From positions 13,777,628-13,841,627 of the forward strand of contig NC_087075.1 of the NCBI RefSeq assembly GCF_026151205.1: a stretch of DNA of 64,000 nucleotides, written 5' to 3'. Both the position numbers and the translations under genes were made by a program. The notes beneath the pieces were generated by a model, which was not told the origin of the DNA, did not search any database, and saw only the letters and a list, made by a program, of their open reading frames with translations. The DNA is from Bolinopsis microptera (Eukaryota; Ctenophora; Tentaculata; Lobata; Bolinopsidae). This document shows, piece after piece, positions 1 to 64,000 of this stretch (positions within the stretch are counted from its first letter, which is position 1; the number at the start of each line of letters is the position of its first letter).

Positions 1-217
1 AACCAAGGATGCTAATTACCTATGTAGCGTATCTTATAACTTTATAAACGTACGGCACACGAATACCGTACGTATTTCTCAAAAGTGTTTATATGCGACA
101 TGCGTACTTCGTTCAAATCTTTCATTTCGACCATCGATTCATTAAATATGAGCATTTAGCAGTAACACGCTAAAAACGCGAGTTTATAGATATAAATAAT
201 ATGTTACTGTAGTACAA

Positions 218-300
218 GACCTCGTGGCTTAGTCGATTGGGGCGTCACTTTTAATCTGCAGCACCCGGGTTCTGGGCCTGCCGAAGTTTTATTTTAACTT
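218..300 (+). repeat. tRNA-derived SINE head (probable)
   Basis: The segment has an A-box-like stretch TGGCTTAGTCGATTGG followed, about 40 nt later, by a B-box-like GGGTTCTGGGCC, the spacing of a pol III tRNA promoter. Acceptor-stem pairing is poor, so this reads as a SINE head and not a functional tRNA. The end of the element is not clear. Confidence 0.4.
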
Positions 301-1493
301 TTTGTTGGCAATTATGAGTAGCTAACGAATAACTAATAATACCTCAGTAATATAATCAAACGTATTCCACGTATTTTTTAGAATTTTAACAAACGGCTTA
401 TTTTCGACCGGTTTTTCGGCTTACTTAACAACGATGACTCCAAAACTGTTCGTATGCAACTTTTTGCTTTTACCTAACTTCCTATTTATATTTTTCATCT
501 AATTTGCACGTGGGTGGTCGACGGTCGTACATACAAACATAATCTTTCGAATTATATTATAAACTAGAAAGCCCGTGGTCGCAGGGATCAGGAAGCTAAT
601 AGTATATTTTGAAAGTTGCAGTTTTTATAGCATCAAAAATATCCTAAACACCCTAAACGTATAACGTAATAATCACAAAATCGATCAAAATTTCGGTACA
701 ATAATCATTGCAAGTGCACTTTCCCTCCTCGTTACTATGGTTCCTATACAATGTACACCCTTTGCTTTTATCTGATTTACACATGGGCGGTCGTACAGAC
801 AAAAAGAATAAATGTATTAAGCTACAATATGTTGAATTTTTAAGTAATTATAATGAATGTTTTGGTAACATCCTTTACTTCAGAGAATTAGACTAGAAGA
901 ATGATGGAAGCAGGTATAATTTGGAGTTTGGACAGCTGTTCGTCGAGAGATGATTACTATATTAGATCTGGATTTCGGGAGGGACATGAACAATTATATT
1001 TATATTTAAATCTAATTTCAGTTTGACTCGTGACAGTTATTTTAAGTTTTCATAAGTAAACGCTTATAAGTGAAACTTTATTCAAAAGCTCAAAGTTCGT
1101 ATCGAATGTTCAAGTTGTTAGTTTGTTATAGCGATTTCAATTACTATTTCAGAAAACCTTGTCTCACTTGTTTTACAATTAGTCTAAAAGCATTCGCATT
1201 CATTAGAAAAGTTTACAAAATTTAAAGTTCCCTATTATATACAGTTCCATGTTATACAGGTCACTAAATTTAGCAATATTATGGCTAAACAGTAAACAGT
1301 AAACATTAAGACATTATAGTTTTGAAGTCACAAACTGCTGTAATACTACTGTACTGATGTTTACTGTTGACACGCAAAAGAATTTAGTGTTTATATCATT
1401 ATGCACCCATGCCCACTGCAAAATCAAATGTAAGATGACGTCATGATCTTACTGCTTACACAATACACAGCATGGATATACAGTTACTAAATT

Positions 1494-1735
1494 ATCCAGC
1501 ATATTCGCTAATTAATCCAGCATATTTGCTAATTAATCCAGCATATTTGCTAATAAACCAGCATATTTGCTAATAAACCAGCATATTCGCCAATTAACCC
1601 AGCACATTTGCTAAATAACCCAGCATATTTGCTAATAAACCAGCATTTTTTTAATAAACTCAGCATATTTGCTAAATAACCCAGCATATTCGCTAATTAA
1701 CCCAGCACAGTTGCTAAATAATCCAACATATTTCT
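1494..1735. repeat. Tandem repeat, about 20-bp unit
   Basis: About a dozen degenerate copies of a unit resembling CCAGCATATTTGCTAATTAA run head to tail. No coding frame is associated. Confidence 0.85.
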
Positions 1736-2983
1736 AATTAATTAATCACCATATTTCTAATCAACCATGTATGTTCTTATGATACCGTTATTCATGTGGC
1801 CATATGAGGAGATGTATAACCTTATATAGATGTATAACCTTACATACTAAAATAGTCGTATTATATATAAATCGAATGTCTAGTTTGGTAGAAATCGAAT
1901 GACATGGTAATTGTATAACATGTGTTCGTGCTATTTCGTGTCGTCGGTGTTTGACTTAGAAAGTTAGAAATGGTGACTTTCCTTTCATAATTCATAGCTT
2001 TTAAAATATTGCTGCTATCGCGATTAATGCTCTTTTGAGGAATCAGAAGTCTAATTCTGCCTTCCTGACTCCAATTTATTGATAAAACACCAACCTATAA
2101 ACATGGTCGACATCTTTTAAATTTTAAGTTTAATAAATTTTAAGTCAGGGTATTTGCAAAATATGATTTGCATGGGAAAAATCTCATATCTTTGCACAAA
2201 TTCTTTAATCTCCTCAGCCGTTATCATATGTCAAATTGAAGCTCCACCAATAGAACTTATCATAATTTAGAAAAGGTGAACCGGGATAAACAAATCAAAA
2301 TTTTAGTTCACAACTCTTATCAGTAATAATTTGATTCACATCACGAGGCCTGCAGGGAAGTTGCCCTCGTTGGTAAATTACGATAAGAAATTGATAACCT
2401 TGTACCTTGCAGAAACCCTTGATACAATTAAGACCGGACAATAATACAATTATTTTCCGTTCCACCTCCACCCAACTCCTTCATCGTTAATTACTTGTTT
2501 TGTGCCGTTATAAATACCCACAGAAATTATGATCGAGTGAGGCAATCTCATATTTCTTATTTCACCTTTACACGAAATTAGTTTGAAATTGATCTTGAGA
2601 TTATTTTGGTTTTATGTTAGTCTAGGTGTCAACGGATTTACCTTTTTTTTACAGACCAAATTACAGGACCTAAGAAATTGCTTAGAAAAACTGACATTTA
2701 AATAAGCGGTGCTTAGGTACCACCCATATTACCACCCATATATTGCATCATAATTTCTAAGATCGTTCATAATGAAAATGCAAACTCGTTCGCACATATT
2801 TTGCGATTTTGCACACATCATTTAAACTATCAAATAAACGAATTTCCCAGCTCAATTTGAAAAGCAAAATATGGTGCAAACTACAATATTTTGCCCACTA
2901 GGCCCTCACAATTTCTCATACTAAAACCTTACAAAGTTATAACCCTAACAAAACCAAAACTTCTCCTAAGTATAACAGAAACA

Positions 2984-3544
2984 ATGAAGCTAACCCTCCT
3001 TCTCCTCCTTGGATCACTAGCCGTGCTGACTGTACAAGGAGACACGTGCTCTCCGGGTGACTCCTGGCTGGATGAGTGTAACAAGTCAGTCAACCTACAT
3101 TTTAATTTTATGCCATTTATTACAGTGAAAATAGGGTGAATCAATTCAATGATCACTATTTAAAAGAGCTTGAAAGCCGTATGCTGGTATGGTTTCATAA
3201 CTTTTTAAATAACTTTTCAATAACTTTTTAAATAACTTTTTAAATAACTTTTCAAATAACTTTTTAAATAACTTTTTAAATAAATTTTTAAATAACTTTT
3301 TAAATAACTTTTTAAATAAATTTTTAGATAACTTTTTAAATAACTTTTTAAATAATTCAGGTGCCGGTGTCTCCGTAACGGGGTTGCTATCTGCACTAAG
3401 ATGGCCTGTGCTGTCAGTGTAACGTGCGAGCACAAGGGGGTGACTTACTACGCGGGGGACAGCTTCATGGACGAGTGTAACAATTGTAGGTGCACGAAAA
3501 CAGGGAGGGCTATGTGCACCAGGAGGTTTTGTAGAGGCATGTAG
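2984..3544 (+). CDS. Secreted two-domain pacifastin/VWC-like peptide (2 exons)
   Basis: Coding join 2984..3084 and 3361..3544 (94 aa). Exon 1 starts MKLTLLLLLGSLAVLTVQG, a clear signal peptide, and ends in phase 2 at AACAA|gtcagt. Exon 2 follows ttcag| and restores ECNKCRC. Domain 1 (about residues 22-45) fits the pacifastin signature exactly: C-x9-C-N-x-C-x-C-x3-G-x3-C-T-x3-C. Domain 2 (about residues 50-90) has the longer first loop seen in the two downstream genes, with YYAGDSFMDECN. Pacifastin domains are known as serine-protease inhibitors; a Lys or Arg after the CT would suggest trypsin-like targets, which is inference. A VWC-type matrix role is the alternative. The intron (276 bp) is mostly a tandem repeat. 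First of a three-gene cluster (see 5922 and 7414). Confidence 0.75.
3195..3352. repeat. Intronic 12-bp tandem repeat
   Basis: About 13 copies of ATAACTTTTTAA (one-base variants) fill the intron of the first pacifastin-like gene and stop about 8 nt before its 3' splice site. Confidence 0.9.
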
Positions 3545-3574
3545 AGTGGAAAAGGAAGACAGTCGTGTATCCTG

Positions 3575-3835
3575 ATGTACATTGTACATTGTACATTGTA
3601 TATTGAACATTATACATTGTATATTGTACATTGTACATTGTATATTGTACATTGTATATTGTATATTGTACATTGTATATTGTACATTGTATATTGTACA
3701 TTGTATATTGTACATTGTATATTGTACATTGTATATTGTACATTGTATATTGTACATTATATATTGTACATTGTATATTGTACATTGTATATTTTACATT
3801 GTATATTGCATATTGTACATTGTACAATGTGCGAT
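3575..3835. repeat. 14-bp satellite, downstream of the first peptide gene
   Basis: Head-to-tail copies of ATTGTATATTGTAC with single-base variants start about 30 nt after the stop codon. Tyr/Ile-rich open frames on both strands here are produced by the repeat and are not genes. Confidence 0.9.
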
Positions 3836-4170
3836 TGACTTTTATGGTTTCTTTATAAAGAACGATAAAAGTATAATTTTTTCATTTATACATCTGTAAT
3901 ATTTTTCGTGTAAAACTGTAAAAGAGTTTTAAAATTTAGTGTGTTTAATGTCTTCAACTTCTAAATTGAAAAAATGAGAGGTACTTTAATTTATCGCTAC
4001 AGAAACTAAAATAACTCTCAACACAGTTATTCAAGAGCAAAATATATTCTCTCATAGTCATAAGTTAGATGAATGTTAGATATATATACTATGCTAACAG
4101 GAACCTGTCTAATCCTGAAATGGTGCACAAAATACACGCCAGCACTAAGTAGTGTGACAGACATATGTTA

Positions 4171-5029
4171 GTAGAGGCTCTTACGGGCATTGTCTGCTCG
4201 ATACGCTAGGGACCCCAGACACACCTTTCTAAACGTATTTTTGACCATAGAATCGATTAAAAGTGGTTTCGAGATGATTGGACTGAGTTTACGTCGTGGG
4301 TAAAATCGCAAAAAACCGATTTTTGGGCAAAAAATAGGCCAAAAAACCATGTTTTTTGATATTTTGAACAAGTTAATTTTGTTGGCATGTCGGCAAAACT
4401 TGCATGGAAATAGCTAAAACACAGCCGCACAAGATGGTTTAAAAATTTTAAGAATCCCTCTGTTTTTACGCGGGTAAAAATCCAAAAAAGTGGTAAATAT
4501 TTTGACTTTTTTGCTTGAAGTTTGAATAATTTTTGCAGTTGTATGAAATCAACCCAAAAATAGTCACATCGTGTTTGCCTAAATTTTTCCTTTCCGAGAA
4601 GTACCCACTTCATATACTTTATCGAAGTTTGAATATTGTCACTCCGCAAGCGTTTTTGCCAAATTTTCGACGCGCACTACGCGCAAAAGCATTTAGTTGT
4701 TATCAATTGGCACCCGCGCGTTCATCATAAATTTCAAACAGCTATAACTCAGCGAGATTATGTCCGTTCTAGCTCATATTTTCACACTAAATAGAAAATA
4801 ATGTGATCTTATTGCTGACAAAATATGAATATAATTACTCTATTTGCCTTAGAGTAATAGACTGTCAAAGTTTAAAACGCGCATTGGTATAGCACGTGAC
4901 TAATAAGGCCAAATTTATACTTCTTAACATATTATCGATCCTTAGACATCATACTATTGTGTCCAATTAGCGGTTAGGTCTCTAAACTCGTAGCAGAAAA
5001 CACGTCTTTTTGCCCGTAAGAGCCTCTAC
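4171..5029. mobile_element. 859-bp MITE with perfect 19-bp TIRs and TA target duplication
   Basis: GTAGAGGCTCTTACGGGCA at 4171-4189 is the exact inverse of 5011-5029, and both outer flanks are TA (4169-4170 and 5030-5031). This is the Tc1/mariner type of target duplication. No transposase frame is inside; the open frames within it look random. Likely non-autonomous. Confidence 0.8.
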
Positions 5030-5921
5030 TATGTGGACAAGTTCTCACTACCAAGGATCATCGGCTTCATACAAGCAACAAAACTATTCACTAAATGCGG
5101 AGAGAACAAAGTTTAACTTTTTTTCTCCACTAATTAATATTTTACTGGGGTAAGCACAGGGCTCCAATGCTCTATCTTAAAGTGGTCACGATCTATCCAA
5201 TAGTGATAATGACCACAGCCCCTACGAAGAAGAAGAAGAACTTTGAACTGTAGCTAAAATTATATGAAAAATATTTTGACGTAATTATCATCACTTGATG
5301 ATGACGATGTCATCAAATTAGGCGTTTTTTAACTTGATGCTTGACAAAATAACAACTTTTCGAGTCGATTTTACACAATTAAGTATTTAATTCAAAATTC
5401 GAGGTCATGTTGAGGTTAGACTGTTATATAATCTTTTAAGCATTCCGAAAATCTACCGGAAAGTTTTCTGAGCTTGCTCCTTCATTAAGATATTTGCTAT
5501 TGAAGTGAGTACTTTTTTATAACAATTTTATAATGCTAGTATGGTATTGAGCCATCTCCTGGGCGGTGAAGCTCAGTTCTGCTTACCAGGGGTCTATATT
5601 GTGAAATAAGATAGTTCTCACGCCCAGATCGATCAAAAATCGCTATAGAGCTATAATAACTGATAATTTTATAACAATTGTAAATGAAATATTACTTCCT
5701 TATTACTTCAGTAGTACTACTTTAGTGGTACTACTACGGTAGTAAATGTGGATGTAGAACAGTAGGTAGTTGTTCAACTGAGTTCAGAAATTAATTATTT
5801 TAATCGTTACTGGGGAGAAATGAAATCCAATATTTTAAACTGAGAGTGAGTCCACTTTATACCTCACAAATTTAATCTATCAAAACAAAATGCCAGTATT
5901 ATACAGCGCAAGGAGCACTGT

Positions 5922-6422
5922 TCAAATCTCGAAATCTTCTTCAGTTTCGCATTTTATTATTTCAGGATAACAGCCCTTCATTGAACACACAGCAGTTCCG
6001 GTTGATGAGCACCTACACTTATTACAGTCCCTCCAGAACGTGTCTCCAGCGTAGTACCTCACCCCGTTATGCATACAGACCGCTACGTCATCATCGCCAC
6101 TACTACACTCCTTCTCCGTGCATATAACCACCCCATCTTTCGTGCATCTACACTTGTTGCAGTCCATTCTGAATGTGTCTCCAGCGTAGTAAGTAACATC
6201 ATTGTGTCTACAGACCGCTACAGTCTCACCATCACCACCACAGGCCCGCTCAGTGCACATCACTTCCCCCTTCTTAGTACATCTACATTTGTTACATTCA
6301 TCCTTGAACATGTCCCCTGCACGGTATGTTTCTCCGTTGTGTTCACACGTTTTTGTCCTTTTTCTTGCGGAGTCCACTGACATTAAAACCAATGCTAGTA
6401 AAAGAAGTGTTGCTGTCTTCAT
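5922..6422 (-). CDS. Secreted three-domain pacifastin/VWC-like protein
   Basis: Single-exon frame of 166 aa with signal peptide MKTATLLLLALVLMSVDS and a short basic linker ARKRTK. Three Cys-rich modules of about 40 residues follow, each of form C-x16-C-N-K-C-R-C-x-x-x-G-x3-C-x4-C with a conserved Y-x-AGD-x-F before the second Cys. Residues after the fifth Cys are TERAC, TEKEC and SMKGC, so the putative inhibitory loops differ. The C-terminus ends in an acidic tail absent from the inverted paralogue at 7414-7869. Probably an extracellular protease inhibitor or matrix-binding peptide. Confident as a gene, moderate on family. Confidence 0.85.
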   Translation of the reverse strand: MKTATLLLLALVLMSVDSARKRTKTCEHNGETYRAGDMFKDECNKCRCTKKGEVMCTERACGGDGETVAVCRHNDVTYYAGDTFRMDCNKCRCTKDGVVICTEKECSSGDDDVAVCMHNGVRYYAGDTFWRDCNKCRCSSTGTAVCSMKGCYPEIIKCETEEDFEI

Positions 6423-6649
6423 CTTGATTACGTCGCGCTACGGTGAGAAAGAATGCAATAAATATCAGCGGTTAGTAAGTACAAAATGGTCGAAATTCGA
6501 ATATTGTGAAAAATGACGCATGCTCATATTGTCTTAAAATAAGTATATGATGTTACAATGTAATCCGACGTCGCTACTGTAAGAAGGAATGTAAAAGGAC
6601 TGCGATAAAACATACACAAACAAATTACTGAATTGAGGAATTGAATTTC

Positions 6650-6915
6650 CAACAGAGGGATCCCCCGCGGGGTTGGGAATTGGGATGGCCTGAGGTGCTT
6701 ATCTCACTTTGGTAACCTAAGCCACTCCGTGCCAAGGTATTCATCTTAATATAATACTAGTATACTAGTATGAGGTTAGTCCTATGAACCAAAGGAGTGT
6801 TATCACCAGCCAAAGCTGTACCAATTCACAGCTTGGTGACTGCAGGCCGATTTGTATCAGACCGAATTTCAACCCGGGACCTTTAGCATGGGAGGTGATC
6901 TTAGCACTACTGTAG
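6650..6915 (-). repeat. tRNA-derived SINE-like insertion between the two arms
   Basis: Read on the minus strand from about 6912, the sequence runs GTGCTAAGATCACCTCCCAT, then CCCGGGTTGAAATTC, resembling the A and B boxes of tRNA-derived SINEs. The exact element ends and a target duplication were not found. Confidence 0.45.
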
Positions 6916-7413
6916 AAACTAAAAACATCGTAGTACCGTCGAAATTCTTAAACATATGTACATTAACCATCAGCTAAATATGTATGCCGCGGTCTAAATA
7001 CAAGATGGTAAGACGAAACCTTAACGATACGTTTTATATCCCGATTACATTAGGTAATATGATTCCTTTGTTAGAAAATTCAATTCCTGAATTGTGTAAG
7101 CATTTAATTCTTCCATTTAACTCGCTCATTCCTTTTGTGTGTGTTTCGGTAAAAGTTCTACTTGTTAATTACAGTATTGTTGGCAAACTTGGCATTAAAT
7201 TGTTTATTTAGCAGCAGCAAAAAATTACACTACATTGTATCCTTAACCATTACATCGTAACATCATGTACTTACTTTAAGACATGAGCATGCGTAATTTT
7301 TCACAATACTCGAATTTCGACCATTTTGTACTCAGTAACCGCTTATATTTGGTTGTTATTCCAATTTAGTGAGTCTTTATTTTATTTTTTCTCACAGTAG
7401 CGACGTAATCAAG

Positions 7414-7869
7414 ATGAAGACAGCAATACTCCTCCTACTAGCATTGGTTTTAATGTCAGTGGTCTCTGCAAGAAAAAGAAAAAAAACGTGTGAACACAAC
7501 GGAGAAACATACCGTGCAGGGGACATGTTCAAGGATGAATGTAACAAATGTAGATGCACTAAGAAGGGGGAAGTGATGTGCACTGAGAGGGCCTGTGGTG
7601 GTGATGGTGAGACTGTAGCGGTCTGTAGACACAATGATGTTACTTACTACGCTGGAGACACATTCAGAATGGACTGCAACAAGTGTAGGTGCACTAAAGA
7701 TGGGGTTGTTACGTGCACGAAGAAGACGTGTAGTAGTGGTGATGATGTGGCGGTTTGTCGGCATAATGGGATTGTTTACTACGTTGGGGACTCGTTCAGG
7801 ATGGACTGTAACATGTGTAGGTGCACATCAACTGGCACTGCTGTTTGTACAATGAAGGGGTGTATGTAG
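7414..7869 (+). CDS. Secreted three-domain pacifastin/VWC-like protein, inverted paralogue
   Basis: 151 aa starting at ATG 7414 (MKTAILLLLALVLMSVVS signal peptide). I chose this start because an upstream in-frame start adds a hydrophilic leader before the signal peptide. Three modules match those of the minus-strand gene closely; the first module is nearly identical. It lacks the acidic C-tail and ends in ...TMKGCM. TTTTTTCTCACAG|TAGCGACG just before the ATG resembles a 3' splice site, so a 5' UTR intron is possible. Divergently arranged with the paralogue about 1 kb away, so the two could share regulation. Confidence 0.87.
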   Translation: MKTAILLLLALVLMSVVSARKRKKTCEHNGETYRAGDMFKDECNKCRCTKKGEVMCTERACGGDGETVAVCRHNDVTYYAGDTFRMDCNKCRCTKDGVVTCTKKTCSSGDDVAVCRHNGIVYYVGDSFRMDCNMCRCTSTGTAVCTMKGCM

Positions 7870-8086
7870 AGTCAGGATATGGCAAAATGTAGATTTAGCA
7901 ATTTCAAGAGTTGCTCCTTATTGGACTGAATACTGGTATTTTGTTTAAGATTGATAAATTTGAAAAGATATAAAAAGGACTTAGTTCAAAGAACATTATC
8001 TCAAATTTAAGGCCATTTCGTCTGTGCTGAGTTATGTTTGTGTTACTGTTATAGACTTGATTTCAAAATATCTAATGCTTTCACTG

Positions 8087-8350
8087 TTTTGACCGAATTT
8101 TTCTTGAATGACCATCTTACAAGGTCACTGAGGATGACACAAGACACGATTGTGGTACTAAAATTACGAAAGAATAACTTCGGTAAACGGAAAATGTTCA
8201 GAATATAAAGGGATTTCGGAAGATTTGTGAAGAAAAGCTTTTCTGTCGTCTCTTTGACCGAAATTTCGCGGTTTTGACTGAATTTTTGACCAATGACCAA
8301 TCAGTGAGGTCGGTGAGAGTGCCACAAGTCACCATCAAGGCACTGAAAGC
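8087..8350. repeat. Degenerate direct repeat pair
   Basis: A segment beginning GTTTTGACCGAATTTTTC (about 8087-8165) recurs in altered form at about 8270-8350 (GTTTTGACTGAATTTTTGAC). Probably the remnant of a non-coding mobile element. Confidence 0.4.
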
Positions 8351-8682
8351 TGTATATCCGGAGAAAACGTTGGTGGGATGAAGATTTTGAAAATGTCCTA
8401 CCGGTAGGAAATTTTCAAATTTCAGCTTTCTGCGACCCTAACTTATTTTAAGAAACTGCCTCCGTCCCGAAGCAAAAATGGTCTGTAAATAAACCTATAT
8501 TGTTAGAAATATAGAGGTATATTGGAGACTATATTATATTTTACTTCTAGAATGAGAATCCTATGTCGTAACTGTACCTTGAGTAAATAACTAAGCATTT
8601 CCAGCAATAAAGTAACAACTATGTACTACCTTATTACATTGATTTATCCAATCTGTATTCCGTTTACCTTTTCTTCGTTACC

Positions 8683-9711
8683 ATGTCGTACAACTACTCT
8701 AACTACACACAGTTCGGTATAAAGAGCGACAGTGAGAGGTATTTATATGCGGGGTGGCTCCTGCTTGTGGTATTGTGTTCATTTGCGGGAGACACCACTA
8801 TTCTTGTTGCTTCCATCAAATATAACGCTATTCACCTCCAAAAGACAGTGGTAGTATTCATCCAGCATATTGCTGCATGTGACTTGCTTAACTCAGCGTT
8901 CAGCTTGTTCCCCAGCGTCCTTTCAGCCATGTTCAACAGCGAAGGTTCCAGTAGAGCTCCGATCCTCTTTCGGTTTTTTATAAGTTACCTTTGCACTAGC
9001 GCTGGAGCCTCTCTTGTAAGTGCGATGACATTGGGGAAGCTCCTGACACTAAAATATCCCCTCCGAGCAAGATGCTGGTCCAAAAGAAAAGCACACAAGG
9101 TTTGTGCAGTGATCTGGTTCACACTCCTCACAGTTCCAATAGTACATCTTCTTATAGACCCTGGTGACGTCACCTTCGATTACAGGGTGTATAATTCTTC
9201 CTATCGTTACTCGGCAAGGATATGGAGATTACTATCACCAACAGTAGCCATACTCGTGCTGTTTGCTCCAACCATCGTAATCATTGTTTCAACAATTTTA
9301 CTGCTAAAAGAAGCAAGGAAAGTTGTTAGAGGAACTCAAGAAAGTCTACGCTGGCAAGGAATCACGACTGTTGTTCTTACTGCAACTTTGTTCACCGTAA
9401 ACTGTCTTCCCATGACTGTGTACCTTATAGCTAAACCTTTAGTAGAAAATAAAGAGCTGGTTACAGGGCCTTTTTCCGGAGTCTTCTACAGAATAGCCGC
9501 CCAAATCATTAACATCAACGTTCTTTCCAACTTTTTTGTGTACAGCCTGACTGTGTCTAGTTTTAGGAATTTCTTGAAGACGAGGATTCTGATTATCTTC
9601 CCGTGTCTTTGTCGTCGAGGTAACTTTAATTACACTTTTTATATTCTTTTGAGACTTTTATTTGACATTTATGTGTACGCAGACCGAATCCCTAGCGCAC
9701 CAAAGCCCTAG
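8683..9711 (+). CDS. Rhodopsin-like (class A) GPCR, divergent, intronless
   Basis: 342 aa with an N-glycosylatable N-terminus (NYSNYT) and seven hydrophobic segments. TM1 carries GD in place of GN. TM2 has HIAACDLLNS, matching LAxxD. The end of TM3 is LGKLLTLKYPLRA, where the usual DRY is replaced by a K-rich version, but the following YPL is typical. TM6 has NCLPM in place of CWLP and TM7 has SNFFVYSLT in place of NPxxY. A related, broken gene lies at 60385-61824. A GT at 9620 (CGTCGAG|gtaact) could be a donor joining a different C-terminus, since residues after CLCRR look non-coding in character. Ligand unknown. Confidence 0.85.
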   Translation: MSYNYSNYTQFGIKSDSERYLYAGWLLLVVLCSFAGDTTILVASIKYNAIHLQKTVVVFIQHIAACDLLNSAFSLFPSVLSAMFNSEGSSRAPILFRFFISYLCTSAGASLVSAMTLGKLLTLKYPLRARCWSKRKAHKVCAVIWFTLLTVPIVHLLIDPGDVTFDYRVYNSSYRYSARIWRLLSPTVAILVLFAPTIVIIVSTILLLKEARKVVRGTQESLRWQGITTVVLTATLFTVNCLPMTVYLIAKPLVENKELVTGPFSGVFYRIAAQIININVLSNFFVYSLTVSSFRNFLKTRILIIFPCLCRRGNFNYTFYILLRLLFDIYVYADRIPSAPKP

Positions 9712-12700
9712 TCCCTACCTTTAACCTAAAACCTTAAGGCATCAGGTCACCGGGTCACGTCCCATATCTTGTCAGACTTTATCTATGTTGAGTGCTGCAT
9801 GTAAAGGGTTCCGTATAACCCACGTAATGTCCGTTAGAATTTTCGACTTCTACGTAATTTCTAGCGCCCATAATTCTATATCCCCTGAAGTAATCATACC
9901 TAACACTTCTCCATGCCCGCAGGTACGATACAAAGAGAGAGAAGAGATCAGCATAGGACGAGATTCCTAGAAACTGCTTTGTGATGGCGGAACATTCTGA
10001 CAAAGAGAAACGTTTTCATCGATAACTATTAATATTTGTGGTATGATACAATGTATCAGCGATTTTAACACTGAGTTGTGAATTTTTAATGGATTTGATT
10101 TCAATATATTATTATCTTAATAGGAATGAAAATTTTGCATAAAAAAGACTAAATTTAGCCCTAGGCCGTTCACGGAGCTCCGTTTCCAACTTTCCATAAA
10201 TTATATCAATTTAAATAGAAAGTGTGGATTTTCCGATAATTGAAATTGGTACACGGATATATCGTCACCACAAATCACACCACCTCGACCTCATTTCAGA
10301 AGAAGGTGTAAATTAAATTAGCGTGTTTATTGGTTTTGATTGGATCTTGGTGTTTTTATTTCTTTTTAGCTTTTCGTTCTTGCGATGCGACCAAATCTTT
10401 GACCACAGTTTCCAATATGGTACAGAATAACTTGAAATGTTCATATATTCAATTAGAGTCTTATTTTTATGGTACAAATACAGTTTTTTGATTACAATTT
10501 CTAAATTCTATATTAAGACAGCAATTAAACTTTCTATCTACGAAAAGACCACAGATTTTCAGCCGGCACTAATCTCGACTGCCAAAAAAGGTGTTTCTTA
10601 CTTACTTGTACTTGATTAGGTCTCCTCAATCATTCGAGTGGCCTGCACCAATGAACTCCCGTTTGTGTCGTATCATCTCTCCCCAGTGCTTACGATCACT
10701 AGCTAGATCACTTGCTCCTTCTAAATCTATATCCATTATACGTGTCTCATGAAAACGCCATCTTCAAACAAACATTTAATCAAGTGTTACTTATTACTTA
10801 TTACTAATATATATGAAGGTGTTACTTATGATAAATATTCTGTTATGTTTTTGCAATTCTTTGGTGATCTAGAACTTTCTCTTTTTTTTCTAACTGTTAT
10901 AATTCGTAGCCTACTTTTCTTCGCCATTGAGACTCTTGTAGAATATAATAAAGGACTTAATGCAATGATTTATTGGAGATAACCGTTTTTGTTGACAAAC
11001 TTTATAGATGTTAATTCTAGTGGGGAGGCGAGGCATATTTTTGAAACGTTACAGCAATAAACCAATCTGCTTCCACTATTGACCAACAAAACCCAAGAAT
11101 TGCTGTCACATGTCAAATAAATGTGCTTCACCTCCCCACCAGAATCAACAATTATCGTCTGTTTCTTTGGATCTGTGGTCGCCCTGTGCAACTGTAGTGA
11201 TCTCTTTCCTGTTCCACTTGAAAATTTCAGGATATTAATTTTCTTGTAGTACAGCTGGATTACAGCGTATTTTGTGTATTGATATATCCAAGTGTTATAC
11301 ATTGATGTATGCTAGTTAAACTGTGGAGTGTGGAGTTTGTTATAAATGATTTGAACGTTTCTAAACCGTCCTTTGTGGAGTGTGTACGACTGTTATTATA
11401 TTATATACTACATAATAGTTTACTGTTAGTGTTTATAATGGCCTGCTCTCCCCTTTCCTATAATTAAAATAATAAATCAATTTTCATAAACCCATTAGAT
11501 ATATTGTTTAGCTAAAAGGAACTTGGTGAAGAAGCTGAAGTTTTGACAACCTATTTGGTGCTTAATTAGAGCATAATTAATGTGAATTTCAACGAAGTTG
11601 GCTGTTAATTATCAAGGACACAGCCCTAGAATTGATTTAGTTTTTCAAGCATTTCTAAGTGCATCTACAATGTGCCATTTAATCTGTCTTATGAGAGGCT
11701 TGTAATTTTATAACTTTATTTTACAAAGGTCCAGATTGATCTGAGGTGTAGTATTGCCAGATCCCAGTTCAGTTTGTAACGAAGTTTTATATTAACAGGA
11801 AACGATGTAACAGAGTCAATATATTTCAATGTTGCCATGGGGTGGCAAGTCCCCATACATCGTGGTCTGATATAATTTCACTGCGTCCTAATATATAAAT
11901 TTGTTTACTTATATAAATTTGTATCGACACCCCTGGCGCTGAAATTTAAAATTAGGCGTCAAATACCTTTACATTAAATAAATTAGCATCTCCAGCTTAA
12001 AGTTTCAACAGTGCTATTGTATAACCAACCCGTCGGCTTATTACTAAAGTAATTGCAATGAAATTTGAAAAATGTTTACCCAAAATAAAAAGTTGGAAAG
12101 AAGCTGCTAGACTTAACTAGACTATATATATTGTAATTTACTAATTGTGATAACCAGCAAATACTTGAGCGGTAAGTAAAGAAGATGCCTTAAATCAGTA
12201 TTTCATGGCAACCCGCAACAGCTGAAGACAGGAGATATAATTTATGTATCACCAAATACTGAGAAAGCAGAATATATAATAGTAATAGTAATACTATTCT
12301 GAATACCTTCGCATTTTCCTGTTTATATGTTTCAACCTAATAACATTTTAATAATTTTAATTGTCATATATATACCGAATCGAGATTGAGCTTGCATATC
12401 AAGCAATCGTAATTTCTGCTTGGTACTCATCAGGTTCTTAAGGAAGGTATGTTAGTATGTGCTTCCTACAAATCGTAGGTACAAAGTATAGGCTCATTTC
12501 GGGCTTACACGAGTTAGTATAGTTATAACTGTGATTAAATACTTAAATATTATATTAAGGTGAAAAACAGGACTCTATGGCGGCGACAGTAAGTCCCCAT
12601 ATTTTCGATTGATATGCGCATGGGTTCTAAGAGTTAAATAAGAGTTAAAAGAGTTACAAATTAGAATTTTGTTAATTACAATCTGAATCAGAGGTTTATA

Positions 12701-14445
12701 GCGGTGGTCTGTAGGTCATACCCGCTCCAGCACTATATGCCGGCTCATGATTTTCCGAATTGTTTACCAGTAAAAATCGAGTCCATTCAAATATCTTCTT
12801 TGTACACATGGTTGATACAATCACAGCCCTACCCACAGCGAATCAGACCGATTTCACAGAGCATGCTCTCTTAATTAACAATTGTGGATTCAATCTTGCT
12901 TGTTCTGATTCATTTTGTTTTGAGTATCGAACCCTTAGTGGAGCAGGTTCTTCCCCGGATAATCGCGAAGTTAAGTTGATCTGTCATTTGTTACTGTAGA
13001 AGTTGCGAGAATGTATAAGAGGAATCGGACATCCGACGAGTCCGGACCCCATTACTCCATTAGTAGCATAAAGGTGCAGAACTGACTTGCTTTGGCTTAT
13101 GCAAGTTATTAATTAAGATTGATGTTAAACAACTCCGTGATTTTTTTCGCCACCCAAGAGTGCCTGTTTTTTCACATCTACACACCCTAGAGTCCTGTTT
13201 TGTAGCGCGCTGCCCTACGGTTAGATGCCCTAAAGTCTAAACCCCGAGACATGAAGTCATAACTTTGAGAGTGATAACTCTTGAGACTTAGACTAATATA
13301 AAAGTAGTTTGTTGCTGAATATTCCTAATGGTGTTGTCTCACCGTGTAACTGTATTAATTTTGGTACATTAATTAGAATTATTGGCGCGTTGGAATTTTA
13401 TATTTTATTTAATGAAATCGATCATTTTGACGGGTCATATCATTTTTTCTGAGTACCGAAATTATATATGAAACTATTCATGTCTGAAACCAGGTGATAT
13501 ATTATTTTTATTCCTAGACTAGACATGACCAGTAGTATACTGATATCGAGATTATTTTTGATTCATTTTGCAACTGACCTGCTTTTTAGGAAACAAAAAC
13601 ATAATTATGAATGACAAGATTACATAAAATGCATAATACTTTTAAATACTCCGAATATAAAGGTATTAAAGTCGTCTTTACTGAGCATTTGAAAACTTTA
13701 TCTTGGCTCAGAAACGAGTTTAAACGTTTCGTTGAAAACGAGCAAAAACCACATAAAAAACCAAAATGATGGATACCGGCATATTGGCATTGCATGATTG
13801 GCACCCTAATCTAGCTGCTGTCTGACTACAAAGTGGACTTACCTGACGAAAATATGTACGCTCGACATTCGTCTGTCCGGTCCACGAAAGGCAATTGAAG
13901 GAAGCACTTTTAAAACCACGAAATAGAGTTTTTGCCGGCCGCTGATATCCCTAGCGTTTAGAGAAAACGCGTATACCTAACTACTGTGAGTGATATCCTA
14001 ATCGTTTAGGGATAATTACCTGCCTAATACTCCCACCACCACGAGGAGCCTCAGTATACTCAGCTATAACCCGGCCCTAACTTTCACGCTCCTCCAGACT
14101 GGGTCAGGTAACAGCTTAGTTGGTCGTGCAGCTCGTGAATTTAGAGTTCTAACTTGTACTCAGTGCTTTAGTGTAATAACGAGTTGTTAAATTTGATATT
14201 GTAAAAACATTGACTACGTACCTTTTCAAAGCTTTTGTTGGATTGTTTTTCTTCAGACTATTTTGGAGTCCATCTTGTTACAGCAAAGTAATCCACCTAA
14301 TTATCACCTAGTTACCACCACTTAGTCAATAGTTACTTACCATTTAGTAACAATCTAGTAACCACATGCAGTCACCACATAGTCACCACAAATACTGAGT
14401 AAACCTTAAAATGATAATCAGAACCCTTAAAAAACAGGTGACATC
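9712..14445. other. Gene-free stretch
   Basis: No exon with splice signals or recognisable protein was found. Open frames of 60-110 codons occur at chance level for AT-rich DNA. A weak run of variant CACCTAGTTACC-type words lies at 14290-14400, just before the 16-bp satellite. Confidence 0.55.
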
Positions 14446-14502
14446 TTGGTCCAGATCTGGATCATTACAGAGCTACTGGAGAAAATACTTGTTTTGACAC
14501 GT

Positions 14503-14812
14503 CACTATGGTTACACGTCACCATGGTTACACGTCACCATGGTTACACGTCACCATGGTTACACGTCACCATGGTTACACGTCACCATGGTTACACGTCA
14601 CCATGGTTACACGTCACCATGGTTACACGTGCACCATGGTTACACGTCACCATGGTTATACGGCACCATAGTTACACGTCACCATGGTTACACGGCATCA
14701 TGGTTACACGTCACCATGGTTACACGGTACCATGGTTACACGTCACCATGGTTACACGGCACCATGGTTACACGTCACCAAACTCACCATGGTTACACGT
14801 CACCACTATCAG
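14503..14812. repeat. 16-bp satellite GGTTACACGTCACCAT
   Basis: About 18 head-to-tail copies with occasional indels and GTCACC/GGCACC variants. Tri-frame open reading (His/Tyr/Thr-rich) results from the repeat and is not a gene. The unit contains a half X-box (CCATGGTTAC) and ACGTCA. Confidence 0.9.
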
Positions 14813-14994
14813 TCAGAGTCTTTTCGGAGAAACCGAGAAATTTTCATTGTCGACACTTCACGCAGAGTGGGGGGAGGCCGTATAAAACCTGCTAAAAACG
14901 CAAGCTGTGAAGTGAGTTGGACGTAGACCAGATGGGAGGCTGTGTGGCTATTCAACATAACGGGTACTTTGTTATTACGCAGTAGGGTTAGGCT

Positions 14995-15255
14995 ATGTTG
15001 AGTGACGTCATGTCACGTGGTGTGAGACGTCAGGACACGTGGGCGTCTGTTGTTACTAAGTTACTATATTAGTCTGAGTCATGACACGTGATGATGTTAC
15101 ATATTATCTTGTTGTTGCCAAGACTACATAATATAACGTGTTGTCACATGACAACTTATACTGTTGCCATGACAACAGTTATCACATGGTTTGTGTTACC
15201 ATGACAACATGACACTTGACCACGTGGTATGTATATTGTTACCATGACAACATAA
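14995..15255. promoter_or_regulatory. Cluster of X-box-like, E-box and CRE-like motifs
   Basis: GTTGCCATGACAAC at 15163-15176 and GTTACCATGACAAC at 15195-15208 and 15238-15251 resemble the palindromic RFX X-box. A fourth copy lies at 16422-16435. Between them are CACGTG E-boxes near 15016, 15035 and 15221 and TGACGTCA near 15003. RFX sites normally lie close upstream of ciliary genes; no gene is visible nearby, so the cluster may be distal regulatory DNA or a repeat remnant. Confidence 0.4.
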
Positions 15256-16666
15256 ATAACATTATGCAGTGTCGTGTGCTGCATTGAGATAATCCGAGAC
15301 TTGGGCGACCAAGATATGAGCCCAACATATTACACATATCTTAGTGGAAAGTTGTCAATTTGTCCTCTTTCTACCAAGACACCGCGGTGTTTCCTATGTT
15401 GTCCGATCTAGTTTGTTTAAGTGGCTTGAATTTGTGTTTTTGTATCGTTAAATTTAATCTTATTATTTTTGAACCCGTCACACTATAAGTAGCTGCGCAC
15501 AACTTTTGATCTCACCTACAGCAGCTGCACACAATTACTCAATTAGCAGAACCAATTCTCAACAACATATTATCTCGCTGGTCCTGTTAAACCTTAGACA
15601 TAAGGTCGCAACAGGGTAGCCGCCGGCCAACAACCTACCTGTTAAAATCCACCATCAGTTAGGTGTTATCATACAAAGCACACCAATCACGTAATCGTGT
15701 GATCACGTACAATACAGTCCTACAATACAGGACTTTGTGAAGAACATATTATTATGACAGAACGGAGTATACTGGTCTGATTGAGCCCTGTCAGGCTGTC
15801 TCATTAGGTGCGGTTCGCGGTCTAAAACTTAGATTTGTTAACAGTTTTCTAGTTTCTTGTTGTTGATGTGTTTGTAGCTAGTGCACAGTTGTAAAAGTTT
15901 CACGGATTACAGTTAAGTTCATGCTGCTGTTGCCACCGAACGCTGTTGCCGATTGATCATTTTTGTCAGATGCTGCGCTGCCGATATGAAATTCCCACGG
16001 TGGATACAACACTGATTTTTTATTGAGCTTCGCGTTTTCAGTTACAAAATCTGTCTTATTGTTTGGGTTTTATTTGTTCGGTGTTATACTTAAGTTTGAG
16101 GTACCATCTATTCGATGTAGTACTTTAGTTTAGGATTCAAGATTGTCATTGGGTTATTGCTGTACGCAAGTTTCCGTCACTATCTATACATTTTTACACT
16201 TTAGTCGCCTTTATTATTTATCGCCCTTTATTATTTATCGTTATTCTCTAGCGTCCGTTATTACTTTACTCAACCATTCCCGTCAACTATACCAGGAGCA
16301 CTATTCGCAGAATGTCGACATCTACATTCTCATAGCACTCTGTTATATTTCTAGCTGTCCTGCAGAAAACGTGCAGGAATAAGTAGATTGTTTGACTGCT
16401 GTAGTGTCCTGGCAGCAAGTCGTTGCCATGACAACACGTCGCACACATTAACGTTAATATCTCCGTATCTAATAGACTTCAATTCTGTAGCCATGAACTT
16501 TGCTTGTAAGTCTTCAGCAGCTGCAGTACAGCTGTATCTAGATCAGATAAATTCCGTGACCTGTTCATGGCTTGTCCGTCTTCGATAACTGAGCAATTTT
16601 GCACCTGCACTTCTACATTGCCTGGTATTGGCACGCGTGAATGTTCATTGATAGTATGTTTTTATT

Positions 16667-17068
16667 ACCTTATCGGACATAATTGTCACGTACAAGTTTT
16701 TCACGGACCAAATTTTTCACGGACACAATTATTCACGCTCATGACCGCCCAAAAATTTCCAAAAGATTGTGAAAATTTTTGGTGATTTTTAATAAGTTTT
16801 TTTTTTTTTTTTAAACTCTAGAATCAAATGATTGTGACTGAGGAGAGATTATATTTGAGATTTGTCCTAGAATACTAATTAAAGCTAATATAGTTATCGG
16901 CTACACACATATCTACGCATATGTAAGGACACACACACTAAAATGAATGAAAACAATTACCGGACTTTTCACGGACCTTAATGCCACAGACATTTTCACG
17001 GACATACTTATTCACGTTAAGGTCTTCAACGTGAAAGTAATGTCCGTGATAATTATGTCCGTTAAGGT
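16667..17068. mobile_element. 402-bp TIR element, ACCTTATCGGAC family
   Basis: Left end ACCTTATCGGACATAATTG and right end CAATTATC-like inverse (GTGATAATTATGTCCGTTAAGGT) form imperfect TIRs. The interior is rich in repeated CACGGAC words. No coding capacity. A shorter relative is at 21241-21425. Confidence 0.65.
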
Positions 17069-18324
17069 ACATGTCTCGAAGTTATGTTCTAAACGATATT
17101 TTTAATTTCAATTCATATTTATGGGTTTTTTATACGCTGCAAATTACATACATTTTTCATGGTTCGTCCAAATGAGCGCCTGCTGTTTGTAATTTAAATG
17201 AAAGTTAGGGTCTCAATGGTACTCAGTTATCACTGACACGGCTATAACTACTTTAACTAATAGCATTACTAGATATCACTGATTAAACCCTGACAAAATA
17301 ACTCAAGTTTTTAAAATCTACCCACGGTACGTGCATTATAATGGGTGTTTTTTTGCATAGCTGTAGCCTCAAGCCTGAGGCTGTAGTAGGTATGCAGTAT
17401 GCACGGTAATTTATCACAGCAGCAGCTCTATCTGAAGTATGTGAGAGGTCTAATTTGATAACGACAGTCACCACTTAAGGAAATTCCTCTTGGTCTCGGC
17501 AGGCTGTTAGCTTGACAATTTTGTTTCGGGCTGATTGGGGTTTCGATTGAGCGGGTTCATACTTTTGCACCTTTTTAACTTCGACAATGGAATCCCGTCA
17601 GTACATACTAGTAGACCAGCTTCACTAGTATTATAATAGGGTAAAACGATAGAATTAATTTGTTATTGTATATTGTAAAAGAGTAATATAAATATTATAA
17701 AAGGATAATCTATGTAAATATGGTATTTAAAATATGTTATGATATATTTAATTATATTCAATGAGTATATAATTTTTAATCTGATATTATAAAAATCTTT
17801 TTCATAACGGACTTTTATATAATTATAACGGACTCATGAATTCAAAAACTACACTGCCTGGGGATCATGTCGTCTCTTTTATCGGCGTTGGTGTTGTTTA
17901 TACCGTACAGCATTTCGTATTTTAAACATTTCTTTTTAGTTGAGCTTAAATATGAAAATATACAATCCGAAAACCGACAAACATTTAAAACACCCTTTGG
18001 ATCATGGCATAATATTATGGCATAAATTTCTATGCAGAAAATTAAAAAACCTTTGACCGGTAAATCGCCTTTTTTTTGCCATGAATTTTGGTCACCGAAT
18101 TACATATGTGACACCTAAATTGGCCATCCTAACAGTAACATCAAACATCAAACATGTTTATTTACGCATACCAGACTACGAAAGTCAAACCAAGCTACTA
18201 GAGGCTCATACCAAGCTACTTATCTGCTACTATAATAATAGTAGCATGATCCGGTAGACTTTGGCATGATGCTGAATTGAGGTAAAATTGTTAGTCATTC
18301 TAGTTTGGTCATATAACTTCAAAG

Positions 18325-18490
18325 GTATCTGTTATTTAGAAATATTTTTACAGTATCGTAATTAGCTTGGCGAGACAAAACGTTCGGTAACGAATTTATG
18401 AAATATGATGAATTTTTATTAAATTTATACAAAAAGGGACCTTCGTGTTCAAATTAAAAAAATTGTTTAAGGTCGAATTAATACGATAAA
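18325..18490. repeat. Diverged partial relative of the 52421-53819 foldback element
   Basis: ACAGTATCGTAATTAGCTTG here matches ACAGAATCGTAATCAGCTTG in the foldback arm. The following GGGACCTTCGTGTTC matches the inverse of the arm near the loop. So the family has more than one member. Confidence 0.5.
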
Positions 18491-21240
18491 AGGGCAAACT
18501 TTTCCATGTTTGTTCAAAATGAAATGTATTTCCTATATCAATATTGAATTCAATTTATATCGTTCTTTAAGGCTGGAAGTTTGCTTTCTTGAATTTGAAG
18601 ACAAGGAATGTCGTACACCGCTACGTCGTGGTTTTAATATTGACACCATGGGTTTGCACCACGATGTTAATCGGTCTGAAATGGGACCGCACAGTCTTGT
18701 CCAACTCCCAATTTGAGTTAAGATGAAGTATATCTAACAATTCTCAGCTATGAACGCTAAAGCTCACATCCAGAGTCTTACCCATTGTTGTAGGGACTAC
18801 GGCGTGGAAGATGAATAATTGAAATTCCAACAGCATCTTGTTCCCTTCATTGTGCTGATTCCGGGAAGCATTCTGTTTACGCTCTCATCATTCTGTAGAA
18901 TGAGATATCGTTCATTTAAAATTGGTTAATTATAGGCCTGTCAAGGATTGCAGCCCAATTATAAGAGCTGATCAATTGCAGCTCCTTGTGCCATATAACT
19001 TTGTTGTCTAGAGAAATTACAATATGAGACCTTTGATGGGTAGCCTGTATTTGAACAATTTACCCTCTGCGGCTAGTGCTTACAATTAGGGCTTTTCAAA
19101 ATGTGGCTGCTAGAAATTGTTTACAATCTAAATGTTGGATTTAAGTGATTAATAGGTATACCTATAGTTGTGTTTTATTTTTGTCTGTTTAACTTTAATT
19201 TAAAGTAAAAGCAATTATACAAAGTCTATTTTTAATCTGAAATACGATCTTCTATTGTGAACTGATTTCTCTTTGTCATTAAATTAGTGGCTGAGTTGTT
19301 GTTTAGTTCGCGCAGTACTTTGTTTTGACTTTAAAATCGTGTTTAATTGTACGCAACATCGTCAATATTTCGGCCTTTCGCCCTATTATCACATAAATTA
19401 AGTATATCCAATGACTCAAAATTCTCTAAAAGCGGCTAAGATAAAACTCGTAAGTGTCAAATTTAAAGAATTTACCCTACAATACTCACAGCTTGCACTG
19501 ATCACAATCGTGGCCGCCGCTCACAGTTTGGCTGGTCCGACAAAGAACTGAAAAGGTAGACTAGTTCATTACATTGTGTCTTCCAGTACTGAAATAAAGG
19601 GTGTCTGCTCCAATAGGGAAATCGTATAAATAACTGGAATTTTAAAAGTCAATATTTTTGTTTTAACAAGATTGATTTTTTTCTCTGGGAGGGTCTTGGT
19701 TAAAAGTTGATTGGATATCTCAACCTTACCATAATAGTCATCCACTAAAAAATCCGCCATCGCCAATAAAACCGGATCAGCTCCACCTACGACCACTCAT
19801 TCGTAGTGAGAGCTGGAAGACTCTGGAATATTCTCCACAAAATTGTCAATACTCAAAAGACTTTGGCAAGCTTCAAGACATCTTTTGGAAGCTTCCTAGA
19901 CACCCTTCCAGACAAGCCCCCTACTCCTGAATACAGTGCAGAAAACTCTAACTCAATAATCGATTGAAATCCGGAATTGAATACCTTGCTGCTATTTCAT
20001 GATATGTAGCAACTACAACTACTAAGTTCTAACTATTTTTCCTGTTAAAACTCCAATAAAAGTTGGAGTGAACGCCCGAATTAGTTTCGCTTCACTACAC
20101 AAATTAAACATAAAACGACTTCGAGTTGCTTAAGTTTTAACAATTTATCACCCAAAAAAGGATCGACGCATTCTTAAAATCCAAACTATTCTAAGTACCA
20201 AAGTACTGCAATTGTTCCAACCTGAGCTTTAACCTTAGAAACTTTTGTTTCGCTCGCGCTTGTGTTTAACAGCCGCTATATAACAGTTACGACAATATTC
20301 AACTGCAATCTGAATCACTAGACGATATATATGGGTTCATGTGCTTACAAGTTTACACGTTTGTTAGACATGTCCCGCGGTTAGTATATAGCAGAATTGC
20401 AACTCAGAAGGTTAGAGCTACAGCTGTATAATTGCCTTCTAAGACAGTGTCAGTGTCAGTTTTGTTGTTAAATACTAGGCGGGTAGTGTAGCTTTTTTGC
20501 CGTAACTACAATCTTAAATTTGAAGTTTTCGTGGATACCTCTCCTGAGCCGTATTCGTTTGGCGTTTACTTGGGTCGGTGAATAAAAAGAGCAATGAAAC
20601 AGCTTCTGGACATGTCATACTTTCATCATGATAAGGTAAGAGTATCATATTTATAAGCATTTCGATACATATTAGTTAGTGTTGTTTGTAAGTTTATTAC
20701 ATTGCCCTCACACACATAGTCAATAGCAATTGTTGTGTCTAAATCGTTTCTGCGTACAATGTATGAACTAATTGCAGCCGTGCGGTGACTCACCGTGCGA
20801 TTTTTCATGTTACGATTTCAGGTCAATTTATTTCTCGATTAAAACAGCTAATTGAATAACTAGCTCTTCCTTGTCCGTTATAATGAGGGATTTATGATTG
20901 TTATAACGGATTTAAATAATAGTATTATATTAAATTTAAATAATAGTTTAACAATTACTATACGCCAACTTCAAGGCACCCAATAGTTTCAGATGATTTT
21001 AATCAACTACTTATCGTAATTCCATTCATGCTCGCAGTGGCCGAAGGATTATAATTGCTTCAGACACTACCATCTCATACTATAGAATGTGCAATGTCTC
21101 GCCAATAAAGCGGTTAATATCTGCCCGTAACCTCTGTTAGAGCAGTTAATTGATTTCCTGGATCAGTAAACAATATGTGCAGCTCTCTGTGGTCATTTAA
21201 ACTTTTATCTCTGTTTCACGAAAAGTCAGGTTTTTATACT

Positions 21241-21425
21241 ACCTTATCAGACTTCATTTGAACGGATATTAATTGGACGCTATAAGAGGCCCTAAAGCGT
21301 TCATTTTAATGTCCGTTCAAATATAGTCCGAATAGGTAGTTAAAGTAAATACATTAAATGAATGCCTTCGAGCGTTTATTTATGTCCGTTCACGCATTGT
21401 CCGGTCAAATAACGTCCGATAAGGT
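21241..21425. mobile_element. 185-bp MITE, ACCTTATCGGAC family
   Basis: Starts ACCTTATCAGACTTCATTTG and ends CAAATAACGTCCGATAAGGT. The ends are imperfect inverse copies, related to those of 16667-17068. Confidence 0.6.
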
Positions 21426-22495
21426 ATATACACTATACCCTATACAATAATATTCTTGATACACTAGATTACAGTATAACTCATGATCACCATTCACCCT
21501 GATAGTTAGACTCGTATATGTGTATTCTATATGGTGTGTCATTAATTTGGTGACGACCGAAAAGGTTTAATCAAATAAAGAGAATAGATCGCTCATCTAT
21601 TACTATTACTTTTTTGTTCTCTTGTCCGAGGACTGCATTTGGTGTCTGATAGTAAGAATGTCCATATACTAATCCATGATAAGGGAACACGTACCGGTAC
21701 AATTTATTAAGCACATTGTTTTATGATTAACACATGTGGACGGGGTTTTGTTTTGACGTTTGATGTTTCAAGGCTTTTGATTTTATTGATCGTTGCCTTC
21801 ATTCAAACAAATTAGCTCTGGTGTGCCGGGCATTTAGTTTTCGTTCTATCAAGATCAGGTCTTGAGAATATATTAATTCATAATCTGATAACAACGAGCT
21901 GTAGACGTCAAGAATCATGATACGGACTAGGCTTTTTGAGACAGTCTGGGAACGATTTTAGAATCTTTTCAAGATATAATCGCTTTTCATTGCTATTTTA
22001 TAGTTTAAATATGTTGCCAAGAAATCACAGCGAATTTTTGAGAATTACAAAAATTATAAACTTGCCTAATAACCTAAAGTAAAGTAGAAACAACTATTTA
22101 GATAACTAATGAAGTCAATAAATATAACTAATGAAATGTCAGTAGGAAGCTTCACTAGAGATACAAGCATATGCACATAATCTTAATTAATAATTAAATA
22201 TGCATCTCATTTAATTATTTTATCATATTAATTATGCACTGCAGACTATTTCAATTACTGTAACTGTGAGTAACTTGTCTACCCACAGGATAGACTGTTA
22301 ATAGGAACTTTGTTGCTGATTTCTGTATTAACAGAGTAACAGATAATTAGGGCTGCCCGCATATTGCAAGTGAATCAATTAAAATAATTTTCACTTCCAT
22401 AATAGATCCGCTTTTGATGAATTAGCATAGAATTAAGAATAAGGCTGGGCTGTTGCAGACCTGATATCGCTTTTGCAGGGCATTCAACTTGTTGA

Positions 22496-22608
22496 TTAAC
22501 GGGTGATACTCGTAAAATATTTGTTCTATATATTATTATTGTTCCATATATTCCAGGACCGTCGACGAGTCCAACTCGGCGCGCGTCTTGGTAGGTTATA
22601 AACCTACA
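22496..22608 (-). mobile_element. 113-bp interspersed element with 9-bp target duplication
   Basis: Flanked by ACTTGTTGA at 22487-22495 and 22609-22617. On the minus strand it starts TGTAGGTTTATAACCTACCA (a hairpin) and ends ACGAGTATCACCCGTTAA. Relatives are at 57600-57676 and, interrupted, at 41671-42644. There are no terminal inverted repeats. Confidence 0.75.
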
Positions 22609-25600
22609 ACTTGTTGAGTGTTCTTTAATTTGGCTTTTGTCATTGTATGATCGCATCAGCATTCGGCCCTACAATATTAGTATCCGATTTATATTCTTGA
22701 TTAATAAAGATAAAATGATAATAGTTATAGATGGACTAGGTCTCAGATAATTAACAGTAAACAGTAATACTGTGTCATTACAACGCAGATTATAGTGATA
22801 GTTCCATAAAAGCAGCAGGTGTAATGCTGTTATACTTATATGCCAAGCACACTAAAACGAAACTGACCATAAATTATACCAGACGTTTATGTTAACTATG
22901 TTAGACTGTCTTAACAAGAAGAAATAAGTCTCGACAGAATGCTTATATCTAGATTCTAGAATCCATTCAAATGCTTGGAATACTTTATGCACTACTATGT
23001 ATATGCATAACAAGGATAATCGAAGGAGCTTCCGAAAATATCACATAATGTTTTGAGGGTTAATCAGGTAATCTGTTGACCATATCAAGATCCAAGTATA
23101 TCAAGTTAAAACACAGTGCTGGCAAGCATGAGCACAACCGTGAAAATTTATACCCCCTTTACTCAGTTTTAAATTTGTTTCGTTAATATTGCTCTGATAT
23201 TTAGTTCAGCAGGTTTATTTTTGGTTCGAAATATTCTAATTCAATGTTAAACTGTTAAAGGTGGTAGACGTAGGAATGCAAATAGCCATGTTAAGATTTT
23301 TATAAAATTTACGCTAATTACTCGCCAGCACTGTTATACAGTTCTACGAAATTCGGCAAAAAAAACCCGAAATCGTCTTATTCAAGTTTTAAGTGTCTAA
23401 AAAACAGTGGTTTTGAATTAGAGAACTGAAATTTTGCAGGGTTTCTAGAACTTGTCCAAATCAAGTTTCAGGAGTAATTAGGGGGCAAACTGGAGCCCCT
23501 GTTTTCAGACAGATTGTTGTGAAGTACAGGGTGACATATTGGTACACTTTTAAACATCTATAATCTATATAATATGAGCAGACAACTGTATTTTGCTTTG
23601 CACAGCAGTTACAATTTTGTTAATGTTACAACTAGTCTAGACATCAAAACTGTGAAGCGAGCGATTATTTTACATTTGGGACCGGTCATTTAATTTGATA
23701 TCATTTCTTTTCCTTATGTTTGTACTTTTGTAGGAAGGAGACACTAGCCACTGGCCACTGGCCAGTGGCCATGGTCCATTCTACCTAATTTTGGGTTTTG
23801 TATCATAGAAATTTGCTGAGAGAAATCAACCTTTAGGTTTTGTCATAATCTTTTGGCATGTTCGCTTAGTTAACATCAAAGCCAAGGAATACATTGCGTA
23901 ATGTTCAAAAATTACCAATTTCCACCTCTAGTACCAATATAACCTAACAGTACTAATTCAACCTAATTTAAATTCAATCTATTCGTAGTAGTAGTTGACA
24001 GTGATAGAGTGACAGTGGCTGTTATAGAGTGACAGTGGAGGTTTCAATTGAACTATAGGACTATAAACTATACACCATATGGCATCTGCCATGTATTCAA
24101 GTATTCATATTTTCAAATTATTTGTTATAACATAATAACAGGCGTGTTGAAAGTATTAATTATTGCTGTTGTATATATAATATATTATATATATAATATA
24201 TATATAATATATTATTGCTGTTTGTCAGACGTTTCCCCCTTTTGCGCAGTTATTCATCACACACGTCTCTGCAAGCCTACTTATATATACCTACTATCGT
24301 TTATGAATACTTACAACACTATGATAAAAGCTTACCCGAAAATCTCTAAGTTTATTAACATCAAGTAAGACATCATCACCATGAGCAGAAACAACTGCTC
24401 ATAACCAGCATTCCTCCCTAGTTGCTATGGTTATAAAGTTATTGCTACCCAAACGTAACGGTCACATGACCGAACATAATTCATTTTTTTCAAACTGTAG
24501 AGATGATATAGTAATTTAACCTGACAAGGTGTAAATGAGAGCACTTACAATTTTTACTGATATGAATTAATGCTAACTTCTACGCCTGGCAACCCCTGGG
24601 TTTTCTTGAGTCAGAGAATCATTTTTTTGTTGTTTTCTTGAGAAAAAATCCCATCCTGGTACTCGGTGTAGTGGTTAATAAGTTTTTTGAAGTTTAAGTC
24701 TTGTTAGCCAATTAGCAAGAAGCAAGTAAGCCTGGTACCTGGTGCAGTGGTTACGTTTCAAGCGGGGTGCTCTGAATAAACTAACTTTTGTAAACTTTAT
24801 ATTTAAACCTGTTTCTCAAATTATTAACTGAGTACAGACAGATCCGTCTGAAAAAATCTATTTGCCGACACACGAAGCTTTCAGAGGATTTTTGACGTTT
24901 TTGAGTCCCATTAGGTGCCCTTTATAGCTGATCAGTAAATTTTACTTTTCTTTAATTTAATTTGTTTTGTTGAAGGTATAATTCGTCAAATAACACGTTT
25001 TGCGTCCAAGAAGAAGGTTTAAATCCATTAATTGACCTTGTCAATTTGTGCCATTTTAATATTACATTTAAGAGTTCACGCTGGCAGTTAGCCAGTCTAT
25101 TTCTGGCAATTAGCCAGTCTTTTTTATTTACCCAACATCATTAGCCATGCTATTCAGGTGTAACTCAGAGTATCCACTATTCTCATTAAAACTTAATTAA
25201 GTGATAAATGGAACTGTCTCACGTTTGGAAGCGTAGAGTTATGATTTATGAAACGTTGTGTTTGGGAAACTGTAGGGCAATTATCCGTTTTCCATAATGT
25301 TGGGCGCCTTCTGCGTCCTTAGGCTTAATAACTTCAAAGTGGTCGTACTGCAACGATAAAACGGCATTAATTTCTATAGAAAAGGAAACACTTTTCAGTA
25401 AATAGACACTAACGCCATTTTATGTTGCAACTTGTTTTTATGAATCTATAAAGCGGTTTCCTCAGCAATAGGCATATTATAGTTGTTGATATTTTTTAGT
25501 TGATATTTCTTCCAGATTTACTTTTATTTTATTTTACACAGTGGAGTGTATTTCCATTTTGGTTTGATGGTTCTGGATGATATATAAAAATATAAGGATC

Positions 25601-25799
25601 CCAATCGTCATAGACTTCCGTATTGTTCCTGCTATTTATATTCCCCCAATAACAGCAGTTAATACCTAAAAGTATATGATTTATGGAACCTTAGATAAAG
25701 CTATAATCAACTTATTATAAGCCTGTAATTAACCTACAATTAAGTTTTAATTATAATTATTTAATCATAATTAAGATCTAACCAGCTCATTCTCAGGCA

Positions 25800-28700
25800 A
25801 TGGCGGTGAATGTGATTCAGTCGATAGTGTTGCTAGTTATTAACATAGTGTTTATACTACTGGGAGGATATGCATTCAGCGTTTTGGAGTCAAGAGAAGA
25901 CAAAAACGTAATTATAATATACAAATTAAATATAAATACTGAGCAGCTGATGCGACCATGTTGTATCTCCAATTTTTTAATTTACAAACACTCAATCAAC
26001 ACTTGGTGATGGTCTAGTCAGTGACATCCATAAACTGTTTTTTTGCTGACGTTGATGGATTTGAAACTGATACTACGAATTGAATATTTTACTGAGGACT
26101 ATACCTCATGCTATACTTAGCTCCCAGATTTATACCCAAGTGTTTTCAATATCAACGGTATTTTATGTTTTACTTGCAGTAAAAAACAACCATTCTAGAC
26201 TTATAACACGCTGAATTGCAGATTGAGAGGTATATGAATATATCAGAAGAAGTGTTAAGAGCGGTTGACAGCATGACAGATGCTGACATTGGACCGTGAG
26301 TGTTTTTAAATCATAAATAATGAAATGTAATTAGTGAACAAATATAATTAGTGAAATATAATTAATGAAATATAATTAGTGAACGAATATAATAAAGTAA
26401 ATCGAAATCAGTTCCAAATTAATAAAATACATATTTTAATCAACGCGCTTTCAGAGCGGATGTTGAGAATATAACAATCTGGCAGAACGCAACTTATTTT
26501 CAAGATATGATCGACATTGGGTGTGCTCACGATAAGACAGTCCCCTGGACTTACGGGCAGTCCTTCTACTATTCTCTTTCTGTCATCACCACCGTTGGTA
26601 AGTACCGTTATTAGTTGGTAAGTTCTAGGTTTATAACTTTAGTTTAGTGGATATTTGGTAAGTTCTGGGTTTATAACTTTAGTAGTGTGGATACTTGGTT
26701 AGTTCTGGGTTTATAACTTTAGTAGTGTGGATACTTGGTTAGTTTTGGGTTTATAACTTTAGTAGTGTGAATACTTGGTTAGTTCTGGCATTATAACTTT
26801 AGTAGTGTGGATACTTGGTTAGTTCTGGCATTATAACTTTAGTAGGAATTAAACGGAATTAAACGGAATTAAACGGAATTAAACGTAAAGTTGTCGGAGA
26901 TGGCACTAACACCATCGTCTCGACTATACATGAATGAATAACATATCTAGAGTAAGTAAAATTCGAGATTCAAGAATCATGAGAATTTAAAACAAAATCA
27001 CTTAAAATTTAACTCCCGTACAAACAACCGAAATAGAAATAATTGCTGAAATAATAATTTAACAATAGAGGAAGTAGTAAAAGGCAACTTCAATGGTCAC
27101 TAAACTGCGATATTAGTATTCGAGTCCACAAAAGACACATTCATACTCAAACAGTCCTCCCACTCACAGTCACAACGTACTGGAAACAGTAATCACTAGT
27201 GTTCCATGCTCGTACAACAGATCGTGAAATCTGCATAATGATGGTTGATCTGTATTATGTCTGTTGAGTTGGTAGTCCTGATGGGGTGACAGGCAGTATT
27301 GTGTGGATACTTGGTTAGTTCTGGCATTATAACTTTAGTAGTGTGGATACTTGGTTAGTTCTGGGTTTATAACTTTAGTAGTGTGGATACTTGGTTAGTT
27401 CTGGCATTATAACTTTAGTAGTGTGGATACTTGGTTAGTTCTGGCATTATAACTTTAGTAGTGTGGATACTTGGTTAGTTCTGACATTATAACTTTAGTA
27501 GTGTGGATACTTGGTTAGTTCTGGGTTTATAACTTTAGTAGTGTGGATACTTGGTTAGTTCTGGGTTTATAACTTTAGGAGTGTGGATACTTGGTTAGTT
27601 CTGGGTTTATAACTTTAGTAGTGTGGATACTTGGTTAGTTCTGGGTTTATAACTTTAGTAGTGTGGATACTTGGTTAGTTCTGGCATTATAACTTTAGTA
27701 GTGTGGATACTTGGTTAGTTCTGGCATTATAACTTTAGTAGTGTGGATACTTGGTTAGTTCTGGGTTTATAACTTTAGTAGTGTGGATACTTGGTTAGTT
27801 CTGGGTTTATAACTTTAGTAGTGTGGATACTTGGTTAGTTCTGGGTTTATAACTTTAGTAGTGTGGATACTTGGTTAGTTCTGGGTTTATAACTTTAGTA
27901 GTGTGGATACTTGGTTAGTTCTGGGTTTATAACTTTAGTAGTGTGGATACTTGGTTAGTTCTGGGTTTATAACTTTAGTAGTGTGGATACTTGGTTAGTT
28001 CTGGGTTTATAACTTTAGTAGTGTGGATACTTGGTTAGTTCTGGGTTTATAACTTTAGTAGTGTGGATACTTGGTAAGTTCTGGGTTTATAACTTTGACT
28101 CAGTTAATGCTTGGTTAACTATGTAGTTTATCCGTAGTACAGCTTTATCTATGGCCTCGAAGCCTTTAGAACCGGGTTTGCCATACCAGAGACTATAAAT
28201 ATTTTCGATATACGACAGTTCATTTAAGTAGGAATTTTTGTCAATTTGCAATTAGAAATAGTGATTTTGCGCACACCTAAAAGTTTAATCCGAAATATTG
28301 ACACTCAAGTAGGTGAAGACAGGTCTACCCTACGAGTAATGTGAATATTTTGATAACACTATTTTGTTGTAAAATTTACTGAGAATTTGATCTTATTTCC
28401 CCAACCCCGACCCTTGCTACGGTTAGGTAAGAATAGGATATAACTACCTTATTGTAGTTTTATTCTTCCAGGTAAAATCAGAGCTAACATTCATCCCAGC
28501 TCATCATACTCCTGTATTTTTATTGTAATACTGTGGGCGTTCCTCCAATCGGCGCGGCGGCATCCGGCGGCGACGTGCATCCCTGGGGCGTTTATTCACA
28601 CTTTAAAACTGCGCATCTTTCCGTCCGTATTACCTTAAGTCTATACGGTGACTTGTGGAGTGATAACAATATATACCGTTGATAAAGTAAGCCAAGTTTA

Positions 28701-31357
28701 CGTAACTGGTTTTTTTTTCTCAACCCGACAAATATCTTTATGCTTCGAGAAACAACTTTGGTTTAAACAACTTTTTAAGCTCCGCAGTGAGGTCGCAGCT
28801 CTGTATTGTGATATAAGAACTGTCAACAGAACTAGAACTTGCATTAAATGGCTTCCAATGGCACGCGGCTAGCTCTTGTGCGTACGATCACGACCAATAA
28901 AAATAATAAAACCGATCAAGAATTGAGATAAGAATTGAACCATTAATTAACTCGTCCCTTTGTATTCCAAATTACAGGAACTGCGCAAAGACTTGTACCT
29001 GTAAATATACACTATCATTTCTAGTTCTCTGAAATTGCTAAGCAAGGGTTTGGTGCCTTGTTCCAGCTGCGTCACGAAAACAGTTAGCCAACTGTTGACA
29101 GTTTCTTCTAGCTAATTGTCGCTCTATTTGACCTCAGCACACAGTACTTTGACACTTTATATATATATTTCTTGTTGTTGAGCTGTGCTATTTCCGGTAG
29201 AAAAATGGAGATCAAAGCGAGGGCTTCCTCTCCAAACCCCTGGTTATTATAACAGACTGCATGTGATATGGGACTTGAAGTACGCGAGAAATTTTTAAAA
29301 AACCAATCTTCAACTTTTACTAAGTTCTTTCACTGTGTTTCACTTTCACTATTTTCACTGCATGTGCCTAAAATTTGTTATTCACTTTCACTTTCACTTC
29401 CAGGTCAGGTTGTAATGTAAATATGTAATGTATAAGTATTCATAATGTATTATGCTTAACTTTCATCTTTACCTCTCAGGTTGGGGAGTAATGACGCCCA
29501 GTTCCTACACAAGCAAGGCTGTAACATGCCTGTACGCTCTTGTGGGCATACCCATTTACGCCATGTTCATTGCGCAAATCAAAAACAAATGTGGTACCAT
29601 CTTCAGAAAAACAGTGAGTTACTCATGAAAACCGTTTAGTTTTTAGACTTTAGTAATTGAAAATTCGATTAATGCAGTACGCAAAACAAATTATTTCTAT
29701 TAAGCTAGATTTATTACGCTTTGTTAATTGTTATGCGGGTATGCCTTCATGATCTCACCAGTCACCACTTTTAGCAAGTGCTAAACTGACAAACACTAAT
29801 CTATGGTCTAACAATAAAACCCTCACAATTTATCATATTTTTCTTAAAAGCGCACCTATAACTTTATAAGGAATATGTTATCACTCCAATTTCTATCCAA
29901 CGCAAACATAATCTTTTTGCTAAGATTATGTTTGCGTTTCATTGCTCAACAGCTGTTCGAAGGATAAAATTTAAGACTTCAATATCATCGATGTTTTGTG
30001 TTTCACTTTCACTTTCACAGGTCAGAGTGTCACGAGATCTGAGCTGGTACTGGATACCGCTCTGTGTTGGAATATTGGGTACCATCTTCATGAACATTAC
30101 GATCAATGTGGCAGTTGATTGGGTCAGGTTGAAGACCAAGCAGCTGATAAACAACGATTGTAAACTCATACCTCCTTACTTTCACTGGCAGGTAAATTAA
30201 ACTCCGCCAGGTTCGGATAAGTTTCACTGAATCTGAGATTGAGAGTATATACACAGATTTGACGCCATTGAGGATAAAACAATATAGATACAGTTGATAT
30301 CAGTCAAATGATAGAATTAAAACATATGATAAAATTAAAGTTGAAACTCACAATTCAAATAACAGTATCACATTACTGCAGTAACACTGTAATCAGTAAT
30401 TAGTAATTACTGATTACTGTTATAGTAACACTGTAATCAGTAATTAGTAATTAGTAATTACTGTAGTAACACTGTAATCAGTAATTAGTAATTACTGATT
30501 ACTGTAGTAACACTGTAATCAGTAATTAGTAATTAGTAATTACTGTAGTAACACTGTAATCAGTAATTAGTAATTACTGATTACTGTAGTAACACTGTAA
30601 TCAGTAATTAGTAATTAGTAATTACTGTAGTAACACTGTAATCAGTAATTAGTAATTACTGATTACTGTAGTAACACTGTAATCAGTAATTAGTAATTAG
30701 TAATTACTGTAGTAACACTGTAATCAGTAATTAGTAATTAGTAATTACTGCAGTAACACTGTAATCAGTAATTAGTAATTAGTAATTACTGTAGTAACAC
30801 TGTAATTAGTAATTAGTAATCAGTAATTAGTAATTAGTAATTAGTAATTAGTAATTAGTAATCAGTAATTAGTAATAAGTAATTAGTAATTAGTAATTAG
30901 TAATTAGTAATTACTGTAGTAACACTGTAATCAGTAATTAGTAATTAGTAATTACTGTAGTAACACTGTAATTAGTAATTAGTAATTAGTAATTAGTAAT
31001 TATTAATCAGTAATTAGTAACTAGTAATTAGTAATTAGTAATTAGTAATTAGTAATTAGTAATCAGTAATTAGTAATTAGTAATTACTGTAGTAACACTG
31101 TAATCGTTACCTGCAGGAGAATGTGACACTATGGGAAGGTATCTATTTCCAGTTCATCACCGTCAGTACCATCGGTTTTGGTGACAGCTATCATAGGTTT
31201 TTAATTAATACATTTTTTATGTTATAAGTTACCCCTTGGGCATGCATAAGTTTTCTATACATCTGCTTTATCTTTAAGAGTTTAAGAAAGCTTATATTTC
31301 AGACTATTTCCATGTGCATGGTTTGTTGTGACGTAATCTTGTATTGTGTATTGAATT

Positions 31358-31400
<43 letters not shown>

Positions 31401-31846
31401 CACTACAATGTTAAAATTACTGACTACTTTCGCTTTCAGTTTGTTGGAGTGTAAAGATAACAGTGCGGACAGTGTAATGTCTGCTGTTGTGGGTTTCATC
31501 TTCTTCACACTTCTGCTAGGTATGGTAGTGGAATATTATAGTAGACAGTAAGAATAATTATATGAGTAAAAAGTTTATAAAATCAAAAATTATATGTTAA
31601 GTTATAGAACTCCTGATCCAATAAGGCTGGCAACAAAGCATGTTATACAATTAAGCCCTTTTCTAAACACACTGTGCTGAAAAGGACTATTAATCACCGA
31701 ATTTTTCAGGTATGTTGGCGCATTTGTTTGACGTAATCGCCGACAAAAGTCAAACCGGAGTCTCATCGCTGTCTTCCAAATTAAACAAAAGACTGGGAGG
31801 TGCAAATAGAGACAAATACGGGAACAGAACCTATGGAAGAATTTAG
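25800..31846 (+). CDS. Two-pore-domain K+ channel (K2P), 8 exons
   Basis: Join 25800..25907, 26222..26295, 26455..26597, 29480..29613, 30021..30191, 31117..31196, 31440..31519, 31710..31846; phases agree at every junction, giving 308 aa. Exon 1: TM1 (VIQSIVLLVINIVFILLGGY). Exons 2-3: extracellular cap, then the first pore helix ending SVITTVG. Exon 4: WGVMTP and TM2. Exon 5: TM3 region. Exon 6: second pore STIGFGD. Exons 7-8: TM4 (VMSAVVGFIFFTLLLGM) and a short basic cytosolic tail. K2P channels set background K+ conductance at the plasma membrane as dimers. Odd point: the first filter reads TTVGWG, with Trp where K+ channels usually have Tyr or Phe. A 5' UTR exon is possible because TTCTCAG precedes the start. 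Confidence 0.9.
26598..28096. repeat. 40-bp minisatellite beginning at a K2P 5' splice site
   Basis: About 6 copies (26598-26844) and about 20 copies (27295-28096) of a unit like GTGTGGATACTTGGTTAGTT followed by CTGGGTTTATAACTTTAGTA. The first copies contain TTGGTAAGTT, resembling the real donor GTTG|GTAAGT at 26597/26598. Later copies mostly read GGTTAGTT. It is interrupted by a LINE tail fragment. Confidence 0.9.
26845..27294 (-). mobile_element. 3' end of a LINE inserted in the minisatellite
   Basis: On the minus strand the segment has a frame containing SRSVVRAWNT, like the C-terminal end of non-LTR reverse transcriptases. A 3' UTR follows, then four copies of a GTTTAATTCC tail. Flanks on both sides are the 40-bp repeat, so insertion came after array growth. 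Confidence 0.5.
29901..29936. other. Perfect 15-bp hairpin in K2P intron 4
   Basis: CGCAAACATAATCTT and its exact inverse complement AAGATTATGTTTGCG are separated by 6 nt, about 85 nt before exon 5. It could be a MITE core or an RNA hairpin; there is no evidence for a microRNA. Confidence 0.6.
30370..31105. repeat. Complex AGTAATT/CTGTAGTAACACTGTAATC array in K2P intron 5
   Basis: Interleaved copies of AGTAATT and a longer unit containing TACTGTAGTAACACTGTAAT. Local palindromes (AGTAATTACTGATTACT) make it hairpin-rich. The array ends 11 nt before the 3' splice site of exon 6. Confidence 0.9.
31352..31404. repeat. (TTTCAC)n tract near a K2P 3' splice site
   Basis: About nine TTTCAC units lie 36 nt before exon 7. 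Shorter runs of the same word occur at 29331-29400 and directly at the exon 5 acceptor (30001-30020). Confidence 0.9.
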
Positions 31847-32754
31847 AAAATAGCCCGCAATATTCCAACAAATCCTTGTTTTTTTAATTTAAGGACAGAG
31901 AAAGAAACTAAATGTTCCCGCTACTATACTTATATAAAGGGTGAGTAAGACAACAATGTGACAGTATATCTGATAATTATATTATGATGTCAGTTGTTAA
32001 TGAGTACTGATGAGAGAACGTTTAAAAAAATGATAAACATCAAAATTAGTAGATTTGTTAAGAGGTTACTATAATTGTAAAACGCACGTTCGGTAATGTA
32101 ATGGTAAGCAATAACAGAGAAAAATAATAAAATGCAACTCCTTTTTAAGAAGTGGAGCTCAAATTGATAATATTGAAAAAATAATGATGAAGATTAATGA
32201 AATGTGATGTGAGTGTTCTTTATTTATATTGATTTGAATTTTGTGTTGTTAATTTCTTAGTTTCCTAACATGATATCACGATATCAATTTGTGATTGCAT
32301 CGTTTTATTATAGATTTATTGAATAATTTTAACGTTTTAAGTATTGACATGATACAATTGGAAAATTAAGCTACTGAATTTGAGGAGAGTTGACGAATTG
32401 GAAATCAAGGTTGATGATGAACTGGATGAAGCAGAAATTATGGGAACGCTGTAATGTACTAGAATCTGGTACCATCGAATATATATTTTTCTTAAGATGT
32501 ATAAAAAGTCTCCATAATAGTTCGCCTAGATAATTTTCATAGCATTCCCAATTCCAAGATTATCATAAAGGGAGAATAATATACTGAGAACACATTTCCC
32601 CGATTTAATACAGCATCTTTGTAAAGTTTTTGGCGAACATTCCATCATTGTAAAAAACTTATCCATTTTCATATTGTAGAAATGAGATTTTCTCTCTCAA
32701 CATGTCAAATGTTAGAATTTCCACTTTATCGGCCTAACTGGACTAAAATTAAAA
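31847..32754. other. 3' flank of the K2P gene, no gene seen
   Basis: AT-rich, with no repeat structure or exon that I can support. It probably includes the channel 3' UTR. Confidence 0.5.
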
Positions 32755-33705
32755 ATGACATTTTTTGAAATAACTCAATCTTTAAGATTCTTGACTGGTC
32801 ACGTAGCATGCAACATGAAGCTTCACGAGCAGAAGTTCGAGCTGTTAAATCACCTCCATAACAGTAAGAGCTCATTCCTCGAACTACCATTCTTTACCGA
32901 AACACTGCGTTTCAAAGTATCCAGTCAGGACATATTTTACCCTGTCGAAAACGTCCGAGATCTTGGAGTTATGGTTTCAAGTGATTAGTGATCTCAGCTG
33001 GTCGACACACATCGGCAACATGGTATCCAAAGCAAGGAGCACGTTATCTTGGGTATTCAGTGTCTTCAAAACTCGTGACAAGACCGTAATGACTACTCTC
33101 TACAAGTCACTAGTAAGAAGCCTACTGGAGTATTGCTGCCCACTCTGGAGCCCTACCAAGGTGACTGAAATACAGCTGATAGAGGGGGTGCAAAGAACTT
33201 TCACCAGTCGTATTGGCGGTCTTCAACATCTCAACTATTGGGAAAGACTCGTACAGCTTAAATTGATGTCTCTACAGTGCAGACGGGAGAGGTATATCAT
33301 CCTGATGATGTGAAGGATTCTCCATAATGTGGTACCAAACTGCTGTGATATCAAGTTCAAGGTGACCCCAAGACAGGGGGATGTAGCTGTCAACTCATAC
33401 CCTCATTGTCAAAGTCAAGTTCCTAAAGCAACCAGTCACTGTACGACAGGTGTTTTGCAATTCAAGGACCAAAGCTGTGGAACAAAGTGCCTTACTCAAA
33501 CAATAAAGGCTGATTTATCCTTGGACATGTTTAAGTTTAGTTTGTCGAACTTTCTTGCTTTGATACCGGACAACTCTCCGGTCGCCGGCTACAGCTGCAG
33601 TTGGTCAAACTCACTGGTTGACTACTCGCCATCCAGGTGGTCAGATATCTGATGACCCTTCCGGCTCCACGGATGACCTCAACGAAGTAACGAAGTAAGT
33701 AAAGT
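32755..33705 (+). pseudogene. 5'-truncated, frameshifted LINE reverse transcriptase fragment
   Basis: Three consecutive frames (to 32986, then about 32986-33313, then 33329-33652) together resemble the C-terminal part of a non-LTR retrotransposon reverse transcriptase. Landmarks are RDLGVMVSSD, then LSWSTHIGNMVSKARSTLSW, LYKSLVRSLLEYCCPLW and EGVQRTFTSRIGGL. The frame breaks show it is dead. After the stop a short repeat of ACGAAGTA (about 33676-33700) looks like the simple-repeat tail of CR1-like elements; clade assignment is a guess. Confidence 0.8.
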
Positions 33706-34749
33706 TAAAAAACTATACTTGAAATAACTTTAAAAGCTCAAAAACTGCTTCGTTAATGTACTAATTTTAAGTTTTAACGGAAATGGACTAAAGTTCGAAT
33801 TTCGAGTTTTTCCAGTTCACAGTTCACATGCCTTTCATTTGGCTTAGTAAATAATATTGGAGCATGCCATAGAATAGTTGTCATGAAATAGTTGTGTGTG
33901 TGTGTGTGTGTGTATATGTGCGACAGTGAAGATAATTCTGTATTTTATCGTCAAATATTCAGAAGTTTAGCCTTAGGCTTCTAGACTTTTTTAAAATAAA
34001 TTTTTAAAAGAGAGGCATGGCCAAGTTAGCCCACGAGAGGATAGCATTGAGATGCTCTGCCTGGGGAAGGTTGCCGGTGAAATCAGAGTGAATGGTAGGC
34101 TTATAGATATTGAGTGGACACTGGACTCATGCGGTGGTCCAGGAAATGATTCCAGCGTTGTGTACCAGCTATATTATTGGACAGAAAAACTGATTTTTTC
34201 TAAACATGTATAAAAAGTCTCCAAAGTATCGCCAGGCATGGTTTCCAATATATTTTAAAACTATTATCGTAGTTCCTATAAAATGGTTTGCAGAGCTATT
34301 TTAAGCATTTGTTATGTTATAGATCGCTGTAAGTGTAAGTACATTATTTTGGCCTTAAGTTGTTTTAAATTGGTTGTGGCAGATGAATGTGTACGTTGTG
34401 CAGTGGGCACCAGAAAGTTTTAGAAGAATTAGCAGGAGAATGCACGAAAAGCAGGAAGCAACATTAATTTTAAAAGATCCAACAGATTTTATATCAATTT
34501 GTGGACATCAGAAGTGCTACTCTGGTGGTGTACTGCTTTATACGAAGATACAAAACAACTTTCTGGCAAATTTCATTGACTGTTATACGTATTAGAGAAA
34601 ATCATACACAAAAATTGCTATGCAATAATATGATCGATTAATTATTTATTGAATACACATATGAAACATACCAAAAACATATCACACAATCACTTGACTT
34701 TCTTCCGACTTCTGAAGTCCATCAGTTCTTTATTCTTTATCACGTCGGT
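33706..34749. other. Gene-free interval with 3' flank of the minus-strand modular gene
   Basis: Contains a (TG)n run near 33893-33912. TTTATT at 34645-34650 reads AATAAA on the minus strand, a likely poly(A) signal about 100 nt after the stop codon of the gene at 34750-38592. Confidence 0.5.
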
Positions 34750-37700
34750 CTAACCGTAATGTTTGACTTTAGCGACCTCAGCGTTGTAGCTCTTGACGTA
34801 GCTGTTGTAAGATGCCACAGCCTTATTGGAAGCAGCAGCAGCAGCCTTTGCCTTCGTAAGAGCAGCGTTTGTCTTGGTAAGCTGAGTGTTCTGAGCTGCG
34901 ACAGCTGCCCTGTAACTCTTCTGGACCGTGTAGACTGCTTGTCTCTGCTTCTTGTAATGAGCGTCAAGCTTGTTCTGTCTTGAAGTATGGGCCTTTTTGG
35001 CGCTTGCTAGAGCGGCGTTTTGTCTCTTGATGCACGCTGCCTTAGCGGCTTGTATTTTCTTAACATTGCTTGCGTATACCACCCTGTTGTTGTTCGCCGC
35101 TGTAGCTGCTTTGTTGGAAGCAGCTTTTGCAGTATTGAGTCGAGTAGCGTGAACTGCCACCTGTTTGTGGGCATTAACGTAGCCAGTTCTAGCTGTTAGG
35201 TACTGGGTATGGTAGGTTGTAGATGCTTTCCTTGTAGATACCACCAGCTTCTTTGAAGATACAATGAGAGACTTGTACTTTGTAACTTGCAGTCTTGCTG
35301 CGGAAACGAGATGTTTAGTATTTGCTCGTCAACTCTTTTTGAAAATAAATTGGCTTAACCAGTAAAACAGGAAACTAACAAATTTAAATGCAAGTGGAAC
35401 CTACCAGTACGGAGATGAGGGTTCACTCTTATCTGTTGGCTTCTGTGATGTCTTCTTTCAGGATCTGACGAAGAAATGTCAGTAAGGTTAAGCCCAATAC
35501 AAATGGCACTTTGTCAAGTGATTAAGTATTTCAAATATTCATAATATTATGTTCTTACAAAATTGTTGAGGGAACGACTTCAGCTTAAGAGTGAAAATTA
35601 AAATGCTTTATATATGACATGACTCTGACTGATTACCTCTGGAACAGTTTAATTACTTACGTGCAAGAGGATAATGGCAAAGATAATTATCGTTCCATGT
35701 ATTTGGATCAGCTGTTTCAATCCACTGGATACATGTCTTTCCTGCTTTGTACTGTTGATCTTTCAGTGCACCGCTGAAGACCCAAGTGAAAGCGTATGGT
35801 GAAGTTGGTGGAATACAAAGGAAGTTGTCGTTCCATGTGTGAGGATCGGCTCCTTCCGATATTTTTACACAGTAAGAGTTTGAAACTGGGCCTGGAGGAG
35901 AGATTGGTGTCATTCAAGTGTATTTTAAGAATAAGCAATGAGAAAAACACAAATTGAAAGTTTGACATTCCAATTTCGATTCAATTTTCATGTTTATAAT
36001 TGACAAATGAAATATACCGTTCATGTTGAAACGGATTCCAGGATCAGCCTTGTTTTCCCTCCAGCAGAAGAAATTGTCGTTCCAGTGGTGGTTAGCTGGC
36101 TCAGCCAACTCCCATATCCTATCACAGTGGTAACCCTTGGGTACTCCAGCGTTGCTCCACTTGAAGTCACCGGGCCATTGAGGTAAAGGAGCAGTCACTG
36201 AGAAGATTGTATTTAGTTTTATATTGTGAATTTTTTCCTTTTCACCCTTTTGAAAAAGGCAATAGTGAAAGGTTACGAATGGACGATTTTGCAGAAAAAC
36301 GTGGATTTTGGAGAACGAGATAGGTGGGTTTAAATATGTCGTGTGTCCTTCCTTCCGTTCGTTACCATGCAACGAAAAAGTTGGGCGCGCGAGAGGATTG
36401 CTTGCGGAGATGTGATGTTTAGATAGCCTGTGATCTATGAATGCGCGGCGCGACTGTCTTTAATGTATATGATGCATGTAATGTATAATATTACTATTAG
36501 GTAATACGCCCAATTTGTACGTGGCACGCGTAGTGTATTGATGTGTACACGAGTATAGTTTACCTTTGCTGATAATTTCTTGAATTACAGATACAAGTTA
36601 AGTTCTACGGCAATTGAACTGAATTTCAAGTGTTTCCCGTATTTGATGCATAATTTATCAATATTATTATCATGAAGATTGAAGTGAGCTGATTGGAGCT
36701 TATACTTAAATTTATAGTAAATGTGAAATGGAAATCTAGCGTCCGCCAAAACGAAACAACGGGCGCAATTCTTGTTATTGTTGACTTTTGTTCAATTATT
36801 ATAACTAAACGAGCAATACTGACCAAACGTAAACATCCTGATTGTGATATAAGAATATGTCCCAACCGAGTTTTGGACTAATTACAGTCGTCATACCATA
36901 CGCTGCGATGCACAGTGTAGGGTATGACGACTGTGAAGTCCAGAGCTCTAAATCTCCATTATAGTGTGAAGATATGCACGGTGATTCAAAAATAGGGTGA
37001 ATTTAGTTTGGATTTTAAGAAATGATTAACAAATTTATGAAGGAGCAAGTTGTAATGTCCAGCCTTACCGTGGGCTCCGTGGTAAGGGGCGTTACAGAGG
37101 AAATTGTCCCCCCACGTGTTAGGATCGGCTGTCTCCGACCATTGAATGCACTTCTCTCCTTTACGCATCTGATTGTCTCTGACTCTGTTGCTGGTGGCCC
37201 AGCTGAAATGGTAGGGAGAGTTATTCTGGACACAGAGGAAGTTATCCTTCCAGGTGTGTGATGCAGGCTCGGCTCCTTCATGAATTTGTGTACATTTCTG
37301 TCCGGGAATGGCTCCTGAAACATGGTTTAAATTTAACATAAGTAAAAGGAAAAAAGGTAAACAGTTCTATTGACGAAAATACGAAAAAATATCCACCGAA
37401 ATGTATTGTAACAATACATCTAAGTGACAATTTTTTGTTAGACTGAAACCAATGTTCGTCCAAAAATTAACATTATCAATTATTTGTTTAGTTATGTCAT
37501 TGTCATCGTAAAATTATTAGCACTGTTTTTTCCCCACCACATGGTTACTATGGTTACTATGGTTACTATGGTTACTATGGTTACTATGGTTACTATGGTT
37601 ACTATGGTTACTATGGTTACTATGGTTACTATGGTTACCTGCCATGGACCATCGGAGACCAGGGTCAGCCCTGTCGTTCCTCCAACACATGAAGTTATCG

Positions 37701-38592
37701 TTCCACGTGTGAGGATCCTTCATTTCCCAGATTTTGTCGCAGGTGTAACCCCTTGGTGTGCCAGCGGAGTTCCATTTGAAGTCTTGTGGCCAGCTTGGCA
37801 GAGTTGCTGCGAGATTAAAATGATTTGAAGTTGTAAGAAAACGTTTTAACTTATTAAAATGGTGGTATCACGGGTTTTTAAATTTTTTATTGACTGGCTC
37901 TAAATTAAATTTTTCGTTGAAGATTGCAACGGTATTATACATATGAATCATGAAAAACTGTAAAATGCGCATTAACTTACAATAAGAGTCGCAGTCCATG
38001 TTTGCACTAGTCAGTTCATTGTTCTTCCTGAACACGGCACCAAATGGTTGATATTTCAACCAGCACTGGTTGTCTCGTTTTCGGAAAGTAATAGATCGAC
38101 AGCCCTGTGCATCAGCCTTGTGGCACTCTTGGGCGCAATGGTTGAAACCGTGAGATTTGAAACTCCTTATGTCTGCACCCCCGTAGTCTGTGTGGTCGTC
38201 CACGCACACATGGATAGCTGAAAAAGTGTAATTTAGCTGAGAATTTGGATGAAAGCAAATGTGATCGGAGATTGACCGGAGCTAATTATTCAATCATTGA
38301 CTATGATTATCACCAATCTTATAACATTTATTAAATCATAATTAAATCATACTTCTAATCTCGGGATAGCCTGTAGCAAGTTTTTGATTTTCGCTGTAAT
38401 ACATTGCACAGCTCCTCATTTAATCCTTTTATCCTATGTCTTATAACTTTATAACAATTGGGGAATATTTAAATAAATTTCCTTGATTGTAGAATATGAT
38501 TGAACAATGAACACTGACTAAAATATAAACAAAAGCTTACCGTTAGAGATGGCAAGCACGAGTGCCGCAAGCAGGATAACTGCGATTTTCAT
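34750..38592 (-). CDS. Secreted modular protein: PAN/Apple domain, four WNDNF modules, Ala/Lys-rich tail (8 exons)
   Basis: Complement join 38541..38592, 37981..38217, 37639..37806, 37069..37314, 36018..36197, 35661..35891, 35405..35464, 34750..35297; all introns are phase 1, 573 aa. Exon 1 encodes signal peptide MKIAVILLAALVLAISN. Exon 2 is a PAN/Apple-like domain (about 79 aa, Cys-rich, FNHCAQECH). Exons 3 and 5 encode type A modules (WPxDFKW, GYxCD, HTWNDNFMCW, ADPG). Exons 4 and 6 encode type B modules with two copies of a GA(D/E)P..TWNDNFLC motif and CIQW between. Exon 7 is a short basic linker. Exon 8 encodes about 180 Ala/Lys/Asn-rich residues, probably helical. I do not recognise the WNDNF module as a named domain. 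The protein is likely extracellular, structural or adhesive. A TATA-like box lies 40 nt upstream. Confidence 0.85.
37541..37638. repeat. 9-bp array starting exactly at a 5' splice site
   Basis: On the minus strand exon 3 of the modular gene ends GGCAG|gtaaccata, and GTAACCATA is then repeated about 11 times. The first unit is the splice donor itself. Confidence 0.92.
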
Positions 38593-38625
38593 GATGAAAT
38601 GAAGCGCAGAAAAATACCAAGAAAA

Positions 38626-38638
38626 TAATATATAAATT
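38626..38638 (-). promoter_or_regulatory. TATA-like element of the modular gene
   Basis: AATTTATATATTAT on the minus strand lies about 40 nt before the start codon at 38592. The position fits a core promoter with a very short 5' UTR. Confidence 0.4.
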
Positions 38639-39360
38639 TTGATTTCAGGTGGGAGATTTATACTGAACCAAGCCAGGAAATGGTGTGGGGACTCATGCGG
38701 CTTTTTCAGGATATGGTCAATGTGTACTCCAGCTGGCAATGTTTCAGATTATCTGCAATTGAAGAGGTGATTTGACTTAAGGAGGCGTTCCAGGAAATGG
38801 ATATATCAATCGGACTGAACACATTCCAGATTCCAGAGCTGCAATAATGTTGACGTGTAAAAGTCTTCAAAAATTTCAAGTTACCTGCTTTAGAATTTTG
38901 TAAGGAACTGATCTAAGAAGCGGTATCATGTTTGGAAAGAATGACATGACATGGCTAAGCCTAAAAGTAAAGCTGATGAATAGTAGATGAAGAACACTTT
39001 TTCAGAACATGTCCCAGATGCCATCCCGACCCAGTAGGACAAACTTGAAGGAACCTACAAAGTCTGTACTCTTCAGTTCATGACATAATAAAACCCTGTT
39101 CCTATCGGAACACATGGTGGAATTTCGTTGCTCAGCTTTTCAGAATTACAGATTCCCAATAAAGAAGAAACACAATAGTGATATATACTTACAGTTGTAC
39201 GAGACACCTCACACCACCGAACCCTCGCAGCATCAACTAATGCACTTTGTCTGAAGGAGAACGCCGTCACTAGTTGACCACACTCACACGGACTTTTTCA
39301 CAAGCAACTACACATTTTTGTTTTTCAAGGGTCTTCTATTTGACCGCCCCCCCCCCCCCA

Positions 39361-39395
<35 letters not shown>

Positions 39396-40119
39396 ATAAA
39401 ATCTTGGTAATAGGGGCGGAAAGGGGCCAACATTTTTTGGCCGCCATTGCATTATCCAAATTGCTTTAATGTTAAAGTGTAGTCCAAATTTACATTCCTC
39501 ATTGCTAGAATTCATTTCTTAAAGCAAATTCTCCAAAACATTTTCCAGATTTTTCCTCTTTCATCTTTGCTCCCTTAATTTTGAGAACTATTACTGTAAG
39601 AATATTTTCAAAATTTGCAGGACTTTATCCTTTGACCCCTAAATTGGCACAGCATGAAAGCCAAAATCTTGCTGAAATTTGAATTGATCTTGAAACTGTG
39701 TTTGAAAATGATCTCATTCTTTAGTAGTAGTGCCAAATTGCTCAGCTAGTTAGGCCTTATTCCTTAATGGTTCATTTTACCATAAGTTGTTCAAACAATT
39801 AGAGATCATATCTTATTAGTTGCTCTATAGGGTCAGGAACAACCATAAACATTTTTTGACTTTAATGTTTCGGATAATTTTGACTTGGGCTGCGCCCATA
39901 TTTTTCACCAATTTTTAACAGGTAAAATTCTCTAAATCTTCAATTTAGTCATGAAGGAGTATAGAAGGAGTTTTAAATGTGTGCTCCTCTTATATAAACA
40001 GTAGAACTAGAAACTAGTTAACTTTAGTCGAGGTCTCAGTTTGTACAATGTCGGGAAGTTCCTGCAAGAGTTTTGCGCAAGGTCGTTTCAAGTTCAACCC
40101 GTTCTCTAGCTGGCCCTGA

Positions 40120-40260
40120 ACGACTATTTAAAACCCTAACCCTAACTTCTTTATACGATTATGGTCATATCACGTGATCGAGACAATTTTTCGCCAGGAC
40201 GCCAGGCACCAGGGGAGCATTTTAACCCTATGTCATGGGGTGTGATTCGGAATCAGCGTC
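40120..40260. repeat. Repeat with telomere-like CCCTAA words, copy 1
   Basis: AAAACCCTAACCCTAAC is followed by a segment with CACGTGATCG, GGGAGCATTTTAACCCTATG and GTGATTCGGAAT. The same order recurs at 42350-42560. Confidence 0.55.
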
Positions 40261-40723
40261 CGAAAATACATCAAATTAAGTTGGTTTTAATTACATGGGG
40301 ACCTCAGGCTATTATGTTCATAAACATAGAGATTCGGCGGAATGACAGGCTGAGCGCGGCCCAGTAAGGTTTTAACTGATGGCATGATGATTGATGGGGT
40401 CCTTTTAGAACATTTTTGAGGATCGATTGTGGATTGTAGAGTTATTTAGCACGCTCGTACTGCGTACGTTAAAAACTTTGTCATTTAAAAACCCCCTAGT
40501 GTCAACAATTAACGGCTAACGTATTGATATTTTTTGGTTTTAATGAATTTACTGGTAGTGGTAACGGATTTCTTCTAATTAATTGGACTTTGGATTTTGA
40601 TTTTAGCACCGCTGATGATCTGACATCAATCATTATTTAATACATTTTACTATAGATATATTTTATATTTTGTAGAAAATCGCAAAGTTATCTCAAGGAA
40701 TTAATATAACTGAATAATTTGTA

Positions 40724-40870
40724 GGGGTCGTTCACATATTACGTAATAATTGTTTGGAAAATTTTTACCCCCCCCCCCCCTCCGTAATCCGTTTTAAATT
40801 TACACATAGCAGATAGCTATTGTGTCAAAATTACACAATTTTGACACAATAGCTATCTGCGAACGACCCC
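40724..40870. mobile_element. 147-bp MITE with internal perfect hairpin
   Basis: Ends are GGGGTCGTTC and GAACGACCCC. Inside is a C12 tract and a perfect 24-bp stem (40809-40832 with 40837-40860, loop ACAC). Confidence 0.65.
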
Positions 40871-41762
40871 ATATTATTTAATATCAACTGTGCAATGTGG
40901 CGATTTTCTCACGCTGCCAGTTCACGTGATTATGTTTTCGCTCTCACGTGATCATTTTAAACAGCGGTGATCCAGGAAATTATTCCAGTGTTGTGAACTA
41001 GCTGAATTATTGGACAGAAATGAAATGTTCACCATAGGCACATTGGAGAGAAAACATCAAATTCAAAACATGTGAACATGTATAAAAAGTCTCCACATCC
41101 AATTCCATGTCTGGAAATATTTAAAATCTTACCGTATAGTAGTATACAGTGTGTTTATACATGTGGACTTGATCGACATAAACCAATATTTCGGACCAAT
41201 TCAAACACTTGTTATTAATGTTATACAGTTCCTCTGTATAGTTATACTTAATCGATAAACCATTTCGGACCAATTCTAATGTCTAACACTTGTGAGCTTG
41301 TACTTGTAGTCAATACTCTGCAGTTCCAATTTTGGGGTTAAATGAGAATTAGCTTGGGACGCTCTACTTCAAATTGGAGCATTGAAATTTTGGCTGAGTT
41401 ATGAGTTTTTTTGGAAAAGCTACACGTACAACTAAATATTCCAATAATATATGCAAAAGAACCGCCTCTCAATCCTGGATACAGACGTGAATGCCGAATG
41501 GTGACGAAAAAGGTTGATTCCGGCAGTGTTCTACAACTAACGACTCTTCTGCAGTGGTTTAGCGTCAACATAAAAATTTACATTATAACAATATAACATA
41601 TTTATAACATAATATTTATATGATCGTTCGCAATTTTAATTGACGCAGGGTGTTGTGAAAATGTTGTACTTGTAGGTTTATATCCTACCAGTGACCAGGA
41701 CGCGCGCCGAGTTGGACCCGTCGACGGTAATATTTGGAACAAATAACTTACGCGACGAGTAT

Positions 41763-42261
41763 CAAGGTTGTTAAATCATAAATACGTATTAGGAGGGAAT
41801 ACGTATTGGAATACGAATACGTATTAATCCTCGAAAATTGACGTATTACGAAAATTTCGATAAGCTAACATTAATTTCGCAAAAAATGTTAGCTTATCGG
41901 ATTATCCATAAAATTTGATTACAAATTTAAGTTATCATGTATAACTGCACTCCTTTAATGCATGATCGTTGTAGCGCGATGCACTACTGGGTCGCACGCG
42001 CATCAAATAATGCTTCTCGCAACCACGTATGCAGATCGGCGAGATGCGAAGGATTGACATCGTGAATCAAGCATGATCGATGATGAGGGTGGCGCGCAGC
42101 TGTAATGTTTAATTTTGACAAATCAGCGTATTACGGCGTATTCGTGGACGTATTTAACAATCCATAGAAATTACCGTATTACGGCGTATTACGACGTATT
42201 CTTTATTAGAACCGAATACGTCGTATTCTTTTACGAAAATTTGACGTATTTAACAACCTTG
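41763..42261. mobile_element. 499-bp hAT-like MITE
   Basis: CAAGGTTGTTAAAT and ATTTAACAACCTTG are perfect TIRs, flanked by the 8-bp duplication ACGAGTAT (41755-41762 and 42262-42269). An 8-bp duplication and CA..TG ends fit hAT elements. The interior is full of AATACG/CGTATT words and is non-coding. Confidence 0.8.
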
Positions 42262-42270
42262 ACGAGTATC

Positions 42271-42625
42271 GGCTCTTACTAATTCGCTCGCCCAAAAATT
42301 TCACGTGACTTTGGTTTTTATGGTTTTACAGCCCTACAAAACGGTTTTAAATAAACCCTAATCCCAACCCTAACCCTAACCATAACCCCGAAGCTATCCA
42401 TAACCCTTACCACAATCCTAACCCTAACCCGAGCCCTAAACAATCGAATTCATGTTTTACTAGCCTATCACGTGACCAAAACGGTTTTTTGCCTATAACT
42501 CTCCAGGGAAGCATTTTTACCCTACGTCATGGGGGGTGATTCGGAATTATTAAGATCAATTTCATACCCAAAGGGCCTTTTCACAAGAATTTTCTTAAAA
42601 TTTGGGCGAGCGATTTAGTAGGAGC
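42271..42625. mobile_element. 355-bp TIR element with 10-bp target duplication and telomere-like core
   Basis: Ends GGCTCTTACTAATTCGCTCG and CGAGCGATTTAGTAGGAGC are imperfect inverses. The flanks are GACGAGTATC on both sides (42261-42270, 42626-42635). The interior carries a run of CCCTAA and CCATAA words (about 42354-42435) and the second copy of the 40120-40260 repeat. Such long target duplications fit Mutator-like elements, but this is uncertain. Confidence 0.65.
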
Positions 42626-44006
42626 GACGAGTATCACCCGTTAATGAAGATGACACGTCATGACAGTACAGTATTACCATTCCGAGTGGGTGCTGAGACG
42701 TATCTTTCCTGTTTCCCAAAAACCATGATCTCTGTTTTCTTTTCATCTTCAAGCCACCAAGCCCACAGTATTTAATTAAGCAATATTACCCGCTGTTTCT
42801 TGCAGTCCTTCAATGTACATGGCGAAATTAAAGATTACTCGATGAGTTCAGCGCGCCGCGCACCAATAATAATTTAATTCAGAATATCACGTAAAATAAC
42901 TTTGCGTGGCATTCTGATATAAAGAGTAAAATGAAACGAGATTTAAACGTCGTAATAACAAATGCGTATTAATATTATAAGGCAACTGCTCGTGTCAAAA
43001 CGACTTAAAATACCTAATCGAACGCCGTGAAACTTAAAACACGGAGCACACGGGCGCTTAAAATATGGTTAATTCTACCTCTTTTTTTTTTTCTTCGGTA
43101 CAAACTCGATACATCTTCTGGAATCTAGTTTTTCCAGAAAATACAAATTGTACAAAGAAGGAAATAATCGTAGAAGAGTATGTTTCGACAATCCTGTAAT
43201 TCTTTGCGATATCAACAACAAAATCCAAGCGGTAACACACTTTTTACAAAAACAATAAGCTACAAATCAGAAAACTTAGCAATTCATTATCCATTCCGGG
43301 TTCAATCTTGTGAATAACATAATCGCAAATGCTTGGATTTTGTTAAGTTTCGTCGGAAACCATTAACATGCCACTTTTCAAAACAAAGCTATTTCACAAC
43401 TCTAGAATAAATCAGTGATAAATTCACGCTGTCCTGCACCATATCTTCACACTCGGTCTAAGCATTAACCCTATAAGTATCCCAGTTATCCCATTATCCC
43501 TATATCCCAATTATCCCAATGTGTCAGGTCAATACCACCCAAAGCTCAGGAGGTAGCAGAAGAAAAGAAAAGAATTTCAAATGGGAATCAATGAGAAATA
43601 AGTCCTATATGTATCTAGAACTTTCGCCCCAAATTATGACATTCAAAATAATTTTCGATGAATTGTCAACATGAGGGATGACACATCTACCCGACGAGCG
43701 TGAACTTTCACTAATTCATATTGCAAATAATCCTTTTCTCGTAGAAAAAGCAAAGTTTACCCATTTTATACAACAAGATACCTATAAGTTAACCCCCAAA
43801 AGTAAACATACATTTCCGGTAGGCATAATATAATCCAACGATTCCAAGAACAAATTAGTTACTTTAAACAGTAATAATACTGAAACACTCAAGCGAGTCC
43901 ACAGATTTGCAAGGAGTGCACGTTTTCGCAAGTGCATGTTTTCGCGAGTGCATAGTTTCACGATTGCGTATATTTGCGAGTGCAGGTGGTCGCAGGAGTG
44001 GGGAGA

Positions 44007-47000
44007 CTATTCCCACTCGGTGGTACCAGGGGGTTTATCTGTCAGATCGTACATTACTCGAGAGATACCCAACACTCCACTGAAACAGAAAGTTTTAGTT
44101 TAGTTAGATAAATAGGGTAGGAAGAGAGGAAAGGAGGGGGAAAGGAGGAGGGAGATGAGGTGAGGGCGGGGAGGGTAAAAGGAGAAGGAGGAAGAGAGAC
44201 TCAGCACTCTACTTATACATATAATCGTGTATTCGTTTTAAGTTGAATCAGTGAGAGTTATGAATAACAATTCGGGGGAGGGGGAGGAGGGTGCCATCTT
44301 TGCCACTTGAATCAATGTACTAACCTGACTGCAGCTACAATGTCGTTCACCACAGGTTCAGGTATGTGTTTGCCAGGTATAGCTGCTGAGCCTGAAATGT
44401 TGGACCATGTGTATTGTGGTTCAAAAGTTAAAGATACAAATATGATTAAGATTTAGATTATATTGTAAAGTTTTGAGATGATTCGAACATCATTTGCAAT
44501 TTTGTTAAAATTTCAGAGATAATGGTAAATGGACAACAGATTGAAACTCAGAAGTAAGCTCAATAAAGCTCAATAAAGCTCAATGAAGCAAAACAATATA
44601 AATAATACACTCGAATCTCGAATAGGAATAATTTGAAAAGTTTGCGACGCGCACATAAAAACTCGTAAATCAAAAACTGGTCCGTGCTTTATTTTAACAT
44701 GTATAATATACTATGTATATTTAAGTTAAAAGACTAAGATTGTTTTTAAGATTTACAAATCAGTCCATTTTGGATAATTCACACCCAATCAAAACGACAG
44801 CTATCCATCATTTTTCAAGAGAGACGAGTAAAGAAAAGCGGAGCACTGGAAACCCGCGAACTCCGTCTCACAAGTTTCCGAGGAATAATAGCACCCAATC
44901 TGCGTGACATCCTCATCTTCATACGTCACATGATCAACCTCCGTCCAGCGCCACGCGTTAAATATCTTGCAAACTTTACCGTCAGAACAGGGGGTGTTGT
45001 AAGGGGAGCCGAGAGTACGGACACATGACCGGATTATGGTGGGAGGAAAGGGGAGGGTAATCCGGGGATAAGAGCTGGTGTATTTGATGATGAGAGCGGA
45101 GTAGTCACGGCATACCGGACATACCGTTGAGGTGGCGACAATAACTGGGGAGTTGGTGACAGGAACTGGTTCAATGGCAGTAGCAACCGAGAGGAAGAGG
45201 GATAGCAGACAGAACATTACTTGTGGCACAAGGTTAAGAAATGGACACATTAGGTGGCGGTGGGAATTTCAGAATGGTTAGGTGGAGGAATCGTTAGAGC
45301 ATGCGCTCAGTTGAATATGAACGCGGCTTATCTTTTGAGGTGATTATATGTACGGTCTGGTGTTTTAAAATTCGGAACTCGTTAGGTTAATCGTAAAACC
45401 CGTATGAATTTCAATAAAATAAAAATAAAACCCCGGAAACAAATTTGTTAAGTTCAAAGAAAACTTTTGAGGACAAATTTACATCATGTGCAGGGTGTTC
45501 CATAAAAAATGTGACTTTTTCCACTTTAATTTTGTTTCACGTTTATTTTAACAGAATTTTGTCGGTAAATAATCGAATTTTTAAATATGATTAATAATAT
45601 GATTTAACATATATTGTTAAGTATCTGCACAAAAAAGTCAGTCACGCTTCTCAGAAATTACATCTGCTATTGACATTATTTATGGCAAAGGTCCAAGATT
45701 TTCAAAATCTATATAACAAGAAATGCGGTCGCTTTTCTTTTGTGGATGGCCGCTCAATTTCCCAATCCGTGACGGCGTATTTTGTCTTATTTCATACAAT
45801 CTGTTTTTAAGCATGCAGATATGGCGGAGTGATTATAGGCCGAGCACCGCCCAGTTAATTCCATATTGAATTTGAAAATCTTGTATATTTCTATGTAACC
45901 ACATTATGTTTATTGTTTATGCAACCTGATATGACAACGGATCTGTGCAAAATAGTAATACTAACTCGAAAATCGAAATAATACTCTATCAATTATGAGT
46001 CGGCACTTTGAGTCATGGATCGGGAAAAAAATTCTGTCTAGACAATCTCTTTTAAATATTCCTTAAAGCATATTATCCTGGAAATTTCAGGGTGATTGAT
46101 TAAAAACTGTTGGAGAAGAGAGATTTTCGATTAACTACGCGTTATAGATAAGACTCGATATTCAGAACGCGCGATGTAAAATCGCTAGCACAATACAATT
46201 ACTAGTTACCCATCAGCGCTGACCTTTTGGTTCAGGAACAAAATTTTTCGATGGGACTAAGAGTAACTGATAGAACTTACTCATCTCTATCAGAAAAAAC
46301 TAAAAAGTCGGTTCCGAATATTGAGACCCTTTGTTAAGTTCGTGAGGAAGCATCATAACAGAACAGCAATTTTCGAGAAATCAAGAAGTGATAAGGACTG
46401 GAAACTTGGTGTGCACAAATTCCATACATATTGACACATTCCCCTACTGGGGGGGTACCAATGGCATAGAATGGAGAAGAATGGCATAAAAATCATCAAA
46501 TGGCATAGAAATTTCATGGCATAAATGGAAATTTTGTTTGGCCAATTCTCCATTTATGCCAATTTATGCCATGAATTTAGGTCTTCATATTTGACCTTTA
46601 GGATGACTTTAAATTCGCAAATATTATTAGTACTTGAATAAGAGACATGTTTCATGCTTTATAACGCTTGGAATGATCGTTAAAGTCAAAGATTCATATG
46701 ACAAATAACTAAATAAAGAAAATAGAAATGTATTATATCAAATATATACCAAACATTTCACTATTCAAGAATAGCAAATTGTGAGTTGTTCAAAATGTAC
46801 AGAATACAAACATTGACAACACAACGATTTTGAATGTCATCAAGGAACAATGCATCTGATGTATTTGTCTTCGACGAGTAGCCATACATTAGGAGATCCA
46901 TTGATTAGGCTATGTTCCTGGCAGTAGTACTTCATCGGGCATGACTTATAAGAAATAAATCTAACCACTCCTGTTGCAAAGTTCTGCTGAGATTTGAAGA

Positions 47001-50000
47001 CTTTAAGAGTTTCTGTACTGCAAGCTTTCAAAACTGTTGAACATCCGCATTCAGGTTGATTGTATATGCGAACATCAGAAGACACTCCAAACGCGTCCCC
47101 CTTAAATCTTGAAAGACGAGATTTTGTTGATAAAGTGCTTCTTCCTCCATTGAGCGTGAGTGTCTCAAAAGACCGGAAGGATAGTGTTCCATATTTATCT
47201 GTTGATATCGTTTCTCCATCATCACAATCATCAACTCCAGGTTCTACCTCATAAGCTAAGTCGTCCTCGTCCTCGAGGCATCCAGCTTCATCATCTACAG
47301 CTTCCCAAGAAAGTTCTTGGCCATGGACGATTGGCTTCCCACTCCGTTCTTCAGGATCTGCGACTGCGGCGAACACAGGGAAATTGTTTCTTTTCCCTTC
47401 TCGAATGCAGTCCCTCGATGCCCTGTCCAGCGTTTTTGCCAACTTGCCTAGGCTTATCATACCACCAGTCCATTTTACTCGTTCTGCTTTCTGGCCTGTA
47501 GATTTAACCTTTTTGAGGTGAACTGTAGGATGCAAAACTGTACTTCCACGTGCATGTGCAATTGCAGATGTGTCTTCATGTAATGATAAAGCACTGTACA
47601 CATTCTTTCTCTCCATTCCATGGGCCATAGTTATCGCATCCATATATCTTGAGCGACCAGATGAAAAAGAAACCCGAATAAATGCAAACAGCTGCTCATT
47701 CTGATCACTTCCAAGGTAATAAGTGACGATTTCAGCATTAGGGAATTGCTTCTTCAGCAGAGTTAAATACAAAACAAGACCGTCACAAGTACATATAATA
47801 TCAAGGTACGTCTGATTTCTACTTCTCTTTCAAAGTAACGAAAAATGTTTTTTCTCAAACAGTTCCATCTTTATTATACTTTATAGTTTAGAGTCTAATT
47901 TGGCATGATATCAGATCATGTGATATTACATGGCCCCATGGAGAGCATTGCCAGAGCAATTGGCCAGAGAGCTCCATAGAAGTAAGGGGCCTACTCTAGC
48001 CAACAGCTCTAATACATTTCCTTCCTCAACTTCATTTTCTTCATCTAACTGCTGCTGCTGCTCAGCAACTACTTGACAGCTGGCACAGTGACAATTGTCT
48101 GCGTAGTGTATCTGTTAGCCTCAATTTTGCCTCAAGGAGGGAAGGTAGCCTCAATCCAACCTCACATAAGTTTCGATAAAGTCTCAATAACCTTCGAGCT
48201 ACAATTACAAGTTTTATAGTGGGTCTATAACATGTTTCCGTACATTAAAGTTAAAACTTAAAATGCGGCTGAATCATTTATTAGCCTCATTTTGGCCTCC
48301 TACAAGAAGACTCTGCGATTTCTGAAATGTTGAGCTTGAAGAGGATGAATAAATTTTTATTGTTGACACATTAGATAGTCACAATACCGAACATGCTCGA
48401 AAATATATACAAAAGTATACTTGTTAGCCTCATTTCACCCTCTCACAAGGTGGTTAGCCTCATTTTCACCTCGAAAATTTGAAGCTTAAATACCGATTAA
48501 ATATAATCCCAAGGAATTTCATGTGCAACATGGATATCAAGTAACGTGTGAGCTGTTAACTTGTTTCCGTACATTAAAGTTAAAATGCGGTTGAATTATT
48601 TATTAGCCTCATTTTGGCCTCCTACAAGTAGACTCGGCGATTTCTGAAATGTTGAGTTTGAAGAGGATGAATCAATCTTTATTGTTGACATATTAGATAG
48701 TCACAATACCGAACCAACTCGAAAATATACACAAAAGTATACTAGTTAGCCTCATTTCACCCTCTCAAAAGGTGGTTAGCCTCATTTTCACCTCGAATAT
48801 TTAAAGCTTAGATCTCGATCAAGTATAATCACTATGGATTATACTTGCAACTTGGATATCATGGACGTAACATGAGAAAGTTCTTTTTTGAAAGTGGTGA
48901 GGCTAATTTGTTAGCCTCAATTAGTCAATTGTCCCTCGCAGTTAAATCACTCCTACTGAGTCTAGTGAGTGAGCTAGGAGGTCGCCGAACATCTCATTTT
49001 AAAGCCGTATCGATTTTCTATGCGCATACCAAAAATCAAATGCGTAACTAAAACAGAAATGAAATTACAGAAGATTTAAATTTTTTGTCAAAAAACGAAC
49101 TTTTAGGGGTGTTTCTAATGACCAGGGTCAGTACAATAAATAGAGATAAAGGTGGACAGTACTAGTGGGGTGCAGACTATTCGTTATTAAATTCTCAGTT
49201 CAAAGTTTTAAAATTTCATATTTCGAATGGCATAGAATGGAGAAGAATGGCATAAAAATCATCAAATGGCATAGAAATTTCATGGCATAAATGGAAATTT
49301 TGTTTGGCCAATTCTCCATTATGCCATTTATGCCATTGGTACCCCCCCCCCCCCTACTTAATGAAAATTACTTTACTAAAAGTTTACTAATTAACGCTAA
49401 TTGTACATTAATTAATCTAATTGTAGTATACCTGTCATGAAGTCCGAGGTAACGAAGGGCCGAAGAACTATCGAGTGCTTTGTCGAGGGGTCATGACGAC
49501 TTGCTCTGACGGTAAACAGTATATAATTATCTGTAATTAGTTAATTACTTGAGCTGATTAGTAATAAGGTAGTTATTTTAGTTTAAAATTAATTAGTTTA
49601 TTAAGTTAGTTTATTAATTATTAGATTAATTAAGTGAATTAATCAATTAGTTATGCGGTTTGCTCTTAAATTGTCGCAACTGAGATTAGAAGAAGACGAA
49701 CAATAGGTAAGCGAGATGTTCTGAACCTAAAAATAAATTATGTTAATAATGTTATCGTTGAATGGTTATTGGTTATAGTCACGTGGTTATAGTCAGAGAG
49801 ATATTTACCGGTCAAAGTGGAGAGGAAGGAGCACTACTGGCATCTGACTGACCAGTTTCAGAGCGTCGTGCTGTCTCAACATGTCCATAGCGGCACTGTC
49901 TGCTTCCTGAGTGATCAGTGATCACGTGACATTAGTTCCACTTCAATTTCATCATTAACATAATTTGTGACGTCACAATACATTTTTAATATTATATGAC

Positions 50001-53000
50001 GTCACGAGGGACTATGATGACGTCACTTACCCTGAGTCTAGAGATAGCACCGGGGTTAAGGAGTGTTGGTGTTATGTCACGTACTGGTCCCTCAATCTTG
50101 TCACCGAACACGAAACAGCATCTGGACAGTGTGGAGGTTAGATGATCGGCCAACAATTATAACATTACCCCCCCCCCCCCTCCCCCTGATTTTTCCGATT
50201 TTTCCGACCTCACAAAATGTACAAAATTATAATAATAATATAATGATTGAATAATATAATCTTTAGATATATAAATAATAAATATTATTTAGACTATAAA
50301 ATAACCTGTTAACATTAGGACAGAGCATTGTGACTAGCTTCGTGAGATGACTGAGGACATCCCACTTAACTTGAGCTCCTGTTTCACAACTGAAGGCTGC
50401 AGCGTAACTGTACGTCCTCCCGTCACCCTGGACAGTGGAGAAGGTTAATTGATTAATTAATTAGTGAATTAGTTAATTAATTAACTGATTAACTGTATGT
50501 TCTCCCCAGCTGATAAGTTAGGATTTACCTGTACCCCCACAGTTCTGACGGGCAGTAACACTGGGTATATTCTAGGATTTACCTGGACCCCCACAGTTCT
50601 GACGGGCAGTAACACTGGGTATATTCTAGGATTTACCTGGACCCCCACAGTTCTGACGGGCAGTAACACTGGGTATATTCTAGGATTTACCTGGACCCCC
50701 ACAGTTCTGACGGGCAGTAACACTGGGTATATTCTAGGATTTACCTGGACCCCCACAGTTCTGACGGGCAGTAACACTGGGTATATTCTAGGATTTACCT
50801 GTACCCCCACAGTTCTGACGGGCAGTAACACTGGGTATATTCTAGGATTTACCTGTACCCCCACAGTTCTGACGGGCAGTAACACTGGGTATATTCTAGG
50901 ATTTACCTGGACCCCCACAGTTCTGACGGGCAGTAACACTGGGTATATTCTAGGATTTACCTGGACCCCCACAGTTCTGACGGGCAGTAACACTGGGTAT
51001 ATTCTAGGATTTACCTGGACCCCCACAGTTCTGACGGGCAGTAACACTGGGTATATTCTAGGATTTACCTGTACCCCCACAGTTCTGACGGGCAGTAACA
51101 CTGGGTATATTCTAGGATTTACCTGGACCCCCACAGTTCTGACGGGCAGTAACACTGGGTATATTCTAGGATTTACCTGGACCCCCACAGTTCTGACGGG
51201 CAGTAACACTGGGTATATTCTAGGATTTACCTGGACCCCCACAGTTCTGACGGGCAGTAACACTGGGTATATTCTAGGATTTACCTGGACCCCCACAGTT
51301 CTGACGGGCAGTAACACTGGGTATATTCTAGGATTTACCTGGACCCCCACAGTTCTGACGGGCAGTAACACTGGGTATATTCTAGGATTTACCTGTACCC
51401 CCACAGTTCTGACGGGCAGTAACACTGGGTATATTCTAGGATTTACCTGTACCCCCACAGTTCTGACGGGCAGTAACACTGGGTATATTCTAGGATTTAC
51501 CTGGACCCCCACAGTTCTGACGGGCAGTAACACTGGGTATATTCTAGGATTTACCTGTACCCCCACAGTTCTGACGGGCAGTAACACTGGGTATATTCTA
51601 GGATTTACCTGGACCCCCACAGTCCTGACGGGCAGTAACACTGGGTATATTCTAGAATTTACCTGTACCCCCACAGTTCTGACGGGCAGTAACACTGGGT
51701 ATATTCTAGGATGGTCCTTTAAACTGATCAGGAATTCCCTCTTAGCGTCCGTCAGCTGGGCCTCTAAGCTATTTAACATCTGAGATTGCTGAGGAGAGAA
51801 AAAGGTGTTTCTGTTATTAATTGGTTAATAAAAAAGAGAGAAAATTTGTCATACCTATATTTGTAAAAGCAAAAGTATGCCTTGTTTGAATCTTCCCCCA
51901 TAAAATAACTATAATATTTATTTTAAATGGAAGTTCATTAAATGACTATCCTTCATGAAAACAGAAAACAGAAAACAAAAACAAAAACAAAAAACAGAAA
52001 ACAGAAACAGAAAACAGAAAACAGAAAACAGAAAACAGAAACCAACAGTGGTTCGAAGTCGATGATAGGAGCAGATAAGGTTGAGACGGTTGTTAAAGTC
52101 GTTATAATTCTCCAAATACCAAGGGTAAAGGTCCAACTGACATATTATCCTGGGACCCAAACCTGGACCTGACAAGTTTTTAATAGTTAATATAGTTAAT
52201 ATAGTTAATATAGTTAATATAGTTAATATAGTTAATATAGTTAATATAGTTAATATAGTTAATATAGTTAATATAGTTAATATAGTTAATATAGTTAATA
52301 TAGTTAATATAGTTAATATAATAGTTAATATAGTTAATATAGTTAATATAGTTAATATAGTTAATATATAGTTAATATAGTTAATATAGTTAATATAGTT
52401 AATATAGTTAATATAGTTAAGGGGACATACACCAAAAGCTTTTTTGCCCTGGCCCTGCTGTTAACGTCATATTAAGAAAGTATACATAAAAACAATAAGA
52501 TTTGATACATTAAAAATTATTTTTGAGGACCCGCACTTTCGAAAAAATTATTATTTTCTTTTTCGAAAATTTTGGAAATTTTGAGAAGTCTGTCACTGTA
52601 ATACCGATATTTCGGTCATCTTAAAAGTCTTTTGGCTGTTTTTGTTACTGAAGATTACTTACAATCCGTACAAGAAATCCACGAAAGGATTATATAATTG
52701 AACAATATATGACGAAGTTACAGACCAAACAAGGTCGAAAAATAAAAATTGAAATTTTTGTAAAAATCAAAGTTGTATATTTTACCATTCACCCAGGTCA
52801 TAAGATATCGCTTCAAAAATTCTTGTGAGTGTAGCTGATGATCATATACAACTTTGTGGAACAGGATTTCTCTCAATTTTGAGTTTTAAGGTATGAAATG
52901 TGGCCTCAAACGACTTAGTAAAATTCATCGTAAAAAGGGCCAAACATGGCAGATTTAAGGATTAAAATGCCTATAACTCACAAAGTATCAGTTTTTTTGA

Positions 53001-56000
53001 AATAATTGTTACAGAATCGTAATCAGCTTGAAAAGACGAATCTTTTAGTACCAATTATGTGATTTTAGAAGACAAATTGTCTTAAATAATTTTCTAGCTC
53101 GAACACAAGGGTCCCCCCTTGTATAAATTTTGTACAAATTGTACACATTTTTTTACAAATTTTGTGTCTTTAACTATTATAAATTTGGTACTAAAAGATT
53201 CGTCTTACCAAGCTGATTACGATCCTGTAAAAATTATTTCAAAAAAACTGATACTTTTTGAGTTATAAGCATTTTAAGACTTAAATCTGCCATGTTTGGC
53301 CCTTTTTACGATGAATTTTACTAAGTCGTTTGAGGCCACATTTCATACCTTAAAACTCAAAATTGAGAGAAATCCTGTTCCACAAAGTTGTATATGATCA
53401 TCAGCTACACTCACAAGAATTTTTGAAGCGATATCTTATGACCTGGGTGAATGGTAAAATATACAACTTTGATTTTTACAAAAATTTCAATTTTGCTTCT
53501 CTCGACCTTGTTTGGCCTGTAACTTCGCCATCTATATTTTCATTATAAAATCCTTTGAAGGGCTTCTTGTACGGATTGTAAATAATGTTCAGTTAAAAAA
53601 TCAGTCAATAAACGTTTAAAATGACCGAAATATCGGTATTACAGTGACAGACTTCTCAAAATTTCCAAAAATTTCGAAAAAGAAAATATTTATTTTTTCG
53701 AAAGTGCGGGTCCTCAAAAATAATTTTTAATGTATCAAATCTTATTGTTCTTATGTATACTTTCTTAATATGACGTTAACAGCAGGGCCAGGGCATAAAA
53801 GCTTTTGGTGTATGTCCCCTTAATATAGTTAATATAGTTAATATAGTTAATATAGTTAATATAGTTAATATAGTTAATATAGTTAATATAGTTAATATAG
53901 TTAATATAGTTAATATATAGTTAATATAGTTAATATAGTTAATATAGTTAATATAGTTAATATAGTTAATATAGTTAATATAGTTAATGTAGTTAATATT
54001 TGTTAAGTTGGTAAACTAAATAGGCTGTTGAAAGTATAGTTGGTTTGATAGATGTTTGGTATATATAATACTGAATGATTATTATTCGTTCCAAAAATTA
54101 CCACATCGGGCCCATCAGATTGGTTATACCATGTACTTAAAAAGATCGATATAATAAGAATTTCGCCGCAGTTAAACCACGCACGATCAATTTTCCCTAC
54201 GATGTACTTGTATACCTTTAATTCTTTTGAGTGAAAAGTGTTACTGGAAAAAAGTGCAACATATTTACATAATATGTTATTTATAAATGAGTGGGATTCG
54301 TGCATGGTAAAAATTGACGATTTATTTGACCAATGTAAGAATGTAGCGCCGCGCATCAACAATAAATGAATCCAGAAGATTGCGGAAAATAACTTTGCGA
54401 AGGAGGAATTTCACTGTAATTAATTAACACATGGCTAGCGTCGCGCGCAGCATAACAGACGCTTCCTATACACATAATGATAGTATAGGGGAGTGGTCTA
54501 TATTGCGAAGGAGCAGACTTTTGTCATCAACGCAGGTCCATCGGGCCACCTCATATATCCAAACCCGAATACTTATTCCCAACGATCTTTTTGCCTTCGG
54601 CAAGAGTAGGGAAAAAAATTCATTACAACACTTGTCTAATACATTACCTGGGAAAGGGTGTCTGTTAACTAGTTCAGCTGGAAGGCTCAATTCTCTCCCT
54701 AGTTCCCTAACCTCATCCTTATAAAATGTTCTCAGAGGCTCTATTATTTTCCCCTGAAAGATGTACTTAATTAAACAAAACAAAGCTGTTTTCCATAAAT
54801 TATCCCCAAATAGGAAGAAAAATCCTTGAAATTAATAATATAGCACATGTTACTAATATTAGTAATAATAAATATTTTTATAAATTCTTTAGGTCGCGAA
54901 CAATACCTTACCGCATTCCTGAACTCCCTAGCAAGAGGACTGTCATTGTGATGAGTTTTAATGGTGTCAGCCATGGAAGAGGATAGTTTAGACCCGGACT
55001 CTATAAGATCAGGAGCTAAGGTTCCTTGAGCCAGAACAAACTTGTCTTTGTCAAGATCGTTTAGCAACTCCGACATTATCTAGGGTTTTAATTATGAATT
55101 AGTTAAATAATCAAAAGCAATCCAAGGTTATTGTTTTGTCTGATTGAACTTTGAAGTCGATGAATACTTGCCAGTTGCCAAACAGTGAGCCATTTGCTTC
55201 AAGAATAAAATTAAACATCATTGTAAAAAGAAGCGAATAAGGGAAATAACGACAATATAAATTTAATATAAGATCAAACATACAAGATAATTAATGTAAC
55301 AAACTGATCATACCTGCATAAAGACATCTCCAATGATCCTCCTCTTCTGCTCAGGATCCACCACAGTGTTCAAACACTCACTCAGCTGAGCGTTCTTACA
55401 TCCCTCCAGGTGCACCCACGTCTTACCGTTTAGGAACCTATACGCGCAATCAACACCTGAAATAGGAAGGATTTAGGAACCTGTACGCGCAATAACACCT
55501 GAAATAGGGGGGATTTAGGAACCTGTACGCGCAATCAACACCTAAAATAGGGGGGATTTAGGAACCTGTACGCGCAATCAACACCTAAAATAGGGAGGAT
55601 TTAAGAACCTGAACGTAAAATAGTTATAAAAGAGTCCTAAGAAGCTTGTAGCCCAGGACCCTATCCTTAACTCTGATCCCAACCCTAATCATAACTCTAA
55701 TCCCATACCAAAACCTTCACTCTAACTCTACTGAGGCTCTGGGAAGCAAGGTCAAAAGGAAATCGCGGCACGTGCGGAATCGCGTGAGTTAAAGGAAATA
55801 ACCCTCATGAGTTATTTCCTTTAACTCAGAGGGTAAAGGAAATAATTTTTCCCATTCTCTACGACAAATTTGTTAAGTGAGATTTGGAACAATGGGAACA
55901 TTGATCAATTGTTAAGACAGTTGACAATTAATCTATATTATAACTTTATAGCATACCTTTGCGAACACAATATGGACAAAAACTCATGAGGGTAAAGGAA

Positions 56001-56643
56001 ATAATTCTACGAACATAGTTTATATACATACATTATTATTTGATTGTTTCACACTTTTCACATTTCATAATTTTATTACTAGGTGGAGATGATGTTATTG
56101 AGACTTTGGGCGGCCAAAAAACTCCTGTTCTGAAAGTTGTCCTTTGTACTTGTTTCACTGACCCACGCTTTTTAGCATTTATACATTTCGGCCCATTTTA
56201 TATGTTTGTTCGAATTGCTGTACATTTGTATACTTGCTATTTTGTAAAAGTTTCAAATCAAATCAAATCAATAGTGAAAAACTTATACAAAGGATGCCAT
56301 AATGCTGGCAACAGTAACCACCTCTGCATCTGAGTCGTACACACAAACCAACTAGCAAGTCATAATTACATTTACCCTACAAACCAGTCCACCCCTAATT
56401 CATAATTCTATTCGTGCAAAAACATTATCTTTCGCTGCGATTTTTTGAGATTTTGGCCTAAATAATCGCGGTTTTCTTTTGTCCTTGCTGGGAAGCAATG
56501 TTCCGAGGCAGGAAAATGGGTACCACCAGCAGACTCACGTTTTACATCAAGACCGAGGGCCTTCAGCGCTTTGACCACCAGAGTGCTTTCATTCTTACGC
56601 ATCAGCCCATTGTCAATGTGTATAGCTAGGACACGTCCAGCAC
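44007..56643 (-). CDS. GMP synthase (glutamine-hydrolysing), 3' twelve exons
   Basis: Complement join 56539..56643, 55314..55456, 54912..55079, 54648..54753, 52047..52168, 51663..51788, 50306..50427, 50031..50121, 49809..49906, 49432..49499, 44325..44391, 44007..44079; all phases agree. It encodes the ATP-pyrophosphatase and dimerisation parts: [89 protein letters not shown], and the typical C-terminus [10 protein letters not shown]. The enzyme makes GMP from XMP in the cytosol. The glutaminase half and the P-loop SGGVDS are not visible, so 5' exons lie beyond the window or are lost. GPGLAIR of the family reads GPGLGPR here. Exon 51663-51788 is followed by 21 extra donor copies. No poly(A) signal was assigned. 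Confidence 0.88.
44801..45250 (-). CDS. Nested secreted Cys-rich protein
   Basis: An intronless 149-aa frame lies inside the 5-kb GMP synthase intron, on the same strand. The start is either residue 1 or the Met at residue 12, which begins a good signal peptide ([14 protein letters not shown]). The mature part holds about nine Cys in [38 protein letters not shown] and QCSAF. I do not recognise the family. GC and codon use look coding compared with the surrounding intron. It is probably a secreted peptide. Confidence 0.65.
   Translation of the reverse strand: MCPFLNLVPQVMFCLLSLFLSVATAIEPVPVTNSPVIVATSTVCPVCRDYSALIIKYTSSYPRITLPFPPTIIRSCVRTLGSPYNTPCSDGKVCKIFNAWRWTEVDHVTYEDEDVTQIGCYYSSETCETEFAGFQCSAFLYSSLLKNDG
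46840..47829 (-). CDS. Transposon-encoded protein fragment
   Basis: Open frame of about 330 codons with no clear ATG at its 5' end. It reads through [20 protein letters not shown], then [36 protein letters not shown], and ends with two Cys pairs ([16 protein letters not shown]). '[12 protein letters not shown]' followed by 'GRSR' resembles the C-terminal part of P-element/THAP9-type transposases, but this is only a resemblance. The 5' end is missing or was in another exon. Probably a partial transposase or accessory protein of the surrounding element. Confidence 0.55.
   Translation of the reverse strand, partial: KRSRNQTYLDIICTCDGLVLYLTLLKKQFPNAEIVTYYLGSDQNEQLFAFIRVSFSSGRSRYMDAITMAHGMERKNVYSALSLHEDTSAIAHARGSTVLHPTVHLKKVKSTGQKAERVKWTGGMISLGKLAKTLDRASRDCIREGKRNNFPVFAAVADPEERSGKPIVHGQELSWEAVDDEAGCLEDEDDLAYEVEPGVDDCDDGETISTDKYGTLSFRSFETLTLNGGRSTLSTKSRLSRFKGDAFGVSSDVRIYNQPECGCSTVLKACSTETLKVFKSQQNFATGVVRFISYKSCPMKYYCQEHSLINGSPNVWLLVEDKYIRCIVP
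48232..48870. repeat. 330-bp tandem duplication inside the transposon
   Basis: A segment beginning GTTTCCGTACATTAAAGTTAA at 48232 recurs from about 48566 with few changes. It includes TTAGCCTCATTTTGGCCTCC and CTCATTTCACCCTCTC. The wider region is studded with AGCCTCA words. Confidence 0.8.
50519..51712 (-). repeat. 54-bp x 22 minisatellite made of a GMP synthase exon end plus its 5' splice site
   Basis: Each unit (minus strand) encodes [15 protein letters not shown] and then CAG|GTAAATCCT. The donor is found every 54 bp from 51663 down to 50529, exactly 21 intervals with no indel. Units differ mainly at one base (GTACAG or GTCCAG before the donor). The units are open in frame because 54 is a multiple of three. 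The borders share the 6-bp word ATCCTA found once in the exon and once in the native intron (51707-51712 and 50519-50524). Confidence 0.95.
51955..52046. repeat. (GTTTTCT)n tract at a GMP synthase 5' splice site
   Basis: On the minus strand the exon ends ACCACT|gttggtttctg, and the intron continues as repeats of GTTTTCT for about 85 nt. Confidence 0.85.
52180..54000. repeat. TTAATATAG satellite interrupted by a foldback element
   Basis: 9-bp units fill 52180-52420 and 53820-54000 in the same phase on both sides of the element at 52421-53819. Confidence 0.95.
52421..53819. mobile_element. 1.4-kb foldback element with TTAA duplication
   Basis: Two inverted arms of about 635 bp (52421-53055 and 53184-53819) are nearly identical around a loop of about 130 bp. 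The ends are GGGGACATACACCAAAAGCT and its inverse. TTAA lies at both borders (52417-52420, 53820-53823), and the satellite register shows that it was duplicated. No transposase is inside. TTAA targeting suggests mobilisation by a piggyBac-like transposase, which is inference. Confidence 0.85.
55429..55610 (-). repeat. 43-bp x 4 repeat containing a GMP synthase 3' splice site
   Basis: Copies begin near 55429, 55472, 55514, 55557 and 55600 (partial). On the minus strand each holds CTATTT(C/T)AG|GTGTTGATTGCGCGTA, the acceptor and first bases of exon 55314-55456. Unit length is 42-43, so upstream acceptors would shift the frame. Confidence 0.9.
55611..56538. other. GMP synthase intron, no other gene seen
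   Basis: Contains a run of CCCTAA-like words (about 55660-55740) and repeated CATGAGGGTAAAGGAAATAA-type segments near 55805-56005. The short plus-strand frame at 56040-56333 shows no coding character. Confidence 0.5.
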
Positions 56644-56986
56644 CTGTAATTGTTAGTGTCATTTGTATAATAATTATAGTTATTACTATTATAATAATAG
56701 TGTGGAACCCTCACGCAGTTAACGTTTGTACTATAATAGTATAACATGCTGTAATGTTAATGTGTGCAATGTATGGTAAAGTATTGAATATTGGTGCTCT
56801 GCAAATAAGCGAAACACGAAAACAGACATCTTTTAATGTTGTGCAGTTTCATTTGTTTGACTAGATATATGCTATAATCTTCTTTAAATTGAACTTAAAT
56901 TATTGAACTTGAATCGGACTCAAATTGAATTTGAATTAAACTAAAATCTTTAAATTAAAAGGATCATAGGTACTTATTTCAGCGAC

Positions 56987-58793
56987 ATGGTATCAATAAA
57001 CTTGACAAGATGGGACATAGTTGGAATACTACTGCTAACTACAAATATATGTCTACTCTACAGTTATCAACCTGTTTCAATCATCACACCCGAGTTAATG
57101 AAACCGAACTCTAATTTAACTACAGCCGATATTTTAGCGGTTAACAGAACCCGTGAAAAATATTTCATTGTGTTCTTAATACCGTCACACCCGCAACGTT
57201 TTAACGTGAGGGATGCTATTCGTCGAACATGGATGAACGTTAATAGATGGAATAACTTAACCTCGATCGATGAACAATACAAGAGAATCAAGGTAATGTT
57301 CTTGTTCGGCTCCTACGCTGATAGCGGTGATTTTGACCAGGAGTTTTACGACGAGCTTAAAGAACACGACGATATGTACATGATATCCAATCTTAGAGAA
57401 CACAGGACCGCTCTAAAATACAAGGTACCTTAGTAGAGGAAATCAAGAGAGCAGGATACCTTAATTCCCAAAAATTTGGGCGACAAAAAATTTGAGCGGG
57501 CCTCTCGCCCAAATTTTTTGCAGACCAAATTTATAGCATAAATCTTTTCCGTCTGCTAAATTTGTTGCTAACCAAACTTTAGGCATTTGGCCCTGAAATT
57601 GTAGGTTTACAACCTACCAGGACGCGCGCCGAGTATATGGAACAGATATTTTAGTTTTACGAGTATCACCCGTTAACCCTGAAATCTATAGAAAGATGGC
57701 TTTTTTCATATCCAAGTGAAATAATATTTAAAATTTTAGTTTTCTAATCTGTCATTAATGGCTTGACCAATTAAATGTTAAAAAGGATTGAAAGCAAAAT
57801 GACTGGAATAATAAGGAATAATAATGAACTAAGGGCAAGGCAAATATTTAACTGAAATTTTAGTGGAAAATCGTTCATTTTTCGGTCGCCCAAATGAGTT
57901 CAAATTTTCTGCCCAAATTTTTCGGGCTCAAATAAATTGTGCTCAATATAATGGCACACAAATTTTTGGGAACTAAGGTATTAAGAAACCCCTTCTCGCA
58001 GTTTCTTAATTTTATGCCCTCTCTTAATTACGGTCACGGGTATGGTTTGGGTTTCCTAATTTTATGCTTACTAATTTTATGCATACTAATTATTTGATTT
58101 ATTAATAATTTGTACCAAGGTACTCTGGGGCACCAAGCAGGCGCTCCACCACTACGACTTTGACTACATCGTCAAAACGGACGACGACATCGTCGTCAAC
58201 CTGCCCGTCCTGATCACAGACCTGATAGCTCTACCACGTGACCGCTACTACACCGGCAACTGTAACATGAAGTACGGAGACTTCAATGGTTACCCTAAAT
58301 GGAAGTACTGCTCCGGAGGAGGATACGTGTTTTCACGTGATGTGGCCAGCAAGTTTCAGGAGTTACCTAGCTCTGTTCACCAGGTACCTTTCAGACCTAC
58401 TGCATTTCGACTTTCCCGTACAGTATTTAAACTATAATTGTTGAAAGTTTCATGACTGAAGATCTACCAGAATGGTTTCATGCGAAGTTCAATAGAATAA
58501 GCTAATTCTTAATGGTGCTGAATATCAAACTTTTTTTACCCAGCTGTGTTCACCAGGTACCCTTCAGACCGGAGGACGCGTACACGGGGTATCTGGTAAA
58601 CAGACTGAGGGTGCTGCTGGGGTACAAGGTCCAAATTGTGCCTAATCCGAAACTTAAAGTTTATGGTTATAAGTGTGGGCCTTTTGTGGGTTGGTTTTAC
58701 CATTCTTATAGCACGGTTAAGAAACACGAGGTACTGTACAAGAAGATAAGGTCAGATGTGTGGGTGCCCTGCAGTGAGCCCAATGGTAAATGA
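56987..58793 (+). CDS. Beta-1,3-galactosyltransferase-like (GT31), 3 exons
   Basis: Join 56987..57424, 58120..58383, 58557..58793; 312 aa. A type II membrane anchor (IVGILLLTTNICLLYSYQ) is followed by a lumenal domain with IPSHPQRFNVRDAIRRTW (family motif R..IR.TW), VMFLFG, FDYIVKTDDDIVVN (metal-binding DDD), CSGGGYVFSRDVA and PEDAYTG (family EDV..G). It acts in the Golgi, adding galactose or GlcNAc in beta-1,3 linkage; the substrate is unknown. Both introns start GTAC after AG and end before GTAC. Intron 2 holds a copied GPCR fragment. Start chosen at the ATG before the anchor, 340 bp from the divergent GMP synthase exon. An inverted broken copy of exon 1 lies at 62505-62745. Confidence 0.9.
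57459..57978. mobile_element. 520-bp MITE in galactosyltransferase intron 1
   Basis: Ends CCTTAATTCCCAAAAATTTG and CAAATTTTTGGGAACTAAGG are imperfect inverses, flanked by TA on both sides. It carries a nested 77-bp element (57600-57676). Confidence 0.7.
57600..57676 (+). mobile_element. 77-bp member of the TGTAGGTTTA family
   Basis: Flanked by CCCTGAAAT at 57591-57599 and 57677-57685. It starts TGTAGGTTTACAACCTACCA and ends CGAGTATCACCCGTTAA. It is shorter than the 22496-22608 copy because the GTTGGACTCGTCGACGG part is missing. Confidence 0.8.
58384..58556 (+). other. Intron 2 of the galactosyltransferase, formed from a GPCR gene patch and a 29-bp duplication
   Basis: The 29-bp words at 58369-58397 and 58542-58570 (AGCT.TGTTCACCAGGTACC...CAGACC) differ at two bases. 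Between them is a 144-bp insert; its first 130 bp (58398-58527) match 61591-61720 of the neighbouring GPCR with 8 mismatches by hand count, same strand. Donor CACCAG|GTACC and acceptor CACCAG|GTACC come from the two copies. Splicing restores ELPSSVHQ-VPFRPEDAY. Without splicing an in-frame TAA follows. Confidence 0.88.
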
Positions 58794-58917
58794 TGGTCAC
58801 CAGCGTTTCAAGTGTAGATTCAATAATTATAAATTTATAGTTCGTCATCAGATTTTATTGCCATGTTATGGTACATGTGATTGTGAATATGATTGTGTAC
58901 GATTTTTAAAACGTTCT

Positions 58918-59770
58918 TAGGAGGAGTATGAGGAGGAGAAGTAGGAGGAGGAGTAGGAGGAGAAGTAGGAGGAAGAGTAGGAGGAGAAGTAGGAGGAGGA
59001 GTAGGAGGAGAAGTAGTAGGAGGAGTAGGAGGAGGAGTAGGATGAGAAGTAGGAGGAGTAGGAGAAGTAGGAGGAGGAGTAGGAGGAGGAGTAGGAGGAG
59101 GAGTAGGAGGAGGAGTAGGAGAAGTAGGAGGAGGAGTAGGAGGAGAAGTAGGAGGAGGAGTAGGAGGAGAAGTAGGAGGAGTAGGAGGAGGAGTAGGAGG
59201 AGGAGAAGTAGGAGGAGGAGTAGGAGTAGGACTAGGAGGAGAAGAAGGAGGAGTAGGAGGAGGAGGAGAAGAAGGAAGAGTATGAGGAGGAGTAGGAGTA
59301 GGACTAGGACTAGGAAGAGAAAGAGGGGAAGGGGAAGGGGAAAGGGGAGCTCGAGGAGGAAGGAGGGGTAGGAGGGGAGGAGGGGAGAGGAGGAGTAGGA
59401 TGAGAAGTAGGAGGAGGAGTAGGAGGAGAAGTAGGAGGAGAAGTAGGAGGAGGAGTAGGAGGAGAAGTAGGAGGAGGAGTAGGAGTAGGACTAGGAGGCG
59501 AAGGAGGGGAAGGGGAAGGGGAAAGGGGAGCTCGAGGAGGAAGGAGGGGTAGGAGGGGAGAGGAGGAGTAGGAGGAGAAGTAGGAGGAGAAGTAGGAGGA
59601 GAAGTAGGAGGAGGAGTAGGAGGAGAAGTAGGAGGAGTAGGAGTAGGACTAGGAGGCGAAGGAGGGGAAGGGGAAGGGGAAAGGGGAGCTGGAGGAGGAA
59701 GGAGGGGTAGGAGGAGGAGGAGCTGGAGGATGCTGGAGGGGAGAGGAGAGGGAAGGAAAACTAAAGTTAA
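58918..59770. repeat. Purine-rich (AGGAGGAGT) minisatellite
   Basis: About 850 bp almost free of C, built from AGGAGG, AGAAGT and AGGAGTAGG words with higher-order repeats (for example GGGGAAGGGGAAAGGGGAGC three times). The Arg/Ser-rich frame at 58928-59371 arises from the repeat. It could form triplex (H-DNA). Confidence 0.95.
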
Positions 59771-60384
59771 GGTGGAGGGGTTACTATACGACGTACGCGT
59801 TTTTATGATTTAAAACTGTCGCACAAATACTATTTCGTCCATTCCTAGCTGCACAGCTCTCATTAAATCTGTAGATGGAGACTATTTTACGTTTTCTCTC
59901 GCGAACAATATCCTCTTCCGTCCACAAATGAGCTATTATTAAAGTAGGTCGCACATCTGGTGTCCTTGTAACCAATACGTGAGTGGATTGTGAGTTATGC
60001 AGATCAACTGATTATAAAACGTCGCATATTACCACTTGCACTCATTGCATTACTAATTCTTCTAAAACAAAGAACTCAAAAATGTAAAATACGCGACAAT
60101 ATCTTCCTTGAGCTGAAAAAGAAGATACAGCGTTTCGTACGTGTCCTCAGCCCGTCCTTAGACACATTTAGCACTTTTTACCGCATTTTAGCACATTTTG
60201 ACATTTTAGCACGTTGCACCTGGTGAACATTTCATTCTTTTCTGTCTGACAATCACTGCTAGTTAGTACCTTGTGGTGCATAAAATATTGACCGCTGTAT
60301 CTGACAATTCAGTAGTTCATAATTGGCTTATCTTTACAATTGTGGTTTTACGGCAATACTGCTGATGAACAACTTGTCCCTCTC

Positions 60385-61824
60385 ATGACCATTTCAAGTA
60401 ACTATTCGGATATCAGATTCGGGATAGAGAGCAATGCAGAAAGATATTCCTGGGCTGCCTATTTGGTTTTTTGTCAAGTCTAATTGGAGATACTCTGATC
60501 CTGTTTGCATCCTTCCAGAAGGACGCCTTGTAGAGCATATAATTTCATTTCTTAATTTTAATTCTAATATTTTATGTTTTATTCCCGGACGGCTTCAAAT
60601 AAACTCATACTAATTTCACAAAGCATTGCCTACAAGTTTCAACACTTCAAGTTCACACCTATTAGTAATACCTCCCTTACGAATTCATTCTCAGAAACCT
60701 TAAGACTAAGTACCTACCTTCACCTTTCACCGTCCTAACACTATCTTAACATCAGCCAATCACAATTGAGAAACACGACTCACATGACACTACTTTCACC
60801 TCCATAGCCGTCCGTGGCTACGATTGTAAAATAAGTCTGTCTGACCCGTTTTGAGAGATACGAATGAACTTGTGTTTAGTTCCCATATTCTAAAAAACCT
60901 TTGCTGACTTTACCTTTCAAGAAGTCAAACTAATATAACGAGTATCACTTTGTATTAGACACCTAAAAAAGTACTTGAACTAGTCCTCAAGATCCCGGTA
61001 TTACACCAACCTCTACAGCCTTCAAAGTCAACAAATTCATACTGACTGTTATTCAACACATTGCAGCTTCTGATCTCATTTCGACTATCTGTACACCCTT
61101 CTCTGGGGCAGTCTCCTTGCTAGCCAACTCGTGGGTCCTTGGAAAAACACTTTGCTATGCTCGGGTATATGTCGGCAACTACGCTTACCTTGTTGGCATG
61201 TCCCTCATCGCAGTTCTCACTACAAGCAAGTTCCTTCTACTCAGATATCCTCTCCGAGCAGTAAGTTGGTCAACAAAAAGAGCTCATCAAGTTTGCAGCT
61301 TCATCTGGGCTTTCAACCTTATCTTACCAATACTTTTCTCCGCTGTAGACAAGGATGATGTTGACTTCGAGTACATAATCTACAACTGTCAATACGGGTA
61401 TAACTCTGATATTTGGAACAAAATATTGCCCTTAACTGGATTTTTTTCTGCTTTACTTCCAAACATAATTATCGTAGGAACAACAGTTCCTACACTGATA
61501 TACCCAGCTGATGCAAGGATATCTGCTAGACGTGTCCAAGGAAGTGTTCCATGGCAAGGAGCCCTCACTGTAGTCCTCACTGCTGTCATCTACTGCATTT
61601 CAACTTTCCCGTACAGCATTTATACTATAATTGTTGAAAGTTTCATGACTGAAGATCCACCAGAATGGTTTCATGAGAAGTTAAAAAGAATAAGCTATTT
61701 CTTAATGGTGCTGAATATCATGTCAAACTTTTATATCTACACTATGACGATAAAGACTTTCCGCAGATTTCTTCTCTCGAAACTATTCTCTGTCGTTCCC
61801 AGCACTGTTAGTTCTTTTGCTTAG
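60385..61824 (+). pseudogene. Class A GPCR, paralogue of 8683-9711, disrupted
   Basis: The N-terminus from ATG 60385 (NYSDIRFGIESNAERY) matches the intact GPCR. A 1-base shift in the T run at about 60470 is needed to continue into LSSLIGDTLILFASFQKDA. The frame then stops in an insertion (60530-61017) and resumes at FKVNKFILTVIQHIAASDL. From 61117 to 61824 the frame is open through TM3-TM7 (KFLLLRYPLRA, FPYSIYTI, SNFYIYTMT) to the stop. Either a pseudogene, or a gene with an intron plus an assembly error in the homopolymer. It is the source, or sister, of the patch in the galactosyltransferase intron. Confidence 0.8.
60530..61017. mobile_element. 488-bp insertion in the GPCR with short inverted ends
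   Basis: GCCTT flanks both sides (60525-60529, 61018-61022). The ends are TGTAGAG and CTCTACA. It also begins GT and ends AG, so it could be read as an intron, but removing it at those sites leaves the frame shifted by one relative to the paralogue. Confidence 0.6.
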
Positions 61825-62504
61825 CTTAGGTAAAATCAATACAGTTTTTTCTATTTATTATATGCAGTATTTAGTGTATTTGTTGCTATGGATAAAATTT
61901 TGAACATTTATTATGGATGGAAAGCTGATGACAAAAACTCGCGGACTCACAAAATTTCTCATAAACAGCGATTTAGCATTATATATAAATAGAATTTAAG
62001 ATATCATAAAATTCGTGAATTACTAATACTAAGAAATATGTGGGTAAATGTGGAAAATTGAAAACGATAAGTATGACCCGCTTATTAGTATGACCCGCTT
62101 ATAATTTTTACCATTTTCAGGAAAAAAGATATTTTATTACTTTAAAGGCTTTGTAAAAACTGTTTTTTTGGAACTTGAGTTTTTATTATATTAGTTATAA
62201 ATTATCAAATCGACGTAAAAATCATGAGTTTGACCCTGAAAATGGAAGAAGATTCACCGACAAAATGGCTTTTTATGTCTAACCGTGCAAGGAAAGCAGA
62301 CGCAGCATATTCTAGGGGAACCTGGAGGAAGAACAACCTCTGGAGTCAACGGAAGAGAGGATTATGATTTAGTCTATAATTCAAATGAGGCAATAAGGCC
62401 CCCCCCCCCCCGTCCATTGTCCAATCATTCTTTTCTTACACAATCATAATGACATTACACGTTCCATAAACCATAAAAATATCAGGACATGAAAAAATAT
62501 TGAC

Positions 62505-62745
62505 ATTTTTGACGAATATCCCCCACATTAAAATGTCCAGGGGTGTGACGTTATTAAGACCACAAGGAAATATTTTTAACGGGTTTTGTTAACCGCTAAA
62601 ATATCGGCTGTAGTGAAATTAGAGTTTGGTTACACTAACTCGACTGTGGTGATTGAAAAAAGGTGGATGACTGTAGAGTAGACATATAGTTGTAGTTAGC
62701 AGTAGCATTGCCACCATATCCCATCTTGTCATTCTCGATACAGTC
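62505..62745 (-). pseudogene. Inverted partial copy of galactosyltransferase exon 1
   Basis: The minus strand from about 62745 matches exon 1 from the membrane anchor (GACAAGATGGGATATGGTGG; MLLLTTTICLLYS) through TACAGCCGATATTTTAGCGG and TCACACCC to about the RDAIRR region. It has an in-frame TAA (CCCGTTAAAAAT) and no ATG. Confidence 0.8.
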
Positions 62746-62879
62746 ACAGGTTCCCTGTTTCCGAGATCGCATCTCAAAGGGGAGGCCTCGACTCCAAGAC
62801 CATTATATAATAACGAGGGCCGAGGGGTAAGTGTGGACTATCGAATTTGAATCATAAATTTTTTTCATGTTTGCCAAAA

Positions 62880-63008
62880 TTCAGGAATGTTTTGCTGACG
62901 TCAGCAAGGCTCAGACCCCCCCCCCCCCCCCCCCCCCCGTCAGTATTTTCCAACCCCCCCCCCCCACCCCTCCCCTCGGCTGCTGACGTAAAATGTGAAC
63001 GCTCCCTA
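62880..63008. repeat. C-tract-rich element end
   Basis: Two long C runs (about 62916-62938 and 62955-62967) lie between GCTGACGTCAGCAAGG and CGGCTGCTGACGTAAAATGT. The right end resembles ends of TIR elements reading GGGAGCGTTCACATTTTACG. The left border was not located. Confidence 0.4.
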
Positions 63009-64000
63009 AGTGCTACGTCAACGTGAATTGTTCAGTTTAAGCTATTAGCTACTTAGTTAAGAGCCATGAATAATACAATGTGTCGTTGCCTGGCAGCAAC
63101 TTGGCATGTAACAAACTACAAAAGAGAACATGTTTTCATTGTATCAAAGGTATTGTTAGTTTTTGCCGAATATTCTAAAAATACCATTAACAATATTTTA
63201 AATTCCGTAGCTTTTTACATGATCACACTTACGTCTTACAGTTGGTAGCCTTCAAACATTTCTTTTAAATTTATTATATCAAGATTTCTCTTGACAAAAT
63301 GTATTAAAGTGTGTTACTTCGACAACATTCAGAATCATTTTGTAGACAAGTTAAGGGGGGGGGGTTCACCCTGATTTTTTTGTGAAACTTAGTTTCGAGA
63401 TAGCAGTTGACCAACAAACTAGGACCGTGACCGAACTTTTGAGGGGGTCCCGGACCCCAACCGCCAAACGGTGCCTGCGGGGCAGCCACGCCCATATTTG
63501 ATATATTTGAGCCAAATTTTTTTAAAGGCCTAACTCAAAATTCCATATTAAAACTTAAGGTCGAAATGCGATTCTACGTTGATTCTGAAAATTTCATGTA
63601 AAAATATTGAAACCCTATTGAGTTCTATTGTTTTGAACGAATCAGTTTCGCAATATCGCGAACTGAGATATGGCGATTTTGTCATTTTTTGCAATTAATT
63701 GAACACAGAATCCACAGTTAGGTAGATTTGAGCTGATAATCATAGAGAATCTGTAGTATAGGCTTATCTTCCATATAAAGTTGGGTCATTCAAAAATATT
63801 GATATTTGACCAATTATGGGCCCAAAATCGATCAAATTTGGTGCGTATGCCCAAATATGGTCTTATGGTTTTTGGCTCATAACTCAGTCATTTTGTCCAA
63901 TCTTGATGAAAATTCATATACGAGTTCAAGGGACCACTAGCTACAAGTAGAGCACCTAAAATCTGGGTTTTGGGCATGTTCAGGGGTATTTGGCTAAATT
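63009..64000. other. Gene-free end of the window
   Basis: No exon is supported. Includes a G9 run near 63355 and sentence-like AT-rich sequence similar in style to the non-coding parts of MITEs elsewhere. Confidence 0.5.

Follow-up and report, generated by a model that had tools for sequence, protein, structure and literature searches.

The locus examined here raises the question of how a galactosyltransferase gene (galT) came by its putative second intron, most of which resembles the coding sequence of a neighbouring GPCR gene and which lies between two copies of a short exon segment. The window, by which we mean the whole 64,000-nt stretch of Bolinopsis microptera DNA that was analysed, lies on the contig labelled C4, and the genome searched for related sequences comprised 264.65 Mb in 232 contigs.

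The galactosyltransferase gene and its copies

The copy of galT in the window (copy A) runs from an ATG at 56987 to the TGA that closes exon 3, in three exons and two putative phase-0 introns (Table 1), and its predicted spliced protein matches the Galactosyl_T domain PF01762 (Pfam, E 4e-21). Exon 1 apparently encodes an N-terminal hydrophobic anchor, as judged by eye. An inverted copy (copy B) lies 157 kb off on the same contig (G000 C4:13990500-13999000), and similarity between the two spans about 39.5 to 63.15 kb of the window, in pieces. The predicted spliced products of 312 aa (copy A) and 311 aa (copy B) both have complete frames, and copy A keeps all of the invariant residues in a family alignment of its spliced protein and 13 database relatives. 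Downstream of copy A lies a polypurine tract of the GGA type, and copy B has two such tracts, of 508 and 1079 nt. A 54-nt tandem array is present at 50519-51712 of the window, and the inverted copy has one too. A third match, at C12:8545500-8552500, is 75% identical to copy B with 683 gap openings and many lengthened homopolymers; it looks like unpolished, error-rich sequence, perhaps a read built into the assembly, and was left out of the copy count.

Table 1. Features of copy A of galT and of the neighbouring GPCR gene (window positions)
Feature	Position	Strand	Remarks
galT exon 1	56987..57424	+	146 codons, open frame; Galactosyl_T domain begins here
Intron 1 (inferred)	57425..58119	+	phase 0; AAG|GTACCT ... 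ACCAAG|GTAC; 695 nt (173 nt in copy B)
Putative MITE-like element forming intron 1	57426..58122	+	ends TACCTTAGTA... / ...GTACCAAGGTA; TA at both ends
Nested TACCTTA.../...AAGGTA element	57457..57980	+	524 nt; in copy A only, missing from copy B
galT exon 2	58120..58383	+	DDD motif, CSGGGY motif; 3' end reads ...PSSVHQ
Direct repeat, copy 1	58363..58397	+	left part exonic, right part intronic; carries 5' splice site CAG|GTACCT
Intron 2 (inferred)	58384..58556	+	173 nt, phase 0; retention would bring in an in-frame stop
Insert copied from GPCR gene	58398..58535	+	138 nt; 94% over 131 nt
CTAAT, candidate branch site	58502..58506	+	T-to-A change, in neither GPCR copy
Direct repeat, copy 2	58536..58570	+	left part intronic, right part exonic; carries 3' splice site CACCAG|GTACCC
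Competing CAG acceptor	58541..58543	+	13 nt upstream of needed acceptor; use shifts frame
galT exon 3	58557..58793	+	VPFRPEDAYTG..., CG...WFYH; stop TGA 58791-58793
Polypurine GGA-type tandem tract	58918..59730	+	about 810 nt; between target and donor
Insertion interrupting GPCR of copy A	60530..61017	+	about 488 nt; gap between aligned blocks; missing from copy B
GPCR remaining open frame (7tm_1, rhodopsin-type)	61117..61824	+	domain match
Donor stretch in GPCR coding sequence	61590..61720	+	131 nt, 94% to 58397-58527

A duplicated target around a copied insert

An earlier sequence-only reading of this DNA had described intron 2 as a 144-bp insert flanked by 29-bp direct repeats. That arrangement stands with other lengths: the repeats measure 35 nt by repeat search (32/35 identical in copy A, 31/35 in copy B) and the insert 138 nt. 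The repeat around the insert is not a product of chance, because the top ungapped direct-repeat score in 58300-58650 was 26, whereas none of 200 dinucleotide shuffles exceeded 12. Across 264 kb, isolated direct repeats gave 29 rows, two of which were galT copies A and B. Each repeat holds one of the two candidate splice sites, both reading CAG|GTACC, so that the AG|GT target is duplicated as that reading had claimed, and excision from CAG|GT to CAG|GT takes out 173 nt and restores the frame. By our reading of the alignments, the left insert junction has one base (C) common to both sides, and the right junction has T residues and about three extra bases, a pattern that either end joining or template switching would leave. 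No inverted repeat was found at the insert ends of intron 2, and the junction sequence shows no poly(A) tail where the insert finishes.

The similarity of some 130 bp of the insert, at about 94%, to GPCR coding sequence downstream was recovered as 131 nt at 94%, and extension of the alignment over a 5-nt gap brings the agreement with the local GPCR to 129/142 columns. At least 151 genome matches to this GPCR were counted, of which 12 loci were fetched and aligned with the insert, a comparison with paralogues that had been proposed as a check: the two local GPCR copies agreed in 129/142 columns and the ten other loci over 19-46 columns only. A whole-genome DNA search with the insert returned no GPCR match beyond the local ones; what it matched was copies A and B, each of the two local GPCRs, and the error-rich C12 sequence. 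The donor is thus the local GPCR gene, about 3 kb downstream on the same strand, because the other ten loci match briefly and the genome search shows no other GPCR; on the same evidence, a different GPCR gene as donor is unsupported.

The GPCR gene is itself broken in both copies, by the insertion of about 488 nt in copy A and by a frame shift in copy B. The blocks flanking the insertion in copy A overlap by 5 nt in copy B, which suggests a target duplication. The receptor family is large, the matches listed being mostly single open frames without stops, and it is apparently intron-poor.

Uninterrupted paralogues and relatives

Searching the genome with the joined exon 2-exon 3 protein gave at least 17 matches, made up of two pieces each for copies A and B and 13 other loci. 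The junction is crossed in one open frame, with no stops inside, at all 13 of these listed paralogous loci, the weakest of which (E 4.7e-4) ends 14 residues past it; their unbroken frame bears out the claim that cutting at the repeats restores the coding frame. The restored junction, PSSVHQ|VPFRPEDAYTG, is also continuous in 13/13 of the database relatives aligned, out of 31 found, all of them predicted open frames, among which intron-bearing genes would tend to be missed. Three paralogues read as DNA are continuous across both intron junctions, and in a family search 18/21 matches lay in open frames of at least 282 aa, with A and B outside the 21. A 30-row tree, built from A and B, three of the paralogues, and 25/31 relatives (six shorter relatives were left out), grouped A and B with P0001-P0003, which are uninterrupted, at 99/97. 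Intron 2 is missing from the homologues examined. The galT family appears to stand mostly in unbroken frames in this genome, and the present gene would seem to have acquired its two introns in different ways.

A retrocopy would have revealed splicing and an empty allele the state before the gain; neither was found among the genome matches, which comprised A and B, the C12 sequence, and a single paralogue. A database query for an exon-2 reading frame in the relatives gave no candidate. When DNA of relatives was sought with the exon-1 protein, there were 28 pattern matches in genome_contigs and 1 in viral_contigs, none confirmed; the exon-2/3 protein gave 3 matches in viral_contigs, none confirmed, and the junction pattern gave 0 and 0 in genome_contigs and viral_contigs.

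Age of the insert

Copy B carries the same intron 2 structure at C4:13996144-13996407, with an intron of 176 nt. An assembly artefact is ruled out, since the inverted copy has the same insert with differences of its own; the insert is not brand-new either, because the two introns have diverged by 6/173 substitutions and one gap. Compared with both GPCRs, the A and B inserts have in common five substitutions and the lack of 5 nt, each has two further private substitutions, and they differ further at one place in a T run and by a 3-nt insertion in B. The shared substitutions and 5-nt loss suggest a gain older than the separation of A and B, barring a transfer from one copy to the other by conversion, and the phrase "caught in the act", applied to this intron by the sequence-only reading, is too strong. 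Among the changes common to both inserts is CTATT to CTAAT, which arose in the insert, because TAA would be a stop in the GPCR frame.

Divergence between the copies is uneven. The two copies differ at 7/1387 positions upstream of the gene; within it, exon 1 has 3/438 differences, intron 1, once the nested element is set aside, 4/171, exon 2 1/264, and exon 3 10/237. Beyond the gene, the 3' flank has 6/119 and the part of the GPCR compared 14/788. The rise from 0.5% upstream to about 5% just downstream of galT is as if the 5' part had been converted.

Predicted splicing of intron 2

That intron 2 is removed from galT RNA we infer from the DNA. Retention of the 173-nt segment, whose length in copy A is 3n+2, would lead to an early stop in the protein; the segment has a G+C content of 0.36 compared with 0.52 and 0.47 in the flanking exons, and its donor, GTACCT, matches the intron 1 donor of copy A exactly. 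Weak splice sites are also described for new introns of Drosophila, with degradation of unspliced transcripts suggested as their protection (PMC2809761). CTAAT is a candidate branch site by its likeness to the branch consensus. The choice of acceptor usually favours the first AG, so the CAG upstream of the needed acceptor would compete; it follows a better pyrimidine run, and its use would truncate the protein. Branching at CTAAT (A at 58505) would let scanning favour this upstream CAG, and a branch point at TTTAC (A at 58538) would lie too near that CAG for it to serve.

Little can be drawn from selection. The nine coding changes between the exon 3 copies are 3 synonymous and 6 nonsynonymous (dN 0.034, dS 0.058), divergence in this exon is similar to that in intron 2 and the 3' flank, and constraint is not clearly visible; selection on exon 3 has no power as proof of splicing. 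The open frame also proves little, because a neutral simulation (substitutions only, with 3.3% change assumed before the split and 2% after it) left both copies stop-free in 46% of runs.

These observations bear on the alternative that the same repair event merely disrupted the gene, the segment being retained or mis-spliced and copies A and B either making a truncated protein or being decaying pseudogenes. The competing acceptor, a weak 5' site, the lack of clear constraint on exon 3, and a neighbouring GPCR that is broken in both copies would all fit such a history, yet after the inferred splicing both copies have complete frames, copy A keeps the alignment-invariant residues, and the repeats are placed so that joining CAG|GT to CAG|GT restores the frame exactly. 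We regard disruption as rather unlikely; it overlaps with the two-step alternative discussed below, and the likelihoods given to the several readings are not meant to sum to one.

Intron 1 as a MITE-like element

Intron 1, in which the sequence-only reading had not recognised a MITE-like insertion with a nested second element, is of a different kind. The 173-nt intron 1 of copy B matches C2:11496929-11497028 at 89% and C2:21423654-21423759 at 76%, and both of its ends match C1:24172334-24172458, at 85% and 79%. The right ends read GTAC..AAGGTA or a near variant at 3/3 of these dispersed loci and the left ends TACCTT at two, the left end of the third not being recognised in the piece fetched. 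The element would belong to a MITE-like, TA-target type, a class assigned from its ends, and it shows the dispersed copies, inverted ends, and short target duplication by which introners are recognised. Splicing from AAG|GTAC to AAG|GTAC would restore KYK|VLWG. Two relatives, P0032 and P0033, consist of exon 1 alone (92% and 90% identity, full coverage); both end in KYKVP, the sequence that copy A gives if translation is carried on past exon 1, and intron 1 is thus probably common to the relatives carrying them.

Proposed origin of intron 2

We consider it likely that intron 2 was born in a single DNA repair or replication event in which the GPCR gene served as template, the target was duplicated, and 173 nt came to be spliced out. 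The donor, the duplicated target, the restored frame, the presence in both copies, and the absence from the paralogues examined can be read directly, and from these we infer the repair pathway, the single event, the splicing in RNA, and the benefit of the changes at donor position +6 and at CTAAT. The starting point would have been a staggered break, or a fork that had stalled, in the exon at CACCAG|GTACC of the ancestor from which both copies descend, and repair templated by the GPCR gene about 3 kb downstream would have copied about 138 nt. Synthesis would then have returned into the exon 35 nt behind the exit point, leaving the target duplicated on both sides, such that splicing between the repeats would remove 173 nt and give back the ancestral protein. 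Later changes, namely C to T at donor +6 and the new CTAAT, may have improved splicing, and the polypurine tract that separates target from donor could, as speculation, have set off the event by stalling a fork. Fill-in at staggered breaks is described as a source of tandem duplications in mouse cells (PMC8355091), and work on Daphnia has led to the proposal that introns can be gained through break repair (PMC4202315).

A fuller version of this proposal holds that the intron was complete at birth through one template switch, which supplied its body from the GPCR and its splice sites from the 35-nt duplication, and was later improved; that the same gene also gained a MITE intron at a similar AG|GTAC; and that fork stalling at the polypurine tract may have triggered the switch. 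Taken as a whole, we hold this version tentatively, as having a little less than an even chance.

The event may instead have been two, a 35-bp tandem duplication of the AGGT target coming first and the GPCR patch entering the duplicate junction later. The small tandem duplications that fill-in commonly produces (PMC8355091, in the text available) would supply the first step, and one step and two are inseparable by sequence; against this, a single event accounts for everything, and a 35-bp duplication, not being a multiple of three, would by itself have shifted the frame. We judge two steps improbable. A coding-sequence insert flanked by a direct repeat could also recall a LINE-type machinery that retrotransposed part of a GPCR RNA and left a 35-bp target-site duplication, but what was inserted is an internal GPCR piece lacking poly(A), and the donor is found on the same strand at a distance of 3 kb. 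Both points favour local copying, and we hold this origin to be very improbable. A mobile introner-type element, as the MITE-like intron 1 of the same gene might suggest, is the least credible source of intron 2, which has no dispersed copies beyond the local and C12 matches given above and a 35-nt duplication that exceeds the 3-9 bp given for introners with target duplications in the available text of PMC9860276. One-event repair templated by the GPCR gene is the reading that we carry into the comparison below.

Comparison with known intron gains and significance

The published cases nearest to intron 2 were compared through the portions of each source that were available. The new introns of Daphnia (PMC4202315; reviewed in PMC3443670) likewise have direct repeats at their splice boundaries, and splicing restores the coding sequence; their exon-side repeats, however, are 4-12 bp compared with the 35 nt of galT intron 2, and few of their sources have been traced (one mitochondrial case from earlier work, one rRNA gene, and three weak matches to other species), whereas the source here is a nuclear coding gene 3 kb away (PMC4202315). 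The evidence cited in the 2012 review was of mitochondrial, not nuclear, similarity (PMC3443670). In Dictyostelium, a new intron was copied from the coding 3' end and UTR of another gene, so that its body too is partly nuclear coding sequence; no boundary direct repeats are described for it and the authors assigned no mechanism, whereas galT intron 2 combines a target duplication with a local donor (PMC4683709). The tandem genomic duplication (AGGT) model likewise draws both splice sites from two copies of an AGGT exon segment, but there the intron body is a duplicated segment of the host gene, and here it is GPCR-derived and foreign to the gene (PMC3443670). Introners resemble intron 1 in their inverted ends, TA target, and splice signals that are part element and part target, and the inverted ends and TA target are not seen in intron 2 (PMC9860276).

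Identified sources are few in the same body of work. A nematode study gave no source for 168 new introns and called source sequences a molecular smoking gun (PMC9169325), sources were given for 2/98 putative gains (40 + 58) in Dictyostelium (PMC4683709), and a human intron-gain paper supports intronization, with no comparable case in its available text (PMC12124190). Among the published new introns compared, those of Daphnia and Drosophila have repeats but no known nuclear coding donor, and that of Dictyostelium has a coding donor but no repeats. No case with both boundary repeats and a coding donor was found in the open-access literature, a search outside of which most subscription journals lie.

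In sum, the donor, the target, the duplication, and the uninterrupted paralogues of galT intron 2 are all readable, in two diverged copies. If the intron is spliced, a single commonplace accident of nuclear DNA repair would be enough to produce a functional intron at one stroke, and a nearby coding donor together with a long AGGT-containing duplication would be a signature that can be searched for in other genomes.
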